Assembly (NCBI GenBank): GCA_000218705.1
Contig: GL947594.1
Coordinates: 957,848 to 1,021,847, forward strand
DNA length: 64,000 nucleotides
Origin: Prochlorococcus marinus bv. HNLC1
Lineage (GTDB): Bacteria; Cyanobacteriota; Cyanobacteriia; PCC-6307; Cyanobiaceae
Direction of reading: 5' to 3'
Every line of letters begins with the position of its first letter. Positions within the stretch are counted from its first letter, which is position 1. Shown in pieces: positions 1 to 64,000 of the stretch. The notes below the pieces were generated by a model that saw only the letters and a program-made list of their open reading frames with translations, was not told where the DNA came from and ran no database searches. Position numbers and translations under genes: made by a program.

Positions 1-135
1 GTATGAGGAACAACCATAACTTAGAACGGCTCTCTTCTTTTGTTTAGGATCTAGATGTCTAATTAATTTTGATTGAAAAGGATTAAGCATCCCTTTGGAA
101 GCTTGTTCGGTAATCCAAATGTCATTTTTGAGCAT
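1..135 (-). CDS. dcd: dCTP deaminase, N-terminal part (cut by window edge)
   Basis: Only the first 45 codons are present; the gene runs off the left edge. The protein begins MLKNDIWITEQ, continues with MLNPF, and reaches VLSYGCSSY, which matches the conserved start of dCTP deaminase (the xSYGxSSYGYD region near the trimer active site). The enzyme makes dUTP from dCTP for thymidylate synthesis. It lies 4 bp downstream of the BtuR-like gene on the same strand, so the two are probably co-transcribed. Family call is by recognition of this short stretch only. Confidence 0.85.
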   Translation of the reverse strand, partial: MLKNDIWITEQASKGMLNPFQSKLIRHLDPKQKKRAVLSYGCSSY

Positions 136-139
136 AATT

Positions 140-727
140 TTACGAGCGAAGTTCAGTAACTTGATCAGCCATTAATAAGAATTTTTTTGGAATTTTCGTT
201 CCTGTAAGGATTACATCTCCAGAGATAAATCTGTCTTCAAGTGCTGAAATCAAATCATCTTCTTGAATAATGCCCAACTCCACAGCGCGGAAAACCTCAT
301 CCAAAATTACTTGATCTTGTTCTCCTGATAATAATTGTTTTTTACAAAATTCCCATAATTCAATAGTAGAGTTTCTAATTGAATTTTTTATATTATCGTC
401 ACTGGATATACTTTGAGAATCATATTGATCATAAGAATCTGATGATCTTATCCATAAAAGATTATCGCATAAGCTTACTGGGTTTAAGACCCCTTGTTTA
501 ACACCTCCTTTCATTAATTGAACTAGTAATACTCTTCTTCCTAGAGCTGCGTTCCTTATGCAATCTCGAATTATTGTCGAATAGCTTCCCCTATAAGAAG
601 ATTGATAAATTTGAATTTGACCATTTTGTTTTATCCTTTTGACTTTATTTTCAGAGCTTTCTTGAATACTAAAGTTGATAAAATCATTCTTATTTCTTGA
701 TAAGTTTGTTGAACCACTAACAACCAT
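140..727 (-). CDS. BtuR/CobO-like P-loop protein with degenerate Walker A
   Basis: The 195-residue protein aligns along its length with ATP:corrinoid adenosyltransferases (BtuR/CobA/CobO). Conserved are LVQLMKG (beta strand after the P-loop), VILDEVFRAVELGII (Walker B region, residues about 140-155), VILTGTKIPKKFLLMADQVTELR near the end. The canonical P-loop GNGKGKTT is replaced by a YRGSYST-like stretch (about residues 45-51) with no lysine, and the C-terminal tail of BtuR is missing. The fold family is clear. Catalysis as a cobalamin adenosyltransferase is doubtful; it may be a derived nucleotide- or corrinoid-binding protein. It is divergent from ntcA and upstream of dcd. Confidence 0.7.
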   Translation of the reverse strand: MVVSGSTNLSRNKNDFINFSIQESSENKVKRIKQNGQIQIYQSSYRGSYSTIIRDCIRNAALGRRVLLVQLMKGGVKQGVLNPVSLCDNLLWIRSSDSYDQYDSQSISSDDNIKNSIRNSTIELWEFCKKQLLSGEQDQVILDEVFRAVELGIIQEDDLISALEDRFISGDVILTGTKIPKKFLLMADQVTELRS

Positions 728-892
728 TATTTTCTAGCTTTAACTACATAAAGTATAATTTGAATTTATTAACACTGCATATAGTGTAATTTTACTTAAA
801 AGAATAAAACTTTAGATAAAAACCTAAAATGGTTACTATTGATACATGATTATTTTGCGCATCTCTATAACTTTTTTATATTCAGAAAAACT

Positions 893-1627
893 ATGATTCC
901 AACTAATAATGGGTATAGTCGCCTAACTCCACAATCAAGTGGCAAAAATACAACTAATTCCGTTGGAGAACGTTTCCCTATTAATAAAACTTTAATGGAA
1001 GTTTTTAGGGGTCTTGATGGTGCTAATACTGAAATGGTTGAGAGGTCTAAAACTATATTTTTCCCAGGCGATCCAGCTGAAAGGGTCTATATTGTTAAGA
1101 GGGGAGCAGTGCGTCTATCCAGAGTTTATGAGACGGGAGATGAGATTACTGTTGCTTTATTAAGAGAAAATAGTGTATTTGGAGTTCTTTCACTTCTCAC
1201 TGGTCATAGATCTGATCGTTTTTATCACTCTATTGCTTTTACAAGAGTTGAAATGATAACTGCTCCTGCTAATTCTGTTTTAAGAGCAATTGAAGCTGAT
1301 GCATCTGTAGGATTATTACTTTTGCAAGGATTATCAAGTAGGATTCTACAGACAGAATCAATGATAGAAACTCTTACTCATAGGGATATGTCATCAAGAT
1401 TAGTAAGTTTTTTAATGGTTTTATGCAGGGATTTTGGAGTCGCTGGAGATAAGGGAATTACTATTGATTTAAAACTTTCACATCAAGCTATAGCTGAAGC
1501 GATAGGTTCTACAAGAGTTACAATTACGAGACTTTTAGGAGATCTAAAAGATTCTGGACTACTAAATATAGATAGAAAAAAAATTACAGTATTTGATCCA
1601 ATTGCCCTTGCTAAAAGATTTAATTGA
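893..1627 (+). CDS. ntcA: Global nitrogen regulator NtcA
   Basis: CRP/FNR-family activator that responds to 2-oxoglutarate and controls nitrogen assimilation genes at GTA-N8-TAC sites. The cyclic-nucleotide-like beta barrel spans about residues 40-150 ([23 protein letters not shown], then [13 protein letters not shown]). The C-terminal helix-turn-helix carries the recognition helix [21 protein letters not shown], characteristic of NtcA. The reading frame is open upstream to a TTG at 839, but I chose ATG at 893 because it gives 244 residues and the N-terminus [11 protein letters not shown] seen in marine picocyanobacteria. The target box upstream of amt1 at 14448 is in the same window. No perfect self-regulatory box was found upstream. 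Confidence 0.95.
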
Positions 1628-1676
1628 TTTATTAATAGCTATATTAATAATATAAAAAGAGGATAAATAAAAATTT

Positions 1677-2648
1677 GTGTCTGGTTGGCTTTTAATTATT
1701 TTTTTACTTTTACTTGGAGGTTTAATATCTTCCTTTGGTGATTTACTCGGAACAAAAATTGGTAAAGCAAGATTTAGTATCTTTAAATTAAGACCTAGAA
1801 AAACTGCCACATTAATTACTATTATTACTGGAAGCCTTATTAGTGCATCATCAATATCTTTAATATTATTAGTAAATAGTCAGCTTCGAGTTGGTCTTTT
1901 TAGATTAGGTGATCTGCAAAAAAAATTGCAAGAGAGTCGAAAACTTTTGCTTTCATTAAAATCAGAAAGGGAAACCTTAGAAGATAAGATAATTAATAAA
2001 GAAAGAGAGCTGACTAAACTGGAGAGAAATATTATTGCTTTAAGGAGTGGAAAAGTTGTAATAAGTAGTGGTCAATCTATATTTATTGCTGAAATAGGCA
2101 CAGATAAAAGACTCAAAATTGATTTGCAGATGCAAAATATTATAAAAAATGCAAATAGGTTTACTCAAGAACAAGTTATTCCAAAGGTAAAAGAGCCTAG
2201 AAGAATATTATTACTGCGTAAAAATCATATTGATGAGTTGAAGAAAACGATCAGAAATGGAGGTGATTGGGTAATTAATATTAAGTCAGTACGTAATGTT
2301 TTAGAGGGAGAAAATTATGTTTATGCTTTCCCTGAATTAATAGAAAATAAAACTATAGTTTTAAAAGATGAAATCATATCTAAAACTTCTTTAATCAATA
2401 CAGAAAATAATATTAAAGATCTTAGAAATACAATAAATTTACTACTTGCTTCTTCTCTAGCAGAAGCTAAAAGACGAGGTTCTCTTATTAATGAAATAAA
2501 GCTAAAAAGTGATTCAGTAAAAAAATTACAAGTATTTATAGAAAAAAATAAAGGTTTTGATTTTGAATTTGAAGTTGTTTCTTTGAGGGATAGTAAAACT
2601 GCTCAGCCAATAATTGTAGAGTTAAAAGTTTCTAAGCTCCTCTCATGA
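1677..2648 (+). CDS. DUF3084 membrane-anchored coiled-coil protein
   Basis: The 323-residue protein starts at GTG behind an AGAGGA ribosome-binding site. Two N-terminal hydrophobic segments (about residues 2-22 and 42-65) flank a basic loop with FKLRPRKTA. A predicted coiled coil follows (about 75-120, LQKKLQESRKLLLSLKSE), then a soluble domain with another charged helical stretch near residues 240-290. This matches the cyanobacterial DUF3084 family, whose function is unknown to me. It overlaps the next gene by 4 bp (ATGA), indicating translational coupling with the RuvC-like nuclease gene. Confidence 0.75.
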   Translation: MSGWLLIIFLLLLGGLISSFGDLLGTKIGKARFSIFKLRPRKTATLITIITGSLISASSISLILLVNSQLRVGLFRLGDLQKKLQESRKLLLSLKSERETLEDKIINKERELTKLERNIIALRSGKVVISSGQSIFIAEIGTDKRLKIDLQMQNIIKNANRFTQEQVIPKVKEPRRILLLRKNHIDELKKTIRNGGDWVINIKSVRNVLEGENYVYAFPELIENKTIVLKDEIISKTSLINTENNIKDLRNTINLLLASSLAEAKRRGSLINEIKLKSDSVKKLQVFIEKNKGFDFEFEVVSLRDSKTAQPIIVELKVSKLLS

Positions 2649-3085
2649 CAAAATACATATCTATTGATCCTGGAAAATATAAATGTGGTTTAATATTTGC
2701 AGACTTTAAAAGTAAGAGAGTTTTGAAAGCAATAGTTATTGAAAGTAGATATTTGGTTCAACACATAAAAACTTTTATCGGAAACGATAAAAATATAAAA
2801 GTCTTAATTGGTAATGGTACAACAAGTAATTATCATGTTAAATCATTAAGTTTTTTAGAAAATAATTTAACTATCGTTGAAGAAAAAAACACAACTTTCA
2901 GATCTAAGGAAAGATACTTTGAAATTTTCCCAATTAAAGGAATTAAAAGGTTTTTACCTAGAGATGTTTTTTTACAAAATATTAATTTAGATGCAATCTC
3001 TGCATTAGTTATATTGGAAGATTACCTGAATTGTAAATTTACTTTAAATTGTGATCATTTATCTAAAACTTGGATGAAACAGTAA
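2645..3085 (+). CDS. RuvC/YqgF-like RNase H-fold nuclease
   Basis: The 146-residue protein starts YISIDPGKYKCGLIFAD, the first strand and catalytic aspartate of the RuvC/YqgF RNase H-like fold. It retains LIGNGTTSNYH (second strand), IVEEKNTTFRSKERYFE (glutamate region) and a C-terminal NLDAISALVILEDYL with an aspartate, as expected for the fold. It could act on Holliday junctions or on pre-16S rRNA; the sequence does not decide. It is coupled by a 4-bp overlap to the upstream DUF3084 gene and overlaps the convergent DUF3146 gene by 23 bp. Confidence 0.7.
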   Translation: MTKYISIDPGKYKCGLIFADFKSKRVLKAIVIESRYLVQHIKTFIGNDKNIKVLIGNGTTSNYHVKSLSFLENNLTIVEEKNTTFRSKERYFEIFPIKGIKRFLPRDVFLQNINLDAISALVILEDYLNCKFTLNCDHLSKTWMKQ

Positions 3086-3320
3086 ACTTGTAGTCGCTTC
3101 CAGACTCTAATTCATAGTCTTTTTTTATTAAAAATCTTAATAACGAATCCTCTATTAAAGCTCTTCCCAAAGGTGGGTTAACAAATAATTTGCCTTTAGT
3201 AAAAGACCAAGTGAAATTCCATTGAAATTCACTAGCTTCTACAAAACCTTTCAATTCTCTTGTATTAAAATTATATTCTTTAATACTCACGTAAACTGTA
3301 GTTTCTGGTTTAAAGGTCAT
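3063..3320 (-). CDS. DUF3146-like small conserved protein
   Basis: An 85-residue soluble protein with no signal peptide or membrane segment. It has alternating beta-rich stretches (TTVYVSIKEYNF, FQWNFTWSF) and a conserved-looking GRALIEDSLLRFL. I recognise it as the cyanobacteria-specific DUF3146 family by its short length, pth-adjacent position and this motif, with moderate certainty; no function is known to me. Its start lies inside the end of pth (11 bp overlap), so the two genes are very likely one transcription unit. Confidence 0.6.
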   Translation of the reverse strand: MTFKPETTVYVSIKEYNFNTRELKGFVEASEFQWNFTWSFTKGKLFVNPPLGRALIEDSLLRFLIKKDYELESGSDYKFTVSSKF

Positions 3321-3921
3321 TAATATTAAAAGAATTTAATTCACATATGATCGAATTTTCATTATGATCATTTAATTTTTGCAATGACTCAATCATTTGA
3401 CAAAAAATTTTATTTAAAATTAATTTTTCTGATTTAGAAAAATTTCCCAATACATGTGAAATCGTATTGTACTTTTTATCCTTTTCGATTATGGGGGGAG
3501 ATCCTATACCTATCCTGATTCTTAAGAATTCTTTAGAATTTAAATGATTAATTATACTTTTTAAACCATTATGACCTCCTGAACTTCCTTTTTTTCTAAC
3601 TCTAATCTTACCTAAAGGGATATCAATATCATCTACAACTATTATCAGTTTATCCTTGTCTATTTTAAACCAATCGATTATCGCTCTAATTGCTTCTCCA
3701 CTATTATTCATATAAGTAGTAGGCATAAACAATCTATAGATGACCCCTTCAGATATGAATTCAGCATAATTAGACTTAAGCTTATTTTTTAATACGAAGC
3801 TTGAACTATGATTTTTTGCAAATTCTTGAAGAAAAAGAAAACCAATATTATGTCTATTATTATCATATTTTTTCCCAGGATTACCTAAGCCAATGATAAA
3901 TTTTTCTTGGTAATTACTCAT
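3310..3921 (-). CDS. pth: Peptidyl-tRNA hydrolase
   Basis: Releases tRNA from prematurely dropped peptidyl-tRNAs in the cytoplasm. Family motifs are in order: IIGLGNPGKKYDNNRHNIGF at residues 9-28 (the RHN histidine is the catalytic residue), MPTTYMNNSG at about 66-75, VVDDIDIPLGKIRVRKKGSSGGHNGLKSI at about 95-125, and the FLRIRIGIG segment. Length of 203 residues is normal, with a slightly extended C-terminus. It is followed by the overlapping DUF3146 gene, while psbH on the same strand lies about 90 bp upstream. Confidence 0.96.
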   Translation of the reverse strand: MSNYQEKFIIGLGNPGKKYDNNRHNIGFLFLQEFAKNHSSSFVLKNKLKSNYAEFISEGVIYRLFMPTTYMNNSGEAIRAIIDWFKIDKDKLIIVVDDIDIPLGKIRVRKKGSSGGHNGLKSIINHLNSKEFLRIRIGIGSPPIIEKDKKYNTISHVLGNFSKSEKLILNKIFCQMIESLQKLNDHNENSIICELNSFNINDL

Positions 3922-4011
3922 GAATTCTTAATCCAATTCAAGATTAATAGTATAAATGAGTTTATCTATTTAATAAGTGGATATAGGGTTATATAAATTA
4001 TTTATCTATAT

Positions 4012-4212
4012 TTAATTGCCATTCCAATCAACAGAAAATCCTTGTAAGAGTAATGATTGGTTGTAAATCTGAAGAAGAATAACTAGGAAGATTAAAAGAA
4101 AGACACCAATTACTGTCATCACAGGTACTGCTCCCCAGCCAGGTACAACTTTACCTTGGCCAGAATTACCAATCGCTTTTAATAAACTTCCTAGTGCAGT
4201 TTTTTGTCCCAT
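4012..4212 (-). CDS. psbH: Photosystem II reaction-center protein H
   Basis: A 66-residue single-span thylakoid protein of photosystem II. The N-terminal basic [27 protein letters not shown] stretch precedes one transmembrane helix ([21 protein letters not shown], split here for reading: VMTVIGVF then [11 protein letters not shown]), as in other PsbH proteins. It helps stabilise the QB site and CP47 assembly. It is divergent from psbN, the conserved cyanobacterial and plastid arrangement, with an 83-bp shared promoter region. Confidence 0.97.
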
Positions 4213-4295
4213 AGTGAAAAATTTCCTAAATTCAATATTATTTCGTTATTGTATTAGATGTTTAACATATTTTGTTTACAAACTTATCAAAATTG

Positions 4296-4448
4296 ATGCA
4301 ATCTTTATCATCTACTCCTGATCCGGCTGTTTCAATAGGTATATCACTATTCATAATTTTACTTGGGCTGACAGCTTTTGGATTTTTTAGAGCCTTTGGC
4401 CCAAAATCTGCTAAATTAACTGACCCTTGGGATGAACATGATGATTAA
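4296..4448 (+). CDS. psbN: PsbN protein (photosystem II biogenesis factor)
   Basis: A 50-codon gene. The protein reads MQSLSSTPDPAVSIGIS, then one transmembrane helix ending LGLTAFGFFRAFGP, then KLTDPWDEHDD, which is the characteristic PsbN tail (DPFxxHDD-like). It is not a stable photosystem II subunit in studied organisms but assists assembly and repair. It lies opposite psbH, as usual, and upstream of psbI. Confidence 0.93.
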   Translation: MQSLSSTPDPAVSIGISLFIILLGLTAFGFFRAFGPKSAKLTDPWDEHDD

Positions 4449-4565
4449 AAGTAATACTTTAAAATTTAAAAGTATTTCAAAATTTACCAAAATTTCACAA
4501 TTTAACCATTTTCTCTTCAATTAAATATAAATTTAATAAGATAAATTAGAAGAACCGTTAATTTC

Positions 4566-4694
4566 ATGCTCGCTCTTAAAATTTCTGTCTATACGATCGT
4601 TTTCTTTTTCGTAGGTATATTCCTATTTGGATTTCTTGCTAGTGACCCTACAAGAACACCAAATAGGAAAGATTTAGAAAGTCCTCAAGATTAA
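4566..4694 (+). CDS. psbI: Photosystem II reaction-center protein I
   Basis: A 42-residue protein beginning [19 protein letters not shown], one transmembrane helix, followed by the stromal tail [20 protein letters not shown]. This is the invariant PsbI pattern (MLTLKIxVYxxVxFFxxLFxFGFLSxDPxRNPxRKD). PsbI sits beside D1 and CP43. The 117 bp separating it from psbN leaves room for its own promoter. Confidence 0.96.
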
Positions 4695-4721
4695 ATTTTT
4701 GAATTTAATGAATAAAATGTT

Positions 4722-6717
4722 TTGAATAATTTTCAAATTCAAAAATTAATATTTATTTGTTTAACTTTTCCAAGTATATTAATTTCTCCAGTTGATGCTT
4801 ATTCATCAGATCTGGAAAAAACTTTAATAATAAACAAAAAAATAGATTTAGCCAACAAAATAATTTTCTAGATTTAAAAATATATAAGAATCAATTTTTA
4901 ACAAATTTAGAAAATACTAAATTCTGATGATAATCAAAAAAAAAAAATTGATAAAAATTTAAAAACTGCAGTTAATGAGCTATTAATTGAATCTAAAATA
5001 CAATCTGAAAAAGATAATATTTTATATGCCGATGGAGATGTAATTGTCAAATTCAAAGATAATATTTTAAAAGCAGATAGCCTCGTTATAACAAAAAAAA
5101 TAAATTAGCTAAAGCTGAAGGGAATGTCCAGTTAAAGATTAATAACCAAATATTTCAAGCAGATATGGTTGAATATGATTTTATTAAAAAGAAAGGTATT
5201 TTTAAAAATGTTAAAGGACTAATTAATTCTGAATCTATTATTTCAGATTTTGATTTTAGTTCAGATAATATTTATAAAAATCTTTCATCAACTATCAATA
5301 GAATAATTAAAGATAAAGTTGTTTTTACTCCTAATAAAGTTACAAATTGGATTTTTACTGCAGATTACTTGAAGGTTGATCAAGATATATGGTCATCAAA
5401 AAAAGCTTATTTAACTAATGATCTACTTGAAACAAATCAAATTAAACTTCAATTTAATGAACTTAAAATTTATCCTGATAAAGAAAAATTGCGGTTTAAG
5501 TCAAAAATAAATAATTTAATATTTCAAGATAAAATTACTATCCCATTCTGGCTTGGAGATCGAACTATTTTTAAAAATTCAGAAAATCCCTTTGCTTTTC
5601 AAAATAAATGGAATATTGGCTATGACAAATTGAATAAAGATGGATTTTTTCTTGGTAGAAAACTTAATTCAGTTAAAATTAACAAAGATTTGTTTTTAAA
5701 TATAGAGCCTCAATTTCTTATTCAAAGGACTTTAAAAGGTAAGACAGAAAGTTTTGCTCAGAAAAATTATTCATTGAATTCTCCCAGAGTTGATAGAAAT
5801 ATTTCTCTGTCAGATTATTTTGCTATAAACTCTTCTGTCGAAGGCAAGATACAAAAATGGGATTTAAAAATAACTAAGGAACTTAACTCTTTTGATTTAG
5901 ACAAGTTTGCGAATGCAGTTAGAACTAGAGCAGAATTAAGTAAAGAAATTAATTTGTTTGATACCACTTTTGTAAACAGAATATTTGGAGCATATAGAGA
6001 GCGTATTTGGAATGGTTCTATTGGAGAATCAGAGATTTATAATGCATATGGTTGGCAATTAGATCAATCAAAATCTTGGAAGAATGATTCAGTTGAAAAA
6101 AATCAAATTATTACTTTTGGTATTGGAAATTATAAAGCTGAGGAATTAACTTCTTCTGATTTTGCTGAAAGCTATAAAGGAAGTGTAAGTTATCAATTAA
6201 ATAAAAGATTACCAATATATGAAAAAAGGATTGATTCTTTATATATTGATAAATCATTTGAATATATTCCAGAACCAATCAAACAAGGGAGTTTTTATTA
6301 AATTCAAAGATTTCTGCTAATTATAATTTATATAAAGATGGTAATTCTCAAAAATATTTTGGAGTTGGTTTAGGTCCAGAAATTGTAATAGGTAATTTTA
6401 AGAAAGATTTTTTTGATTACACACGTTTAAGTGTCCTGCCATTTTATAAATTTAAAAGTGGAAAAAGTATCTTTAAATTTGATCAAGTATCAGAGAATTT
6501 TACAGTTGATTTAAACTTTGATCAACATCTAATTGGATCCTGGTTAATTGAAACGCAAGGTACATTGAATCTAGATAAAGATTCAGATGATTATGGGGAA
6601 TTTATTTATTCAAGAATTGGAATGAATTTCAAAAAAAGATCATATAGTTTTGGAATCTTTTATCAGCCACATGATCAAGCTGGAGGAATAAATTTTACTT
6701 TAAATGGATTTAAGTAA
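4722..6717 (+). CDS. LptD/OstA-like outer-membrane protein (DUF3769), interrupted by four frameshifts
   Basis: Reading across frames gives one protein of about 665 residues. It has a signal peptide (QKLIFICLTFPSILISPVDA), an LptA/OstA-type beta-jellyroll region (ILYADGDVIVKF, ILKADSLVIT, KAEGNVQLKI) and a long beta-rich C-terminal part ending in aromatic G-[SN]-F/Y strands, as in cyanobacterial DUF3769 outer-membrane proteins. Breaks: about 4822 (ACTTTAAT, one T short), about 4920 (net +1 or -2), about 5099 (A8, needs A9) and about 6295 (T5, needs T6). The largest intact piece is 5165-6301. The start is uncertain (TTG 4722, or an ATG just upstream if another base is missing). No premature sequence decay is seen between breaks, so errors are likelier than a true pseudogene. 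Confidence 0.7.
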
Positions 6718-6721
6718 TTAA

Positions 6722-7336
6722 TTATTTATTTAAATTTATGTAGGGTAAATTATCCAATTTGCTCTCTATAAGCTTAATGTTGCTTAAAAGTGTTGATGTA
6801 GCATCCCATTCACCTGATAAAAACATATTTTTTGAAGATTCTTTCAGCTCCAATTTGTGTTTTGTAGATCCCTCTATCGCAATAACATTTTTTATATCAA
6901 TTTCAAAAAATAAATTTCCTGTTTCTGCTCTAACCTGTAAAGGTTTAATATCTTTTTTTGCCAAAGTAAAACATGGTATTCCAATTGCAATGCAATTGCT
7001 ATAGAAAATCTCTGCAAAACTTTCTCCAATAATTGCCTTTATACCCCAACGCATTAGTGCTTGAGGTGCATGTTCTCTACTAGAACCACATCCAAAATTA
7101 CTATTTACAAGAAGTATCACAGCATTTTGATTTGACTTTAAATCAAATGGATGTTTGCCCATTAAATCTTTTCTATCATCTTCAAAAACTGCATCTCCTA
7201 AAGATTCAAAGTCTACACATTTTAGAAATCTTGCAGGAATTATTCTATCTGTATCTATATCATCTCCCACTAATGAAATGCAGTTCCCACTAATTTTCAT
7301 GATTTTTCCTTTAGGAGGTTGAAATTCTTCTTTCAT
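6722..7336 (-). CDS. leuD: 3-isopropylmalate dehydratase small subunit
   Basis: Small (swivel-domain) subunit of isopropylmalate isomerase in leucine synthesis. Motifs: [20 protein letters not shown] at about residues 20-40 and [15 protein letters not shown] at about 80-95, which contains the conserved Ser-Arg-Glu substrate-binding loop. It is 204 residues, normal for the family. Its start codon overlaps the leuC stop by 4 bp, so the subunits are translationally coupled. Confidence 0.97.
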
Positions 7337-8742
7337 TTTTTTATGAATTCTCTTACATCACTTACTTTCCCTTCTATTGCAGCAGCCGCAACCATCGCAG
7401 GACTCATCAGTAGAGTTCTCCCACTGGGTGATCCTTGCCTTCCCTTGAAATTTCTATTACTTGAACTAGCACTGACTTGATTGCCTGTTAATTTATCAGG
7501 ATTCATTGCTAAACACATTGAACAACCTGGCTCTCTCCATTGAAAGCCTGCCTCCTTAAATATCTTATCAAGTCCCTCTTCAATAGCTGCCTTAGCAACT
7601 TTTTCTGATCCTGGGACAACAAAAGCTTTAACATTTGGTGATACCTTATGATTCTGTACAATTTCTGCAGCAACTCTTAAGTCGCTAATTCTTCCATTTG
7701 TGCAACTTCCGATAAAACAAACATCAATAGGAGTATTTTTAATTGCTTGCCCAGGATTTAATCCCATATATTCATAAGCTTCTCCTGCTATAAATTGATC
7801 ATCCACACTAAGCTCGTTTAATTCTGGAATTTTCTGACTAACTCCAATACTTTGACCAGGTGTTATGCCCCATGTAACTGTAGGTTCTACTTTTGAAGCG
7901 TCAATTGATACTACATCATCATAAATAGCATCTTTTTCACTTGCTAATGATTTCCACCATGTAACTGCTTTAAGCCAATTTTCATTTTTAGGTGCGAATT
8001 GTCTCTCTTTTATATAATTAAAAGTAATTTTGTCTGGATTAACATAACCACATCTAGCTCCTCCTTCAATCGACATATTACAAATAGTCATTCGCTCTTC
8101 CATTGATAGCAAATGGATTGCAGGACCTGAAAATTCATAAGCATAACCTACGCCAGCTTTAACACCAAGTTTGTTAATTATATGAAGTACTAAATCCTTA
8201 GCAAATACTCCATCGGATAGTTTATTCTTGCACCATATTTGTCTGACTTTTAATTTATTCATCGCAAGTGTTTGACTTGCTAGAACATCTCGAACTTGAC
8301 TAGTCCCAATCCCAAATGCAATTGATCCAAAAGCTCCATGAGTAGATGTGTGTGAGTCTCCGCAGGCAATTGTCATGCCAGGCTGAGTAAGACCAAGTTC
8401 TGGAGCTACAACATGTACAATCCCTTGACTACCACTGCCGATATTAAAAAATTTTATTTTATGTTTTTTACAATTGTTTTCAAGGGCCTCAATCATTTGC
8501 TCAGCTAAATTATCTTTGAATGGCCTACTTTGATTATCTGTTGGAACAATATGGTCGACTGTCGCTATAGTCCTAGAGGGAAATTTAACTTTTAAATTTT
8601 TGTCCTTTAGGGCACCAAAAGCCTGAGGACTTGTAACTTCGTGAATAAGATGTAAACCAATAAAAACTTGGGATGATCCTCCAGGTAGATCAGCAACTTT
8701 GTGCAAATCCCAAACTTTATCAAATAGGGTGTTTTGACTCAC
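7333..8742 (-). CDS. leuC: 3-isopropylmalate dehydratase large subunit
   Basis: Aconitase-family subunit that binds the [4Fe-4S] cluster and isomerises 2- to 3-isopropylmalate with LeuD. The cluster cysteines are in [14 protein letters not shown] (about residue 347) and [13 protein letters not shown] (about 408 and 411). Other aconitase signatures are [16 protein letters not shown] and the [22 protein letters not shown] segment. Length of 469 residues is normal. It heads the leuC-leuD pair, with cinA and glyA upstream on the same strand. Confidence 0.97.
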
Positions 8743-8756
8743 CGATCAAAAAATTA

Positions 8757-10055
8757 CTACTTATTAGATAATAAGATTAATCGAAGACTGTTTAAACAGT
8801 CATTTACACTTAGTCTCTGAATTTCATTTCTATTCCTTAGAGGATTGTATTGTTTTTTGATTTTTAATGTTTCATTATTTGGCCCTGTAATTGCAATATA
8901 GACTAAACCTATTGGCTTTAATTCACTCGCACCACTAGGACCAGCAATACCACTAACAGAAATTGCCCAATCTGAATTAAATTTATTTTTTACACCGGTT
9001 GCCATTGATTCTGCTACCTCTTCAGATACGGCACCATAGTTATTAAGAAGGTCTTTGGGCACATTTAATATTAAATTTTTTATTTCATTGCTATATGCTA
9101 TGACGCTGCCTTTAAAGACTTTGGATGAGCCAGCTACAGAAGTTATTTGAGAAGAAAGTAATCCTCCAGTGCAAGATTCTGCAAAAACTATTGATTCATT
9201 TCTTTTAATTAATTCCTTAATAAGAACGGTTGGTAGATTCTCATTATCCTCTCCAAATATATAAGTAGAAAATTTTTCGTAGAGTTCTTTTTTGATTGGT
9301 TTGATTAAAAGTTTTGCCTCAGATAAACTTTTAGCTTTAGTTGTTATTCTTAGTTTTACTTCTTCTAAGCTTGCATAGGGAGCAATTGTTGGATTTTTTA
9401 AATCAAGAAGATTTTTGATTTTTTCTGCAACTGTCGCCTCTCCAATATTCGTTAATTTTAATGTATTTGAAAAAAATATATTCCCATCTGAAAAATTACT
9501 TTTAATAAAGTTAAAAGCACTTTCTTCCCACATTGCCTTCATTTCATCTGGTACGCCTGGGAAAGTTAGAATTGTAAAATTTTCTTTTGGTTGCCATATC
9601 ATCCCAGGTGCAGTTCCTTTAGGATTATTAATTATTTGAGCATCTTTTGGAAAGAAACATTGTTTTTTTAAACTCAAGTTTTCTATATATGATTTCTTAT
9701 TACGTAGTTTATTTTTTATTTCTTCCCAAATAGGTTCTCTTGCAAAAAGTGGTTGATTAAAAGCTTTAGCAATTGATTCTGTTGTTAAATCATCTGGAGT
9801 TGGTCCTAGACCTCCTGTAGTTATTAGCAAATTACTTCTTTTTGATATTTCTTTAATTAATTGAGAAAGTCTTTCAGAATTATCACCAATGGTAGTTTGT
9901 CTAAAGTGATTTAAACCTAAAGCTGATAATTGCTCTGCTATCCATCTTGCATTTGTATTAACAATATTTCCAAGAAGTAACTCCGTTCCAATTGAGAGAA
10001 TTTCTACTCCTTTGTTATTTTCTTTATTTGATGGATGGTTCAAGTTTATTTTCAT
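8757..10055 (-). CDS. cinA: CinA-like nicotinamide-nucleotide amidase / molybdopterin-binding domain protein
   Basis: The N-terminal MoaB/MogA-like domain ([19 protein letters not shown], then [13 protein letters not shown]) is joined to a C-terminal CinA amidase domain ([19 protein letters not shown], then [10 protein letters not shown]). Bacterial CinA proteins of this type are linked to pyridine-nucleotide recycling, acting on NMN or ADP-ribose. I chose ATG at 10055 (432 residues). The reading frame stays open further upstream, but that would lie deep inside glyA. The chosen start still overlaps the glyA end by 32 bp. Confidence 0.92.
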
Positions 10056-11295
10056 AAAGAGGGAAATACTCACATAACTTTTTAACTCTTTCTTTACATC
10101 TTTCCTCAATAGATAAATCTTCAGGATTTTGTAAACGATCAGCGATTATATTACCAATCTCAACAAAAGCTTTTTCATCAAAACCCCTCGTTGTTAAAGC
10201 TGCTGTTCCTAATCTTAATCCGCTTGTGACAAATGGTGATTCGGGATCATATGGAACAGTATTTTTATTTGCTGTTATGTTAACTTCGCTAACTAATAAA
10301 TCAGCAACTTTTCCAGTCATCCCAATGCTTCTTAAGTCTAGTAATACAATATGATTGTCAGTCCCTCCGCTCACAATATTTATTCCCTTTTCATTAAGGG
10401 TTTTGGCCAAGACTTTTGCATTAGCAATAATTTTTTTTGAGTATTCTCTAAAATCAGGTTCTAATGCTTCTCCAAAAGCGACTGCTTTAGCTGCAATAAC
10501 GTGTTCTAAGGGACCGCCTTGTGTTCCAGGAAAAACTGCTTTATCGAATCTCTTCCCAAATTCTTTATCTTTACATAAAATTAAACCTCCTCTTGGACCT
10601 CTTAAAGTCTTATGGGTCGTGGTTGTAACCACATCACAGTGAGGGATAGGATTGGGATGCAATTTACTTGCTACTAATCCAGCTATATGAGCAATATCAG
10701 CCATTAAATAAGCTCCGACTTCATCTGCTATTTTTCGAAACTCTAAAAAATCTATAGTTCTAGGGTAAGCAGAATAGCCACAAATGATTAATTTTGGTTT
10801 CTTTTCAATAGCAATCTTTCTAATCTCATCAAAATTCAGACGACTCGTATCCTTATCAACACCATAATGAAAAGATTTAAACCATTTCCCACTCATGTTC
10901 ACGGGTGAACCATGGGTTAGATGGCCTCCATGAGATAAATCCATCCCTAATATTGTATCGCCAGGATTGATTAAACTTAAAAATACGGCTGTATTAGCTT
11001 GTGCTCCGCTATGAGGCTGTACATTAGCCCAATCAGCATTAAACAATTTTTTAGCTCTGGTTATAGCTAGTTCTTCAATTTCATCAACAAACTCACAACC
11101 ACCATAATATCTTTTGTTTGGTAATCCCTCAGCATATTTATTAGTGAGGACTGAACCTTGCGCTTCCATTACAGCTAATGAAGTAAAATTTTCACTAGCG
11201 ATTAATTCAAGGTGACTTTGTTGACGTTGTTTTTCTTTATTAATTAAATTTGAAATTATTGGATCACTTACCTCTAATTTGTTGATAAGACTCAT
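10024..11295 (-). CDS. glyA: Serine hydroxymethyltransferase
   Basis: PLP enzyme that interconverts serine and glycine and feeds one-carbon units into folate. The PLP-binding lysine is K229 in [15 protein letters not shown]. Other family markers are [10 protein letters not shown] near the start, [13 protein letters not shown], and [13 protein letters not shown]. Length of 423 residues is typical. It appears to be the first gene of the glyA-cinA-leuC-leuD run; tRNA-Arg on the same strand lies upstream. Confidence 0.98.
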
Positions 11296-11372
11296 TGATA
11301 TTTTTTATATTAAATTAAATATAGTAGAAAATTTAAAAAAAAATATAAAAAAAATATTTCATAGTTGATTGA

Positions 11373-11446
11373 CGCGCCTGGAGAGATTCGAACTCCCGAC
11401 ACTCTGATCCGTAGTCAGATGCTCTAATCCACTGAGCTACAGGCGC
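11373..11446 (-). tRNA. tRNA-Arg (anticodon ACG)
   Basis: The reverse strand folds as a normal tRNA: acceptor GCGCCTG paired with CAGGCGC, D arm GCTCAGTGGATTAGAGC, anticodon stem TCTGA/TCAGA with loop CTACGGA (anticodon ACG, read as ICG after deamination), and T arm with GTTCGAATC. Discriminator base is G and no CCA is encoded. Length is 74 nt. Confidence 0.97.
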
Positions 11447-11683
11447 ATACTTATGTAATATCTCTGTTCTTGGGTCTCTTAGTCAACTAAAATTTGATAT
11501 TAAATATCTATTATTAACAATTTTAAGTTCAAAAGATATTTAATTTATTTGATATGTCCTTGCTTAAGAGTATAAAAATTTAATACTTATTTTCATTTAT
11601 CAAAGTTATCTTTTAAAAAGATATATAAATTTCTATTTTTTCATATATAACTTATCCTTTATTAATATTCAGCATTAACTTTT

Positions 11684-11971
11684 ATGAATTCAAATAATAA
11701 TTCAATTAGTGATTTAGAAAATTTAATTGCAGAAACAATTTGTTTGAAAATTGAAAGATGGAATCTTTATTTGGGAGATGCGGGTTTGGCCAGAAAATTA
11801 GCAATTGAATGCTTGAGCAATATTTCTAAAGGAAGAAACAAATCAGTTGAAATAGCTTTAGAAGAAGTTAAAGTATCTATTGGTGAGGGTCCTGAAAAAA
11901 TAGCTCTTTCAAAATTTATTATCGATTCACAAAAAAAAGATTTAGAAAATCTATTAGAGGATTTTATTTAA
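11684..11971 (+). CDS. DUF3181-like small conserved protein
   Basis: A 95-residue acidic, helix-rich soluble protein (LENLIAETICLKIERWNLYLGDAGLARKLA split: LENLIAETICLKIERW and NLYLGDAGLARKLA). The WNLYLGDAGLA motif and length match the cyanobacterial DUF3181 family as I remember it; no function is known to me. It overlaps the convergent murJ end by 8 bp. The 237 bp upstream, back to tRNA-Arg, is plain AT-rich DNA that must hold its promoter. Confidence 0.65.
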   Translation: MNSNNNSISDLENLIAETICLKIERWNLYLGDAGLARKLAIECLSNISKGRNKSVEIALEEVKVSIGEGPEKIALSKFIIDSQKKDLENLLEDFI

Positions 11972-13556
11972 GAAATTTCTTTAAAAGTTCTGGTTCTAAT
12001 TTGTTTACATTTAAAAATTTAGTTAAGAAGAAATAACTCGAGAAGTAAATTGTGCTTCCAAAAATTATCTCAAAAAACTTAATAAATTCATTAAAGTTAA
12101 GATTATAGAAATTAAGAATATTCTGAGAAATAATTATTGAAAAAATGCAAGCAATGATTATAAAAATGGTTTTCCTTAACAAAATTATATGAGGAAGTGG
12201 TTTAATAAAAATCTTTAATCTTATCGATAAGATTATGCAAATTATTAAATTTACAATTCCTGATGCAAGAACAAGACCAACAACGCCAAGATTATAAGGT
12301 AAAAGATTTCTTGAATTTTGAATTGGGGCTCCTATAAGTATCCAATCAAAAATGAAATTAAGTACGATCCCGTACAGAGATAATTTGAAAGGCAAACTTG
12401 TAGCTTCAATAGAATAATATATCCTTATTAATAAATCCCTAAAAAGATAAGCTGGTATACCTAAGGCATAAGCAATTAGTATTTCTTTTACAATAATTGC
12501 AGATTGAGCATTAAACGCGCCTCTTCTAAATACTAAGTCTACTAATAGATCGTTAAAACATATGAAAAATCCTGCCATTAAAAATGATGCTAATAGGCAA
12601 TATTCGATACTAGAAATCAAAATTTTATTTAATTCTTGATTATTTTTTTTATTAATTAATTTAGAGAATTGCGGTAGCAAAGGAAGAATAAGTGCATTAG
12701 ATAAAATCCCTAAAGGTGCCTGAATTAGAAAATTTCCGTAAGATAATCCTGATGCTCCTCCTTTAAAACTAGAGGTAAAAAACATATCTACGTAGACATT
12801 AATTTGTCCAAGCCCAGAAGAAAAAGAAGCAGGAATTATTAAGTTAAAAATTCTATTTTCTTCCAAAAAATTCTTTTTTAAATTAAATCTAAATTTAATC
12901 AAGCCAATCTTATGAGTTTCGTAAATTTGAATAATTGTTTGAATAAAAGTTCCAGCTAAAGTTGCAAGAGGAAGTAATTCCGAGTAAAAAAGATTATTGA
13001 AAATCTGATTTTTTAAGTTGAAAAACCAGTAGATAGATATAAATACAATGGTTACTATACTTACAATTATTGGACTAATACTTGAAGTGAAAAATTTATT
13101 TTTAGAATTTAAAGCACCATAACTCAATCCATTAAAACCTGATAATGGAATGCATGGAGATAAAATTTTTAATTGTCTTGCAGCAATCAATTGGGTCTCT
13201 TTATCCAAATTTGGCCCAATAAGATTGATTATTAATTCTGCATTAAAAAAAATCAGTATTGAAATAATCAATAATAATAATATGATTCTTAAACTGATAT
13301 TTTGTAGTACTTGACGGGCTCTGTTTTCTTCTAAAGGTGTTAAAACTGCTACTACAGCGTTATGCAATGGTCCATTTATTCCTCCAATAATTATTATTAA
13401 AAATCCTGGAATTATGTATGCGTAGTTATATGCGTCATAAGCGAATCCAACTCCAAATAGCGCAGCTATAAATATTTGTCTTAAAAATCCAGCAAATTTA
13501 CTAAGAGTAGTTCCTAAAGAAATAGAAAATATATTATTTTTGAAAAATGAATACAT
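11964..13556 (-). CDS. murJ: Lipid II flippase MurJ
   Basis: Polytopic inner-membrane protein of 530 residues with about 14 hydrophobic segments and basic loops. The N-terminus [25 protein letters not shown] and later [32 protein letters not shown] are hallmarks of the MviN/MurJ branch of the MOP superfamily. It flips lipid II for peptidoglycan synthesis. Its start lies near that of sfsA on the other strand, giving a short divergent promoter region. Confidence 0.94.
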
Positions 13557-13624
13557 TAAATTTGATAAATTTTTTATGGAACTTTTTATATTTGATTATA
13601 TTAATTTATTATTTATTTTCAAAA

Positions 13625-14368
13625 ATGAATAAATTATTACTGGAATTTGACCCATTAGAAGAAGGAACTTTAATTAAGCGTTATAAAAGATTTCTTGCAG
13701 ATATTCATTTAGATGATGGAAGAAAAATAACTGCTCATTGTCCTAATACTGGTCCTATGAAAGGGTTGTTAACAAAAAATTGTAGAGTAAGAGTTAATTA
13801 TTGTCCCTCTCCTAAAAGAAAACTTGAATGGACTTGGGAACAAGTACAAGTTACTAATTATAAAAATGATCAAATATGGGTAGGGATAAATACTTTGATT
13901 GCAAATAAATTAATAAAGAATGTTATTGAAAAAAATTTTCTAAGAGAAATTATTGGTGAAATAGATTTAATTAAATCCGAAAAAGCATATGGTAAGGATA
14001 ATAAAAGTAGGATTGATTTCTTATTAACCCCAAAATCATCAAATCCTGATAATAGAAATATTTATATTGAAGTTAAGAATACAACTTATATAAAAAAAAA
14101 TAATGCACTTTTTCCGGATACTGTAACCTTGAGAGGGCAAAAACATTTAAGAGATTTAATGTCCATTCTTCCAGAATCAAAAGCAATAATGATTCCTTGC
14201 ATTACACGAAATGATGTTGATTATTTTTCAACTGGAGATGATGAAGATCCTATATATGGAAAGCTTTTTCGTCAATCTTTAAAGTTAGGATTGATTGTGA
14301 TTCCATGTTGTTTAAATTTTAATAGAGATCATATTAAGTGGGATAAAATTATACCTGTCTTAAGATAA
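13625..14368 (+). CDS. sfsA: SfsA family DNA/RNA nuclease (sugar fermentation stimulation protein)
   Basis: Family motifs: [30 protein letters not shown], and [12 protein letters not shown] with [10 protein letters not shown], plus [16 protein letters not shown] (the D-x-ExK nuclease-like core). SfsA was first linked to maltose metabolism and later described as having an OB domain plus a nuclease-like domain; the physiological role is unclear. The frame is open 26 codons upstream, but ATG at 13625 gives the standard [11 protein letters not shown] start and 247 residues. Confidence 0.92.
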
Positions 14369-14447
14369 AGATTTAAAATTAATAAATTAGATATATTAAT
14401 TATTTATTAATTAATATGGTATATAGCTTTAACAAAATTTCAAAAAT

Positions 14448-14461
14448 GTATAAATCAATAC
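14448..14461 (+). promoter_or_regulatory. NtcA-binding site upstream of amt1
   Basis: GTATAAATCAATAC is an exact GTA-N8-TAC palindrome, the NtcA consensus, 77-90 bp upstream of the amt1 ATG. Candidate -10 elements downstream are TAATGT (14478) and TATATT (14491); neither sits at the ideal spacing of about 22 bp, so the promoter class is unsure. Regulation of amt1 by NtcA is expected in marine cyanobacteria, and NtcA itself is encoded at 893. Confidence 0.85.
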
Positions 14462-14537
14462 CAGTTACTAGTTGAAATAATGTTCAAAATTATATTTATG
14501 AGGCAGAAGTTCTGTTTCTATTGTTAATTAGAATTTT

Positions 14538-15995
14538 ATGACCACTGCTATGCAAACGCCTCCAAGGCGTACTAGGTCTAAATTGCAAGAAGCAAGTCTT
14601 GCAGATGGCCCAATGCTCCTATTGAGGAGTATCCGTGGATTCAGTTCAAATCGCTCAATGCTGTGGCTTGCAACTGTTCCGTTAGCTTTATTTGGCTTAG
14701 GTGTTTTTAATTTATCAGCTCATGCTAATGAATTACCTGAATTAAATGCAGCTTTTCTTGCTAATAACCTATGGTTACTTATTGCAACTATTTTAGTAAT
14801 CTTCATGAATGCAGGTTTCGCAATGGTTGAAGCCGGCATGTGTAGATCTAAAAATGCTGTTAATATTCTTGCCAAGAACCTTTTCGTTTTTGCACTTGCT
14901 GTAACTTCATATTGGTTTATTGGATATTCATTAATGTATGGAGGCAGTTTTATAGATGGCTGGCTTTTCTTTAATGGTTTGTTTTTTGATCCAACAGTTA
15001 CTGCAGAAACTGTTGCAGATGGAGGCTTAGTTCCTACTGTTGATTTCTTATTTCAAGCAGCTTTTGCTGGAACAGCTGCAACAATCGTTTCTGGTTTAGT
15101 AGCAGAAAGAGTAAAGTTTGGAGAATTTGTAGTATTTGCTCTTATTCTTACAGCATTTATATATCCTATTGCAGGAAGCTGGAAATGGAACGGTGGATGG
15201 CTAGATTCACTTGGATTCATTGACTTTGCAGGCTCTTCAATTGTTCATTCAGTTGGAGCTTGGGCAGGTTTAGTGGGCGCAATGCTTCTTGGACCAAGAA
15301 TCGGGAAGTTCAAAGATGGCAAACCTCAGGCTATGCCAGGCCATAATATGTCTATAGCAACACTCGGAGCCTTAATCCTTTGGATTGGTTGGTATGGCTT
15401 TAATCCTGGTTCTCAACTTGCAATGGATCAATGGGTCCCCTATGTAGCTGTAACAACAACACTTGCAGCTGCAGGTGGAGCAATTGGAGCTACTGTTATT
15501 TCAACAATGACTTCTGGTAAACCTGATCTTACTATGACAATTAATGGAATTTTGGCTGGCTTGGTAAGTATTACTGCTGGTTGTGGTGATATGACTTTGA
15601 CTGGATCTTGGTTCGCAGGATTAGTCGGTGGTATTATCGTTGTATTTGCTGTAGGAGCACTTGATGCTGCTGGTATTGATGATCCAGTAGGTGCATTCTC
15701 TGTTCATGGAGTTTGTGGAGTATGGGGAACTCTTGTTATTGGACTTTGGGGTACTGCAGTTCAGGGAGATGGCTCTGGCCTTGGCTTATTTAATGGCGGA
15801 GGAATTAATCTTTTATTAGTACAAGCTCTTGGTGCTGGTGCATATGCTCTTTGGTCTTTAATTACTTGTTGGATTGCATGGTCTGTAATTGGTGGCTTAT
15901 TCGGTGGAATCAGAGTTTCTGAATCTGAAGAAATTCAAGGTTTAGATATTGGTGAACATGGAATGGAGGCTTATCCTGATTTTGCTTCTAGGTAA
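14538..15995 (+). CDS. amt1: Ammonium transporter Amt1
   Basis: Amt/MEP/Rh channel of 485 residues with a basic N-terminal extension, a cleavable-signal-like first hydrophobic stretch (LWLATVPLALFGLGVF...SAHA) and 11 transmembrane helices. Family signatures are FMNAGFAMVEAGMCRSKNAV, the SIVHSVGAWAGLVGA histidine region, IGWYGFNPGS and FSVHGVCGVWGTL, carrying the twin pore histidines. It imports ammonium, the main nitrogen source of these cells. A strong terminator follows at 16010, so the gene is probably monocistronic. Confidence 0.97.
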   Translation: MTTAMQTPPRRTRSKLQEASLADGPMLLLRSIRGFSSNRSMLWLATVPLALFGLGVFNLSAHANELPELNAAFLANNLWLLIATILVIFMNAGFAMVEAGMCRSKNAVNILAKNLFVFALAVTSYWFIGYSLMYGGSFIDGWLFFNGLFFDPTVTAETVADGGLVPTVDFLFQAAFAGTAATIVSGLVAERVKFGEFVVFALILTAFIYPIAGSWKWNGGWLDSLGFIDFAGSSIVHSVGAWAGLVGAMLLGPRIGKFKDGKPQAMPGHNMSIATLGALILWIGWYGFNPGSQLAMDQWVPYVAVTTTLAAAGGAIGATVISTMTSGKPDLTMTINGILAGLVSITAGCGDMTLTGSWFAGLVGGIIVVFAVGALDAAGIDDPVGAFSVHGVCGVWGTLVIGLWGTAVQGDGSGLGLFNGGGINLLLVQALGAGAYALWSLITCWIAWSVIGGLFGGIRVSESEEIQGLDIGEHGMEAYPDFASR

Positions 15996-16009
15996 CCATT
16001 AAAATCTTT

Positions 16010-16042
16010 AAAAAAAACCTGACTTATGTCAGGTTTTTTTTT
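16010..16042 (+). terminator. Rho-independent terminator after amt1
   Basis: An A-run plus ACCTGAC, loop TTAT, then GTCAGGT and a run of nine T. The stem is perfect and extended by A-T pairs, so it could also work in reverse. It starts about 15 bp after the amt1 stop. Confidence 0.93.
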
Positions 16043-16082
16043 GTTTCTTTAATTTTATTCAAAATGATGTAATATCTTAATC

Positions 16083-17279
16083 ATGGATACACAAGCTGTA
16101 AAACACGCCATACAACATTCGGGAAGATATAACCGAAGAGGATTCGAGTCCCCTACCCAACGTGCAAAAGCTTTAGGAGAATCATATCAGAGTAATTTAA
16201 TAGCTTCTATTAGAGAAAATAATTTTACTTATCAGGAAGGCCGTTTAAAAATTCAATTAGCTAAATCATTTGGATTTTGTTGGGGAGTAGAGAGAGCTGT
16301 CGCGATGGCATATGAAACAAGGAGACATTATCCAAAAGAAACTATATGGATGACTAATGAAATAATTCATAACCCCTCGGTAAATAATCATTTAAGTAGG
16401 ATGAACGTTAAGATAATTTCTGCAAAAAATGGTATTAAAGATTTTTCTGCTGTTTCTCATGGAGATGTTGTAATCTTGCCAGCTTTTGGAGCAACAGTTC
16501 AAGAGATGCAACTACTACATGAAAAAGAATGTCATATTATTGATACAACTTGTCCATGGGTCTCTAAGGTTTGGCATACGGTTGAGAAGCATAAAAAACA
16601 TACTTTTACTTCTATTATTCATGGTAAATATAAGCATGAAGAAACTCTTGCTACTAGATCTTTTGCTGGAAATTATCTAGTAGTATTTGATCTTGCGGAA
16701 GCAGAATATGTCTCAAATTATATCCTTGGAAATGGAGATAGAGATCATTTCTTGCAAAAGTTCTCTAAAGCTTTCTCAAAAGGATTTGATCCTGATATTC
16801 ATCTTGAGAGAGTAGGCGTTGCTAACCAAACTACAATGCTTAAAAGTGAAACTGAGGAGATTGGGAAATTATTTGAAAATACTATGTTAAAAAAATATGG
16901 TCCTGCACATCTTAATGATCATTTTTTAGCATTTAATACTATTTGTGATGCAACTGAAGAAAGGCAAGATGCTATGTTTTCTCTCGTTGATGAAGATTTA
17001 GATATGTTAGTTGTAATTGGAGGTTTTAATTCTTCAAACACTACTCATTTACAAGAAATAGCTATAACTAATAATATTGAATCATTTCATATAGATACTC
17101 CAGATAGAATTTCTGTTGAGAATAATTCAATCTGTCATAAACCGCTTGAGTCTGATTTGGTATTGAAAAAAGATTTTATTCCTGATGGAGAATTAACAGT
17201 TGGAATTACATCTGGCGCTTCAACTCCAGATAAAGTGGTAGCCGATGTCATTGAAAAGCTTGTTAAGATAACAAATTAG
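16083..17279 (+). CDS. ispH: 4-hydroxy-3-methylbut-2-enyl diphosphate reductase
   Basis: Last enzyme of the MEP pathway, making IPP and DMAPP. The three Fe-S ligand cysteines are visible: C66 in [13 protein letters not shown]157 in [10 protein letters not shown] and C288 in [14 protein letters not shown]. Family motifs NEIIHNPSV and [11 protein letters not shown] are also present. At 398 residues it has the N-terminal extension usual for cyanobacterial and plastid IspH compared with about 315 in E. coli. It follows the amt1 terminator and so has its own promoter. Confidence 0.96.
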
Positions 17280-17366
17280 TAATTTAATAAAAATTAGGTA
17301 TAAAATTTTTTATTTTTTCCTAAAGATGTACTTTATTCTTTAGAATATTGGAAATAATTTAGTAGT

Positions 17367-17927
17367 ATGGAAGACACAACACTCCCCGAACAAAATCCAA
17401 CAGCCAAAATGAATTCCTCAAAAGCTCCTCAAAAAGTGGAAGTTGTAGTTGCTAATCCCTCAGGGAATGCTGAGGTAAATATTCTTGGAGAATTATCAAT
17501 TTTTATTTTAAGGATTGGCTTTAGTCTATTAATGGTTCATCATGGGTTGGAAAAATTGCAAGATCCTCAAGGCTTTGCAGAATTTGTAGTTGGTAAATAT
17601 TTTCCTTTCTTACCGGGAGATCCAGTTTTTTGGACATATGGGGCCGCAATTACACAACTCGTTTGCCCACTAGGTTTGGCATTAGGAGTATTTGCACGTC
17701 TATCAGCTTTAGGTCTATTCTCTACAATGGCTTTTGCTCTGTATTTTCACATGCTGGATACAGGCTTAGAGGGATTCCCTCTCGCTGTTGTTGAAGGTCA
17801 TAATTATACATTTGAATTGTCCTTTATCTATGGTGCGATATCTCTATATTTTCTATGTGCTGGCCCTGGAAGATTAGCTTTATTTAGGAAGACAAACAAG
17901 ATTACTTATTATCCTAAGACGAATTAA
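17367..17927 (+). CDS. DoxX family membrane protein
   Basis: A 186-residue protein with an unstructured N-terminus (about 40 residues) and four hydrophobic segments. The signature RIGFSLLMVHHGLEKLQDP, then PLGLALGVFARLSALGLFSTM, marks the DoxX/DoxD-like family, which is related to quinone-linked oxidoreductase subunits. The specific role in cyanobacteria is unknown. It abuts the convergent purH with no gap. Confidence 0.85.
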   Translation: MEDTTLPEQNPTAKMNSSKAPQKVEVVVANPSGNAEVNILGELSIFILRIGFSLLMVHHGLEKLQDPQGFAEFVVGKYFPFLPGDPVFWTYGAAITQLVCPLGLALGVFARLSALGLFSTMAFALYFHMLDTGLEGFPLAVVEGHNYTFELSFIYGAISLYFLCAGPGRLALFRKTNKITYYPKTN

Positions 17928-19481
17928 TTAATGTAAAAAATGCCTTTTATTTGTAAATATCATAGAAATACCTAATTTGTTACACATATCAATAGATTCT
18001 TGATCTCTTACACTTCCTCCAGGTTGAATAATTGATTTAATACCATATTGATTTGCAATTTCTACAGAATCTGAAAAAGGGAAAAAGCCATCACTAGCTA
18101 ATACAGCACCATTGGCAAATTCTTTTGCTGAATCTAAAGCTATTTTGGCAGCACCTACTCTATTCATTTGTCCTGCTCCTATCCCGATAGTTTGTTGATT
18201 TTTTGAAATTACTATTGCATTTGATTTAACATGCTTGCAGATTTTCCAAGAAAATCTTAAGTCATTAAATTCTTCAGATATAGGCTTTATTTGTGTTACA
18301 CATGACCACTCATTTGTTTGGTCAACTTCATTATCAATATCTTGTTCAAGAATGCCTCCTAATATTGATTTAAATGTTGATTCATTATCTATTTTTATGT
18401 TCTCTTTATTTAATTGAAGTAATCTTAAGTTCTTTTTATTATGTAAGATCTTTAAGGCATCTTTATCAAAAGAAGGAGCAACAACGCATTCAAGAAAGAT
18501 ATTTGAGAGTAATTCGGCAGCAGCTAAATCTACATTATTATTAAAAGCTACAATACCTCCAAAGGCACTTGTGCTGTCACAATCTAATGCTTTTCTGAAT
18601 GCATCTGATGGAGAGTCTGCTAATGCTGCCCCGCAAGGATTATTGTGTTTTAATATCACTGCAGCGTTAATGTTTTTTGAAGAGTTTTGCTTTTGATCAT
18701 ATTCAAATTCAAGGATTGTTGAAAGTGCAGATTCAAGATCAAGTAAGTTGTTATAACTCAATTCCTTTCCCTGCAATTGTTTTGCGGCATTCCAACCAAT
18801 ATTATTTAAACCATACCAGGAAGCTTTTTGATGAGGATTCTCTCCATATCGCAAATTTTTTATAAATGGGTATGTTTTCACATGAATATTGCTTTCTAGA
18901 TTTTTTTCTTTAACTAGCCAATTGGATATAGCAGCGTCATAACTAGCAGTATGTTCAAAAGCTCTAAGGGCTAATTCTGTTTTATAAGAACTCGTCAGAG
19001 TTCCTTTCCTTAATTCTTGAATGAATTTCTCATATTGATTATTATTTACTAATATTGAAACATCTTGATGATTTTTCGCTGCAGACCTTATCATTGATGG
19101 GCCACCAATATCAATATTTTCAATTGCTTCCTCCCAACTGCAGTTGGCTTCAATCTTTTGTTGGAAGGGATATAAATTTACAACTACTAGATCAATTAAA
19201 TCAATATTATTTTTCTCAATATCATTTAAATGAATTTTATTAGATCTTTTTGCTAAAATTCCTCCATGAATTTTAGGATGTAAAGTTTTTACTCTCCCCT
19301 CAAGTATTTCAGGAGAATTTGTAAATTCGGAAACTTTGATGACGGGAATATTTGCCTCTATAAGATGTTTTGCTGTCCCTCCACTTGATAGAATCTTATA
19401 ACCAAATTCTTCAACTAAAACTTTTGAAAAAGCGATGATGTTTGTTTTATCTGAAACACTAATTAAAGCTAAAGGAGACAT
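17928..19481 (-). CDS. purH: Bifunctional AICAR formyltransferase / IMP cyclohydrolase
   Basis: Catalyses the last two steps of IMP synthesis. The N-terminal IMP cyclohydrolase domain (ALISVSDKTNIIAFSK, LSSGGTAKHL, GRVKTLHPKIHGGIL) is followed by the formyltransferase domain (LRYGENPHQKASWY, VILKHNNPCGAA, SAFGGIVAFN, IIQPGGSVRDQESID). The Lys-His pair of the transferase is in LKHNNPCG. At 517 residues it is full length. Confidence 0.98.
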   Translation of the reverse strand: MSPLALISVSDKTNIIAFSKVLVEEFGYKILSSGGTAKHLIEANIPVIKVSEFTNSPEILEGRVKTLHPKIHGGILAKRSNKIHLNDIEKNNIDLIDLVVVNLYPFQQKIEANCSWEEAIENIDIGGPSMIRSAAKNHQDVSILVNNNQYEKFIQELRKGTLTSSYKTELALRAFEHTASYDAAISNWLVKEKNLESNIHVKTYPFIKNLRYGENPHQKASWYGLNNIGWNAAKQLQGKELSYNNLLDLESALSTILEFEYDQKQNSSKNINAAVILKHNNPCGAALADSPSDAFRKALDCDSTSAFGGIVAFNNNVDLAAAELLSNIFLECVVAPSFDKDALKILHNKKNLRLLQLNKENIKIDNESTFKSILGGILEQDIDNEVDQTNEWSCVTQIKPISEEFNDLRFSWKICKHVKSNAIVISKNQQTIGIGAGQMNRVGAAKIALDSAKEFANGAVLASDGFFPFSDSVEIANQYGIKSIIQPGGSVRDQESIDMCNKLGISMIFTNKRHFLH

Positions 19482-19514
19482 TAAAAAAAATATTAATTAC
19501 TTAAGAATATAAAC

Positions 19515-20127
19515 ATGAAATCTTTAATGCATCATGAATATGTGTCGATTGGCTCTCAAAACTCCTCGCATAGGATTATCTTGCTTCATGGCTGGGGAGC
19601 CGATGCTGATGATCTTCTACCAGTAGGAAAATCAATTATTCATAATTCATGTTTTGAATTTGAATTAATTTCTCTTAAGGCTCCTAGTTTTCGACTAATG
19701 ATATGGGAAGGCAATGGTATAGTTTATTCCCTCCCGACTGGAATGAAGCAGAGATTGCTGTAGATAAACTTTTAGATACATTAAATGCGTTTGATAAGAC
19801 TAAAATTTCTCTTAAAAAAACTGTATTATTAGGTTTCTCTCAGGGAGGTGCTATGGCAATAGATGCTGGCTTAAGTTTAGATTTAGGTTTAGTAATTTCA
19901 TGTAGTGGCTATTCTCACCCTAAATGGGATCCTATAAAAAATAATCCGGTCTTACTTAGTCATGGTTTACAAGATGATGTAGTTCCTGTTAATGCATCTA
20001 GAGAGATTTTAAAAAGACTCGAAAAGAAGCAAATTTAAATAATGAATTACATGAATATAATTGCTCTCATACAATTCATCCAGATTTTATTGAGGTTATA
20101 CGATTAAAAATTAAGGAATTATTTTAA
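19515..20127 (+). CDS. YpfH-type serine esterase / carboxylesterase (two frameshifts)
   Basis: An alpha/beta hydrolase of about 204 residues when frames are joined. The N-terminal part has IILLHGWGADADDLLP (oxyanion strand), the middle has VLLGFSQGGAMAIDAGL with nucleophile serine in GFSQGG, then LLSHGLQDDVVPV (catalytic Asp) and, in the third frame, NCSHTIHPDF (catalytic His). Breaks: one base missing near 19697 (KAPSFR / NDMGRQWY junction) and one A missing from the GAAAAG run near 20023. All three catalytic residues survive when frames are joined, so error is likelier than decay. It overlaps the convergent DUF3155 gene by 4 bp. Confidence 0.78.
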
Positions 20128-20492
20128 ACGAAAGCATATTCATATTCTTCTATTTCTTCCCAGTCATCTGCAGAAAGTTCTAATCCTTCGAATATTTTTT
20201 CCTCACCAATTCCTTCTACAACTGTCTTAAGAGAAGGAAATAAAAAGTGATTCTCTTCAGCATATTGAGCACTAAATAATCCTTTCTCTCCCCAAAAGAA
20301 TCTATCAGTTGTATGTTCGTTTCTCCTTACATTGAATACGCATGGAGCAGATAAACCATTCTCTGCTATAAATCTTCTAGCCGCAGTTACTGGCTTAAGC
20401 TTGCCAGTTTCAATATGGTAGATAGGCACATGAGCCATTACTCTTTGACCAGCAAGTCTTCTTCTGCTAATTCTTTTCCTTTTTTTTGACAT
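20124..20492 (-). CDS. DUF3155 family protein
   Basis: A 122-residue soluble protein. The highly basic start KKRKRISRRRLAGQRVMAHV and the motifs PVTAARRFI, RRNEHTTDRFFWGEKGLF and YAEENHFLFPSL match the cyanobacterial DUF3155 family. The C-terminus is acidic (DDWEEIEEYEYAFV). Function unknown to me; the basic N-terminus could contact nucleic acid, which is inference. It is divergent from the histidine kinase gene across a 258-bp region that contains a palindrome. Confidence 0.8.
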   Translation of the reverse strand: MSKKRKRISRRRLAGQRVMAHVPIYHIETGKLKPVTAARRFIAENGLSAPCVFNVRRNEHTTDRFFWGEKGLFSAQYAEENHFLFPSLKTVVEGIGEEKIFEGLELSADDWEEIEEYEYAFV

Positions 20493-20590
20493 TGATTGGG
20501 ATCTCCATTAATTCTTTATATTTTTTGATTAGTTTCTAAAGTAACCATTAACTAATCAATTTGTTTCTAAAATTCACCTATAAGATACAT

Positions 20591-20609
20591 AGAGGACCCA
20601 TCAACCTCT
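20591..20609. other. Small inverted repeat in divergent intergenic region
   Basis: AGAGG and CCTCT are separated by 9 bases, forming a weak hairpin 17 bp left of the larger palindrome. It could be part of an operator or an untranslated leader; evidence is structural only. Confidence 0.3.
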
Positions 20610-20625
20610 GATGTAGCATATAAAT

Positions 20626-20643
20626 TATGAACATTTGTTCATA
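20626..20643. promoter_or_regulatory. Perfect 8+8 palindrome, candidate operator
   Basis: TATGAACATTTGTTCATA is a perfect inverted repeat (8-bp arms, TT centre) about 110 bp upstream of the histidine kinase and about 135 bp upstream of the DUF3155 gene. Its core GAAC-N4-GTTC resembles the Gram-positive LexA box but differs at three positions from the cyanobacterial LexA consensus I recall. A second smaller repeat, ATGAC-TTTT-GTCAT, follows at 20650-20663. The binding protein is unknown. Confidence 0.5.
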
Positions 20644-20750
20644 GAGAGAATGACTTTTGTCATGCATCACTAACAATCTTAATACTTTTTTCAGATTTTA
20701 CAAGTTTTTTTTGAGAATTTCTCTAAAAATTTTTCTAACAAGTTCTTATT

Positions 20751-21893
20751 ATGCCACTTTCTAATAAATTTGAAGAATTGGTTTTAACTCAATTAGAAAG
20801 TTTCGGCTGTTTTATGGGAGTGGAGCAATTGGTAGTATATCTTGCTTCTGCAAAGAAAGGGGAAAAAGCTGGATTTGAATTGTTAGGTCAATGGCCTCAA
20901 AATGATAGGTCTCTAAAGCCAATCGCAGATGATCCTGAATTAAAAGTTTCTGCCCCCAATAGAAGATGGTATCCAATTCAAGATAAAGATATTTTAATAG
21001 GTGTTATTAGGGTAGAAACTGATTTCACAAGAGGAGAATGGCCATCAATACTTGATTCTCGACTTAAAGCTCTCTCAATTTCATTATCCAGAAGTTTTTC
21101 TATAGAAATTGAAAGGCAGAAAAATGATGAAGAGATTAATTATTTAAAAAGCCAAGTAGGTTTTATTATTCATCAACTTAGAAATCCCCTTGCAGCACTT
21201 AGAACTTATGCAAAATTATTGATGAAAAGACTTGGTCCTGATAGTGATTCATTAGAAATTATTGAAAGGATGTTGATAGAGCAAAAACAAATAAATGAAT
21301 ATATTGGATCTTTTGAAAAATTAAATAAACCTATTCAGATACCTGCTGATATTGGAGAGGAAAGACTTTTATTACCTCCTGATCTCAATGCGACAGAAAA
21401 AATTACCATCAAAGATCTTTTGACCCCTATTTTAGAAAGAGGTAAAGCTAATGCAAAATTGCAGAATAAAAGTTGGAATCAATCTTCAGAATGGCCAGAT
21501 TGGTCAGTGAGAGAAATAGACTCAAAATATAGAGTAATTGCAGAGATTATTGCAAATTTATTAGAAAATGCATGTAAGTATACGGAAGAAGATGCTCAAA
21601 TAGGAATATTCCTCTTTAATTCTGGAATAATAGTTTGTGATAATGGAAAGAAGATTGCCTCAGAGGAAGCAGAAAAAATATTTAGAAAAGGTTATCGTGG
21701 GAATGCTTCTAAAAATAAAGATGGTACAGGAGTTGGTCTTTTTTTAGCTAGGAAATTAGCTAGAAAAATTGGAGGTGATTTATATCTCAGCGAGAATGAC
21801 CAAGATAATCAGCAATTTAATAGTGAAATTCAAAAATTTAAAAATACTAATATTTTTTGTTTGAAATTACCTATAGAACAATTGCATAAATAA
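20751..21893 (+). CDS. Soluble sensor histidine kinase with N-terminal GAF-like domain
   Basis: A 380-residue kinase without membrane segments. Residues about 1-120 look like a GAF-type sensor (FGCFMGVEQLVVYLAS, then WYPIQDKDILIGVIRVE). The phosphoacceptor is H141 in FIIHQLRNPLAALRTYAKLL. The ATPase domain has N-box IIANLLENACKYTEE (about 265-280), D297-x-G in VCDNGK, and G-box KDGTGVGLFLARKLARKIGG. No response regulator is adjacent, so it is an orphan. The layout resembles the cyanobacterial Hik2/chloroplast sensor kinase type, but I cannot confirm that. It overlaps the convergent cobS end by 23 bp. Confidence 0.88.
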   Translation: MPLSNKFEELVLTQLESFGCFMGVEQLVVYLASAKKGEKAGFELLGQWPQNDRSLKPIADDPELKVSAPNRRWYPIQDKDILIGVIRVETDFTRGEWPSILDSRLKALSISLSRSFSIEIERQKNDEEINYLKSQVGFIIHQLRNPLAALRTYAKLLMKRLGPDSDSLEIIERMLIEQKQINEYIGSFEKLNKPIQIPADIGEERLLLPPDLNATEKITIKDLLTPILERGKANAKLQNKSWNQSSEWPDWSVREIDSKYRVIAEIIANLLENACKYTEEDAQIGIFLFNSGIIVCDNGKKIASEEAEKIFRKGYRGNASKNKDGTGVGLFLARKLARKIGGDLYLSENDQDNQQFNSEIQKFKNTNIFCLKLPIEQLHK

Positions 21894-22644
21894 ATAACAT
21901 AACAGTTTCAGTTAATACAACACTCGCTCCGCATGTATCTCCATTAACGCCACCAGTTTTACGACCTATCAAAATTGGTATCCTCCATGCGAAGAAGAAA
22001 CCTAAGACTAATAATGTAAGTCTTTTAAATATAAAAATGTAAGAATCGCTAACAGTTAAATTATATAATCCTAATAAAATTAAAATTAAGATAGATAATC
22101 GTGATTCTTTGTTTAGTCCTCTCCAATATTTTTGGTGACTAAAAGATTTTCTTTTATAGTTAAAATATTTAAATTTATCTATATAGATAAGTGTTGATAC
22201 TCTTCCCCAGAACAAACATATTGGCAAGACATGAAATATTTTATCTTCTATCTTCATTAAAGATGCTAACTGTATTAGTGTTATTAAAATAATTGCTTGT
22301 ACACCAAAAGCTCCAACCCTGCTATCCTTCATTGCTTTAATAAATTTATCTTTGCCTGCATATAAACCATCAAATGTATCCATTAAACCATCTATATGAA
22401 GTCCTCCGGTTATTAAGAAACCACTTGCGATGCAAATCGATGCAGAGGCAAAGATTGGCCATGAATTATTTCTTAAACTTATGAATATAAGACTTTGTAT
22501 ATATCCTATAAAAATTCCTAAAAGAGGTGCATATTGAGTAATATTTTTAAATCTTGGAAGGATTAAAGGTAACTTTGGGAAAATAGTGAAGAAGATCCAA
22601 GCACCTGCAAAGTCATTTAAAAAATTTTTTTTGATGAGTTTCAA
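21871..22644 (-). CDS. cobS: Adenosylcobinamide-GDP ribazoletransferase (cobalamin synthase)
   Basis: Integral membrane enzyme joining alpha-ribazole to adenosylcobinamide-GDP late in (pseudo)cobalamin synthesis. Diagnostic motifs: GGLHIDGLMDTFDGLYAGKDKFIKAMKDSRVGAFG (split as GGLHIDGLMDTFDGLYAG and AMKDSRVGAFG) at about residues 80-120, and GGVNGDTCGASVVLTET near the C-terminus. About six hydrophobic segments; 257 residues, normal. Confidence 0.95.
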   Translation of the reverse strand: MKLIKKNFLNDFAGAWIFFTIFPKLPLILPRFKNITQYAPLLGIFIGYIQSLIFISLRNNSWPIFASASICIASGFLITGGLHIDGLMDTFDGLYAGKDKFIKAMKDSRVGAFGVQAIILITLIQLASLMKIEDKIFHVLPICLFWGRVSTLIYIDKFKYFNYKRKSFSHQKYWRGLNKESRLSILILILLGLYNLTVSDSYIFIFKRLTLLVLGFFFAWRIPILIGRKTGGVNGDTCGASVVLTETVMLFIYAIVL

Positions 22645-22709
22645 AGATATGGCTTAGATAATAATACGTTAAATTGGAAAAAACATAATGACAAAATTTA
22701 GTAGATATT

Positions 22710-23828
22710 GTGTTTGATTTTAAATCAATTTCTTTTTGTAATACCACGAATGCGAGAACTGGTATTTTTACCACCCCTCATGGTTTAGTCAAAACACCTA
22801 AGTTTATGCCGGTAGGGACTTTAGGCACAGTTAAAGGTTTGAGCTCAATACAACTTGATTCCACAGATGCTTCAATGATACTAGCTAATACTTTTCATTT
22901 GCATTTACAACCGGGAGAAAGAATCATTAAGGAAGCTGGTGGTATTCACAAATTTATGAATTGGGAGAAACCAGTACTTACAGACTCTGGTGGTTATCAG
23001 GTTTTCAGTTTGGCAAAATTAAATAAGATTTCTGATGAAGGGGTTAGCTTTAAGAATCCAAGAGATGGTAGTTATATTTTCCTTTCTCCTGAAAAAGTAA
23101 TGGAAATTCAAATGGATATAGGAGCTGATGTATCAATGGCTTTTGATCATTGTCCTCCTCATACATCTACTGAAAATGATATTGAGGATTCATTGCGACG
23201 AACAAATCTTTGGCTGGAGAGATGTGTGAAGACTCATAAAAGAAAGGATCAAGCACTTTTTGGTATAGTCCAAGGAGGTAAATATCCGCGATTAAGAGAG
23301 TTAAGTGCAAAATTTGTTAGCTCATTTGATCTTCCTGGAATTGCAGTAGGTGGGGTAAGTGTAGGAGAGTCTATAGATGAAATTCATAATGTAATAAATT
23401 TAGTCCCAAAATTCTTACCATCTAATAGACCAAGATATTTAATGGGTATTGGATCTCTGAAAGAGATTTCAATAGCAATAGCAAAAGGATTTGACTTGTT
23501 TGATTGTGTATTGCCTACAAGGCTAGGACGTCATGGAACTGCATTCTTTAATGATCAAAGATGGAATTTGCGCAATGCACGTTTTAGAGATGATTTTCGC
23601 CCAATTGATGAAAGTTGTACGTGTGAAACATGTAAAAATTATTCTCGTGCATATCTTCATCATTTAATTAGAAATAATGAATTATTAGGTTTAACATTAA
23701 TAAGTTTACATAATATATCTCATGTCATACGATTTACTAATTCAATTTCAAAAGCAATTCAGGATAATTGTTTTACAATAGATTTCGCTCCGTGGAAAAC
23801 ATCCTCCATTGCTCATCATACGTGGTAA
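22710..23828 (+). CDS. tgt: tRNA-guanine(34) transglycosylase
   Basis: Exchanges guanine for preQ1/queuine at the tRNA wobble position. It starts at GTG. The nucleophile aspartate lies in [12 protein letters not shown] (early) and [16 protein letters not shown] carries the second active-site Asp. [13 protein letters not shown] and AVGGVSVGE form the base pocket. The zinc site is [17 protein letters not shown] (three Cys and one His). 372 residues, full length. psbK follows 33 bp downstream on the same strand. Confidence 0.97.
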
Positions 23829-23861
23829 CGTCATATAGTAATTAACTAATTTATTTAGAAG

Positions 23862-24002
23862 GTGTTGATTTTTTTTAATACATTTGCTGAACTTCCCGAA
23901 GCATACAAAGCTTTTGCTCCAACAGTTGATGTTCTTCCTTTAATCCCTTTATTCTTTTTTCTTCTAGTATTTGTATGGCAAGCTGCAGTTGGTTTTAAAT
24001 AA
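23862..24002 (+). CDS. psbK: Photosystem II reaction-center protein K
   Basis: A 46-codon gene. The mature core reads [21 protein letters not shown], then the transmembrane helix [17 protein letters not shown], which is the invariant PsbK pattern. The start is uncertain: GTG at 23862 is immediately followed by TTG, and AGAAGG lies directly against them. The short leader (MLIFFNTF) resembles that of other marine picocyanobacteria and is expected to be processed. Confidence 0.93.
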
Positions 24003-24009
24003 TTAATTG

Positions 24010-25014
24010 TTAGATAGCGTTTTCTAAGGGAATACTCTCTCCTGGGTTTTCTACAGCATGCTCAATAAAATCTGCAATAATTAATGCTCTTGAAGCTTGT
24101 TCTCCATCAACTTCTGGAGATTCTTTACCTTGCACACATTTTAGAAAGTGCTCTAATTCAGCATAAAGTGGTTCAATAGAAGTTGTGCTAACCTCTTCTA
24201 CAAATCCATCGTTTCTATAAACTAATTCTCCGTGTTCAGCGGAATAAGATTCATTTGATTTTCTGTGTATTTGAAGATTATGGTTTAAGAAATCAGTTTC
24301 TACTAACCCATTTTGGCAATGTGCGCTTAAGCTTCTAATCTTCTTATGACTCATTTTGCTTGCTGTTAAATTTGCAATTACATTATTTTCAAAAACAAGT
24401 GTAGCGCTTACATAATCAATTAAACCTTCTTTATTTTTGCCCCCAACAGCAGATAATTTTTTAATTTTTGAATTAACTAATTCTAAAACTAAGTCAATAT
24501 CATGAATCATAAGATCCATAACAACCGAGACATCATTGGCTCTGTCTGCATGTGGACTATGTCTTCTCGCCTCTAAGACAACTATCTTTTCATCATTAAT
24601 AATTTTATTTAATTCTCTAAAAGCAGGGTTAAACCTCTCAATATGTCCAACTTGTAATAAACAATTTTTATTTTTAGAAACACTTATTAATGAGGCTGCT
24701 TCCTTTCTACTCGCTGCTATTGGCTTTTCAATAAGAACATGTACACCTGCTTTAAGAGCATCTAATCCAACTTGATGATGTAATAGGGTTGGAACTGCTA
24801 TACAGATTGCATCGACTCTAGAAAGAAGTTGATGATAATCACTATACCAATCACATTGAAATTGGTCTTTGGCTAACTGACCTCTTTGCTCATTTGGATC
24901 AGCTACACCAATTAAGTCTGCGTCCTTTAACAGGCTAAGGACTCTTGCATGATGCCATCCCATATTCCCTATACCTATGACTCCAACCTTGACTGGATAC
25001 GAGTCTAGTGTCAT
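24010..25014 (-). CDS. Gfo/Idh/MocA family NAD(P)-dependent oxidoreductase
   Basis: A 334-residue enzyme. The N-terminal Rossmann fold has KVGVIGIGNMGWHHARVL. The family catalytic motif appears as VLIEKPIAASRKEA (EKP), with HIERFNPAF and MDLMIHDIDLVLEL following (the HDID segment holds the catalytic histidine). Substrate cannot be deduced; related proteins act on sugars or inositols. The C-terminal domain ends with the usual ALIIADFIEHAVENPGE pattern. It is convergent with psbK, 7 bp apart. Confidence 0.88.
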   Translation of the reverse strand: MTLDSYPVKVGVIGIGNMGWHHARVLSLLKDADLIGVADPNEQRGQLAKDQFQCDWYSDYHQLLSRVDAICIAVPTLLHHQVGLDALKAGVHVLIEKPIAASRKEAASLISVSKNKNCLLQVGHIERFNPAFRELNKIINDEKIVVLEARRHSPHADRANDVSVVMDLMIHDIDLVLELVNSKIKKLSAVGGKNKEGLIDYVSATLVFENNVIANLTASKMSHKKIRSLSAHCQNGLVETDFLNHNLQIHRKSNESYSAEHGELVYRNDGFVEEVSTTSIEPLYAELEHFLKCVQGKESPEVDGEQASRALIIADFIEHAVENPGESIPLENAI

Positions 25015-25058
25015 ATCTTACAATCCATATTCATAATTTTATTATCATGCATAGAATG

Positions 25059-26332
25059 TCAACTTTTACTATCAATAAGATTTATTTTTACACGATCTAT
25101 TCTAGGACCTGACATTGAAATTATTTCAAATTTTATATTTTTAAATTCTAAAATATCACCAATTTTTGGAACCATTTGAAATCTCTCCAAAAGAAATCCT
25201 GCTAAGGTATGATAATCTTCACCTTCTATAATCTGAAAACCTAATTTTTTATTAATCTCAACAATTTCTGCTTTACCAGCAATTGACCATTTTTTTTGTG
25301 AATTATCTAACTGTTTCATATCAATATTAATACTATTATTTTGCATTTCATCTCCAACTATTTCTCCCGTTAGATCTGCTGCTGTTATTAAACCTTCTGT
25401 TCCTCCATGCTCATCTACAACTAGTAAAAATGGGTTGTAATCTCTAACTAAAGGTAAAATCTCAGCTAAAGAACAAGTCTCTAAAACTTTAGTAACTGGT
25501 AAAAGAAAAGGTTCTAATGATGTATCAGCTCCTAATTGACTTTTAGATATCGGTTTTGCCAAATAACGTAGATCTAATACACCTAGAACATCATCTAAAG
25601 ATTCTCCAGTAACAAAGAATCTTGCATGACGAGATTTATCTACTTTCTCATAAGTTCTGAAAAAGTGATGTCTTTAGGTAAAGTAACCATTTCAGATCTT
25701 GGGATCATCACTTCTTTCACCTGAGTATCTTTTAGAGCAAAAACTCCTTCGATTATATTTTTTTCATCTGGTTTTAAACCAGTAACATTATTCGTCTCTA
25801 TGAGTGTTTCAAGCTCTCCTGCTGATAATCCAGAATTTAGTGAATCCCATTTATTGTTTAATTTTAATAATCTTAAGCATGCACTTACAAAAAATTCAAT
25901 TATTGAAACTACAGGCTTCATTCCTTTCCTTACAGCTTCAAAAATAGTTGTTAATTTTAAGGCTGCTGATTCAGGATTATTAATAACAATTGCTTTTGGG
26001 ATTAGGCCGGAAATAAGTGTCGAAATGAAAACAATTATTAAAAATAAAGTAAGGTCTAAGAATCTAGTTTTAAGAGAATTATCTTGCCAAAAATCTCTAG
26101 CTAGTCCATTACCTAGCCAACCGATAGCTATTAGTGAAATAGTGACTCCAAATTGTGATGAAATTAATGATGATCTAAATCTCTTTTGAATTTTAAGTAT
26201 TGAATTAGCTCCCTCTCTTTTTTCTTCTATTAACCTTAAAACCTTACTAGGCCTTATTAGTAATACTGAAAGTTCACTGGCGGCAAAAAAAGCAGGAAAA
26301 GCCAATAAAAATAAAATAAGTGTTATTTTCAT
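25059..26332 (-). CDS. CorC/HlyC-type (CNNM, DUF21-CBS) transporter-like protein, one frameshift
   Basis: Joined frames give about 425 residues: a DUF21 membrane domain with three to four hydrophobic helices (LILFLLAFPAFFAASELSVL through LISGLIPKAIVI), CBS domains (KDTQVKEVMIPRSEM; VTKVLETCSLAEILPLVR; PFLLVVDEHGGTEGLITAADL) and a C-terminal CorC_HlyC domain (YHTLAGFLLERFQMVPKIGD). Such proteins are implicated in Mg/Co or Na-linked transport. The frame breaks near 25644, where AGAAAG should read AGAAAAG (MRK / VDKSRHARFFV junction), a one-base homopolymer loss. Confidence 0.85.
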
Positions 26333-26350
26333 GCAAAGCCAAGTATTTGA

Positions 26351-26423
26351 TGGGGGTGGCGAGGATCGAACTCGCCTAAGGCGAATTATGAGTTCGCTGC
26401 ATTCACCAGATTGCTACACCCCC
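26351..26423 (-). tRNA. tRNA-Met (anticodon CAT)
   Basis: The reverse strand gives acceptor GGGGGTG paired with CACCCCC, D arm around GCAATCTGGTGAATGC, anticodon stem GCGAA/TTCGC with loop CTCATAA, and T arm GGCGA-GTTCGAT-CCTCGCC-like. The anticodon is CAT and the acceptor end is fully paired, so it is not the initiator. An isoleucine tRNA modified to lysidine is not strictly excluded. Length 73 nt, discriminator A. Confidence 0.9.
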
Positions 26424-26555
26424 AAATGAGTACATTAAAAAATGCAGCTAATTTTATAGTACCTAAAAATAATATTTCAAAAAGCACCAAATTAGTAAGC
26501 TTTTGTGAGATTTCTTTTTTTTCTTCTAATCTTTAAATATATTAATGCAAAAATA

Positions 26556-27119
26556 ATGAGTAATTTCTCTTCAGATTTTTATAACAATAAGGCAAACTTA
26601 CTTAATCTTTTGCAGAAAAATTCCTATAAAAAAGGCAATTTTCAATTATCCTCTGGCAAACAAAGCAGCCATTATTTAAATTGTAAACCTGTTTCATTAA
26701 ATGGGTATGGATTAAATTTAATTAGCGAATTATTTTTAGAATTAATGAATTCTGAAACTGAAGCTGTTGCAGGTTTAACTTTAGGAGCAGATCCACTTGT
26801 TAGTGGTGTGATTTTGTTAGCTGCAAATAAGGGAATTCCTCTGAATGGTTTAATAATTAGAAAAGAGATTAAAAACTATGGCACTAAATCAGGAATTGAG
26901 GGGCCAAACTTAGATAGTAAAACTGTTGTAACTGTTTTAGAAGATGTAGTAACAACAGCAGGATCTTGCCTAAAAGCAATCAATAAATTAAGAGAGAACG
27001 ATTATATTGTTAATGAAGTTTTAACAATAGTTGATAGAGAAGAGGGTGGTGCTGATGTTTTGAGGAAAAATAAAGTTGTCTTGAAGAGTTTATTTAATAT
27101 TAGAGACTTTATTAATTGA
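26556..27119 (+). CDS. pyrE: Orotate phosphoribosyltransferase
   Basis: Converts orotate and PRPP to OMP in pyrimidine synthesis. The PRPP-binding signature is [30 protein letters not shown]-like [10 protein letters not shown] supplies the conserved Lys, and [18 protein letters not shown] is the substrate loop. The frame is open upstream, but ATG at 26556 (MSNFSSDF) yields the normal 187 residues. Its stop overlaps the ygfZ start (TGATG), so the two are coupled. Confidence 0.95.
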
Positions 27120-27961
27120 TGACTAAAAAAGACAATAAAAAAAATTTTTGGTTAGAAGAATTTGAATCCTTTTATGTCGAGGGAGAAGACTCTAAAAGAT
27201 TTTTAAATGGAATTACAACAAATAATATGAATCTTGATGTTCCTTTTATGCAAGCATGCTGGCTTAATCCAAAAGGTATTTTGAGAGCATTGCTAGAAAT
27301 TCATATCTACAAAGATAAATTATTACTTGTTAATATTGAAGGCAATATTAGAGAAATTAAAGATTTTTTCGAGAATATGATCTTCCCCACTGATAATGTT
27401 TCTTTGAGTGATAATTTTCCTATTTTTAGATTACAGGAATTAGATAAGTATCAACCCTGGAGAAAATTTGAACCAAAAATTTTTATCAATAAAGATCCTA
27501 AAAAATATTGTCTAGACAATCAAATAGAATTATTGAAATCAAGTAATCTTGAAATGTGGAAAATATGGCAGGCTATCCCAAGATTAAATTCTGAAATCGA
27601 TGGTGAAAATAATCCCCTTGAATTAGGTTTATATGATTTAGTTGATTTTAATAAAGGCTGTTATCTTGGACAGGAAACAATGGCAAGATTGAAAAGGATA
27701 TCATCTTTAAAGCAGGAAATTAGAGTTTGGTCATCTAGTATTCTCAATAAAAACTTTGAATTAAATGATAAAAAAATTTATTTAAATGAAAATAAAGAAA
27801 TAATAACTGGAACTATAACTAGTTTTTTATCTCTTAGCTCTAAGAAAGTAATTGGTTTAGCGATGATTAAAAAGAATTATTTAAACCAATTAGAATATTT
27901 TTTTAATGAGGAATTAGGATCAATAAAAGTTGAAAAATCTATAGGATCAGCTTTCTTTTAG
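27119..27961 (+). CDS. ygfZ: YgfZ/GcvT-like folate-binding protein
   Basis: A 280-residue folate-binding protein related to the glycine-cleavage T protein; YgfZ supports Fe-S enzymes that modify tRNA. The signature K-G-C-Y-x-G-Q-E appears as FNKGCYLGQETMARLK at about residues 177-192. NGITTNNMNLD (N-terminal folate site) and QACWLNPKGILRALLEIH also fit. It is translationally coupled to pyrE and overlaps the convergent RecB-like nuclease gene by 15 bp. Confidence 0.88.
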   Translation: MTKKDNKKNFWLEEFESFYVEGEDSKRFLNGITTNNMNLDVPFMQACWLNPKGILRALLEIHIYKDKLLLVNIEGNIREIKDFFENMIFPTDNVSLSDNFPIFRLQELDKYQPWRKFEPKIFINKDPKKYCLDNQIELLKSSNLEMWKIWQAIPRLNSEIDGENNPLELGLYDLVDFNKGCYLGQETMARLKRISSLKQEIRVWSSSILNKNFELNDKKIYLNENKEIITGTITSFLSLSSKKVIGLAMIKKNYLNQLEYFFNEELGSIKVEKSIGSAFF

Positions 27962-29370
27962 AAACTTATGAGCATTATCTAAATGCCATTTAATTATTTC
28001 TAAAGTTGCTAAACAATCGTCCTTGTTATAAGTTATTATTTTTTCTAAAAAAGAATTCTCTTTCGTATTGCTATATTGGATCCACCAATATAAAGCTTTA
28101 GATCCTCCAATATTTTTTTGACTCCACTCAAACCCTACCCAATTTGCAACTGTTTTTAAACTATAATTTTTTATTGGAAGGATCCATGAGTTTCTTATAA
28201 GTAAGTGCAAATCTATAAATCTTGACTCTAAATAATCGATTTCAAATTTATTTAAATTAATTATTTTTGCCATTTTTATCATTGTTATTTTTTCTGTTTC
28301 TCCAAAGTGTAATATAGGCCAATTACGTCTTGAATTTAATTGTTTGAAAATCTCTATTATATTTATTTTTATTTATCAAATTTAATATGGGTTTATAAAC
28401 AAAATTTTTAGTTTGGTCATTTACATTTTCTACTGAAAGTAAGCCATATAAAAAGTCATGATTATCGTCAGGATTTGATTCGATATCAAATACATAAAAA
28501 CCTTGGTTAAGTTTCTTCAATAAATCTAATAAATCTTTATGAGACTTAAGATGAATTGGTAATCCTGATAAATAAGATTTTGATTGATTAATTAGCTGAT
28601 TAATTTTCTTAAAATCATTTTCATCATTAATAGATAATTTATTTTTTAATTTAGATTTATCACAAGATGCTAATTGCTTAACATCATGTATACCAGCATT
28701 CTTTAATGATTGAGATGTTTTACTACCAATTCCATCAATGTCGGTTAAAAAACCATTAGATTCAGCTTCTTTATCGCAGAATTGTTTCCAAGAACATATT
28801 GAGCATTTTTTTCTGTTTTCCGTAATATTTGGAATTTTATATTTTAATGATTCATTTAATTCAAAAAAAAGATTTATTGCTTTACTCTCTTAATTTTTTA
28901 TTTATGAAGATTTTTTCAGTATAAATTTTATTATTTTGGCTTGATATCACAAGGCCATATTCTATCTTGGCTTTTTGAAATCTTTCTATAAAAATTGAAC
29001 ATAAAGCTAAATCTAATTGATGTTCTCTCGTCGTTCTGCGCCCTAATTTTGAAACTGCAGGCAAATATTTATATTTACCCCAAATACTATCTCCATTGGT
29101 TCTTATTAATAAAGACGGATTGATCTCAATTTTTAAATCATTTTTTAATTTATCTCTAATTTTTATTCCTATTACACCTTTGACTCCCTTTTCACATGCT
29201 TTTCTTCCTTTGAACAAATCTCCATCAGTAAATTTATTAAAATTACTAAATTCAGTTATTAAATGAATTGATTGTTGAGCAGACCAAGTTTTTAGTGATT
29301 TTTTACCCCATAAATCAAGCCAAGCCTTTCTTTTACATCTTAAATAACTTTTAAGTAATAAATTATTCAA
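27947..29370 (-). CDS. TM0106-type RecB-like / RNase H-fold nuclease, two frameshifts
   Basis: Joined frames give about 474 residues. N-terminus: LLKSYLRCKRKAWLDLWG (start of a RecB-like nuclease), HQLDLALCSIFIERFQKAKIEYG. Middle: CSICSWKQFCDKEAE (C-x2-C-x5-C, an Fe-S cluster-like site), then a helix-hairpin-helix stretch DIDGIGSKTSQSLKNAG. C-terminus: YVFDIESNPDD (DnaQ/RNase H-type D-x-E) through NKDDCLATLEIIKWHLDN. Breaks: near 28890 (AGAGAG tract, net +1 or -2) and near 28362 (A/T-rich tract, net +1 or -2). The domain order matches predicted RecB nucleases of the TM0106 family; function is unproven. Confidence 0.75.
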
Positions 29371-29444
29371 AAATTTTCCAGTTGTATTATATTAATACTA
29401 CATAAATTAAAATATATTTATACACTTTAGAGGCCTTTAACATT

Positions 29445-30893
29445 TTGCATCAAGATAATTACAGAGTAATTAAATTTGGTACTGATGGTTGGAGAGGCAG
29501 GTTAGCTTTTGATTTTACTTTAGAAAATTTAATCAAAGTAACCGTTGCTTCTTGCCAAGAGTTAAATTATCAATATTACAATAAGCTTTTATCAAAAAAA
29601 GTTTTAATAGGTTTTGATAGAAGATTTATGGCTAACCACTTAGCGAAAGCAATAATTCCATATGTTAATGCGTGTGGTCTTGAGCCGATTTTATCGACTA
29701 GCTATGTAACAACTCCTGCATGCAGTTTTTATGCGAAAGAAATGAATTTACTTGGTTCTTTAATAATTACTGCAAGCCATAATCCTAGTGATTGGCTTGG
29801 TTTGAAAATAAAAAATTTTCAAGGATCCTCTGTGAATTCATCTTTTACGGAAGCAGTAGAAAAGAGAATTAAATTACAAAATACTATCGAGCCTGGCAGT
29901 AATAAATATGAAGAAATCGATATAAAGAGATTTTATTTAGAAAGAATCTCCTCCAAATTTAATACTCAATTTATTTTAAATAAATTAAAAGAGATGAAAA
30001 TAAGAGTATTTTTTGATTCAATGCATGGTTCAGCTTCTAATAGTTTAGATATTCTCTTCAAAGGTAATGGCTCAGATATCGTTCAAGGTATAAGAGAAAA
30101 TAATGACCCGTATTTCGGAGGACATCCACCAGAACCTTTAGAAAATTATATTGATAATTTAAAAAAGATTCTAAAGAAAGAAGCAATTAATGATACAAAA
30201 ACTTTAGGTATAGTTTTTGATGGTGATGGCGATAGAATTGCCGTAATTGATGAGTTGGGTAGATACTGTAGTACTCAAAGTCTACTACCATACTTTATTG
30301 ATTATCTTGGTTTAAAAAATAAGACTTCAGATCCTGTCTTAAAAACTGTAAGTGGATCGGACATTATCACGAATATATCAAAAAAACAAAATCGGAAAGT
30401 AATTGAGTTACCTGTAGGTTTTAAATTTATTGCAGAAAAAATGATTAATGAACAAATATTTATTGGTGGAGAAGAATCGGGAGGAGTAGGTTTTGGTGAA
30501 TATTTGCCAGAAAGAGATGGTTTATATGCGGCTATGACTTTATTAAATGGAATTGCCGAACAATCAAAATATTTATTTGAATCTCTTGATCAAATACAAA
30601 AAGAATTTGGTCCAAGTTTTTATGAAAGAATTGATATACCTTTTGCTAATAATAATAAAAAAAATAATCTAAAAAAATTTATAATTAATAATATACCTAA
30701 TGATATTTGCAATTATTTAGTCAAGAATGTCTCTATGACTGATGGAATAAAAATACGACTTGAAAATAATTTTTGGATACTTTTCAGATTCTCTGGAACA
30801 GAACCGCTCCTGAGATTGTATTGTGAGGCTCCTTCAAAAGATTTGCTTGATAAAACTTTAAAATGGAGTAAAGAATTTATTAATAATGAATAA
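29445..30893 (+). CDS. Phosphohexomutase (phosphoglucomutase/phosphomannomutase family)
   Basis: Alpha-D-phosphohexomutase of 482 residues. Motifs: KFGTDGWRGR near the start, catalytic phosphoserine loop TASHNPSDWLGLK at about residue 107, metal loop VFDGDGDRIAVID at about 260, sugar-binding loop GGEESGGVGFGEYLPERDG and phosphate-binding loop RFSGTEPLLRLY near the end. Glucose-1-P versus mannose or glucosamine specificity cannot be told apart by eye. It starts at TTG, which is unusual here; no upstream ATG exists in frame. rdgB follows 4 bp later. Confidence 0.93.
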   Translation: MHQDNYRVIKFGTDGWRGRLAFDFTLENLIKVTVASCQELNYQYYNKLLSKKVLIGFDRRFMANHLAKAIIPYVNACGLEPILSTSYVTTPACSFYAKEMNLLGSLIITASHNPSDWLGLKIKNFQGSSVNSSFTEAVEKRIKLQNTIEPGSNKYEEIDIKRFYLERISSKFNTQFILNKLKEMKIRVFFDSMHGSASNSLDILFKGNGSDIVQGIRENNDPYFGGHPPEPLENYIDNLKKILKKEAINDTKTLGIVFDGDGDRIAVIDELGRYCSTQSLLPYFIDYLGLKNKTSDPVLKTVSGSDIITNISKKQNRKVIELPVGFKFIAEKMINEQIFIGGEESGGVGFGEYLPERDGLYAAMTLLNGIAEQSKYLFESLDQIQKEFGPSFYERIDIPFANNNKKNNLKKFIINNIPNDICNYLVKNVSMTDGIKIRLENNFWILFRFSGTEPLLRLYCEAPSKDLLDKTLKWSKEFINNE

Positions 30894-30897
30894 ATAA

Positions 30898-31482
30898 ATG
30901 AAAAAACTTTTATATCTCGCAAGTAAAAATTTAGGGAAAATTAGTGAATATCAGAAATTACTATCAGATATTAATTGTCAATTGGCTTTACAACCTGATT
31001 CAATAGATGTTGTTGAAACAGGTAAAACTTTTAGAGAAAATGCTGTCAAAAAAGCTTGCGAGGTATCAAAAAAGTTGAATAATTATGCAATTGCAGATGA
31101 TTCAGGTTTATGTATAGAGGCTCTAAATGGTAGTCCTGGTATCTATTCATCAAGATACGCAGATAATGATAAAGATAGGATTAAGAGAGTATTAAGTGAG
31201 CTTGAAGGTATTCATAATCGTAATGCATATTTTGTCGCAAATGTTTGCGTCGCAACTCCTGATGGAGAAATAATATTAGATATTGAGGAAAAATGTTTTG
31301 GAACTATATTATTAAGTACTAGAGGAACAAATGGATTTGGATACGACCCAATATTTGAAGAACTTTCAAGTCGATTAACTTTTGCCGAGATGTCAAATGA
31401 TATTAAAGATAATTTGAGCCATAGAGGCAAAGCTATCGCTAAATTAATTCCTGAACTCAAAAAGATTTTCCCAGATTATTAA
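30898..31482 (+). CDS. rdgB: RdgB/HAM1 dITP/XTP pyrophosphatase
   Basis: House-cleaning enzyme that hydrolyses non-canonical purine triphosphates. Motifs: LYLASKNLGKISEYQKLL (S-x-N-x-x-K), FRENAVKKACEV, AIADDSGLCIEALNGSPGIYSSRYA, and GTNGFGYDPIFE near the C-terminus. 194 residues, normal length. It is transcribed after the phosphohexomutase and overlaps the convergent carotenoid oxygenase by 4 bp. Confidence 0.96.
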   Translation: MKKLLYLASKNLGKISEYQKLLSDINCQLALQPDSIDVVETGKTFRENAVKKACEVSKKLNNYAIADDSGLCIEALNGSPGIYSSRYADNDKDRIKRVLSELEGIHNRNAYFVANVCVATPDGEIILDIEEKCFGTILLSTRGTNGFGYDPIFEELSSRLTFAEMSNDIKDNLSHRGKAIAKLIPELKKIFPDY

Positions 31483-32975
31483 ATTAATTTTTCATTCGCC
31501 CATGATCCATGTAAACCATGTGGAATATTAATCGGTAATTCATATGTAGCGAGCTCTTCAAGAGTTCTAGAATTTAAAATTATTAAATCACTACCTCTTC
31601 TGGATCCATTCCAGATGAGTGTTAATAAATAACCTTCATCTTCATATTTGCTATCTTCTTTAGGAACCATTATGGGTTCACTGACAAAACCTTTTGGAGC
31701 AGCAGACCAGAACAATTCTTCTTTAGTCTCAAGATTTATTTTTTTTATTGCTTGTAGTGGTGCATTTCCTGTCTTTCTCTCTGTGCATGCCATCCAGCTA
31801 TAGTTTGATTTTATTCCTAGAAAATGAGGGTTAACGACTGCGAATTCGCAAGTTTGATCACTAATACTTAGTAATTTAGAACTCTTACCTTTTAAATCAA
31901 TAAGTGATCTTTTTAATGTGCCTGCAGGATAATTATCAAAATCAATATCTCTAAAATCTTCATCAGGACCGACTGAGGGGAAATCATCATAAAAAATGCT
32001 ATCTAAGATAATATTCGAATCATTCTCATATGCGTTTACATGGTGAAAAACAAACCCTTCAGGAGCGTCAATGATAATTGGAGGTTGACCTCTGAATAGT
32101 CCACTATCTCTTGGAACGATGAAAAATTTTGCTGTTTTATTAGGGTTAGACTTTAAACATTGTGCCGCACCTTTCTGACCCATCACAAATGGTAGTGGAT
32201 TAAAGTCTATGGCATTTTGCAGAAAGATTGCCCAATTTGTAGTTATGGCGAAATCATGAAGGAATGCAAAGCCTTTAAGTTTATCTTTCCTGTCAAATAA
32301 AATTTTTCCTGAATTTTTCCCAGAATTTGAAAATTCCATCAATCTGATGGTACTGGTTGGTCCTGTTTGTACTCCAAAAGTTATTAAAACTTCATCTGCT
32401 GAATTGGAATTAAAATCTACCTTTGGATGTGCACTAAATGCCTCATTCTTCTTAAGTACACCTTTAAGAGTTGTTAATCCATTAGTTTCCAGATTATTTG
32501 GATCGAGTGAATGAGGTCCTGCTGCTTCCCATAACGCTAATAGTTCATCTCCTAATTTAATAACATGAGTATTAGCGATATTTTTTAGATTTAGGTTAAA
32601 AGCATTATTAATAACTCCGCCCTTTTTTTGAGATCCAAATACTCCTCTATATATAAATTTGTCAACTTTCTGTTCTTTTAAAAAACCTTCAGTTTTTACA
32701 AATTTATTAGTAAAAGAAGCTTTCCCATTTTTAAATTTTATTGCAGTAATCATCCCATCACCATCAAAAGGATGATGTAACCATTGCCCATCTCTTTCAA
32801 GAATACCTGGACCATTTCTAAATAATGTTCCATTTAATTCAGGGATTATATTCCCCTTTGAAATATTTAAAGATTTATTTTCTAACTCAACTTCAACATT
32901 TTGATAAGCGCTTGACCAATCAGCTTTATCAAAAACTTGGTTATTTAGAATATTTTTTTCTTGTAAGCTTGTCAC
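31479..32975 (-). CDS. Carotenoid (apocarotenoid) cleavage oxygenase
   Basis: A 498-residue member of the RPE65/CCD family with a seven-bladed propeller. Conserved pieces: GTLFRNGPGILERDG..WLHHPFDGDGMITAIKF near the N-terminus, SAHPKVDF, FLHDFAITTNWAIFLQ, FVFHHVNAYEND and a C-terminal IPHGLHGSW. These supply the four iron-ligand histidines. Close in type to cyanobacterial apocarotenal oxygenases that make retinal-like products; substrate not determined. Confidence 0.92.
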   Translation of the reverse strand: MTSLQEKNILNNQVFDKADWSSAYQNVEVELENKSLNISKGNIIPELNGTLFRNGPGILERDGQWLHHPFDGDGMITAIKFKNGKASFTNKFVKTEGFLKEQKVDKFIYRGVFGSQKKGGVINNAFNLNLKNIANTHVIKLGDELLALWEAAGPHSLDPNNLETNGLTTLKGVLKKNEAFSAHPKVDFNSNSADEVLITFGVQTGPTSTIRLMEFSNSGKNSGKILFDRKDKLKGFAFLHDFAITTNWAIFLQNAIDFNPLPFVMGQKGAAQCLKSNPNKTAKFFIVPRDSGLFRGQPPIIIDAPEGFVFHHVNAYENDSNIILDSIFYDDFPSVGPDEDFRDIDFDNYPAGTLKRSLIDLKGKSSKLLSISDQTCEFAVVNPHFLGIKSNYSWMACTERKTGNAPLQAIKKINLETKEELFWSAAPKGFVSEPIMVPKEDSKYEDEGYLLTLIWNGSRRGSDLIILNSRTLEELATYELPINIPHGLHGSWANEKLI

Positions 32976-33037
32976 GATTTAACATTAATTATTTTATTTT
33001 CGCGAATAATGTTCAAAATTGTGGATTATTTCGATTT

Positions 33038-33649
33038 TTAATCTTGTTCTCTTTCAAGCATACCTTTACTACTTGGTACGGATCCAGATCGTCTTTGATC
33101 TATCTCAGTCGCCATTCTCATGGCTCTAGAAAATGCTTTGAAACTTGCTTCAACAATATGATGTGCGTTAACACCTTGAATTTGATTTATATGTAATGTG
33201 ATTCCACTACTATTGACAAAGGCGATGAAAAACTCTCTCACTAATTCTGTATCGTAAGTTCCAATCCTGGAGGATTGCATTTGCAGGTTATATGACAAAT
33301 GAGGCCGACCTGAGCAATCTAAAGTCACCTGTATTAATGCCTCATCAAGAGGAGCTAAAAAATGTCCAAATCTATTAATGCCTTTTCTATCCCCAAGAGA
33401 TTTTGCAAAAGCTTTGCCTAATGCAATACCAACATCTTCATTTGTATGATGATCATCTATTTCAAGATCTCCAATGGCTTTAATTTTTAAATCAAATAAT
33501 CCATGACTAGAAATTTGATGCAACATATGATCAAGGAATGGAACTCCTGTGTTGATATCGGAGATACCAGTGCCATCTACATTTAGAAAAACACTTATTT
33601 CAGTTTCGTTTGTCTTCCTTTGAATTTCTGCTTGTCTTATATCTGACAT
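33038..33649 (-). CDS. hisB: Imidazoleglycerol-phosphate dehydratase
   Basis: Histidine-pathway Mn enzyme of 203 residues. The two histidine-rich motifs are present: [17 protein letters not shown] with [18 protein letters not shown] early, and [24 protein letters not shown] late. The monofunctional form (no phosphatase domain) is usual for cyanobacteria. fabI lies 20 bp upstream on the same strand, so they are probably co-transcribed. Confidence 0.98.
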
Positions 33650-33669
33650 AAAATTAAAAAATTTTTTCT

Positions 33670-34452
33670 CTACATACCATTAATGCAATAACCTGCATCA
33701 ACGTAAATAGTTTGACCCGAAATACCACTAGAAAGATCACTTAATAAGAATGCTGCTGTATTTCCTACCTCTATTTGAGTAACTGTTCTTCTTAATGGTG
33801 CTTTCTCTTCAACATTATGAATCATATCTAAGATTCCCCCAATTGCAGAACTTGCAAGAGTTCTTATAGGGCCGGCACTTATAGCATTAACTCTGATTTG
33901 TCTTTCAGGTCCTAGCTCTGCGGAGAGGTACCTGACTGATGCCTCTAATGCAGCTTTTGCAACTCCCATGACATTATAATTAGGAATAGCTCTTTCAGAA
34001 CCTAGATAAGTTAATGAAACTACACCTGCTCCTTCACTGAATAAGGGTTTTGCATATTTGCATAAAGGTGCAAGCGAATAAGCACTTATATTAAGTGCTC
34101 TATCAAATCCCTCTGATGAAGTATTACTGTAGTCACCAATCAATTCATCACGCCCAGCGAATGCTAAACAATGAACTAATCCATCGATTTTTCCCCATTT
34201 ATTCTTGACATTTTCAAATACTTCTTCTATTTGAGATGGGTTTTGAACATCTAATGGTAAGAATAACGAAGGATTTAAATCACTTGTTAACTCTCTTACT
34301 TTAGATTCAAATCTGCCTTTTTCATCAGGCAGGTAGGTTATACCTAACTCAGCCCCAGCTTTGGATAACTGTTGTGCTATACCCCATGCGATTGATCGGT
34401 TATTAGCGATACCAGTAACAAGAATTTTTTTTCCGGTTAAATCAAGAAGCAT
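33670..34452 (-). CDS. fabI: Enoyl-[acyl-carrier-protein] reductase (NADH)
   Basis: Short-chain dehydrogenase that reduces enoyl-ACP in type II fatty-acid synthesis. The FabI-type cofactor site is [19 protein letters not shown], not the usual GxxxGxG. The catalytic pair is Tyr and Lys in [19 protein letters not shown]. Substrate loop [17 protein letters not shown] is conserved. 260 residues, full length. Located directly upstream of hisB. Confidence 0.97.
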
Positions 34453-34553
34453 TTTATTAATTATTTATATTATTCTCCTACAAAAAGTGCACTTGTTAAT
34501 ACATAAATCAAAAATATACAATATTCTTCAACTATATAGTTTGTTCATAAACA

Positions 34554-35147
34554 ATGGTTAAAACTAATTCTATGTTTATCGAGTTGGGTAGTTCATTACC
34601 TAATGCTGAAATGCTTAATGTTAATTTAAAAGAATATAAAAAATTTGATTTTTCACATTTGGACGAAAGACATTTATTTATAATGTTTATTTGCGCTCAT
34701 TGCCCATTCGTTAAGCATGTTGAAACTCATATTTCAAAATTAACAAAAGATATTGAAAATGATATTCAGACTATTGCAATTTCAAGTAATAATATCAAAA
34801 CTCATCCTGGGGATTCTCCAGAGAATTTAAAAATGCAAGCTGAAATTAATGGATGGAGATTTCCATATTTATTTGATGAAGATCAAAGCTTTGCAAAGAA
34901 ATTAAAAGCTGCTTGTACACCAGATTTTTATCTTTTCACTAATAAAGGGAATAGGAATTTTTCTCTTTTTTATCATGGACAACTCGATAATAGTAGACCC
35001 TCTAACAATGTCCCCGTAACGGGAGATGATTTGATCTCAGCAGCCAAAGCGATGGTTGGTGATAAAGATTATCCGTCAAAACAGCTGCCCTCACTAGGAT
35101 GTAATATAAAATGGACACCTGGTAGTGAGCCTGAATGGTTTAAGTAA
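34554..35147 (+). CDS. Thioredoxin-fold redoxin (AhpC/TSA-like)
   Basis: A 197-residue soluble protein with a thioredoxin fold. The active site is MFICAHCPFVKHVE (C-A-H-C, about residues 48-58). AISSNNIKTHPGDSPENLK and the cis-proline region AACTPDFYLFT follow, as in the resA/TlpA-like thioredoxin family proteins of cyanobacteria. No signal peptide is present, so it is cytoplasmic. It runs in the same direction as the DegT aminotransferase 46 bp downstream. Confidence 0.87.
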   Translation: MVKTNSMFIELGSSLPNAEMLNVNLKEYKKFDFSHLDERHLFIMFICAHCPFVKHVETHISKLTKDIENDIQTIAISSNNIKTHPGDSPENLKMQAEINGWRFPYLFDEDQSFAKKLKAACTPDFYLFTNKGNRNFSLFYHGQLDNSRPSNNVPVTGDDLISAAKAMVGDKDYPSKQLPSLGCNIKWTPGSEPEWFK

Positions 35148-35193
35148 AAAATGTTTATCCCGTATAAAAAAGTTTAAGGTTAAGATAAATACT

Positions 35194-36386
35194 ATGCAAG
35201 TACCTCCATTCACTTTAGAAAGACAATATTTAGAAATAGGTTCTGATATTGAAAAAGAAGTTTTAAAGGTATTAAAAGGAGGTCAATTTATTGGTGGAGA
35301 TGTAATTAAGCAATTTGAATATTCTTTTTCATCGCTGATAGGTACAAAATATGCTGTTGGTTGTAATAGTGGTACTGATGCATTAATTCTTGCTCTAAGA
35401 GCTTTAGACATAGGTGAAGGTGATGAAGTTATTACTTCATCTTTTAGCTTTTTTGCTACAGCGGAGGCAATAAGCAATGTTGGTGCTAAACCGGTTTTTG
35501 TGGATATAAATCCAAATACTTTTTTACTAGATACAAAAAATATTGAGAAAAAAATTAATTCGAGAACTAAAGCAATAATGCCGGTTCACTTATTTGGTAA
35601 TTCTGTTGATATGACAGTAATTAAGACAATTGCTCAAAAATTTAAACTAAAAATTATTGAAGATTGTGCTCAGGCTACATGTACAGCCTGGGATGGTCAA
35701 AAAGTTGGGAGCATCGGAGATATTGGCTGCTTTAGTTTCTTCCCAACAAAAAATCTTGGAGCAGCCGGAGATGGTGGAGCAGTGACAACATCTGATGCTT
35801 TTTTAGCTCAAAAAATTAGAGAATTAGCAGTACATGGAAGTCCTAAAAGATATGCTCATAATCAAATTGGTTATAATAGTAGGCTAGATACGATTCAAGC
35901 AGCGATTCTGAATGTTAAGTTAAATTCAATATCTAAATGGATTGAATCGAGAAAAAAGGTTGCTAATAATTACTTAAATTTAATCAAAAAAAATGACTTT
36001 CTCTTCCTACCAGAAACCAATACTAAATTAACTTCTCATACATGGAATCAATTTGTTATTAGATTTAAAAATGATACGTTCTCAATTAAAGATAATCCCC
36101 AAGATTTGTTTGAGACAAATATAGAAAAGTATAAATCTCTAAGGAATTTCTTGAAATATCATCTTTGAAAAAGGGAATAAATACTATTATTTATTATCCT
36201 ATTCCTATTCATTCTCAAAAAGCTTATCAAAATACTTTATATAGAAGAGAAGAACTTTTAGAGACTGAGAAAATATGCACAGAAGTACTTAGTTTACCAA
36301 TGTTTCCAGAAATTACATATGAAGAACAAACCTATGTTGTAGAGAATTTAAACTTAATAATAAATGATTACTTAAATATTATTTAA
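35194..36386 (+). CDS. DegT/DnrJ/EryC1 PLP aminotransferase, one frameshift near the end
   Basis: Sugar-type PLP aminotransferase of about 397 residues after joining. Motifs: GGQFIGGDVIKQFEYSF, YAVGCNSGTDALILAL (cofactor phosphate), EDCAQATCTAWDGQKVGSIGDIGCFSFFPTKNLGAAGDGG with the PLP lysine in FFPTKNLGA, and GYNSRLDTIQAAIL. The frame breaks between about 36131 and 36147 (one base missing). The tail continues in another frame as KKGINTIIYYPIPIHSQKAY, the conserved C-terminal motif. Substrate unknown; such enzymes usually serve cell-surface sugar synthesis. It ends 4 bp into the convergent phrB stop region. Confidence 0.87.
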
Positions 36387-37827
36387 ATAGTTGCATAAAG
36401 CGTTTTAAAAATTCTCTGCTGAACGTTATGAGAGACAATTGGACTTGGATAGTTAATTTTTTCTAGTTTTGATATATCACCATTTATTATTTCTGAATTA
36501 TTAATGCCAGATAATTCAGGAATCCAAAATTTAATATATTTGCAGAGAGGATCGAATTTTTTAGTTTGAGTATAAGGGTTAAAAATTCTTAATGGTTTAG
36601 GGTCCATCCCACTGCTAGCACTCCATTGCCAACCTCCATTATTAGCTGCAAGATCACCATCAACTAAAAGTTCCATAAATTTTTTTTCTCCTAATTTCCA
36701 ATTGCAAATAAGATCTTTCACTAAAAATGAAGCCACAATCATACGACATCTATTATGCATCCAACCACTTTGATTTAGCTGTCTCATCGAAGCATCAATT
36801 ATTGGTACGCCAGTTTGTCCCTCAGACCAACGATTAAACCATTCTTGATTATCGTTCCATGAAAAATTATTCCATTTCTTTCTATAGGGACCTTTTTCTA
36901 ATTCTGGGTAATGAAATAAGCAATGTTGATAAAATTCTCGCCAAGCAAGTTCTTTTTGCCATGTTTCAATTGATTGGATTTTTTTAGTATCTTCATTTAT
37001 TAAATTTAGGAGCAGAGTCTTTTTCCAAAGACTTCTTATACTAATTGTCCCAAATCTTAATGAGCCACTTAAATATGAGGTTCCATCTTCTGATGGGAAA
37101 TCTCTAGCTAAGTGATATGAGGTGATTTTATTTGATGAAGAAAAACTTTCTAATAATTTTTCTGCACCAATTTCACCAGGTCTACATGGGCATATTCCTA
37201 TGCCTGAAAAATTAATATTTTTAAGAAATTCATCAAATATTGTTTTAGATTTTGTAACCAATTTACTCTCTATTAATTCATCATCTAAATCTTTTAATTT
37301 TTCAAATTTGAAATCCTTATCCTCTTCATTATCAAAATTTACTTTGTCTAGTTGACCTTTGAACTTTTTAAAAAAAGGTCCATAGACCGTATATGGTGTG
37401 TTGCTTCCAGTCGAAATTTCTGCGGGATTAATTAATAAATGATCCCATAAATCAACAATCTCAATATTTGAGTTTTTCAAATCAGCTTTAATCTTCTCAT
37501 CTCTTTGGATTTCATAAGGTTCAATTGCTTTATTCCAAAATATATATTTAGCATTTATTTTTTTTGCTATTAAAGGAATTAAATGTATGGTGAACCTTTT
37601 TCAATAAGTAATCTACTACCTGCTTTCTCCCAGTTTTCATTTAATTCTTTTAAGCTTTCGCCTAAAAACCATGAACGTGATTTTGAGTTGAAATCATAAG
37701 GGTATGTTTCATCAAAAATATAAATTGATGTTATTGCTTTTGATAAAGCAAATGCCTTTATTAGAGCTTTATTATCGTTAACTCTAAGATCTTTTCTATA
37801 CCAAAAAAGAATTCTTGGATGTTCCAT
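36383..37827 (-). CDS. phrB: Deoxyribodipyrimidine photolyase, one frameshift
   Basis: FAD-dependent light-driven repair of pyrimidine dimers. N-terminal photolyase domain: PRILFWYRKDLRVNDNKAL, SIYIFDETYP, IEKGSP. C-terminal FAD domain: LAWREFYQHCLFHYPELE, WSEGQTGVPIIDASMRQL, GWMHNRCRMIVASFLVKDL, DGDLAANNGGWQW (the Asn of class I CPD photolyases), and RIFNPYTQTKKFDP. The two parts are in different frames: one base is missing near 37588 between GSP and IHLIPLIAKKI. With it restored the protein is about 482 residues, normal length. Confidence 0.92.
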
Positions 37828-38396
37828 TAGATCTTTAAAAATTGTTTAGCTCTAAACCATGCCGTGATAGTTTTTGCATCTAAAATTTCTTGCCCACTAG
37901 CAATTAAATTATCTAGTTCATCAGGATAGAAAGTTAGTACTTCAATATCTTCATCTAAATCACCTTGTACATCAATATCTAATTTATGTAATTTGCGGGC
38001 AAGGAATAAATGAATTACCTCGTCTGAATATCCTGGAGCATTAACCAAAGTTCCTAATTTATCCCAATCCTCTGCTTTATAGCCAGCCTCTTCTTGTATC
38101 TCTCTTTTTATTGAATTGATTGGTGTTTCACCTGTTTCTAAAGTCCCTGCAGGAAACTCAAGTAAATATCGTGAAACAGCAAATCTATATTGACGAAGAA
38201 TGATGACTTTATTATCACTTGTTATTGGAACGGCTAATGCCGCGTTTGGAAATTTTATACTTCCATATTCACCTTCGTGTCCATTTGGAAGTTCAACTCT
38301 ATTTATCTCAAAGCTAAATTTTTTTGTTTTTAATTCAGATATCTTTTCTTTAAAAATAGGTTTTTTTATTAAATGATTATTCTGCATTTTCATCAA
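37827..38396 (-). CDS. NUDIX hydrolase (ADP-ribose pyrophosphatase type)
   Basis: A 189-residue protein with the Nudix box GTLETGETPINSIKREIQEEAGY (catalytic REIQEE helix) at about residues 80-105. Upstream VIILRQYRFAVSRYLLEFPAG and downstream NAPGYSDEVIHLFLAR fit the ADP-ribose diphosphatase subgroup. Its stop shares one base with the start codon of phrB, so the two genes are coupled. Confidence 0.9.
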   Translation of the reverse strand: MMKMQNNHLIKKPIFKEKISELKTKKFSFEINRVELPNGHEGEYGSIKFPNAALAVPITSDNKVIILRQYRFAVSRYLLEFPAGTLETGETPINSIKREIQEEAGYKAEDWDKLGTLVNAPGYSDEVIHLFLARKLHKLDIDVQGDLDEDIEVLTFYPDELDNLIASGQEILDAKTITAWFRAKQFLKI

Positions 38397-38434
38397 ATAA
38401 ATTTACCTTAACAATTATTTTGCGCAAATGGACA

Positions 38435-39001
38435 TTAATTCAATACCCAATTTTTAACATTTAATTTTTCTATTTTCTGAGTAATACTTAGTACCTCTGC
38501 TAAGGGAGAAATTACAAAATTACGATTTTTAAATCTTGGATGAGGAATTTTGAAATCATCATCATTAATATATAAATCATCCCACCATAAAATATCTATA
38601 TCAAGAGGTCTTGGAAGCCATCTTTGCTCTTCCGATGATTTATTTCTTCCAAATTCTTTTTCTAAATTTTGAAATTCTTTTAGGAGAAATCTTGCTTTTT
38701 CAATTGAAGAGGGAGGCAGTAAATCTCCTTTGACTAATAATAAACAATTAATATAGTCAGGTTGTTTTTCAATAACTCCTAATGGACTTGTTTGGTAAAG
38801 AGAAGACCAATTGAAAATTTTTTTTAATATATGTTTTTCTAAATTATTTGAACGATTTAAATTAATTAAATTATTAATTATTTTTTCAATCCTGAATTTT
38901 GATTCAATTAATGAATTAATAGGGTTACCAAATTTGCTATCAATATTTGATCCTAATGATATACATAAGCCATTTCTGATATTAAGATTTGATAATTCCA
39001 C
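38435..39001 (-). CDS. folK: 2-amino-4-hydroxy-6-hydroxymethyldihydropteridine pyrophosphokinase
   Basis: HPPK of folate synthesis, 188 residues. Motifs: CISLGSNIDSKFGNP at the N-terminus, SSLYQTSPLG, PDYINCLLLVKG, and the signature RWLPRPLDIDILWWDD (metal-binding D-x-D) with PHPRFKNRNFVISPLAEV. It heads the leftward folK-NUDIX-phrB run and is divergent from chlD. Confidence 0.96.
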   Translation of the reverse strand: MELSNLNIRNGLCISLGSNIDSKFGNPINSLIESKFRIEKIINNLINLNRSNNLEKHILKKIFNWSSLYQTSPLGVIEKQPDYINCLLLVKGDLLPPSSIEKARFLLKEFQNLEKEFGRNKSSEEQRWLPRPLDIDILWWDDLYINDDDFKIPHPRFKNRNFVISPLAEVLSITQKIEKLNVKNWVLN

Positions 39002-39096
39002 TATAAATTGTAACTTTATTGTATAAATTCTATATCAGGGATTTAAAAATTGACTTTGGAACAGAGGTGAAATCTACAACAAATATTAAGGAGTTA

Positions 39097-41200
39097 ATGA
39101 GTAAGAGAGATTCATCTAGTTCATTTCCACTCGCTGCAATAACAGGACATAATCTATTAAAGTTATCTCTATTATTGGCAGCAGTAGATCCAAGCTTAGG
39201 TGGTGTGATAATAGCAGGTGGAGAGGGACTGGGAAGTCTGTATTAGCTAGAGGCTTGCATGCTTTAATTCCTCCAATTGAGATTCTTGATAGTGAAGCAA
39301 CATTAAAAAATTTAAAACTTAATAAAGTTAATTTTAGACCTATCAGTAGAAATCTTGATCCTGGAAACCAGAAGAATGGGATGAAGGGCTTTTAAAGTTA
39401 TGTGAAAATATTAATTTAAATGATGAAAATGAATTAAAAGAATCAATATCAACAAAAGTTGTACCTGCACCATTTGTTCAAGTTCCTATTGGTATTACAG
39501 AGGATCGATTAGTTGGTTCTATTGATGTTGCAAGTTCCTTAAGTTCAGGTGAACAAGTTTTTCAGCCTGGGGTTTTAGCCGATGCTCATAGAGGTGTTTT
39601 ATATATTGATGATATAAATTTATTAGATGATGGAATAGTTAATTTAGTTCTTGAAGCGACTGGTAGGGAACAAAATTATGTTGAAAGAGATGGTTTGAGT
39701 CTTTCTCATCCATGTAAATCACTATTAATTGCTACTTATAATCCTGAAGAGGGTATTTTAAGAGATCATGTCTTAGACAGATTTGCAATAGTACTTTCTG
39801 CTAATCAATCAATAGATAATAATCAAAGAGTTGAAATTACTAAATCTGTTTTGATGCATGCAGAGGATAATATCAAGTTTTCAGAAAAATGGTCTGAAGA
39901 AACGGAAAATTTATCAACACAATTAATTTTAGCGAGGCAGTGGTTACCAGATGTGAGTATAAGTAAAGAGCAAATAAGCTATTTGGTAAACGAGGCTCTT
40001 AGAGGAGGTATCGAAGGTCATAGATCAGAATTATTCGCAGTTAAGGTTGCAAAAGCTAATGCAGCTTTAAGAGGAAGCGATTCTGTAAATACTGACGATC
40101 TTAAAGTGGCGGTGAGGCTAGTAATTATTCCAAGATCGCAACAGTTGCCTCCAGAGGATGATGATGAGATGCAGCCTCCTCCTCCTGAAGACCAAACCCC
40201 TCCTCCTCCTCCTCAGAATCAGGAGGATTCTAATGATGAACAATCTGATTCAAATGAAGATAATCAGGAAGAAGAATCAGAGGGTGATGAAGAATCTACA
40301 CCAGATGTCCCTGAAGAATTTATTCTAGATCCTGAAGCATGCGCTGTAGATCCTGACTTACTGCTTTTCTCTTCTGCAAAATCTAAAGCATCAAATAGCG
40401 GAAATAGATCAGTAATATTAAGTCAATCTAGGGGTAGATATGTTAGACCTATCATCCCTAGAGGGAAATTAAATCGAATTGCTGTTGACGCAACTTTAAG
40501 GGCTGCGGCACCTTATCAAAAATCTAGAAGGCTAAAAAATCCTAATAAAAAGATAATTGTTGAGGAAAGTGATTTTAGAGCAAAATTATTACAAAAGAAA
40601 GCAGGAGCATTAGTTATCTTTCTTGTAGATGCAAGCGGATCAATGGCATTAAATAGGATGCAAAGTGCCAAAGGAGCTGTAATAAGACTTCTAACAGAAG
40701 CTTATGAAAATAGAGATGAGGTTTCTTTAATTCCATTTAGAGGTAATCAAGCAGAAGTTCTTTTGCCACCTACTAGATCAATCACTGCTGCGAAACGACG
40801 TCTAGAAACAATGCCTTGCGGAGGAGGTTCTCCTTTGGCTCATGGTTTAACACAAGCAGCTAGAGTTGCTAAAAATGCAATAGCAACAGGTGATATTGGT
40901 CAAGCGATAGTTGTAGGAATAACAGATGGTAGAGGTAATGTTCCATTAGGAGTTTCCTTAGGTCAATCTGAAGAGGAAGATAGCGAAGCTGTAAATCTAA
41001 AAGAAGAGGTGCTAAGTGTTGCATCAAATTATCCCAGCTTAGGAATTAAACTCTTAATAATTGATACTGAACGCAAATTTATTGCAAGTGGATTTGGTAA
41101 AGAATTAGCTGATGCGGCTCAAGGTAAATATGTTCAGTTGCCAAAAGCTACTGATCAAGCTATTGCTGCGATGGCCTTAAATGCAATTAATGAGATTTAA
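39097..41200 (+). CDS. chlD: Magnesium chelatase ATPase subunit D, two frameshifts
   Basis: Subunit of the enzyme that inserts Mg into protoporphyrin IX. Joined frames give about 701 residues: AAA+ domain ([35 protein letters not shown]), proline/acidic linker ([14 protein letters not shown], then an Asp/Glu-rich stretch) and a C-terminal VWA domain with MIDAS motif [12 protein letters not shown]. Two single-base losses break it: an A near 39221, inside the Walker A sequence (GGAGAGGGACT should read GGAAGAGGGACT, GGRGTGKS), and a C near 39368 (AACCAG should be AACCCAG). I chose ATG 39097 (AAGGAG just upstream). Since chlD is essential for chlorophyll, these are almost surely sequence errors. 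Confidence 0.92.
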
Positions 41201-41206
41201 TTTTAA

Positions 41207-42052
41207 CTAGGGATATATTTCATTTAGAAATTTAGAAAGTCCAATTGCTAAATCTCTTAAAGCACTTGTAAGTTCCTGATCTTTCATTAATAATTCAAAG
41301 TCATCAGCCATAAGATCTATCTTTTGAGAAATTGAGCTAGAGGCTTCTAAAGTTAATTTAATGTCTTCAAGAGTTTCTGCGTCATTCATAGTTGCTAATA
41401 TTGTATTAAGATGACCTGCTGCTATCGTAAGGTCATTTAACAAAGGTTTGACTCTATTAATTTCTTGTTTTGATAAGTAAATTAATTCATCAAGATTCTC
41501 TTGAGTTTTATCAAATTGTTCAATTGATTTAATAATATTTTCAACTAAATTTTCCTGATTAGAGTCTTTTAAAAGTTGATTTATTTTATTGGTAATATTA
41601 GATAAACTGGATAATTGCTTACCTTTAATTGTATCTCCTTCACAAACTATTAAATTTTTATTACATAGTTTTGAAGTAGCTTTTTCTATATTTTTTGGTA
41701 AATTTGCTTCACTTGTCTCTATAGCGACTTGTACATCTCCTCCTAAAAATGAATTTGTTACTACTTTTGCAAAAGCTGGTTTGGCAAGAATAATTTCAGG
41801 ATTATTAATAACTATTTTCGCTTTAATAGATTCATTAGTAAAAATTAAATCCTCAATAGATCCAACAATAATACCCCTATATGTAACTGGAGATTTCTTT
41901 GATAGTCCACTTGCATTATTGAAATTTGCAAAAATGAACCAATCTTTTGAAGATAATTTAATTCCTCTCAACCAAAAGGAAAAGGATGTAAAAATAATTA
42001 GCCCTCCTGCTAAAGAAAAACCAACGATTGAATCTCTAAGACTTCTACGCAT
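41207..42052 (-). CDS. MlaD-type MCE domain lipid-transport protein
   Basis: A 281-residue protein with one N-terminal membrane anchor (IVGFSLAGGLIIFTSFSFWL) and an MCE domain (NNASGLSKKSPVTYRGIIVGSIEDL, TNSFLGGDVQVAIE). A helical C-terminal region follows. MCE proteins form rings that carry lipids between membranes together with an ABC transporter, here encoded by the gene 6 bp upstream. In cyanobacteria and plastids the system (TGD-like) moves lipids between envelope and thylakoid or outer membrane. Confidence 0.88.
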   Translation of the reverse strand: MRRSLRDSIVGFSLAGGLIIFTSFSFWLRGIKLSSKDWFIFANFNNASGLSKKSPVTYRGIIVGSIEDLIFTNESIKAKIVINNPEIILAKPAFAKVVTNSFLGGDVQVAIETSEANLPKNIEKATSKLCNKNLIVCEGDTIKGKQLSSLSNITNKINQLLKDSNQENLVENIIKSIEQFDKTQENLDELIYLSKQEINRVKPLLNDLTIAAGHLNTILATMNDAETLEDIKLTLEASSSISQKIDLMADDFELLMKDQELTSALRDLAIGLSKFLNEIYP

Positions 42053-42057
42053 AATAA

Positions 42058-42801
42058 TTAAATCTCTTTTGGTTGCATAGGGCCTTCAAGTTTACCTTTC
42101 CTAAATTGATAAACGTAAGGATCGTTACTGTTTTTGAAATCATGAACTGAACCTTCCCAGCGAAATTTTCCGCCATATAGCATTAGTACTTTTGTAGATG
42201 TTCTCTCTATAGTACTAAGAACATGGCTTACAACAATAGATGAGCCTTTGACTTTATCGTTTGTTTTATTTATTAAATCCTCAATACGAGATGATGCTAT
42301 TGGATCAAGACCAGCGGTAGGTTCATCAAACAAAAGTAAAGGTTTATTCTCTTTCTTTTCTTTAGGCTCACTTATTAACGCCCTTGCGAAACTAACTCTT
42401 TTTTGCATACCACCACTTAGTTCATTTGGAAGTTTCTGCGCCACATTAAATAAACCTACTTCTTCAAGACATTCATTTACAAGATCTTTTATGTACTTTT
42501 TAGGAATTTTTTTATTTCTATTCAAAATAAAACCTACATTTTCTTCAATAGTCAATGACCCAAGCAAAGCTGGATTTTGAAAAACCAACCTTACATCAGG
42601 GGGATTATTTTGATCTAATCTTAAATAATTTTGTTCTTCACCAAATATTTTTAAAAGGCCATTTGTCGGTAAAATTAGTCCAGCTAGAATTTTTAATATT
42701 GTTGATTTACCAGTACCAGATGGTCCTACAATTGCTAATTTCTCTCCAGAATTAACTAATAAATTAATTTTTTTAAGAACATTAAGGTTCCCCCAGACCA
42801 T
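42058..42801 (-). CDS. MlaF/TGD3-type ABC transporter ATP-binding protein
   Basis: ABC ATPase with Walker A VGPSGTGKSTILKILAG, Q-loop LVFQNPALLGSLTIEENVG, signature NELSGGMQKRVSFARAL, Walker B LLLFDEPTAGLDP and H-loop VVSHVLSTI. It is the partner of the MCE protein just downstream. The first in-frame ATG starts at MVWGNLNVL, but coding similarity continues upstream (AIEAKDLS), and the true N-terminus may be TTG at 42844 (NKTVP-AIEAKDLS) if one extra C in GTTCCCAGC near 42828 is an error. With that start the protein is about 262 residues. Confidence 0.9.
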   Translation of the reverse strand: MVWGNLNVLKKINLLVNSGEKLAIVGPSGTGKSTILKILAGLILPTNGLLKIFGEEQNYLRLDQNNPPDVRLVFQNPALLGSLTIEENVGFILNRNKKIPKKYIKDLVNECLEEVGLFNVAQKLPNELSGGMQKRVSFARALISEPKEKKENKPLLLFDEPTAGLDPIASSRIEDLINKTNDKVKGSSIVVSHVLSTIERTSTKVLMLYGGKFRWEGSVHDFKNSNDPYVYQFRKGKLEGPMQPKEI

Positions 42802-42972
42802 AGAGAGATCTTTAGCTTCAATTGCTGGGAACTGTTTTGTTCAAAATAAAGAATTTTATAAAATTAAATTAACATACTTTATAATTGCCTTTATTAAAGA
42901 ATAAGGAAAGTATCATTTTATTTGATTTATAGTTTCAATATAAATTAATGTATAAATAAAGTCTGAGGAGTG

Positions 42973-44369
42973 ATGAAAATAAAGGGAACAAGAAAAAGGA
43001 AAAAATTCAGAAGGACTGTTTCGGTAATAAATAAATCAAATTTAGTAATATTGAATCGGTTTTTAAGAATTCTTAGCTGGTTATTACCTGGCTTGTTATA
43101 AAAAGATGGATGATTACCTCTGGTATAGGTGTAATAACATCTCTGCTAGGCATCGCAATATGGACAAACCTCAGGCCTCTTTATTGGCTAATTGAGATAT
43201 TTTTTGGGGTAATGAATAGCATAACAAGTATATTACCTGTCTCTTTACTTGGCCCTATAGTTTTATTAATAGGAATTTTATTAATAGGAGTAGGTCAAAA
43301 TAGAAGTATAAATTCTATACAAAAGGCGTTAGTTCCTCAAAAAGATACATTTTTGGTTGATGCACTACGAGTCAAAAGTAAATTGAGTAAAGGTCCAAAT
43401 ATAGTCGCTATTGGAGGAGGTACTGGTTTGTCTACACTTTTAAAAGGATTAAAAAACTATAGTAGTAATATTTCAGCAATTGTTACGGTAACTGATGATG
43501 GAGGCAGTAGTGGAGTTCTCAGAAAGCAATTAGGTGTCCAACCTCCTGGTGATATAAGAAATTGTTTAGCTGCTTTATCTAATGAAGAACCAATGCTTAC
43601 TAGATTATTTCAATATAGATTTTCTCGTGGCGATGGTTTAGAGGGCCATACTTTCGGTAACTTATTTTTATCAGCTCTAACAACAATCACTGGTAGCTTA
43701 GAAAAAGCAGTGCAAGCCTCTAGCAAAGTTTTATCGGTACAAGGTCAGGTTATTCCAGCTACGGGAATAGATGTTATGTTGTGGGCAGAACTAGATAGTG
43801 GTGAAAAAATATTTGGAGAAAGTCTAATAAGCAAATCTACAAAACCAATAAATAGAATTGGATGTATACCAGAAAATCCACCAGCTTTACCGGCAGCTAT
43901 TGAATCAATTAGAGAAGCAGATTTAATTGTTTTAGGTCCAGGTAGTCTTTTTACTTCTTTATTACCAAATTTTCTTGTGCCAGAAATTGTTGAAGCATTA
44001 TTAAAAAATAATTCACCTAAAATTTATATAAGTAATTTGATGACTCAACCTGGAGAAACTGATGGACTTGATGTATTCCAACATATCAAATCTATAGAAA
44101 GACAATTATTAAATTTTGGAGTAAATACAAGAATTTTTAACTCAATTTTATCCCAAGGGGAGTTTGAAAGATCTTCATTAATTGATTATTATCGCTCCAG
44201 AGGAGCAGAACCTGTTATTTGTAATAAAGGGAGATTAATCTCTGATGGTTATTATGTTTTACAAGCACCACTATATTCTAAAAAAATTACTCCAACTTTA
44301 AGGCATGATTCTCGAAGGTTAGCTAGGGCAGTTATTTTAATGTACAGAAAATTAAAGAAATCATCTTAA
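42973..44369 (+). CDS. YvcK/CofD-like protein (gluconeogenesis factor family), one frameshift
   Basis: A CofD-fold protein: [62 protein letters not shown] and [19 protein letters not shown] are YvcK hallmarks (UDP-sugar binding, cell-shape and carbon control in other bacteria). An N-terminal basic tail ([16 protein letters not shown]) and two membrane spans (about residues 35-100) are typical of cyanobacterial members. The ATG at 42973 follows GAGGAG. The frame breaks at about 43096, where TTGTTATA needs one more T ([13 protein letters not shown]). Intact part is 43110-44369. About 466 residues in total. Confidence 0.87.
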
Positions 44370-44893
44370 TAAGCATCTTGTAACTCATAAAAGTCAGGCT
44401 GGATATAATCTTTTCGTAAAGGCCAACCTCTCCAATCTTCTGGCATCAATAATCTTTTAGGACAAGGATGATCTACATAGTTAATTCCAAACATGTCATA
44501 AGTTTCTCGTTCTTGCCAATCGCTACCTTTAAAAATAGAGTATAAACTTGGAATCGATAAATCGGAATCTCTCTTTAAAAATACTTTTACTCTTATTTCC
44601 TTAATTTTAAATTTTTCACTAATATCATCTAATGATATTAAATGATAAAAACTTACGAGACGCTTACCTGGTCCTTCATCATAGCCTCCCTGACATTGAA
44701 GATAATTAAACCCATATGATTTTAATTGCGCGATAACTTTGTAAAGATCTTTAGGTTCAACAGAAATTATTTCTATCCCTATATGGTCTTCGCCTAGAGA
44801 TTCATTATTGAAATTTTCAGATGAGAGCTTTTTACTAACTTCTCCTCTTTTATCAAGTAATTCATCTTTTGAGTTGTCTTTTTCTTTTTCCAT
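44366..44893 (-). CDS. ndhJ: NAD(P)H-quinone oxidoreductase subunit J
   Basis: Subunit of the cyanobacterial NDH-1 complex, homologue of the 30-kDa complex I subunit. The signature [39 protein letters not shown] (read as [10 protein letters not shown] and [17 protein letters not shown]) is complete. An acidic, variable N-terminus of about 35 residues precedes the conserved domain. It is the last gene of ndhC-ndhK-ndhJ, with 0 bp to ndhK, and overlaps the convergent yvcK stop by 4 bp. Confidence 0.97.
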
Positions 44894-45628
44894 TTAAGTC
44901 TCTTGTTGATTAAAAGCACTTTCTTTACTATCTTCTTTAATAGAATCTATTACTTCTTTATTTTTAGATGAATCAAGGGTCTTTTCAGTCTGTTTTTTAA
45001 GGTATTCCCCTGTATTCTCAGAAAATACTAAGTTCATATTATGTTCGATTGTAAAATATCTATGAGTCTGTTCAGATCTATTCCTTTCAAAAACACTTTC
45101 ATTACTTACTTTTTTTCTAAGCTTTATAACAGCGTCGAATATTGCTTCAGGTCTTGGAGGACATCCAGGAAGATACAAATCAACAGGTATTAATTTATCA
45201 ACTCCTCTTACTGCAGTAGTTGAGTCAGAACTAAACATTCCTCCAGTTATTGTGCAGGCACCCATAGCAATAACATATTTTGGTTCGGGCATTTGTTCAT
45301 AAAGTCTGACAAGTGCAGGAGCCATTTTCATTGTGACTGTACCAGCAACAATTAATAAATCCGCTTGTCTTGGTGAACTACGAGGCACAAGCCCAAATCT
45401 ATCAAAATCAAATCTTGAACCAATAAGGGCTGCAAATTCAATAAAACAGCAGGCAGTTCCATATAACAATGGCCAAAGGCTACTTAATCTCGCCCAATTA
45501 TGTAAGTCGTCTAGGCTTGTAAGAATTATATTTTCACTTAAGTCAGTTGTTACTTGAGGAGCTCCTAGAGGATTACAGGTGCCCTCTCTAATTTCTCTTA
45601 TAGCTTTTGGTGATAGTGAATTGTTCAA
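44894..45628 (-). CDS. ndhK: NAD(P)H-quinone oxidoreductase subunit K
   Basis: Fe-S subunit of NDH-1 (PSST/NuoB homologue), carrying cluster N2. The ligands are seen as [14 protein letters not shown] (two adjacent Cys), [12 protein letters not shown] and [16 protein letters not shown]. The C-terminal tail after about residue 190 is charged and variable. Start ATG lies 4 bp after ndhC; all three subunit genes are one operon used in cyclic electron flow, respiration and CO2 uptake. Confidence 0.97.
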
Positions 45629-45632
45629 TTTT

Positions 45633-45995
45633 TTAACTCCATTCTAATGCTCCTTTTCTCCATGCATATGCAAGTGCAATAACTAAAATTGCGATAAAAA
45701 TAAGAGCTTCTATGAATGCTAGTAATCCTAATCTATTGAAGGCTACCGCCCAAGGGTATAGGAAAACTGTTTCAACATCAAATATAACGAAAACAAGAGC
45801 AAACATGTAATATCTAATATTAAATTGTATCCAAGCACCACCAATTGGTTCCATCCCTGACTCATAAGTCAACTTTCTCTCCCCAGTTCTTCCTTTTGGC
45901 GAAACAATAAGGTTAGTGACGAGTGCTAAAACAGGTACTGCTGCTGCTATGAGCAAAAAACCTAAGAAATATTCATAACCTGGGAGTGAAAACAT
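45633..45995 (-). CDS. ndhC: NAD(P)H-quinone oxidoreductase subunit 3
   Basis: A 120-residue membrane subunit with three transmembrane helices ([58 protein letters not shown]). The [16 protein letters not shown] loop, with YESG in place of the complex I cysteine loop, and [11 protein letters not shown] are diagnostic. It is the first gene of the ndhC-K-J operon; a short palindrome lies 43 bp upstream. Confidence 0.97.
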
Positions 45996-46037
45996 TTTAA
46001 AAATTTTTTTGAAAAATTCACTGAATTAACTAAAATC

Positions 46038-46054
46038 CTTTAGAGTTTCTAAAG
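46038..46054. promoter_or_regulatory. Palindrome between ndhC and rubredoxin genes
   Basis: CTTTAGA-GTT-TCTAAAG is a perfect 7-bp inverted repeat in the 74-bp divergent region, 16 bp ahead of the rubredoxin start. It could be an operator or a leader hairpin. No known binding consensus is matched. Confidence 0.4.
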
Positions 46055-46069
46055 ACTTAAGCGTAAATC

Positions 46070-46498
46070 GTGAGTGAAGACATTAAACCATCCTCAAATA
46101 ATGACAATTTGATTGGTGATAACGAGAATGAAAATACATCTCAAGTACCTCTTGGGATAGAAACCAAAGAAGTTACACCTAATCTAGAACAAAATAGATT
46201 CGAGTGTAGAAGTTGTGGTTACATTTATGATCCGTCCGAGGGAAATAAGAAATTAAGTATCGCTCAGAATACTTCATTTGAATTATTGGATATTAATACA
46301 TTCAGATGTCCAGTTTGTAGAGCAGGAAAAGTCTTTTTTGAAGATATTGGACCAAAGTCAAAACCAAGTGGATTTGAAGAAAATTTAGTTTATGGTTTTG
46401 GTTTTAATAGTTTACCTGCTGGACAAAAAAATATTCTTATTTTTGGTGGATTAGCTTTTGCTGCGGCTTGTTTCCTTTCGCTATACTCTTTGCATTAA
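46070..46498 (+). CDS. rubA: Membrane-anchored rubredoxin
   Basis: A 142-residue protein with an acidic low-complexity N-terminus (about 45 residues), a rubredoxin domain with iron ligands in ECRSCGYIYDPSEG and FRCPVCRAGK, and one C-terminal membrane helix (ILIFGGLAFAAACFLSLYSL). It is the RubA required for photosystem II (and reaction-centre) biogenesis in cyanobacteria and algae. It starts at GTG and sits directly upstream of ycf48 and the psb cluster, as in most cyanobacteria. Confidence 0.95.
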   Translation: MSEDIKPSSNNDNLIGDNENENTSQVPLGIETKEVTPNLEQNRFECRSCGYIYDPSEGNKKLSIAQNTSFELLDINTFRCPVCRAGKVFFEDIGPKSKPSGFEENLVYGFGFNSLPAGQKNILIFGGLAFAAACFLSLYSLH

Positions 46499-46507
46499 AA
46501 TAAAAAA

Positions 46508-47525
46508 ATGAATAAAAATTTTTCTAGATTAACAAATCTTATTTGCGCAACGCTTCTATGTCTTGTACTTAGCAGCTGTTCATCTTCAGCTGTTAAAACA
46601 GCAGAAAATAGTCCTTGGGATACCATACAATTAGAAAATCAGGCAAATGCTCTTGATGTAGATTTTATTGATGATAATCATGGCTTTTTGATTGGTTCTA
46701 ACAGATTAATACTAGAAACTAATGACGGAGGTATAAACTGGGAAGAGAGATCTTTAAACTTATCGAGTGAAGAGAATTTTCGACTACTTGATATTGATTT
46801 CAAAGGTAATGAAGGTTGGTTGATTGGACAACCATCTTTAGTAATGCATACAGTTGATTCAGGCAAGAATTGGACAAGACTATCTTTAGGTAATAAGTTA
46901 CCAGGGCAGCCATTCTTGATTTCCACAATTGGCGAAGATTCTGCTGAACTTGCAACTACTGCTGGGGCAATTTACTCAACCTCTAATAGTGGTGAATCAT
47001 GGGAAGCTATAGTTGTAGATTCTTCAGGATCTGGAGGTATCCGTGATCTTCGCAGAACTGAAGATGGAAAATATGTAAGTGTAAGTAGTTTAGGTAATTT
47101 CTTCTCTACACTTGAAAATAATAGTAATCTTTGGGTCGCTCATCAAAGAGCAAGTAGTAAGAGAGTTCAAAGTATTGGATATGCGCCTGATGGTAACTTA
47201 TGGATGCTCTCTAGAGGAGCAGAAATTAGATTTAATAATGACAGTAATGATGTAGAGAGCTGGACTAAGCCTATAATTCCAATTCTTGAATGGCTATAAC
47301 TACCTTGATATGGCATGGGATCCAAAAGGATATATTTGGGCAGGAGGAGGAAATGGAACGTTAATATTTAGCGATGATGATGGTCAAACTTGGAAATTTG
47401 ATCCAATAGCCTCTGAATTGCCTACCAACTATATAAAAATAGTTTTCTTAAATAAAAATGAACTAAATGAAACTAAAGGCTTTATTCTTGGTGAAAGAGG
47501 ATACATCCTTAGATATAAAGGTTAG
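46508..47525 (+). CDS. ycf48: Photosystem II assembly factor Ycf48/HCF136, one frameshift
   Basis: Assembly factor that binds precursor D1. A lipoprotein signal ends in the lipobox LVLSSCSSS (Cys at about residue 23). The rest is a seven-bladed propeller with repeats such as [24 protein letters not shown] and [24 protein letters not shown] (both shown in part). The frame breaks near 47288: CTTGAATGGC should read through as [16 protein letters not shown], consistent with one extra base (or two missing). Joined length is about 339 residues, normal for the family. Confidence 0.93.
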
Positions 47526-47663
47526 ATTTATTAATTTTTTAGATTGCTATTAAAAAAATATTAAGTTTAAGTTTCAATTAACAACTGTCTGTAACCAAGA
47601 TGTAAATTTCTTCGCAGATATTGGATTTTTCCTTGTAAGATCATATGGTATTAAATTTATATT

Positions 47664-47912
47664 ATGGCCGCAGGTTCAACGGGTGAACGCCCATTCTTTG
47701 AAATAATAACCAGTGTCAGATACTGGATTGTTCATGCAGTAACACTTCCAGCAATCTTTATTTCTGGCTTCTTATTTGTTTATACAGGTTTAGCTTATGA
47801 TGCTTTTGGTACTCCCAGGCCAGATAGCTACTTCCAAGCTTCTGAATCAAAAGCACCTGTTGTTACACAAAGATATGATGCTAAAGCTCAATTAGATCTA
47901 CGAACCCAATAG
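47664..47912 (+). CDS. psbE: Cytochrome b559 subunit alpha
   Basis: An 82-residue photosystem II subunit. The heme-ligand histidine is H24 or so in [19 protein letters not shown], followed by the conserved lumenal [11 protein letters not shown]. The end [19 protein letters not shown] is the usual marine picocyanobacterial tail. The partner gene psbF would be expected directly downstream but is absent; psbL comes next. Confidence 0.97.
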
Positions 47913-48021
47913 ATGAATAATTTTATTTGGTTTTGATTAATTAAAATCAAATAATTAATTATTTATTATTGAAGTTCTTTGGCTTTATTTTTTAGTAAAT
48001 CCAAAATGTAAACTTTCTATC
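47913..48021. other. psbE-psbL spacer lacking psbF
   Basis: This 109-bp stretch stops in all three forward frames and contains no stretch resembling the PsbF core (an FTVRWLAVH-like heme-binding motif). It is shorter than a psbF gene (about 140-150 bp). It is AT-rich and holds a small hairpin at 47932. See findings. Confidence 0.85.
47932..47951. other. Hairpin downstream of psbE
   Basis: TTTGATT, six-base loop AATTAA, AATCAAA. An AT-only stem with one G-C pair per arm, so weak. It could stabilise the psbE transcript 3' end or attenuate read-through to psbL. Confidence 0.35.
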
Positions 48022-48141
48022 ATGCAAATAAACGAAAATCCTAATAAAGTTCCTGTTGAACTTAATCGCACCAGCCTTTATTTAGGCGTGCTTTTTATTT
48101 TAGTTTTGGGAATTTTATTTTCCAGTTATTTCTTCAACTAA
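48022..48141 (+). CDS. psbL: Photosystem II reaction-center protein L
   Basis: A 39-residue protein: [22 protein letters not shown], one membrane helix, ending [10 protein letters not shown], which is the invariant PsbL C-terminus. PsbL lies at the dimer interface and protects the QA site. psbJ follows 9 bp later. Confidence 0.97.
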
Positions 48142-48150
48142 TTTTTAATT

Positions 48151-48354
48151 ATGAGTAACAAAGGCCTTAAAGCCCCTGACGGCAGAATAAAAGACAGACT
48201 ACCTGATGGTAGACCAGCAATAGCATGGGAAAGAAGATGGACTGAAGGTTCATTGCCTCTATGGCTAATTGCTACTGGTGGAGGTATAGCAGCAATCTTA
48301 GTTGTAGGTTTATTCTTTGCGGGATCTTATAATGGAGTTGGTGCAGGAGGTTAA
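48151..48354 (+). CDS. psbJ: Photosystem II reaction-center protein J
   Basis: A 67-residue protein with the long N-terminal extension of marine cyanobacteria ([27 protein letters not shown]) followed by the conserved [24 protein letters not shown] span (given in part) and the tail [10 protein letters not shown]. Last gene of the rub-ycf48-psbE-psbL-psbJ cluster. It abuts the convergent mtnP. Confidence 0.95.
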
Positions 48355-48357
48355 CCT

Positions 48358-49257
48358 CTAATTCCAGTAATTATCTGTAAATATTCTAACTTTAGATTGA
48401 GCATCTTTTGATGCTTTACCTTTAGAAGTCATTAGCCCATCTTTCAAAGATTGATGGGCTTTACTTATTGGTCTGTTTGTATCAATCACTTTTGCTGTTT
48501 CATATACTATTTTGTTGGCTACTTCTGTATTGATCTTAAGATTTTCAATTACCATTTCAACAGATACTTCCTCTTGTTTTTGATTCCAACAATCATAATC
48601 AGTCACCATCGAAAGAGAAGCATAGGCAATTTCTGCTTCTCTCGCTAAACGCGCCTCTGTATGATTAGTCATCCCTATTATTGAACATCCCCATTGTCTA
48701 TATAAATTAGATTCTGCTCTTGTAGAAAATGCAGGTCCTTCCATAGCTAAATAAGTACCTCCTCTATGTAATTGCCTCCCTGAAGGAATATTCTTATCAC
48801 CAATATCACTTAATATTCCTGATAAATTTGCACAAAAAGGGTCTGCCATTATTACATGAGCAACTATATCCTCATTGAAAAATGTTGCAGGTCTATTATG
48901 TGTTCTATCAATAAATTGATCAGGTATGACAATATCTAGTGGACGGATTTGTTCTTGAAGAGAACCAACGGCCGATGGAGCTATTATCCACCTTACGCCA
49001 ATTGATCTCATGGCCCAAATATTAGCTTTATAAGGGACTTGAGTTGGATTAAATGTATGATTTCTTCCATGTCTCGCAATGAAAGCTAATTCTAAATTGC
49101 CAATATTAAAAATTCTTATTGCATCAGAGGGTTTACCATAGGGGGTATCTACCTCAAATTCTTTTGAGCAATCCATCCCATTTATAGAATAAAAACCGCT
49201 CCCACCAATGATTCCCAATTTTGATTCTTTAATAGGTAATAAATGTTCTGTATTCAT
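48358..49257 (-). CDS. mtnP: S-methyl-5'-thioadenosine phosphorylase
   Basis: Cleaves methylthioadenosine to adenine and methylthioribose-1-phosphate in methionine salvage. Motifs: LGIIGGSGFYSI at the phosphate site, FIARHGRNHTFNPTQVPYKANIWA, EGPAFSTRAES and GCSIIGMTNHTEARLAREAEI with MVTDYDCW. 299 residues, normal. It ends 3 bp from psbJ on the opposite strand. Confidence 0.96.
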   Translation of the reverse strand: MNTEHLLPIKESKLGIIGGSGFYSINGMDCSKEFEVDTPYGKPSDAIRIFNIGNLELAFIARHGRNHTFNPTQVPYKANIWAMRSIGVRWIIAPSAVGSLQEQIRPLDIVIPDQFIDRTHNRPATFFNEDIVAHVIMADPFCANLSGILSDIGDKNIPSGRQLHRGGTYLAMEGPAFSTRAESNLYRQWGCSIIGMTNHTEARLAREAEIAYASLSMVTDYDCWNQKQEEVSVEMVIENLKINTEVANKIVYETAKVIDTNRPISKAHQSLKDGLMTSKGKASKDAQSKVRIFTDNYWN

Positions 49258-49267
49258 TGAAAGTTAA

Positions 49268-51443
49268 ATGACTCTTAATCATCTTGTTTTAGTTGGAGGT
49301 GGACACACTAATGCTCTTTTAATGAAAAATTGGCTAATGAAGCCAAATTTAATGCCAGATGTTCCCATAACAATTATATCTAGAGATTCGTCTTTAGTTT
49401 ATTCTTCGATGTATCCATCTGTTATTTCCAGATCAATACGTTTAAAACAAAGTCTTATAGATATCTCTTCTTTAGCAAGTAGCGCAAAAATTTCTTTTAT
49501 TAAGAGCGAGGTTAAGGATATTCAATTCAATAATCAAAAAATTATATTGAATAATAGACCTCCTCTCGAATACTCAAAAATTATTCTTAACTGCGGAAGT
49601 TCAACAAAAGTTTCTAAAGAATTTAGCGAATTAGTGAAAGAAAATATTGCTTGCACAATCAGACCATTTTTTCAATCTTATCAATTTATAAAAAGTGAGG
49701 ATGCATTTAACACTAAAAATGAATTACCTTTCGTGGTAACTGGTAGTGGTCTTGGTGCTATTGAAATTGCATTTGCATTAAGAAAAAGATGGAAAAATAG
49801 AAAATTAATATTAGCTTGTAATCCAATAAAAATTTCAAGAAGATTTTTAAGAACATTAGAAATTTTTAATATTCAAATTAAGGAAGATATGAATTTTGAT
49901 TATAAAAAAGTTCTTTTATGCACTGGTAATAGTCCACATTCTTGGATCAAAAATAATATTTTAAAATTAGATAATAACGGTAGGATTATTACTAATCAAT
50001 ATTTAAGAGCAAAAGATTTTTTTAATATATATGCTGTAGGTGATTGTGCCTCTGTTGGAATCAATAAACGAAAATCATCGGGGATAATAGCCGTTAAGTC
50101 ATCTAAAACTCTATGCAAAAATATAAATAATGATTTTGTTAATAAAGATTTGAGGAAATGGTTGCCTCAAAAACGCGGTTTACAAATAGTTAATTTATTT
50201 AATAATAACCAACCAAAGGCGTTTGCTATTTATGGGAAATTAGTCGTAGGTCCATCTCGTTTGTTTTGGGTTTTAAAAAATATTTTAGATACTAACTTTT
50301 TGCAACAATTCAAAAAACCTTTCATGAACTCTAATGAAAATAAATCAAATATTTCTCTTATGGATTGCAGGGGTTGTGCCGCAAAAATTCCTCAAAATGT
50401 ACTTAATGAATCATTAATAAATTCAAAGTTAAAAACATTTGCTGATTTCCCAGAAGATGCTTCTGAAATATATAGGAGTGATAAAGATATTATTCTTGAG
50501 AGCTTAGATGGTTTTCCTTCTCTAATAAGTGATCCTTGGTTAAATGCAAAAATTACTGCTTTACATGCATGTTCTGATTTATGGGCTTGTGGAGCTAAAT
50601 TAATAACTGGACAAGTTTTAATATCAATTCCTAAGATTGATAATGCTTTTCAGAATTATATTTTTTCTCAAAGCCTTAGATGGTATAAGATCTATCTTTG
50701 ATGAGTTAGGAGCAGAAATAATTGGAGGACATACGTTTGAATCAAGAAATTATTCACATAAGCCATATACTCTTGGAGTTGACCTGGCTCTATCAGTTCA
50801 AGGTGTATTAAAAGTGGGCCAAAGCCCCTGGAATAAATATGGCATGAAGCCTGGAGATGTTCTTCTAATGTCAAGACCTTTGGGTGTTGGTATTTTTTTT
50901 GCAGCATGTATGCAAAATATAAATGTGTATGAAAGTTATGACGAGATTTTTAAAAATTTAGTTACCAGTCAGCAAAAATTAGTTGAAAATATTCAAAGTA
51001 TTCAAGAAAAGTTTGAAATTCAAATAGTTAATGCAGCAACTGATATTACTGGTTATGGATTTTTAGGTCATCTTAATGAAATGATTCAGGCAACTAATGC
51101 AAAGAGAAGAAAAGAAAATCTTGAAGATATCAAGGTCGTTTTGAATCTGAATTCATTTGAAGCTTATCCAGGTGTAATTGATTTAATAAATAAAGGAATA
51201 AAAAGTTCTTTGTTTGAGGAGAATTATAAAATTTTAGATTCTTTAAGATATGAATCTGATGAACCAATCATTGATTTTGTTCTTGAGAATAGTATTAATC
51301 CTGAAGAGGGGAAAACAATAAAAAAACTATTGTGCGATCCACAAACTTGCGGTCCGTTATTAATAAGTTGTAATGAGAAGTTTGAGAAATATCTTGATAA
51401 CAATTGGTATAAAGTTGGAATAGTGGATAATAAGGATAATTAA
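49268..51443 (+). CDS. selD: Fusion of NADH dehydrogenase-like flavoprotein and selenide water dikinase, one frameshift
   Basis: Joined frames give about 725 residues. Residues 1-360 form a pyridine nucleotide-disulphide oxidoreductase domain (LVLVGGGHTNALLM, VVTGSGLGAIEIAFAL, NIYAVGDCAS). Residues about 365-725 form SelD (MDCRGCAAKIP with Cys at the usual Sec/Cys catalytic site, DGFPSLISDPWLNAKITALHACSDLWACGAK in part, GDVLLMSRPLGVGIFFAA, ATDITGYGFLGHL). The frame breaks near 50674: AAGCCTTAGATGG has one C too many for SQS-LDGIRS. The fusion is typical of cyanobacterial SelD and provides selenophosphate, likely for tRNA 2-selenouridine. Confidence 0.9.
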
Positions 51444-52687
51444 TGCTTCCTTAGGTTATCTATTTGTATAAATCTTAATCTTTTCAGCTCATCTCCCATC
51501 TCTTTCCCAGGTTTCCAGCCCTCCTCTTTTAATATCTTTCCATTCTTGTCACTTTTAATATATCTATAAGTAATCAACCATCTTAAAAAATTACGCCAAA
51601 ATTTACCTCCATCACAAATAATTAACTTTACGGTTTCAGGATCTAAATTCTTTTCTTCAATAAAATTGGTCCAGCTTGATGGAGAAAATTTATAAAAAGA
51701 CTTTTCATTATCTATTAAAGAATTTTTTATTTCTAAAAATTCTTTTAAATATTTTTTCTCTTTTTGATTTATTAAAAATCTATCTGAAATTATTTCTAAT
51801 GATTTTGAATCTTTGATTAGAAAAAGAATAGAGTTTCCATTGAGCCTTTTTATCCAATTTAAACCTCTGATAAATTTATTATGAAGTTTTATATTTTCAT
51901 TTAATAGTGATAAAACTTTCCATTCTTCTAAAGTTCTAAGTATTTCTGTTAAATTATCATATTTAAATATTTCAGTAAGTTCCATTCTTATTCTTATACT
52001 TATACCTGGTGGAAATTTAAAACCATACTTATTCTTAGTGTATTTCCATGGCCATTTATTGAGGACTGTTTGTGCTTGATGTAAAGAATCTTTTGATATC
52101 TTAAAACCAAATCTTGTTGCATATTTTGAACATCTTAATAATCTACTTGGATCATCTCTGATGCTATTTTCATGTAAAAGATTAAGCTCCTTATTTTTAA
52201 TATGACAAATACCATTAAATGGATCATATAACTTCTTCTCTGAAATTTCATAAGCGATTGAATTTATACTAAAGTCTCTTCTTTTTAAGTCATTTTCAAT
52301 ACTTGAATCAAATACTGAAGGATTTAATCCAGGGGCAAGATATTTTTCCTCTCTAGCAGAAGCAATATCAATTTTAATATTGTCAATATTTATTTCTACA
52401 GTGTTGTAAAGTTCGAATTCTTTTATCAAACAAATTTTTACATTTTTAATATTTTTTTTTATAAATCTTGCCAATGATAATGACGAGCCTTCAATAACAA
52501 GATCATAATCAGGACTTTTTAATACATGATTTGAATGAAATTTTTTAATTAGTAAATCTCTTATATAGCCTCCGACAAATGCAACTTTTATATCTTTGTG
52601 GATTTCTAAGTAATTTGTAAGTATTGTGAATAAATTAAAAGGTGTATTCTTTAATTCTGCATAAAGATATGAATTTAAATTATCCAT
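51440..52687 (-). CDS. CCA tRNA nucleotidyltransferase / poly(A) polymerase family
   Basis: Class II nucleotidyltransferase of 415 residues. The head has KVAFVGGYIRDLLI, then the catalytic DYDLVIEG (D-x-D), the DLKRRDFSINSIAYEI segment and DDPSRLLRCSKYATRFGF. A helical neck and body follow, ending in a C-terminal EGWKPGKEMGDELKRLRF motif. It adds or repairs tRNA CCA ends, or 3' A tails; the tRNAs in this window lack an encoded CCA. It overlaps the selD fusion end by 4 bp (convergent). Confidence 0.9.
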   Translation of the reverse strand: MDNLNSYLYAELKNTPFNLFTILTNYLEIHKDIKVAFVGGYIRDLLIKKFHSNHVLKSPDYDLVIEGSSLSLARFIKKNIKNVKICLIKEFELYNTVEINIDNIKIDIASAREEKYLAPGLNPSVFDSSIENDLKRRDFSINSIAYEISEKKLYDPFNGICHIKNKELNLLHENSIRDDPSRLLRCSKYATRFGFKISKDSLHQAQTVLNKWPWKYTKNKYGFKFPPGISIRIRMELTEIFKYDNLTEILRTLEEWKVLSLLNENIKLHNKFIRGLNWIKRLNGNSILFLIKDSKSLEIISDRFLINQKEKKYLKEFLEIKNSLIDNEKSFYKFSPSSWTNFIEEKNLDPETVKLIICDGGKFWRNFLRWLITYRYIKSDKNGKILKEEGWKPGKEMGDELKRLRFIQIDNLRKH

Positions 52688-52693
52688 ATTTAA

Positions 52694-55102
52694 TTAAGAA
52701 TTAATAGACCTTATTGGTGCTATTCGTGGATCTAGGATTTTACTACCCTTATCACCAAATTTAACTGCTAGTGAAATTTTTTCTCCACTTCCAAAAATAT
52801 GAATAATTTCGCCCTTACCAAATTTTGAATGTAATAACAGATCTCCAAGTTTCCATTTCTCTCCTTTAGTGGGACCAGAATAAAGTCTTCTAACAGAATT
52901 AATTGGCGTATTTTTAACAAAATTATTATTTCGATCAACTCTTGTTAAACGATCTAAATGAAAATCTCTTTTTAACGAAATTCCACCACTCTGAGGGATC
53001 TCTCCATCAATTAATTCTTCTGGAATCTCTTGAAGAAATATAGAAGGGATTGTAACTTCTCTATTCCCTCCCCATAATCTTCTCTCTCTAGCATGAGTTA
53101 AAAATAGTCTTTCTTTAGCTCTAGTTAGTCCTACATAACATAATCTTCTCTCTTCTTCTAATAAGGATGGTGTATCAATAGATCTATAGCTAGGGAAAAG
53201 ACCTTGCTCAAGTCCTGTTATGAAAACATTTTGAAATTCCAAGCCCTTACTATTATGCAAAGTCATTAAAGTAACAGAATTTGATACATTTTTTTTATTA
53301 TCATCGCTGTCAGTAGTTAGAGCAGCAGTAGCTAAAAAACCCTCCGCATCTCCATTCTCAGTTTCTTCCTCATATTGAATAGCAGCATTAACCAATTCTT
53401 GGAGATTGTTTCTTCTATCCTCTGACTCATCAGTCCCACTCATTATTAATTCATTAAGATATCCACTTTTTTCTAGAATTAATTGTAAGAGTTGAGATGG
53501 ACCTGAATTCTCTACATAACAAGTTAATTCATTCATCAGTTCTGTAAATTGATTTATCCCTTTTGAAGATCTTCCTATAGTAGAGATTAAGCACTCTTTA
53601 TTATTAATAACTTCCCACAAAGGTAATTCCAGTTTATTAGCTATTTCATTAAGTTTCTCTATTGTGGTTTTACCTATACCTCTCCTAGGAACATTGATAA
53701 TCCTTAAAAGACTAATATTATCTGCATTATTTATTAGAACTTTTAAATATGCAATAGCATCCTTTATCTCTTTGCGATCATAAAAACGTAATCCTCCATA
53801 AATGGTATAGGGAATCCTCCACCTAACTAAAGATTCTTCCATCACTCTTGACTGAGCTCTGGTTCTATATAAAATTGCGAATTTACTCCAATTTGGTGAA
53901 TTGTTCTTACTACTTAAGCTTCTTATTTTACTCGTAATAGCTTCTGCTTCGGATATCTCATCATCACAGCTTATTAGTTTTAATGGCTCTCCATCGCTTT
54001 TGGTTGCTTTTAGTACTTTTTCTATTCTTTCAGTATTATTTTCAATTAATGAATTTGCTGCACTGAGAATATTTGATGTTGATCGATAGTTATTTTCTAA
54101 TTTTATAACGCAATCACTTTTATCATTTGGTTTATTTTTAAAGTCTTCTTTAAAACCAATTAGTATTCTAAAATCTGCAGCTCTAAAGCTATATATACTT
54201 TGATCTGCATCACCAACAACAAATATTGATCTATCTTTCCATTCAAAGAATTGTTCTGAATCAGTATCCCCAGTTGTAATTAATTTAATAAGCTCATATT
54301 GGGTTCTATTTGTATCTTGATATTCATCAATAAGAATATGCATAAATCTTTTATGCCAATATTCTCTAACTTTATGATTTTGCCTTAATAAAAATACTGG
54401 TAATAATAATAGATCATCAAAATCAAGAGCATTGTTTCTTGAAAGTGCAATTCTATATCTCATATATGCATCGGCAATAAGTTTATCGATTTGATTTTCA
54501 GATTTTTCTTCAAGTTCTTTAGGAGTTAAACATTGATTCTTTGCGTTGCTAATGGCCCATTTTATTTTTTTTGGGTTGAATTTTTTAGGATCTAATTGCA
54601 TCTCTTTGGTAATAATCTCCTTTAAAAGAGTTTGAGAATCTGTTTCGTCATATATAGAAAATTGTCTATTCCATGAAAGGCCATCTGGATCTTTATATTT
54701 ATCAATATCAAATCTTAATAACCTCGAAAATAATGAATGAAATGTTCCTATCCATAAGTCTTGCAATCTTTCTTGATGTATAACAGTTCTCAGTTGATTT
54801 TGATCAAATTCTTTTAATGTTGACCATGGCTGACCAAAGCGTATAGTTGCAAGCTCTTTCGCAAGTATGATTTCAAGTCTTTGTTTCATCTCTTTAGCCG
54901 CTTTATTGGTAAAAGTCACCGCTAAGATGTTGTAAGGATTTACGTTATTATTTTCAATTAAATTAGCGATTCTATGAGTAAGAGCTTTAGTCTTTCCACT
55001 ACCCGCACCGGCTACTACAAGTAATGGTCCATAAATATGGTTTACAGCTTCAAATTGTTCTTTATTAAGTGATTCAAAAAGGAAATTGTTTTGTGGAGAC
55101 AC
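52694..55102 (-). CDS. pcrA: UvrD/PcrA-type DNA helicase
   Basis: Superfamily 1A 3'-5' helicase, 802 residues. Motifs in order: LNKEQFEAVNH (Q motif), VVAGAGSGKTKALTHR (I), ILAVTFTNKAAKEMKQRL (Ia), HILIDEYQDTNRTQYELI (II), FVVGDADQSIYSFRAAD (III), LENNYRST (IV), VTLMTLHNSKGLEFQNVFI (V) and EERRLCYVGLTRAKERLFL (VI). The C-terminal GDLLLHSKFGKGEIIHIFGSG segment is the PcrA/UvrD Tudor-like domain. Roles in nucleotide excision repair and replication. Confidence 0.96.
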   Translation of the reverse strand: MSPQNNFLFESLNKEQFEAVNHIYGPLLVVAGAGSGKTKALTHRIANLIENNNVNPYNILAVTFTNKAAKEMKQRLEIILAKELATIRFGQPWSTLKEFDQNQLRTVIHQERLQDLWIGTFHSLFSRLLRFDIDKYKDPDGLSWNRQFSIYDETDSQTLLKEIITKEMQLDPKKFNPKKIKWAISNAKNQCLTPKELEEKSENQIDKLIADAYMRYRIALSRNNALDFDDLLLLPVFLLRQNHKVREYWHKRFMHILIDEYQDTNRTQYELIKLITTGDTDSEQFFEWKDRSIFVVGDADQSIYSFRAADFRILIGFKEDFKNKPNDKSDCVIKLENNYRSTSNILSAANSLIENNTERIEKVLKATKSDGEPLKLISCDDEISEAEAITSKIRSLSSKNNSPNWSKFAILYRTRAQSRVMEESLVRWRIPYTIYGGLRFYDRKEIKDAIAYLKVLINNADNISLLRIINVPRRGIGKTTIEKLNEIANKLELPLWEVINNKECLISTIGRSSKGINQFTELMNELTCYVENSGPSQLLQLILEKSGYLNELIMSGTDESEDRRNNLQELVNAAIQYEEETENGDAEGFLATAALTTDSDDNKKNVSNSVTLMTLHNSKGLEFQNVFITGLEQGLFPSYRSIDTPSLLEEERRLCYVGLTRAKERLFLTHARERRLWGGNREVTIPSIFLQEIPEELIDGEIPQSGGISLKRDFHLDRLTRVDRNNNFVKNTPINSVRRLYSGPTKGEKWKLGDLLLHSKFGKGEIIHIFGSGEKISLAVKFGDKGSKILDPRIAPIRSINS

Positions 55103-55124
55103 AGTTTAAATTATTAAAAAAGGA

Positions 55125-55331
55125 TTAACCTTCTACTCTTGAAGATGGGGGAGTTTCTAAACTTTTTAATATTATTTTTAATTCATTGATCTCAGAATTA
55201 TTATCGATAATTTCTTGAGATAATTTATGAGGGATTCTTAACTTATTACTTCTATTGATAATTTCATTTTCTAACCTTTCTTTATAGGAAGAAATCAATT
55301 TTTTTGATAATAGGATGTCTTGCTTATCCAA
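55125..55331 (-). CDS. Small helical hypothetical protein
   Basis: A 68-residue, highly charged protein predicted to be mostly helical (KKLISSYKERLENEIINRS; EIIDNNSEINELKIILKSL). It has no signal peptide or membrane span, and no family is recognised. It is 22 bp upstream of the helicase gene on the same strand, which suggests co-transcription. The 221 bp before cpeB on the other side is AT-rich, with no clear regulatory repeat. Confidence 0.55.
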   Translation of the reverse strand: MDKQDILLSKKLISSYKERLENEIINRSNKLRIPHKLSQEIIDNNSEINELKIILKSLETPPSSRVEG

Positions 55332-55552
55332 AATTTAGTTAATACCAATATGTGATTACCATAGCGTATTATTTAGTAAATTTAACTATATATAATTTTT
55401 TATAAATATCAAAGTTTAAAATATTTTATTTTGTTTTTTTCATTAAGAAGAGTTGCTTTATCGCTTTGTTAAGGTTTAAAAATTAAAAGTTTGTACTATT
55501 GTTATAAAGTCTCTTTTATATGAGTGACTGAAATTACTTCCGATTCAAAAGG

Positions 55553-56080
55553 ATGCCAAATCTTAGCGATAATAAACTTCTTGCAAAACATCTTCAAATT
55601 TCAAATTTACTTGATAAGAATTTTGAAAGCATTCAAGAATTTGTAAATACTGCAAATACCAGATTGGATGCAATTAATTCAATAACAAATAATTCACATG
55701 CTATTGCTGCAGATGCTGTTACAGCAATGATTTGTGAGAATGAGGATTCTTTAAATTCAAATAATTCAATTAATACTACAAATAAGATGTCTGTCTGCCT
55801 GAGAGATGGTGAAATTATTCTTAGATATGTTACTTATTTATTAATTACTAACGATGATTCTATTTTAGAAAAAAGTTGCTTAAAAGATCTTAAAAATACT
55901 TATTTATCTTTAGGTGTTCCTATCCCTAATGCAATAAGGGTTGTAGAGCTGATTAGAGATGCAACTATATCTGATATAAAAACCACAATGAATTTAACTG
56001 CTGAAAACAAGATTATAATGTCAAATCTAATTAAAGAAACTAGAATTTATTTTGAGAAAATAGTCAATTTACTCAAGTAA
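55553..56080 (+). CDS. cpeB: Reduced phycoerythrin beta subunit
   Basis: A 175-residue phycobiliprotein. Family motifs: NTRLDAINSITNN, DAVTAMICEN, MSVCLRDGEIILRYVTYLL and LGVPIPNAIRVVELI. Cysteines are C61 (ICEN), C82 (SVCLRDGE, the universal bilin site) and C109. The usual partner of C61 at position 50 is His here, and the C-terminal bilin cysteine (about 159-165) is absent, so at most the C82 site is standard. This is the rapidly evolving remnant kept by high-light Prochlorococcus, which lack cpeA; a light-harvesting role is doubtful. It is convergent with cpeS, 8 bp overlap. Confidence 0.92.
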   Translation: MPNLSDNKLLAKHLQISNLLDKNFESIQEFVNTANTRLDAINSITNNSHAIAADAVTAMICENEDSLNSNNSINTTNKMSVCLRDGEIILRYVTYLLITNDDSILEKSCLKDLKNTYLSLGVPIPNAIRVVELIRDATISDIKTTMNLTAENKIIMSNLIKETRIYFEKIVNLLK

Positions 56081-56612
56081 TTATTTTTCTTATCTCGGTA
56101 GCATGGGATGTTTGCAAAATCCCCTTATTTATTTTGTTTTTAATAACTGAATATCTAGAGCGAACATTTTCAGTTAAAAACCAAATTTTTTCCTCACTTA
56201 TTGTTGAGTTATATTCGGTCTCAATATTAAAAGTATTGCTTTCGTCAATAATATATCGAGAAGATGAAGGTATTTGCTCTGCATATCCCTTGTCCTTTAT
56301 TAATATTCCTGTAAATTCATCTTTTGGAGCAAAAATTAAAATTGTATTACTTTCGTGAGATTTATTTTCAGTTGGCCATTCACTAAAAGATTTCCATGTA
56401 ATTTTAATTGCGAATGATATTTTTATAGAGGAATTAAATCTATTTTTAATTTCTAAGACTTCTTTACTGCCTATATTCTGATATGAGATTATTAAGCTGC
56501 TATTAGTATTTTCAAATTCTTGGAAAGCTAAAGTGTGTGTACTCCTTATAGATTTCCACTCACCAATACTTTTATCAATAAATTCTTTAATTGTTATTAA
56601 ATTCTTCTTCAA
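56073..56612 (-). CDS. cpeS: CpeS-type phycoerythrobilin lyase
   Basis: A 179-residue S/U-type bilin lyase (lipocalin-like barrel). Signatures: FIDKSIGEWKSIRSTHTLAF at the N-terminus and EEKIWFLTENVRSRYSVIK near the C-terminus, with KITWKSFSEWP and FAPKDEFTGILIKDKGYAEQIP between. In a high-light Prochlorococcus, CpeS has been shown to attach phycoerythrobilin to Cys82 of CpeB, which fits the retained C82 next door. The upstream small gene overlaps its start by 26 bp. Confidence 0.93.
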   Translation of the reverse strand: MKKNLITIKEFIDKSIGEWKSIRSTHTLAFQEFENTNSSLIISYQNIGSKEVLEIKNRFNSSIKISFAIKITWKSFSEWPTENKSHESNTILIFAPKDEFTGILIKDKGYAEQIPSSSRYIIDESNTFNIETEYNSTISEEKIWFLTENVRSRYSVIKNKINKGILQTSHATEIRKIIT

Positions 56613-56766
56613 GTTTTTCTTCTACAGAATGATTAGTTGCTTTTTGAATCATTCTTACCATTGAATCTATCATTAAATTTTTAGCAGATGTTATTTTGGT
56701 TCCAGATGGTGTAGTTGATATTTGCTCTCCAGGACGGTTATAAGATGTAGGTCTAAATTGAGTCAT
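56587..56766 (-). CDS. Small conserved-looking protein coupled to cpeS
   Basis: A 59-residue protein from ATG at 56766 (MTQFRPTSYNRPGEQ, with TKITSAKNLMIDSMVRMI in the middle and an acidic end EEKLEEEFNNN). It has a disordered N-terminal half and one helix. No family recognised. Its end overlaps the cpeS start by 26 bp in another frame, so both are very likely co-transcribed and possibly coupled. The 270 bp upstream is AT-rich and non-coding. Confidence 0.6.
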   Translation of the reverse strand: MTQFRPTSYNRPGEQISTTPSGTKITSAKNLMIDSMVRMIQKATNHSVEEKLEEEFNNN

Positions 56767-57037
56767 TCGTAATTTCAATTCCTTTTACAGTTACATATTC
56801 TTGCATAAATTTATACCATCAAGATTTTTTTTTGCAAAATGTCATATCTTCTTAATTGAAATTAATTATTTCAAGATAATTCTGAAAAATATTGATTATT
56901 AGAGAGACTAATACTCTATGAAAAAATTTATTATGAGAAGGTGAGGGTGAATAATTTTATGATTTAGTTATTAGTATTAATAAATATTCAAATACAATTA
57001 GATTTTATATCTAACCAGATTTTGGAAAACCCTTAAA

Positions 57038-57676
57038 TTATCGATTTGAAATGGAGACTCTTTTTTTAATTAAACCAGTAATAATGGCAAGACCAAACAT
57101 TCCTATCATTGCAAAACCTATATAAACTGCATCAGCTAATCCTGCTCCTACTGCAACAGCTACAGCATCAAATATTACAAGACATAGGAGTAAAGAAAAA
57201 GTAAATATTCGCCACTTTGTGCCACCTAGGCCTAATCCATAACTAAGAAAGTCAAAAAGTCCTGTCATTAAGACTCCAGTCATTAAAAAGAAATTTCCCT
57301 CAAGTTGATTTTCATTAAAACTTTCAATTCTCTTCATTGCCTTATTCCCAACTAAGCGTTTTACGGGATCTCTCCCTAACTTTCTTGCGATTAAAAAAGC
57401 AATTTGACATGAGATGAAATCAGAAAAGAATATAGTTAAATAAGCAGTTTTGAAATCAAGAACAGTTCCAGCAAGAATTGCATATGGAAGATTTGATATT
57501 ACTGGGAAAATAGTGCTAATACTTCGAAGAATAAATATTCCTATGGGCGCCCATGGCCCCATACTCTGAACAATCAGATTAATCTCTTCTTTCCATTCAA
57601 CGACTATAAAATAGTAAAAAAGGATTGCAGCTAGTACACATAGAGAAATTAAAACAAACTTTTTTAACTTCTTCAT
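57038..57676 (-). CDS. TVP38/TMEM64 (DedA-superfamily) membrane protein
   Basis: A 212-residue polytopic protein with five to six hydrophobic segments. Motifs: GPWAPIGIFILRSISTIFPVISNLPYAILAG (in part) and DFISCQIAFLIARKLGRDPVKRLVG, the SNARE-associated/VTT domain signature, then GLFDFLSYGLGLGGTKWR. Members of this superfamily have been linked to lipid scrambling and ion homeostasis. Specific role unknown. Both flanks are non-coding gaps of about 270 bp without visible structure. Confidence 0.85.
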   Translation of the reverse strand: MKKLKKFVLISLCVLAAILFYYFIVVEWKEEINLIVQSMGPWAPIGIFILRSISTIFPVISNLPYAILAGTVLDFKTAYLTIFFSDFISCQIAFLIARKLGRDPVKRLVGNKAMKRIESFNENQLEGNFFLMTGVLMTGLFDFLSYGLGLGGTKWRIFTFSLLLCLVIFDAVAVAVGAGLADAVYIGFAMIGMFGLAIITGLIKKRVSISNR

Positions 57677-57945
57677 CTCTCAATATTTAAGTTGAATTTC
57701 TTTATAAACATCATAAATGTTACCCGCATACGTAAATATAGCTTTAATGTTGATTAAGAGTCTATCAAATATTTGTAAACAACCAAATCATAAGAAAGTT
57801 ATCTTACGGGTTTATATATTTATGTGTTGGATATTAATCTTTAAATATAGTAATTATTGATTATCGAAGCGCAATTTTCTTCATAATAATGTTTATCTTT
57901 AAAGGTTTTAAGTTGCTATGCTAATTGAAGATTATTTAATTAATT

Positions 57946-58332
57946 TTGAATACTTTTAAGATTTTATTTACTTACCTTTTGATATTTTTAATGTATATTT
58001 TTCCTGTAGAAGTGAATGCTCTTTCACATAATTGGGTTGGAGTTCCTCGAAGTAAGTATGGTGAGCAAGTATGGGATCAACAAAGTATTCAAATTAATGA
58101 AGATGGGATTCGCAGAGTTTTAAGTAAATTCATACCAAAAACTAAAAGTGATATAACTAAAGATATTCTTTATACAATGGACATAAATTGTACTGAAAAG
58201 ACTTTTAGAGATGTTGCTGTTGGAGCCGACGAATTTAATGAATTTGAAAATATTAATGCAAAATGGAAATATCCAAATGGCGATAAACTTTTGCTAGGTG
58301 TAATAGATCAAGTTTGCAGTTTTGAAATGTAA
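57946..58332 (+). CDS. Small secreted hypothetical protein
   Basis: A 128-residue protein with an N-terminal signal peptide (FKILFTYLLIFLMYIFPVEVNA) and a mature part of about 100 residues (HNWVGVPRSKYGEQVWDQQSI, RVLSKFIPKTKSD, CTEKTFRDVAVGADEF). Two cysteines could form a disulphide in the periplasm. The best start giving a full signal is TTG 57946; ATG at 57991 would remove most of it. No family recognised. Possibly specific to marine picocyanobacteria. Confidence 0.6.
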   Translation: MNTFKILFTYLLIFLMYIFPVEVNALSHNWVGVPRSKYGEQVWDQQSIQINEDGIRRVLSKFIPKTKSDITKDILYTMDINCTEKTFRDVAVGADEFNEFENINAKWKYPNGDKLLLGVIDQVCSFEM

Positions 58333-58401
58333 ATATAATATTTTCAACCAGTAACTTAAAACAGAATTTAAGTTTTATGAAATGCTTTTTGAGTAATTTA
58401 T

Positions 58402-58695
58402 TTAATTTTCTAATACGCTATTTATTTTATCTTTGAATCTTTGCAACTTATCGATTCTCGTATTTACTTTGATAGTTGTATATATCCTTGGAGCTCCTTT
58501 TTGATGGATTTTTTCATGACACATTTTTACACAATTAAATACATCTTCCCAATCACCCTCTATGGCGGTTCCATTTGGCCCAAGTTGATAAGTTAAACCC
58601 CTATCTTCAATAATTTTCTTGCATTCTTTAATATAGGGTGATAAAGAAGTTCCAACTCCAATTGGAACTAAGCATAAATCTATACTTACAAACAT
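58402..58695 (-). CDS. MTH1187/YkoF-like thiamine-binding protein (DUF77)
   Basis: A 97-residue ferredoxin-fold protein. Markers of the MTH1187 family: VSIDLCLVPIGVGTSLSPYIKEC, YQLGPNGTAIEGDWEDVFNCV, CHEKIHQKGAPRIYTTIKVNTR. These proteins bind thiamine or hydroxymethylpyrimidine and form tetramers. It stands alone, with non-coding gaps of about 70 and 150 bp on either side. Confidence 0.87.
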   Translation of the reverse strand: MFVSIDLCLVPIGVGTSLSPYIKECKKIIEDRGLTYQLGPNGTAIEGDWEDVFNCVKMCHEKIHQKGAPRIYTTIKVNTRIDKLQRFKDKINSVLEN

Positions 58696-58847
58696 AATTA
58701 AACAGACATTGAAAATGAACTAAATTAATTTTAAATCCTTTGTAATTTATGTATGAAATATTTATAAGGACAATTTAAAAGAATTTATTTACAGGCAATC
58801 TAAGTATTAAGGAATGAATTTAATTAGGACTTTTAGAAGGAAAATTT

Positions 58848-59099
58848 TTAATCAATTTTATTATTAGGGTCTAATTCTCTCATAAGTTTTTCCCAAGTCT
58901 TAACTGAAGCAATAATTCCTGTAAAGTCATCAGGAAAATGCTCTCTCATGATTGGTTTGACAGTAAGTGAAGCAGGCCAACCAGAATCTATCTTAAAATA
59001 AACTTCTTTTTTCTCCAAAATGACAATGTGAGGAAATGGTATTGGATTTTTACTTTTTCCTCTTTTGTATTCAGCTGTATATTTTGATTTTCTGGTCAT
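58848..59099 (-). CDS. Small hypothetical protein, paralogue of the next gene (copy 2)
   Basis: An 83-residue basic protein with PFPHIVILEKKEVYFKIDSG, WPASLTVKPIMREHFPDDF and TGIIASVKTWEKLMREL. The pattern PH-x-VV/I-x4-K-V-x-F-I ... P-x2-L-x-K-x2-M-x3-FP-x2-F-x-GI aligns with the upstream gene, so the two arose by tandem duplication. Its ATG overlaps the upstream stop by 4 bp. No known family is recognised. Located between the thiamine-binding protein and tRNA-Phe. Confidence 0.6.
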   Translation of the reverse strand: MTRKSKYTAEYKRGKSKNPIPFPHIVILEKKEVYFKIDSGWPASLTVKPIMREHFPDDFTGIIASVKTWEKLMRELDPNNKID

Positions 59100-59287
59100 T
59101 TTTTTGAATTAACTCTCATTCTCATTTTGTAGAAACTTTCCTCACATCTCATTACAATGCCTTTAAATGCCTTTGGAAAGTAAGGCATATAGTTCTTCAA
59201 AATTAAATGTTCGGGAAAGACACCTTTGATTAAAAAAACTACCTTGTTATCTTTCTCAACTATGAAGTGCGGTGGGATTTTATGCAT
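59096..59287 (-). CDS. Small hypothetical protein, paralogue of the next gene (copy 1)
   Basis: A 63-residue protein: PPHFIVEKDNKVVFLIKGVF, PEHLILKNYMPYFPKAFKGIV, then a basic tail. It shares the PH-x(n)-VxFxI, PxxLxxK, M-x3-FPxxFxGI framework with the downstream copy but is otherwise diverged. The two are coupled by an ATGA overlap. No family recognised. The promoter must lie in the 59288-59560 spacer. Confidence 0.58.
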   Translation of the reverse strand: MHKIPPHFIVEKDNKVVFLIKGVFPEHLILKNYMPYFPKAFKGIVMRCEESFYKMRMRVNSKK

Positions 59288-59560
59288 GAAATTTTTTTTA
59301 TTAAATTAGTTTATAATCTTTTTTTTAATTTAATTAACTTTAACTGATGATTTGTGTCAATGAGTCAATGTTTCTTCAGAAAATTGTATCTTGAACACTA
59401 GATGCGATGTTAGTTCTAGAGACTATATCAATAGTTACTTTTTTACTTAACTAACATTCCACTAACATTCCCAAAATTATTCTCAGCAAGATGCCTTTTT
59501 ATACCTTTTGAGGGTATATTTTTGTCTTCTCAGACCCCTTGCAAATACTCTATTTTCAAC
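59288..59560. other. Non-coding spacer downstream of tRNA-Phe
   Basis: With the adjacent terminator and tRNA this is the only gap above 300 bp free of protein-coding sequence. It holds an exact 11-bp tandem duplication at 59450 and otherwise AT-rich DNA with no believable open frame. A longer frame crossing 59483-59674 merely reads through the tRNA and terminator. Confidence 0.6.
59450..59471. repeat. Tandem 11-bp direct repeat
   Basis: ACTAACATTCC occurs twice head to tail with no mismatch, about 150 bp downstream of the 3' end of tRNA-Phe. It could be replication slippage, a protein-binding iteron or an integration scar; no integrase gene is present in the window. Confidence 0.7.
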
Positions 59561-59585
59561 AAAAAAGCACCCCCTAAGGAGTGCT
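59561..59585 (-). terminator. Rho-independent terminator after tRNA-Phe
   Basis: Read on the reverse strand: AGCACTCC, loop TTAG, GGGGTGCT and six to seven T. One G-T pair, otherwise perfect. It lies 32 bp past the tRNA-Phe 3' end. Confidence 0.88.
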
Positions 59586-59616
59586 AATTTGTCCCCATTC
59601 ATATAAAGAATAGAGG

Positions 59617-59689
59617 TGCCAGGACCCAGATTTGAACTGGGGACACGGCGATTTTCAGTCGCCTGCTCTACCAACTGAGCTATCCCGGC
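59617..59689 (-). tRNA. tRNA-Phe (anticodon GAA)
   Basis: The reverse strand folds with acceptor GCCGGGA/TCCTGGC, D arm GCTCAGTTGGTAGAGC, anticodon stem GGCGA/TCGCC with loop CTGAAAA (anticodon GAA), T stem CCCAG/CTGGG with loop TTCAAAT, and discriminator A. The next two bases are CC but CCA is not fully encoded. Length 73 nt. Confidence 0.97.
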
Positions 59690-59797
59690 CTTACTAATAC
59701 TTTAGATAGTGAATGTAATTTGTGGAACCCCCTCTCAATAAATTGTTTATGAATTATGTTTATTTGAAGAAAAATTAAATACTTGATTTACAAAACT

Positions 59798-61030
59798 CTA
59801 AAAATCAGCCTGTAAAGCAATAAGTGCCGATCCAAATGAAGTTGATTTATTAGAGTTTATAATAGGGATTTTTAGTGTTTTCTCTCTTATTGATTTCCAC
59901 TGTGGGTTTTTTGAACCACCCCCTATCGTAATTATTTTTTTAGGAAAATATCCTGAAAGAGTTTTAAGTTTTTGCCATCCTTTTAATTCAATCTTAGCTA
60001 AACCTTCAAGTAATCCATGTAGAAATAATGCATCACTAACAGGTCTTGGTTTAATTATTGGCTTTAAGTATGGATCATTAGTGGGGAATCTTTCTCCTGG
60101 AGAGTTTAAAGGAAGATAATTAAGAGTTGTTTTTTTTCTTGGATTTATTTGTTGACTTAATTCTTTAATTTCTAAATCAGAGAAAAATTTTGATAAAACT
60201 CCACAGCCAGCATTAGAAGATCCACCGCATATCCAATCACCATTAACTCTATGCATTGTAATTCCAGGGTGGCTAAAAGTTTTTTTAATTATTTTTTTTA
60301 AAACAATTGTCGTACCTAAGATTGTTAATCCCTCATTTTCTTTTACTTGAGCAGCTATAAATGCTGCATTTGAATCAGTAGTTCCAGAAATTAGTAAAAG
60401 ATGCTCACTAGTTCCAAGTAAATTTGCAATTGATTGATTAATTTTTCCTAAAATGCTTCCACTTTTCTTTATTACTGGTATTGATTTTGTTAAAGAAAAT
60501 GATTCGAAACTTTCAGGCCATGATTTGTTTGCAATATTCCAACCAAGTTTTACATTATTACCTTCTTCGCCGAAGCTCCAATCATTTAAAAACCATCCTG
60601 ATATCCAATCTGCTTGATGCCTTAAAATAATATTGTCACCAAAAGTATCAATTAATTTAATCGCTTTTGCCAAGCTACTATATGGGTTATTTAAGAATTT
60701 ATCTTCCCCAGCAATTAAATTTAGTTTTTTAGAATTTGAAGTGCATGCTTCGTTATAAGGTATTGAATTTCCTAAAGGAATGCCATTTGATCTACAAGGT
60801 ACTAGTGTTCCTGAAGTCCCAGAAATAGATAATCTTGATAAATTTATTTTTATTTGAATTGGTATTCCTTCAAATAATTTAATACAAGAATTTATCCATC
60901 CTTCTGGATTTTTAAATTCATAATTATAAATGCAAGAATCTTCAAAAATGATCTCTTTGGATTTATCGATAATAGATATTCTGGCTCCGCTAGATCCAAA
61001 ATCTAAGCCTCCAAAATATTCATTAGTCAT
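59798..61030 (-). CDS. FGGY-family carbohydrate kinase
   Basis: A 410-residue kinase of the actin-like ATPase fold. Seen: YFGGLDFGSSGARISIIDKS (phosphate 1), SISGTSGTLVP, LLISGTTDSNAAFIAAQ (phosphate 2 and catalytic Asp region) and KKIITIGGGSKNPQWKSI (adenosine motif). It is shorter than typical xylulokinase (about 480-500). Sugar substrate unknown; xylulose or ribulose kinase-like is a guess. The start shares one base with the metK stop (TAATG), so the two genes are co-translated. Confidence 0.88.
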   Translation of the reverse strand: MTNEYFGGLDFGSSGARISIIDKSKEIIFEDSCIYNYEFKNPEGWINSCIKLFEGIPIQIKINLSRLSISGTSGTLVPCRSNGIPLGNSIPYNEACTSNSKKLNLIAGEDKFLNNPYSSLAKAIKLIDTFGDNIILRHQADWISGWFLNDWSFGEEGNNVKLGWNIANKSWPESFESFSLTKSIPVIKKSGSILGKINQSIANLLGTSEHLLLISGTTDSNAAFIAAQVKENEGLTILGTTIVLKKIIKKTFSHPGITMHRVNGDWICGGSSNAGCGVLSKFFSDLEIKELSQQINPRKKTTLNYLPLNSPGERFPTNDPYLKPIIKPRPVSDALFLHGLLEGLAKIELKGWQKLKTLSGYFPKKIITIGGGSKNPQWKSIREKTLKIPIINSNKSTSFGSALIALQADF

Positions 61031-62280
61031 TAAATAATTTTTGAGTAATTTTCAGCAAATTTTATTAAATCTTTTACCTTCTCATCTACATTTTCCCACG
61101 GCAAAGATAAATCTTCTCTCCCAAAATGTCCATAAGCCGCAGTTTTAACAAAAAATTCACCACCCATTTTCTTAGGTAAATTTCTTAAATCAAATTCCTC
61201 TAGAATTGAGGCAGGTCTTAGATCAAAATTATTTTTAATAATCTCAATCAAGTCAGGTTGAGAATATATTCCGGTTCCAAAAGTTTCTATAAGTATTGAT
61301 ATTGGATTAGCTACACCAATTGCGTAACTTAATTGAACTTCAGCTTTTTTAGCAAATTTTGCTTTAACAATTGATTTTGCAACGTATCTTGCAGCATAAG
61401 CTGCTGATCTATCAACTTTTGTAGGATCTTTCCCTGAGAAAGCTCCACCACCATGCCTGGCATACCCTCCATAAGTATCAACAATAATTTTTCTACCAGT
61501 TAAACCTGCATCACCCTGAGGTCCTCCTACTACAAATTTTCCTGTAGGATTAACAAGAAATCTTGTCTTTTCTTTTTGAGGTTTTATCTCTAAGTCATGA
61601 GTAGCTGGAAGTACTACTTTATCCCAAAGATCTTTGGTTATTTTTTCTCTTATTTCTTTTTCATTTGTTAATCCTTCTACTTCAGAAAGGTGTTGTGTCG
61701 AAATTAAAATTGTGTTAATTGATTCTGGTTTGTCTTCTTGATAATTAACACTTACTTGAGTTTTACCATCAGGTAAGAGATAGTTAAGAATATTTTCATG
61801 TCTAATTTTTGATAGTTGTCTAGCTAATCTATGTGCCAAGCTAATTGGTAGAGGCATTAACTCAGGTGTTTCATCGCAAGCATAACCAAACATTATCCCT
61901 TGATCCCCTGCTCCAATATTATTTTTGGCATCCTCGTTATTATCGTCAGCTTCATCTACTCCTTGAGCGATGTCAGGAGACTGTTCGTCCAGCGCTACCA
62001 AAACGGCACAGCTATTTGCGTCAAAGCCTCCAGCTTTAAAACCTTTATACCCAATTTGATCAATTACATTTCTTGCGATTTTGATGTAATCAACTTTTGC
62101 TTTGGTTGTAATCTCTCCTGTTAATAGACAAAGACCAGTATTTACTACTGTCTCGCATGCTACTCTGCTGGAAGGATCTTGATAAAGAAGAGCATCAAGC
62201 ACCGCATCACTTATTTGATCACATATTTTATCTGGATGACCTTCTGTAACTGATTCAGAAGTAAAGACAAAATTACTCAT
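61030..62280 (-). CDS. metK: S-adenosylmethionine synthetase
   Basis: Makes SAM from methionine and ATP. Motifs: [23 protein letters not shown] at the start, [37 protein letters not shown] and [23 protein letters not shown] (each seen in full). 416 residues, full length. No SAM riboswitch-like structure is visible in the 137-bp upstream spacer. The FGGY kinase follows with a 1-bp overlap, and mtnP at 48 kb recycles the by-product of SAM use. Confidence 0.98.
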
Positions 62281-62417
62281 TTTATAATTTACTCATTTGT
62301 TTTAGGTTAACAAAATAGTTAGACAATTGTTTTATTTATCTTTATTTTAATGATTTAGAGTATTTTAATTGGATAAATTAATTTCTATAATATTTTATTA
62401 ATATGATTTAGAATTGA

Positions 62418-63512
62418 TTATTCATTTTCAGTGAGTGTTGTAGCTAATTGTTCTTCATTCTCATCTGTTTGCTCAAATAACATTTGCTTATATTTTGCAG
62501 CCATCTCTTCAGCTTTATTAAAGACTTTTTGAGGGTCCGTGAGCATATCACCGGGTTCAGGTTCTAAAGCTTTTGTAGAAAGTGAAATTCTCCCTCTTTC
62601 AGAATCTAAATCTATTATCATAACTTTCATTTGATCATTAACGTTTAAAACATTATGTGGAGTTTCAATATGCTCGTGACTAATTTCAGAAATATGAAGC
62701 AGTCCACTTACTCCACCAATATCTATAAATGCTCCGTAAGGTTTAATTCCTTTCACTGAGCCCACAACTACTTCACCGACTTCTAATCTATTCATTTTCT
62801 TCTCAACCAATGCCCTTCTATGACTTAGTACTAATCGGTTCCTTTCTTCGTCAACTTCTAAAAATTTTAATGGCAAATATTCTCCCTCAAGGTCTTCTTT
62901 TATTTTGCGTGCACTAATATGAGAGCCAGGTATAAAACCTCTTAAACCTTCTACTCTTACTAAAGCGCCACCTCTATTTGTAGCAAAAACTTCAGAATAA
63001 ATAGTTGCATCCTCTTTCTGTAATTGTCTAACTCTTTCCCAAGCTCTCTGGTATTCAATTCTTCTGATTGATAATGCAAGTTGCCCATCTTCGTTCTCTT
63101 CAGTCATTATGAAGAATTCTCTTGACTCAGAGGGCTGTAATACATCACTTAATCCCTCTACTCTATTAATAGAGACTTCTTGCATTGGCATAAATGCTGC
63201 AGTTTTTGCTCCGATATCTATCATCGCTCCCTTTGGTTCGAGAGCGAAAACTGTTCCTTTTACAAGATCTCCAGGCTTGAAATTATAGTCATACTTTCCT
63301 AATAAAGAAGCAAATTCCTCTTGAGTAAAACCAGCATTTTCTAAATCATTATTTCTTCTACTAGAAGATTCGTCTGCAGAAGGTATATCTTTATCTTTGT
63401 AAGTTAATTCAGAACTCGAAGTGCTAGCTGAGTTTGTTCCATCCTCTTTTACATCTAATGTGTTTACCTCACCAGTTGATTCTGTTGATGTCTCGGGAGA
63501 ATTTTCGTTCAT
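62418..63512 (-). CDS. rpsA: 30S ribosomal protein S1
   Basis: Three S1 RNA-binding repeats: FKPGDLVKGTVFALEPKGAMIDIG, NRGGALVRVEGLRGFIPGSHIS, and GEVVVGSVKGIKPYGAFIDIGGVSGLLHISEIS (each in part). An acidic, low-complexity N-terminus of about 70 residues precedes them. The short three-repeat form is normal for cyanobacteria and plastids. I chose ATG 63512 (MNENSPETS, 364 residues) rather than the TTG further upstream. nrdR lies upstream on the same strand. Confidence 0.94.
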   Translation of the reverse strand: MNENSPETSTESTGEVNTLDVKEDGTNSASTSSSELTYKDKDIPSADESSSRRNNDLENAGFTQEEFASLLGKYDYNFKPGDLVKGTVFALEPKGAMIDIGAKTAAFMPMQEVSINRVEGLSDVLQPSESREFFIMTEENEDGQLALSIRRIEYQRAWERVRQLQKEDATIYSEVFATNRGGALVRVEGLRGFIPGSHISARKIKEDLEGEYLPLKFLEVDEERNRLVLSHRRALVEKKMNRLEVGEVVVGSVKGIKPYGAFIDIGGVSGLLHISEISHEHIETPHNVLNVNDQMKVMIIDLDSERGRISLSTKALEPEPGDMLTDPQKVFNKAEEMAAKYKQMLFEQTDENEEQLATTLTENE

Positions 63513-63614
63513 TTGATTTAAGCAGTCTACCTTAGGTAGTGAGAAAGGGGTGTATTCAGCCTGCAATATAAATACACTAAATTGTGTATATTCTACACTT
63601 TAATATGCTTAATT

Positions 63615-64000
63615 TTAGAGAATTGAAGCTAATTCATTCTTAGATGTATTTTTCAAAGATTGAAGAGTTGCAATAAAATCCTTAACTCCATTAAATTTTC
63701 TATAAACTGATGCAAATCTTATGTAGGCAACCTCATTTTCATTTCTAAGATTATCAAGAATTAATTCTCCAATCTCTGAAGATTTAATATCTTTATTTGA
63801 GTCTTGAATAATTTGTGATTCTATAGAGTCAACAAAATTAAGTATGGACTCACTTGAAAAAGTTGTTTTTTCACAAGCACGTGATATCCCTCTAATTAGT
63901 TTATCTTTATTAAAAAGTTCTCTACTTCCATCTTTTTTATTACTGCTATTGGCATTGATTCAATTCTTTCATAAGTAGTAAATCTTGAACTGCAATTTAA
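63615..64000 (-). CDS. nrdR: Transcriptional repressor NrdR, partial, one frameshift
   Basis: Runs off the right edge; the N-terminal zinc ribbon start is cut. Visible: [24 protein letters not shown] (end of zinc ribbon and start of ATP-cone), [34 protein letters not shown] near the C-terminus. NrdR represses ribonucleotide reductase genes in response to (d)ATP. The frame breaks near 63937: an A6 run should be A7 to read [11 protein letters not shown]. This one-base homopolymer loss is probably a sequence error. Confidence 0.88.

Follow-up and report, generated by a model that had tools for sequence, protein, structure and literature searches.

Two very small, overlapping genes beside tRNA-Phe in Prochlorococcus marinus bv. 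HNLC1 raise the question of what they encode, how they came to this position and why they have been kept. They were analyzed within a stretch of 64,000 nucleotides (the window), and their products are called P0002 and P0001. The finding is informative: the window pair, stranded at tRNA-Phe, belongs to a protein family that has not been described before, is found in integrative elements and has a role open to testing.

Gene pair and surroundings

The layout given by a reading of the sequence alone, two genes of 63 and 83 residues overlapping by ATGA near tRNA-Phe, is confirmed by the coordinates (Table 1). The ATGA at 59096-59099 is common to the P0002 stop and the P0001 start, and P0002 starts 327 nt downstream of the 3' end of tRNA-Phe, on the same strand. 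Charges are +7.8 for P0002 and +4.7 for P0001. A promoter was not supported by a scan of positions 58300-59800 (5 sites versus 7.2 expected). ALSH has 128 aa in the window, from a TTG start, and 139 aa in most relatives, and the flank gene beyond it is presumably DEDA, as labelled. Elsewhere in the window, a cyanobacterial ribosomal protein S1 leader (RF03151) was detected at 63519-63600 on the minus strand (43.8 bits; cut-off, 39.9).

Table 1. Features of the window around the gene pair
Feature	Position	Strand	Remarks
P0002	59096..59287	minus	63 aa; B-type; overlaps and precedes P0001
P0001	58848..59099	minus	83 aa; A-side member; second gene; low-confidence N-terminal tail
tRNA-Phe (gaa)	59615-59689	minus	Integration hot spot
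Terminator-like hairpin	59566..59585	minus	Candidate, directly after tRNA-Phe; 3 such sites in the stretch versus 0.8 expected
Thiamine-binding protein gene, MTH1187-type	58402-58695	minus	PF01910, E = 5.2e-32; TIGR00106, E = 8e-31
ALSH	57946..58332	plus	Convergent gene; right flank of the empty site; synteny with relatives
Next flank gene beyond ALSH	57038..57676	minus	212 aa; synteny with relatives

Two paralogues of an undescribed family

As judged from their sequences, P0001 and P0002 are true paralogues. Their identity is just 34% over 41 aa (BLASTP, E = 2e-6), as might result from chance or convergence, but profile-profile comparison with hhalign gave a probability of 98.2% and an E value of 5.4e-14 (11-row versus 12-row profile), and the Smith-Waterman score of 61 was reached in 0 of 5000 double shuffles (mean, 24.6; standard deviation, 4.6; maximum, 53). 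A fortuitous resemblance is thus extremely improbable, and the paralogy proposed by the sequence-only reading survived profile-profile comparison.

AlphaFold2 modelled P0002 with a mean pLDDT of 89.4 and a pTM of 0.74 (strands at residues 7-10, 15-19 and 42-46; helices at 26-36 and 49-62) and P0001 with a mean pLDDT of 72.6 and a pTM of 0.60, its first 20 residues being of low confidence. The order E-E-H-E-H was predicted for both, an agreement that is partly non-independent because their alignments shared members. Neither predicted fold had a clear match in the PDB by Foldseek (best E values, 1.2 and 0.36); in structure comparison with the PDB, the best Z scores for the P0002 and P0001 models were 4.5 and 5.6, with none of 8 or more, and the best E value in a viral structure library was 0.57. 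FLP recombinase chains, which head one Foldseek list, were rejected (E of at least 1.2; rmsd, 7.5-12.3 angstrom). A segment of meso-diaminopimelate dehydrogenase tops lists for both models (Z = 4.5; Foldseek E = 0.36; Z = 5.6), and no function was read from it; according to the structure tool's own notes, Z at this level can reflect merely a common arrangement. The best match in a profile search of solved structures (E = 0.044) was taken as chance.

P0001 and P0002 are members of an undescribed family of small proteins of roughly 60-90 aa. At E values up to 0.001, relatives of P0001 and P0002 were found in 71 and 52, respectively, of 400 genomes of the window's bacterial family, many of the genomes searched being incomplete. 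In the genus, 78 of 121 genomes have a match to the family profile, and iterated profile searches reached a plateau at 99 matches (81 unique) in 69 loci. Occurrence beyond the bacterial family was rejected, as all 17 matches of a combined profile among 386 genomes of the phylum were inside it. Members were typed as A (the side of P0001) or B (that of P0002) when they scored above 35 bits against the corresponding one of two small profiles; all 29 named loci of B-type members are from Prochlorococcus, and the median charge is +3.7 for B-type members and near neutral (+0.8) for A-type members.

No significant match for P0001 or P0002 was found in Pfam, PHROGs, NCBIfam or PADLOC. Among 25 members, Pfam at E values up to 1 returned five weak families (best E, 0.12), with no excisionase among them, NCBIfam gave no match, the best PHROGs E value was 0.031, and models of excisionases or helix-turn-helix (HTH) proteins matched 0 of 25. 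A search of titles and abstract beginnings found no paper naming the family. The sequence-only reading had suggested looking for relatives in cyanophages; 0 were found in IMG/VR and 0 in 50,697 phage records, and a phage or viral origin was rejected.

Two further, distant copies of the family are present in the window's own genome (L103:9938-10138 and L102:10601-10804), the former about 500 nt away from several consecutive small ORFs resembling high-light-inducible genes. L075 (G079:C9, 96-8503) has two tandem copies of a 5.1-kb stretch that includes a B-type gene; they are alike in the ORF beginnings compared and represent either a duplication or an assembly artefact. On contig G744:C15, family matches are mirror-placed on opposite strands with identical scores, which suggests that this contig is palindromic (chimeric).

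Association with recombinases and integrative elements

In many genomes, the family is found in a putative operon consisting of a small serine recombinase (Resolvase, PF00239), in some cases a 64-aa ORF, an A-type gene and a B-type gene, the last often beginning in the stop of the A-type gene. The four upstream recombinases checked matched PF00239 with E values of 5.4e-24 to 3.8e-30. Across loci L001-L150, a serine recombinase lies just upstream of 26 of 34 distinct A-type copies, 14 of 37 B-type copies and 3 of 19 copies of other types, whereas for the remaining ORFs in these loci that reach 60 aa the figure is 56 of 2270. This contrast is indicative only, the copies being related and the loci having been picked for holding the family; like all counts given here, it is uncorrected for relatedness. 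"Just upstream" means that the recombinase stop lies 150-700 nt before the gene's own stop on the same strand, and each distinct copy was counted once, provided that 700 nt or more of upstream sequence was present (two A-type and one B-type copies were set aside as too short). The remaining copies (8 A-type, 23 B-type and 16 other), which include the window pair, have no serine recombinase just upstream, and either type also occurs without the other.

Coupling to the recombinase is often close. Among 19 distinct A-type copies, the recombinase stop is overlapped in 8 (by 4 nt in 7 and by 1 nt in 1), the start lies 187 nt beyond it in 6 and 110 nt beyond it in 1, and 4 are without a recombinase. 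ATGA is found at the candidate start of 34 of 49 A-type, 20 of 49 B-type and 12 of 29 other genes, and TAATG or TGATG in 6 of the 29 others; these counts consider the letters at the candidate start alone, ignoring the upstream frame, and have no control. Tyrosine integrases are also neighbors: at L299-L301, the family gene follows a partial tyrosine integrase, a serine recombinase and an ORF of 45-47 aa. The 64-aa ORF before A in several operons is acidic (net charge, -11.4), and no Pfam match was found for it (L068:9602-9796) or for the small operon neighbors L068:10184-10516 (110 aa) and L070:9472-9738 (88 aa). Peptide stretches repeated before family genes were considered as a recombination site and rejected, being by eye an overlapping frame of the upstream gene. 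The sequence-only reading had seen an accessory-DNA pair at a tRNA hot spot; the hot spot stood, and what had been overlooked was the link to serine and tyrosine recombinases and to a third gene.

Two elements could be delimited by repeats. Genome G294 encodes the nearest relative of P0001 that stands alone (58% identity). Its gene begins within the stop codon of a tyrosine integrase gene (457 aa; PF00589, E = 7.6e-10), which lies shortly after guaA. The terminal 17-25 nt of guaA and the following bases recur at 16.5 kb (74 columns, 82%) and again at 19.2 kb of the locus (80 columns, 87.5%), and these two copies of the guaA end indicate two stacked insertions. Also encoded in the first insertion are a serine recombinase and a protein with DUF5906, and a replication protein model is matched there below its cut-off. 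In G248, an operon of serine recombinase, 64-aa ORF, A and B lies between tRNA-Cys and a 36-nt copy of the tRNA-Cys 3' end (88.9%, E = 4.5e-9), and the far end carries an integrase-like protein related (E = 1.5e-56) to a 513-aa protein without Pfam match. Repeats were sought in 10 loci, and the nine besides G248 gave at most 28 nt or none.

The two types are joined in G270, where one 135-aa ORF beside tRNA-Asn consists of a P0001-like half followed by a P0002-like half; this fusion is present in that genome alone, and a sequencing indel is possible. In a tree of 116 domains, the second half falls in the P0002 clade (support, 0.999) and the first half in the P0001 clade (support, 0.78, or 0.912 with the G294 copy added). 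Because the common ancestor of both clades spans 93 of the 116 tips, the two types look like old paralogues that have traveled together. Gene order is B-A in the window and A-B in G270, and the fusion and the swapped order make a working partnership of P0001 and P0002 likely. Of the heteromeric pair suggested by the sequence-only reading, the partnership is therefore strengthened, and the heteromer itself stays a prediction.

The tRNA-Phe insertion site

A 101-nt tRNA-Phe query matched 102 of the 121 genus genomes, and 96 of these were examined. The site was empty in 74 genomes, where "empty" means that ALSH or the next gene lies within 260 nt and includes two genomes with the next gene before ALSH; 6 held family genes, 14 held other insertions and 2 were not judgeable. 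With 74 of 96 genomes lacking an insertion, the description of the pair as accessory DNA at a tRNA insertion spot holds. A partial copy (26-46 nt) of the tRNA-Phe 3' end occurs in 12 of the 14 other insertions, in G792 and in G392, which was classed as empty.

The order P0002-P0001-thiamine-binding protein-ALSH is constant in four genomes (G000, which contains the window, G789, G805 and G792), and the inserted unit in relatives comprises three genes, the thiamine-binding protein gene included. G270 and G386 have other family members at the site. In the window insertion, from tRNA-Phe to ALSH, these three genes are the only ones labelled, with no integrase or serine recombinase; an att remnant beside the pair was not supported, the best score of 16 comparing with a shuffle mean of 17.0 and being reached in 405 of 500 shuffles. 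About 5 kb separates tRNA-Phe from P0002 in G805 and G792, which is 4.7 kb more than in the window. In G805 the extra stretch begins with a serine recombinase, and in G792 it contains an autotransporter as well as a tRNA repeat of 46 nt. From its position behind this extra DNA, the pair is interpreted as the older of the layers stacked at tRNA-Phe, the one farther from the tRNA. The autotransporter behind tRNA-Phe in G792 has 1188 aa (PF03797; L183:1506-5072), and G805 encodes an inverse autotransporter beta-domain protein (PF11924; L181:1588-2709) behind tRNA-Phe.

The thiamine-binding protein gene is present in 18 of the 121 genus genomes. It lies within 1 kb of a family gene in G750 also and within 2 kb of a recombinase and an A-type gene in G345. 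Within the family, 17 of 116 distinct copies are within 1 kb of a tRNA, about three times the rate expected from 35 tRNAs in 1.57 Mb of the window's own genome, which is only suggestive, since the set contains related copies at common sites, the window pair among them.

Selection on the pair

P0002 and P0001 are under purifying selection. In six pairs of the four genomes sharing the insertion, dN/dS (NG86) was 0.03-0.10 for P0002, the low end being uncertain because dS exceeded 1 (saturation) in four of the six pairs, and 0.04-0.25 for P0001. The values for the neighbors were 0.06-0.13 for the thiamine-binding protein, 0.06-0.13 for ALSH and 0.05-0.09 for the next gene. The lack of a recombinase or att copy alongside might suggest that the window pair is a decaying relic without function, but ratios of 0.03-0.25, against 0.05-0.13 in the flanks and the thiamine-binding protein gene, and both frames open in all four genomes largely refute this reading, which is now highly improbable.

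Possible function

Element origin and the partnership of the pair are well supported. We tentatively favor the fuller reading that the pair is a partnership derived from an integrative element, an accessory or regulatory factor of its recombinase that has been stranded yet remains selected. P0002 and P0001 look like old paralogues of a picocyanobacterial family in which many members sit at the end of recombinase operons carried by integrative elements. The two proteins may form a pseudo-symmetric heterodimer, which could bind DNA or the recombinase and so set the timing or direction of recombination, its role being that of an excision or directionality factor and/or an operon regulator. An element at tRNA-Phe would have brought the pair and the thiamine-binding protein gene into the window genome; the recombinase and the att copy would have gone from beside the pair, with selection on the pair persisting. 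Its remaining role might be regulation or trans-acting interference with elements that reach this site later.

We infer that the pair is probably a heterodimeric accessory or regulatory (excision-directing) recombinase factor because of the start-in-stop coupling with both recombinase classes, the size, the charge and the fused form. Doubt arises from the near-neutral charge of A types, the lack of HTH or excisionase matches and of a clear structural match, and the copies without a recombinase. A broader proposal, that the family is a new directionality or regulatory class made up of paired paralogues of beta-beta-alpha-beta-alpha topology, which act as heterodimers or fused dimers, can be placed behind serine or tyrosine recombinases alike and, where stranded at tRNA genes, guard the site against later insertions, is speculative and rather unlikely.

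The strongest rival treats the pair as island-borne cargo that serves the host and has nothing to do with recombination, such as a small regulator or binding protein retained for its benefit to the cell, comparable to the thiamine-binding neighbor. That the pair is under purifying selection with no recombinase at the site in G000 and G789, that 78 of 121 genus genomes match the family profile and that the thiamine-binding protein gene shows such cargo to exist (18 of 121) are consistent with it, as is a "SWEFYKE..." subtype that lies beside the same 51-aa ORF in several genomes. What cargo leaves unexplained, however, is that the genes of relatives begin within recombinase stop codons, of the serine and the tyrosine class alike, and we consider it possible but somewhat doubtful. 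Tiny overlapping genes in a mobile context, together with the acidic ORF before A, would also suit a toxin-antitoxin or anti-phage pair carried by an element. This explanation is improbable, as the two proteins are paralogues, are also fused in one chain and occur one without the other, and the best PADLOC E value was 0.056, in 1 of 25 members. The "SWEFYKE"-like subtype adjoins its 51-aa ORF in nine loci (L106, L108-L114 and L304), a stable chromosomal place, and no serine recombinase is labelled near these loci.

Relation to known elements

Excisionases and recombination directionality factors are tiny, often basic and often next to integrases. The present family is likewise tiny, and adjacency to recombinases was observed in relatives but not at the window pair; it differs in having no excisionase or other significant match in Pfam or NCBIfam. 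To our knowledge, paired paralogues behind small serine recombinases are unusual for such factors. The tycheposons of Prochlorococcus are likewise integrative elements with tyrosine recombinases in picocyanobacteria, a likeness of description and not of gene-by-gene comparison. The family offers defined, tiny candidate control proteins, and the natural fused construct of G270 and the repeat-bounded element of G294 are places to test them.

A preprint describes a picocyanobacterial element defined by a novel tyrosine integrase, which it sets apart from tycheposon integrases (PMC10187409). The element sits at tRNA-Phe or tRNA-Cys, in many cases close to a small serine recombinase, and its mechanism is given there as not yet known. 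The window site shares the tRNA-Phe address of that element, and in G248 the operon of recombinase, A and B belongs to a tRNA-Cys stretch that also encodes a relative of the 513-aa Pfam-blank protein. Unlike that element, the window site has neither an integrase nor a serine recombinase, and the small proteins are unmentioned in the passages of the preprint considered here. The 513-aa protein itself (L253:3756-5297) lies inside the tRNA-Phe insertion of G744, has relatives in L185, L068, L208, L125 and L184, and is possibly the novel integrase type of PMC10187409.
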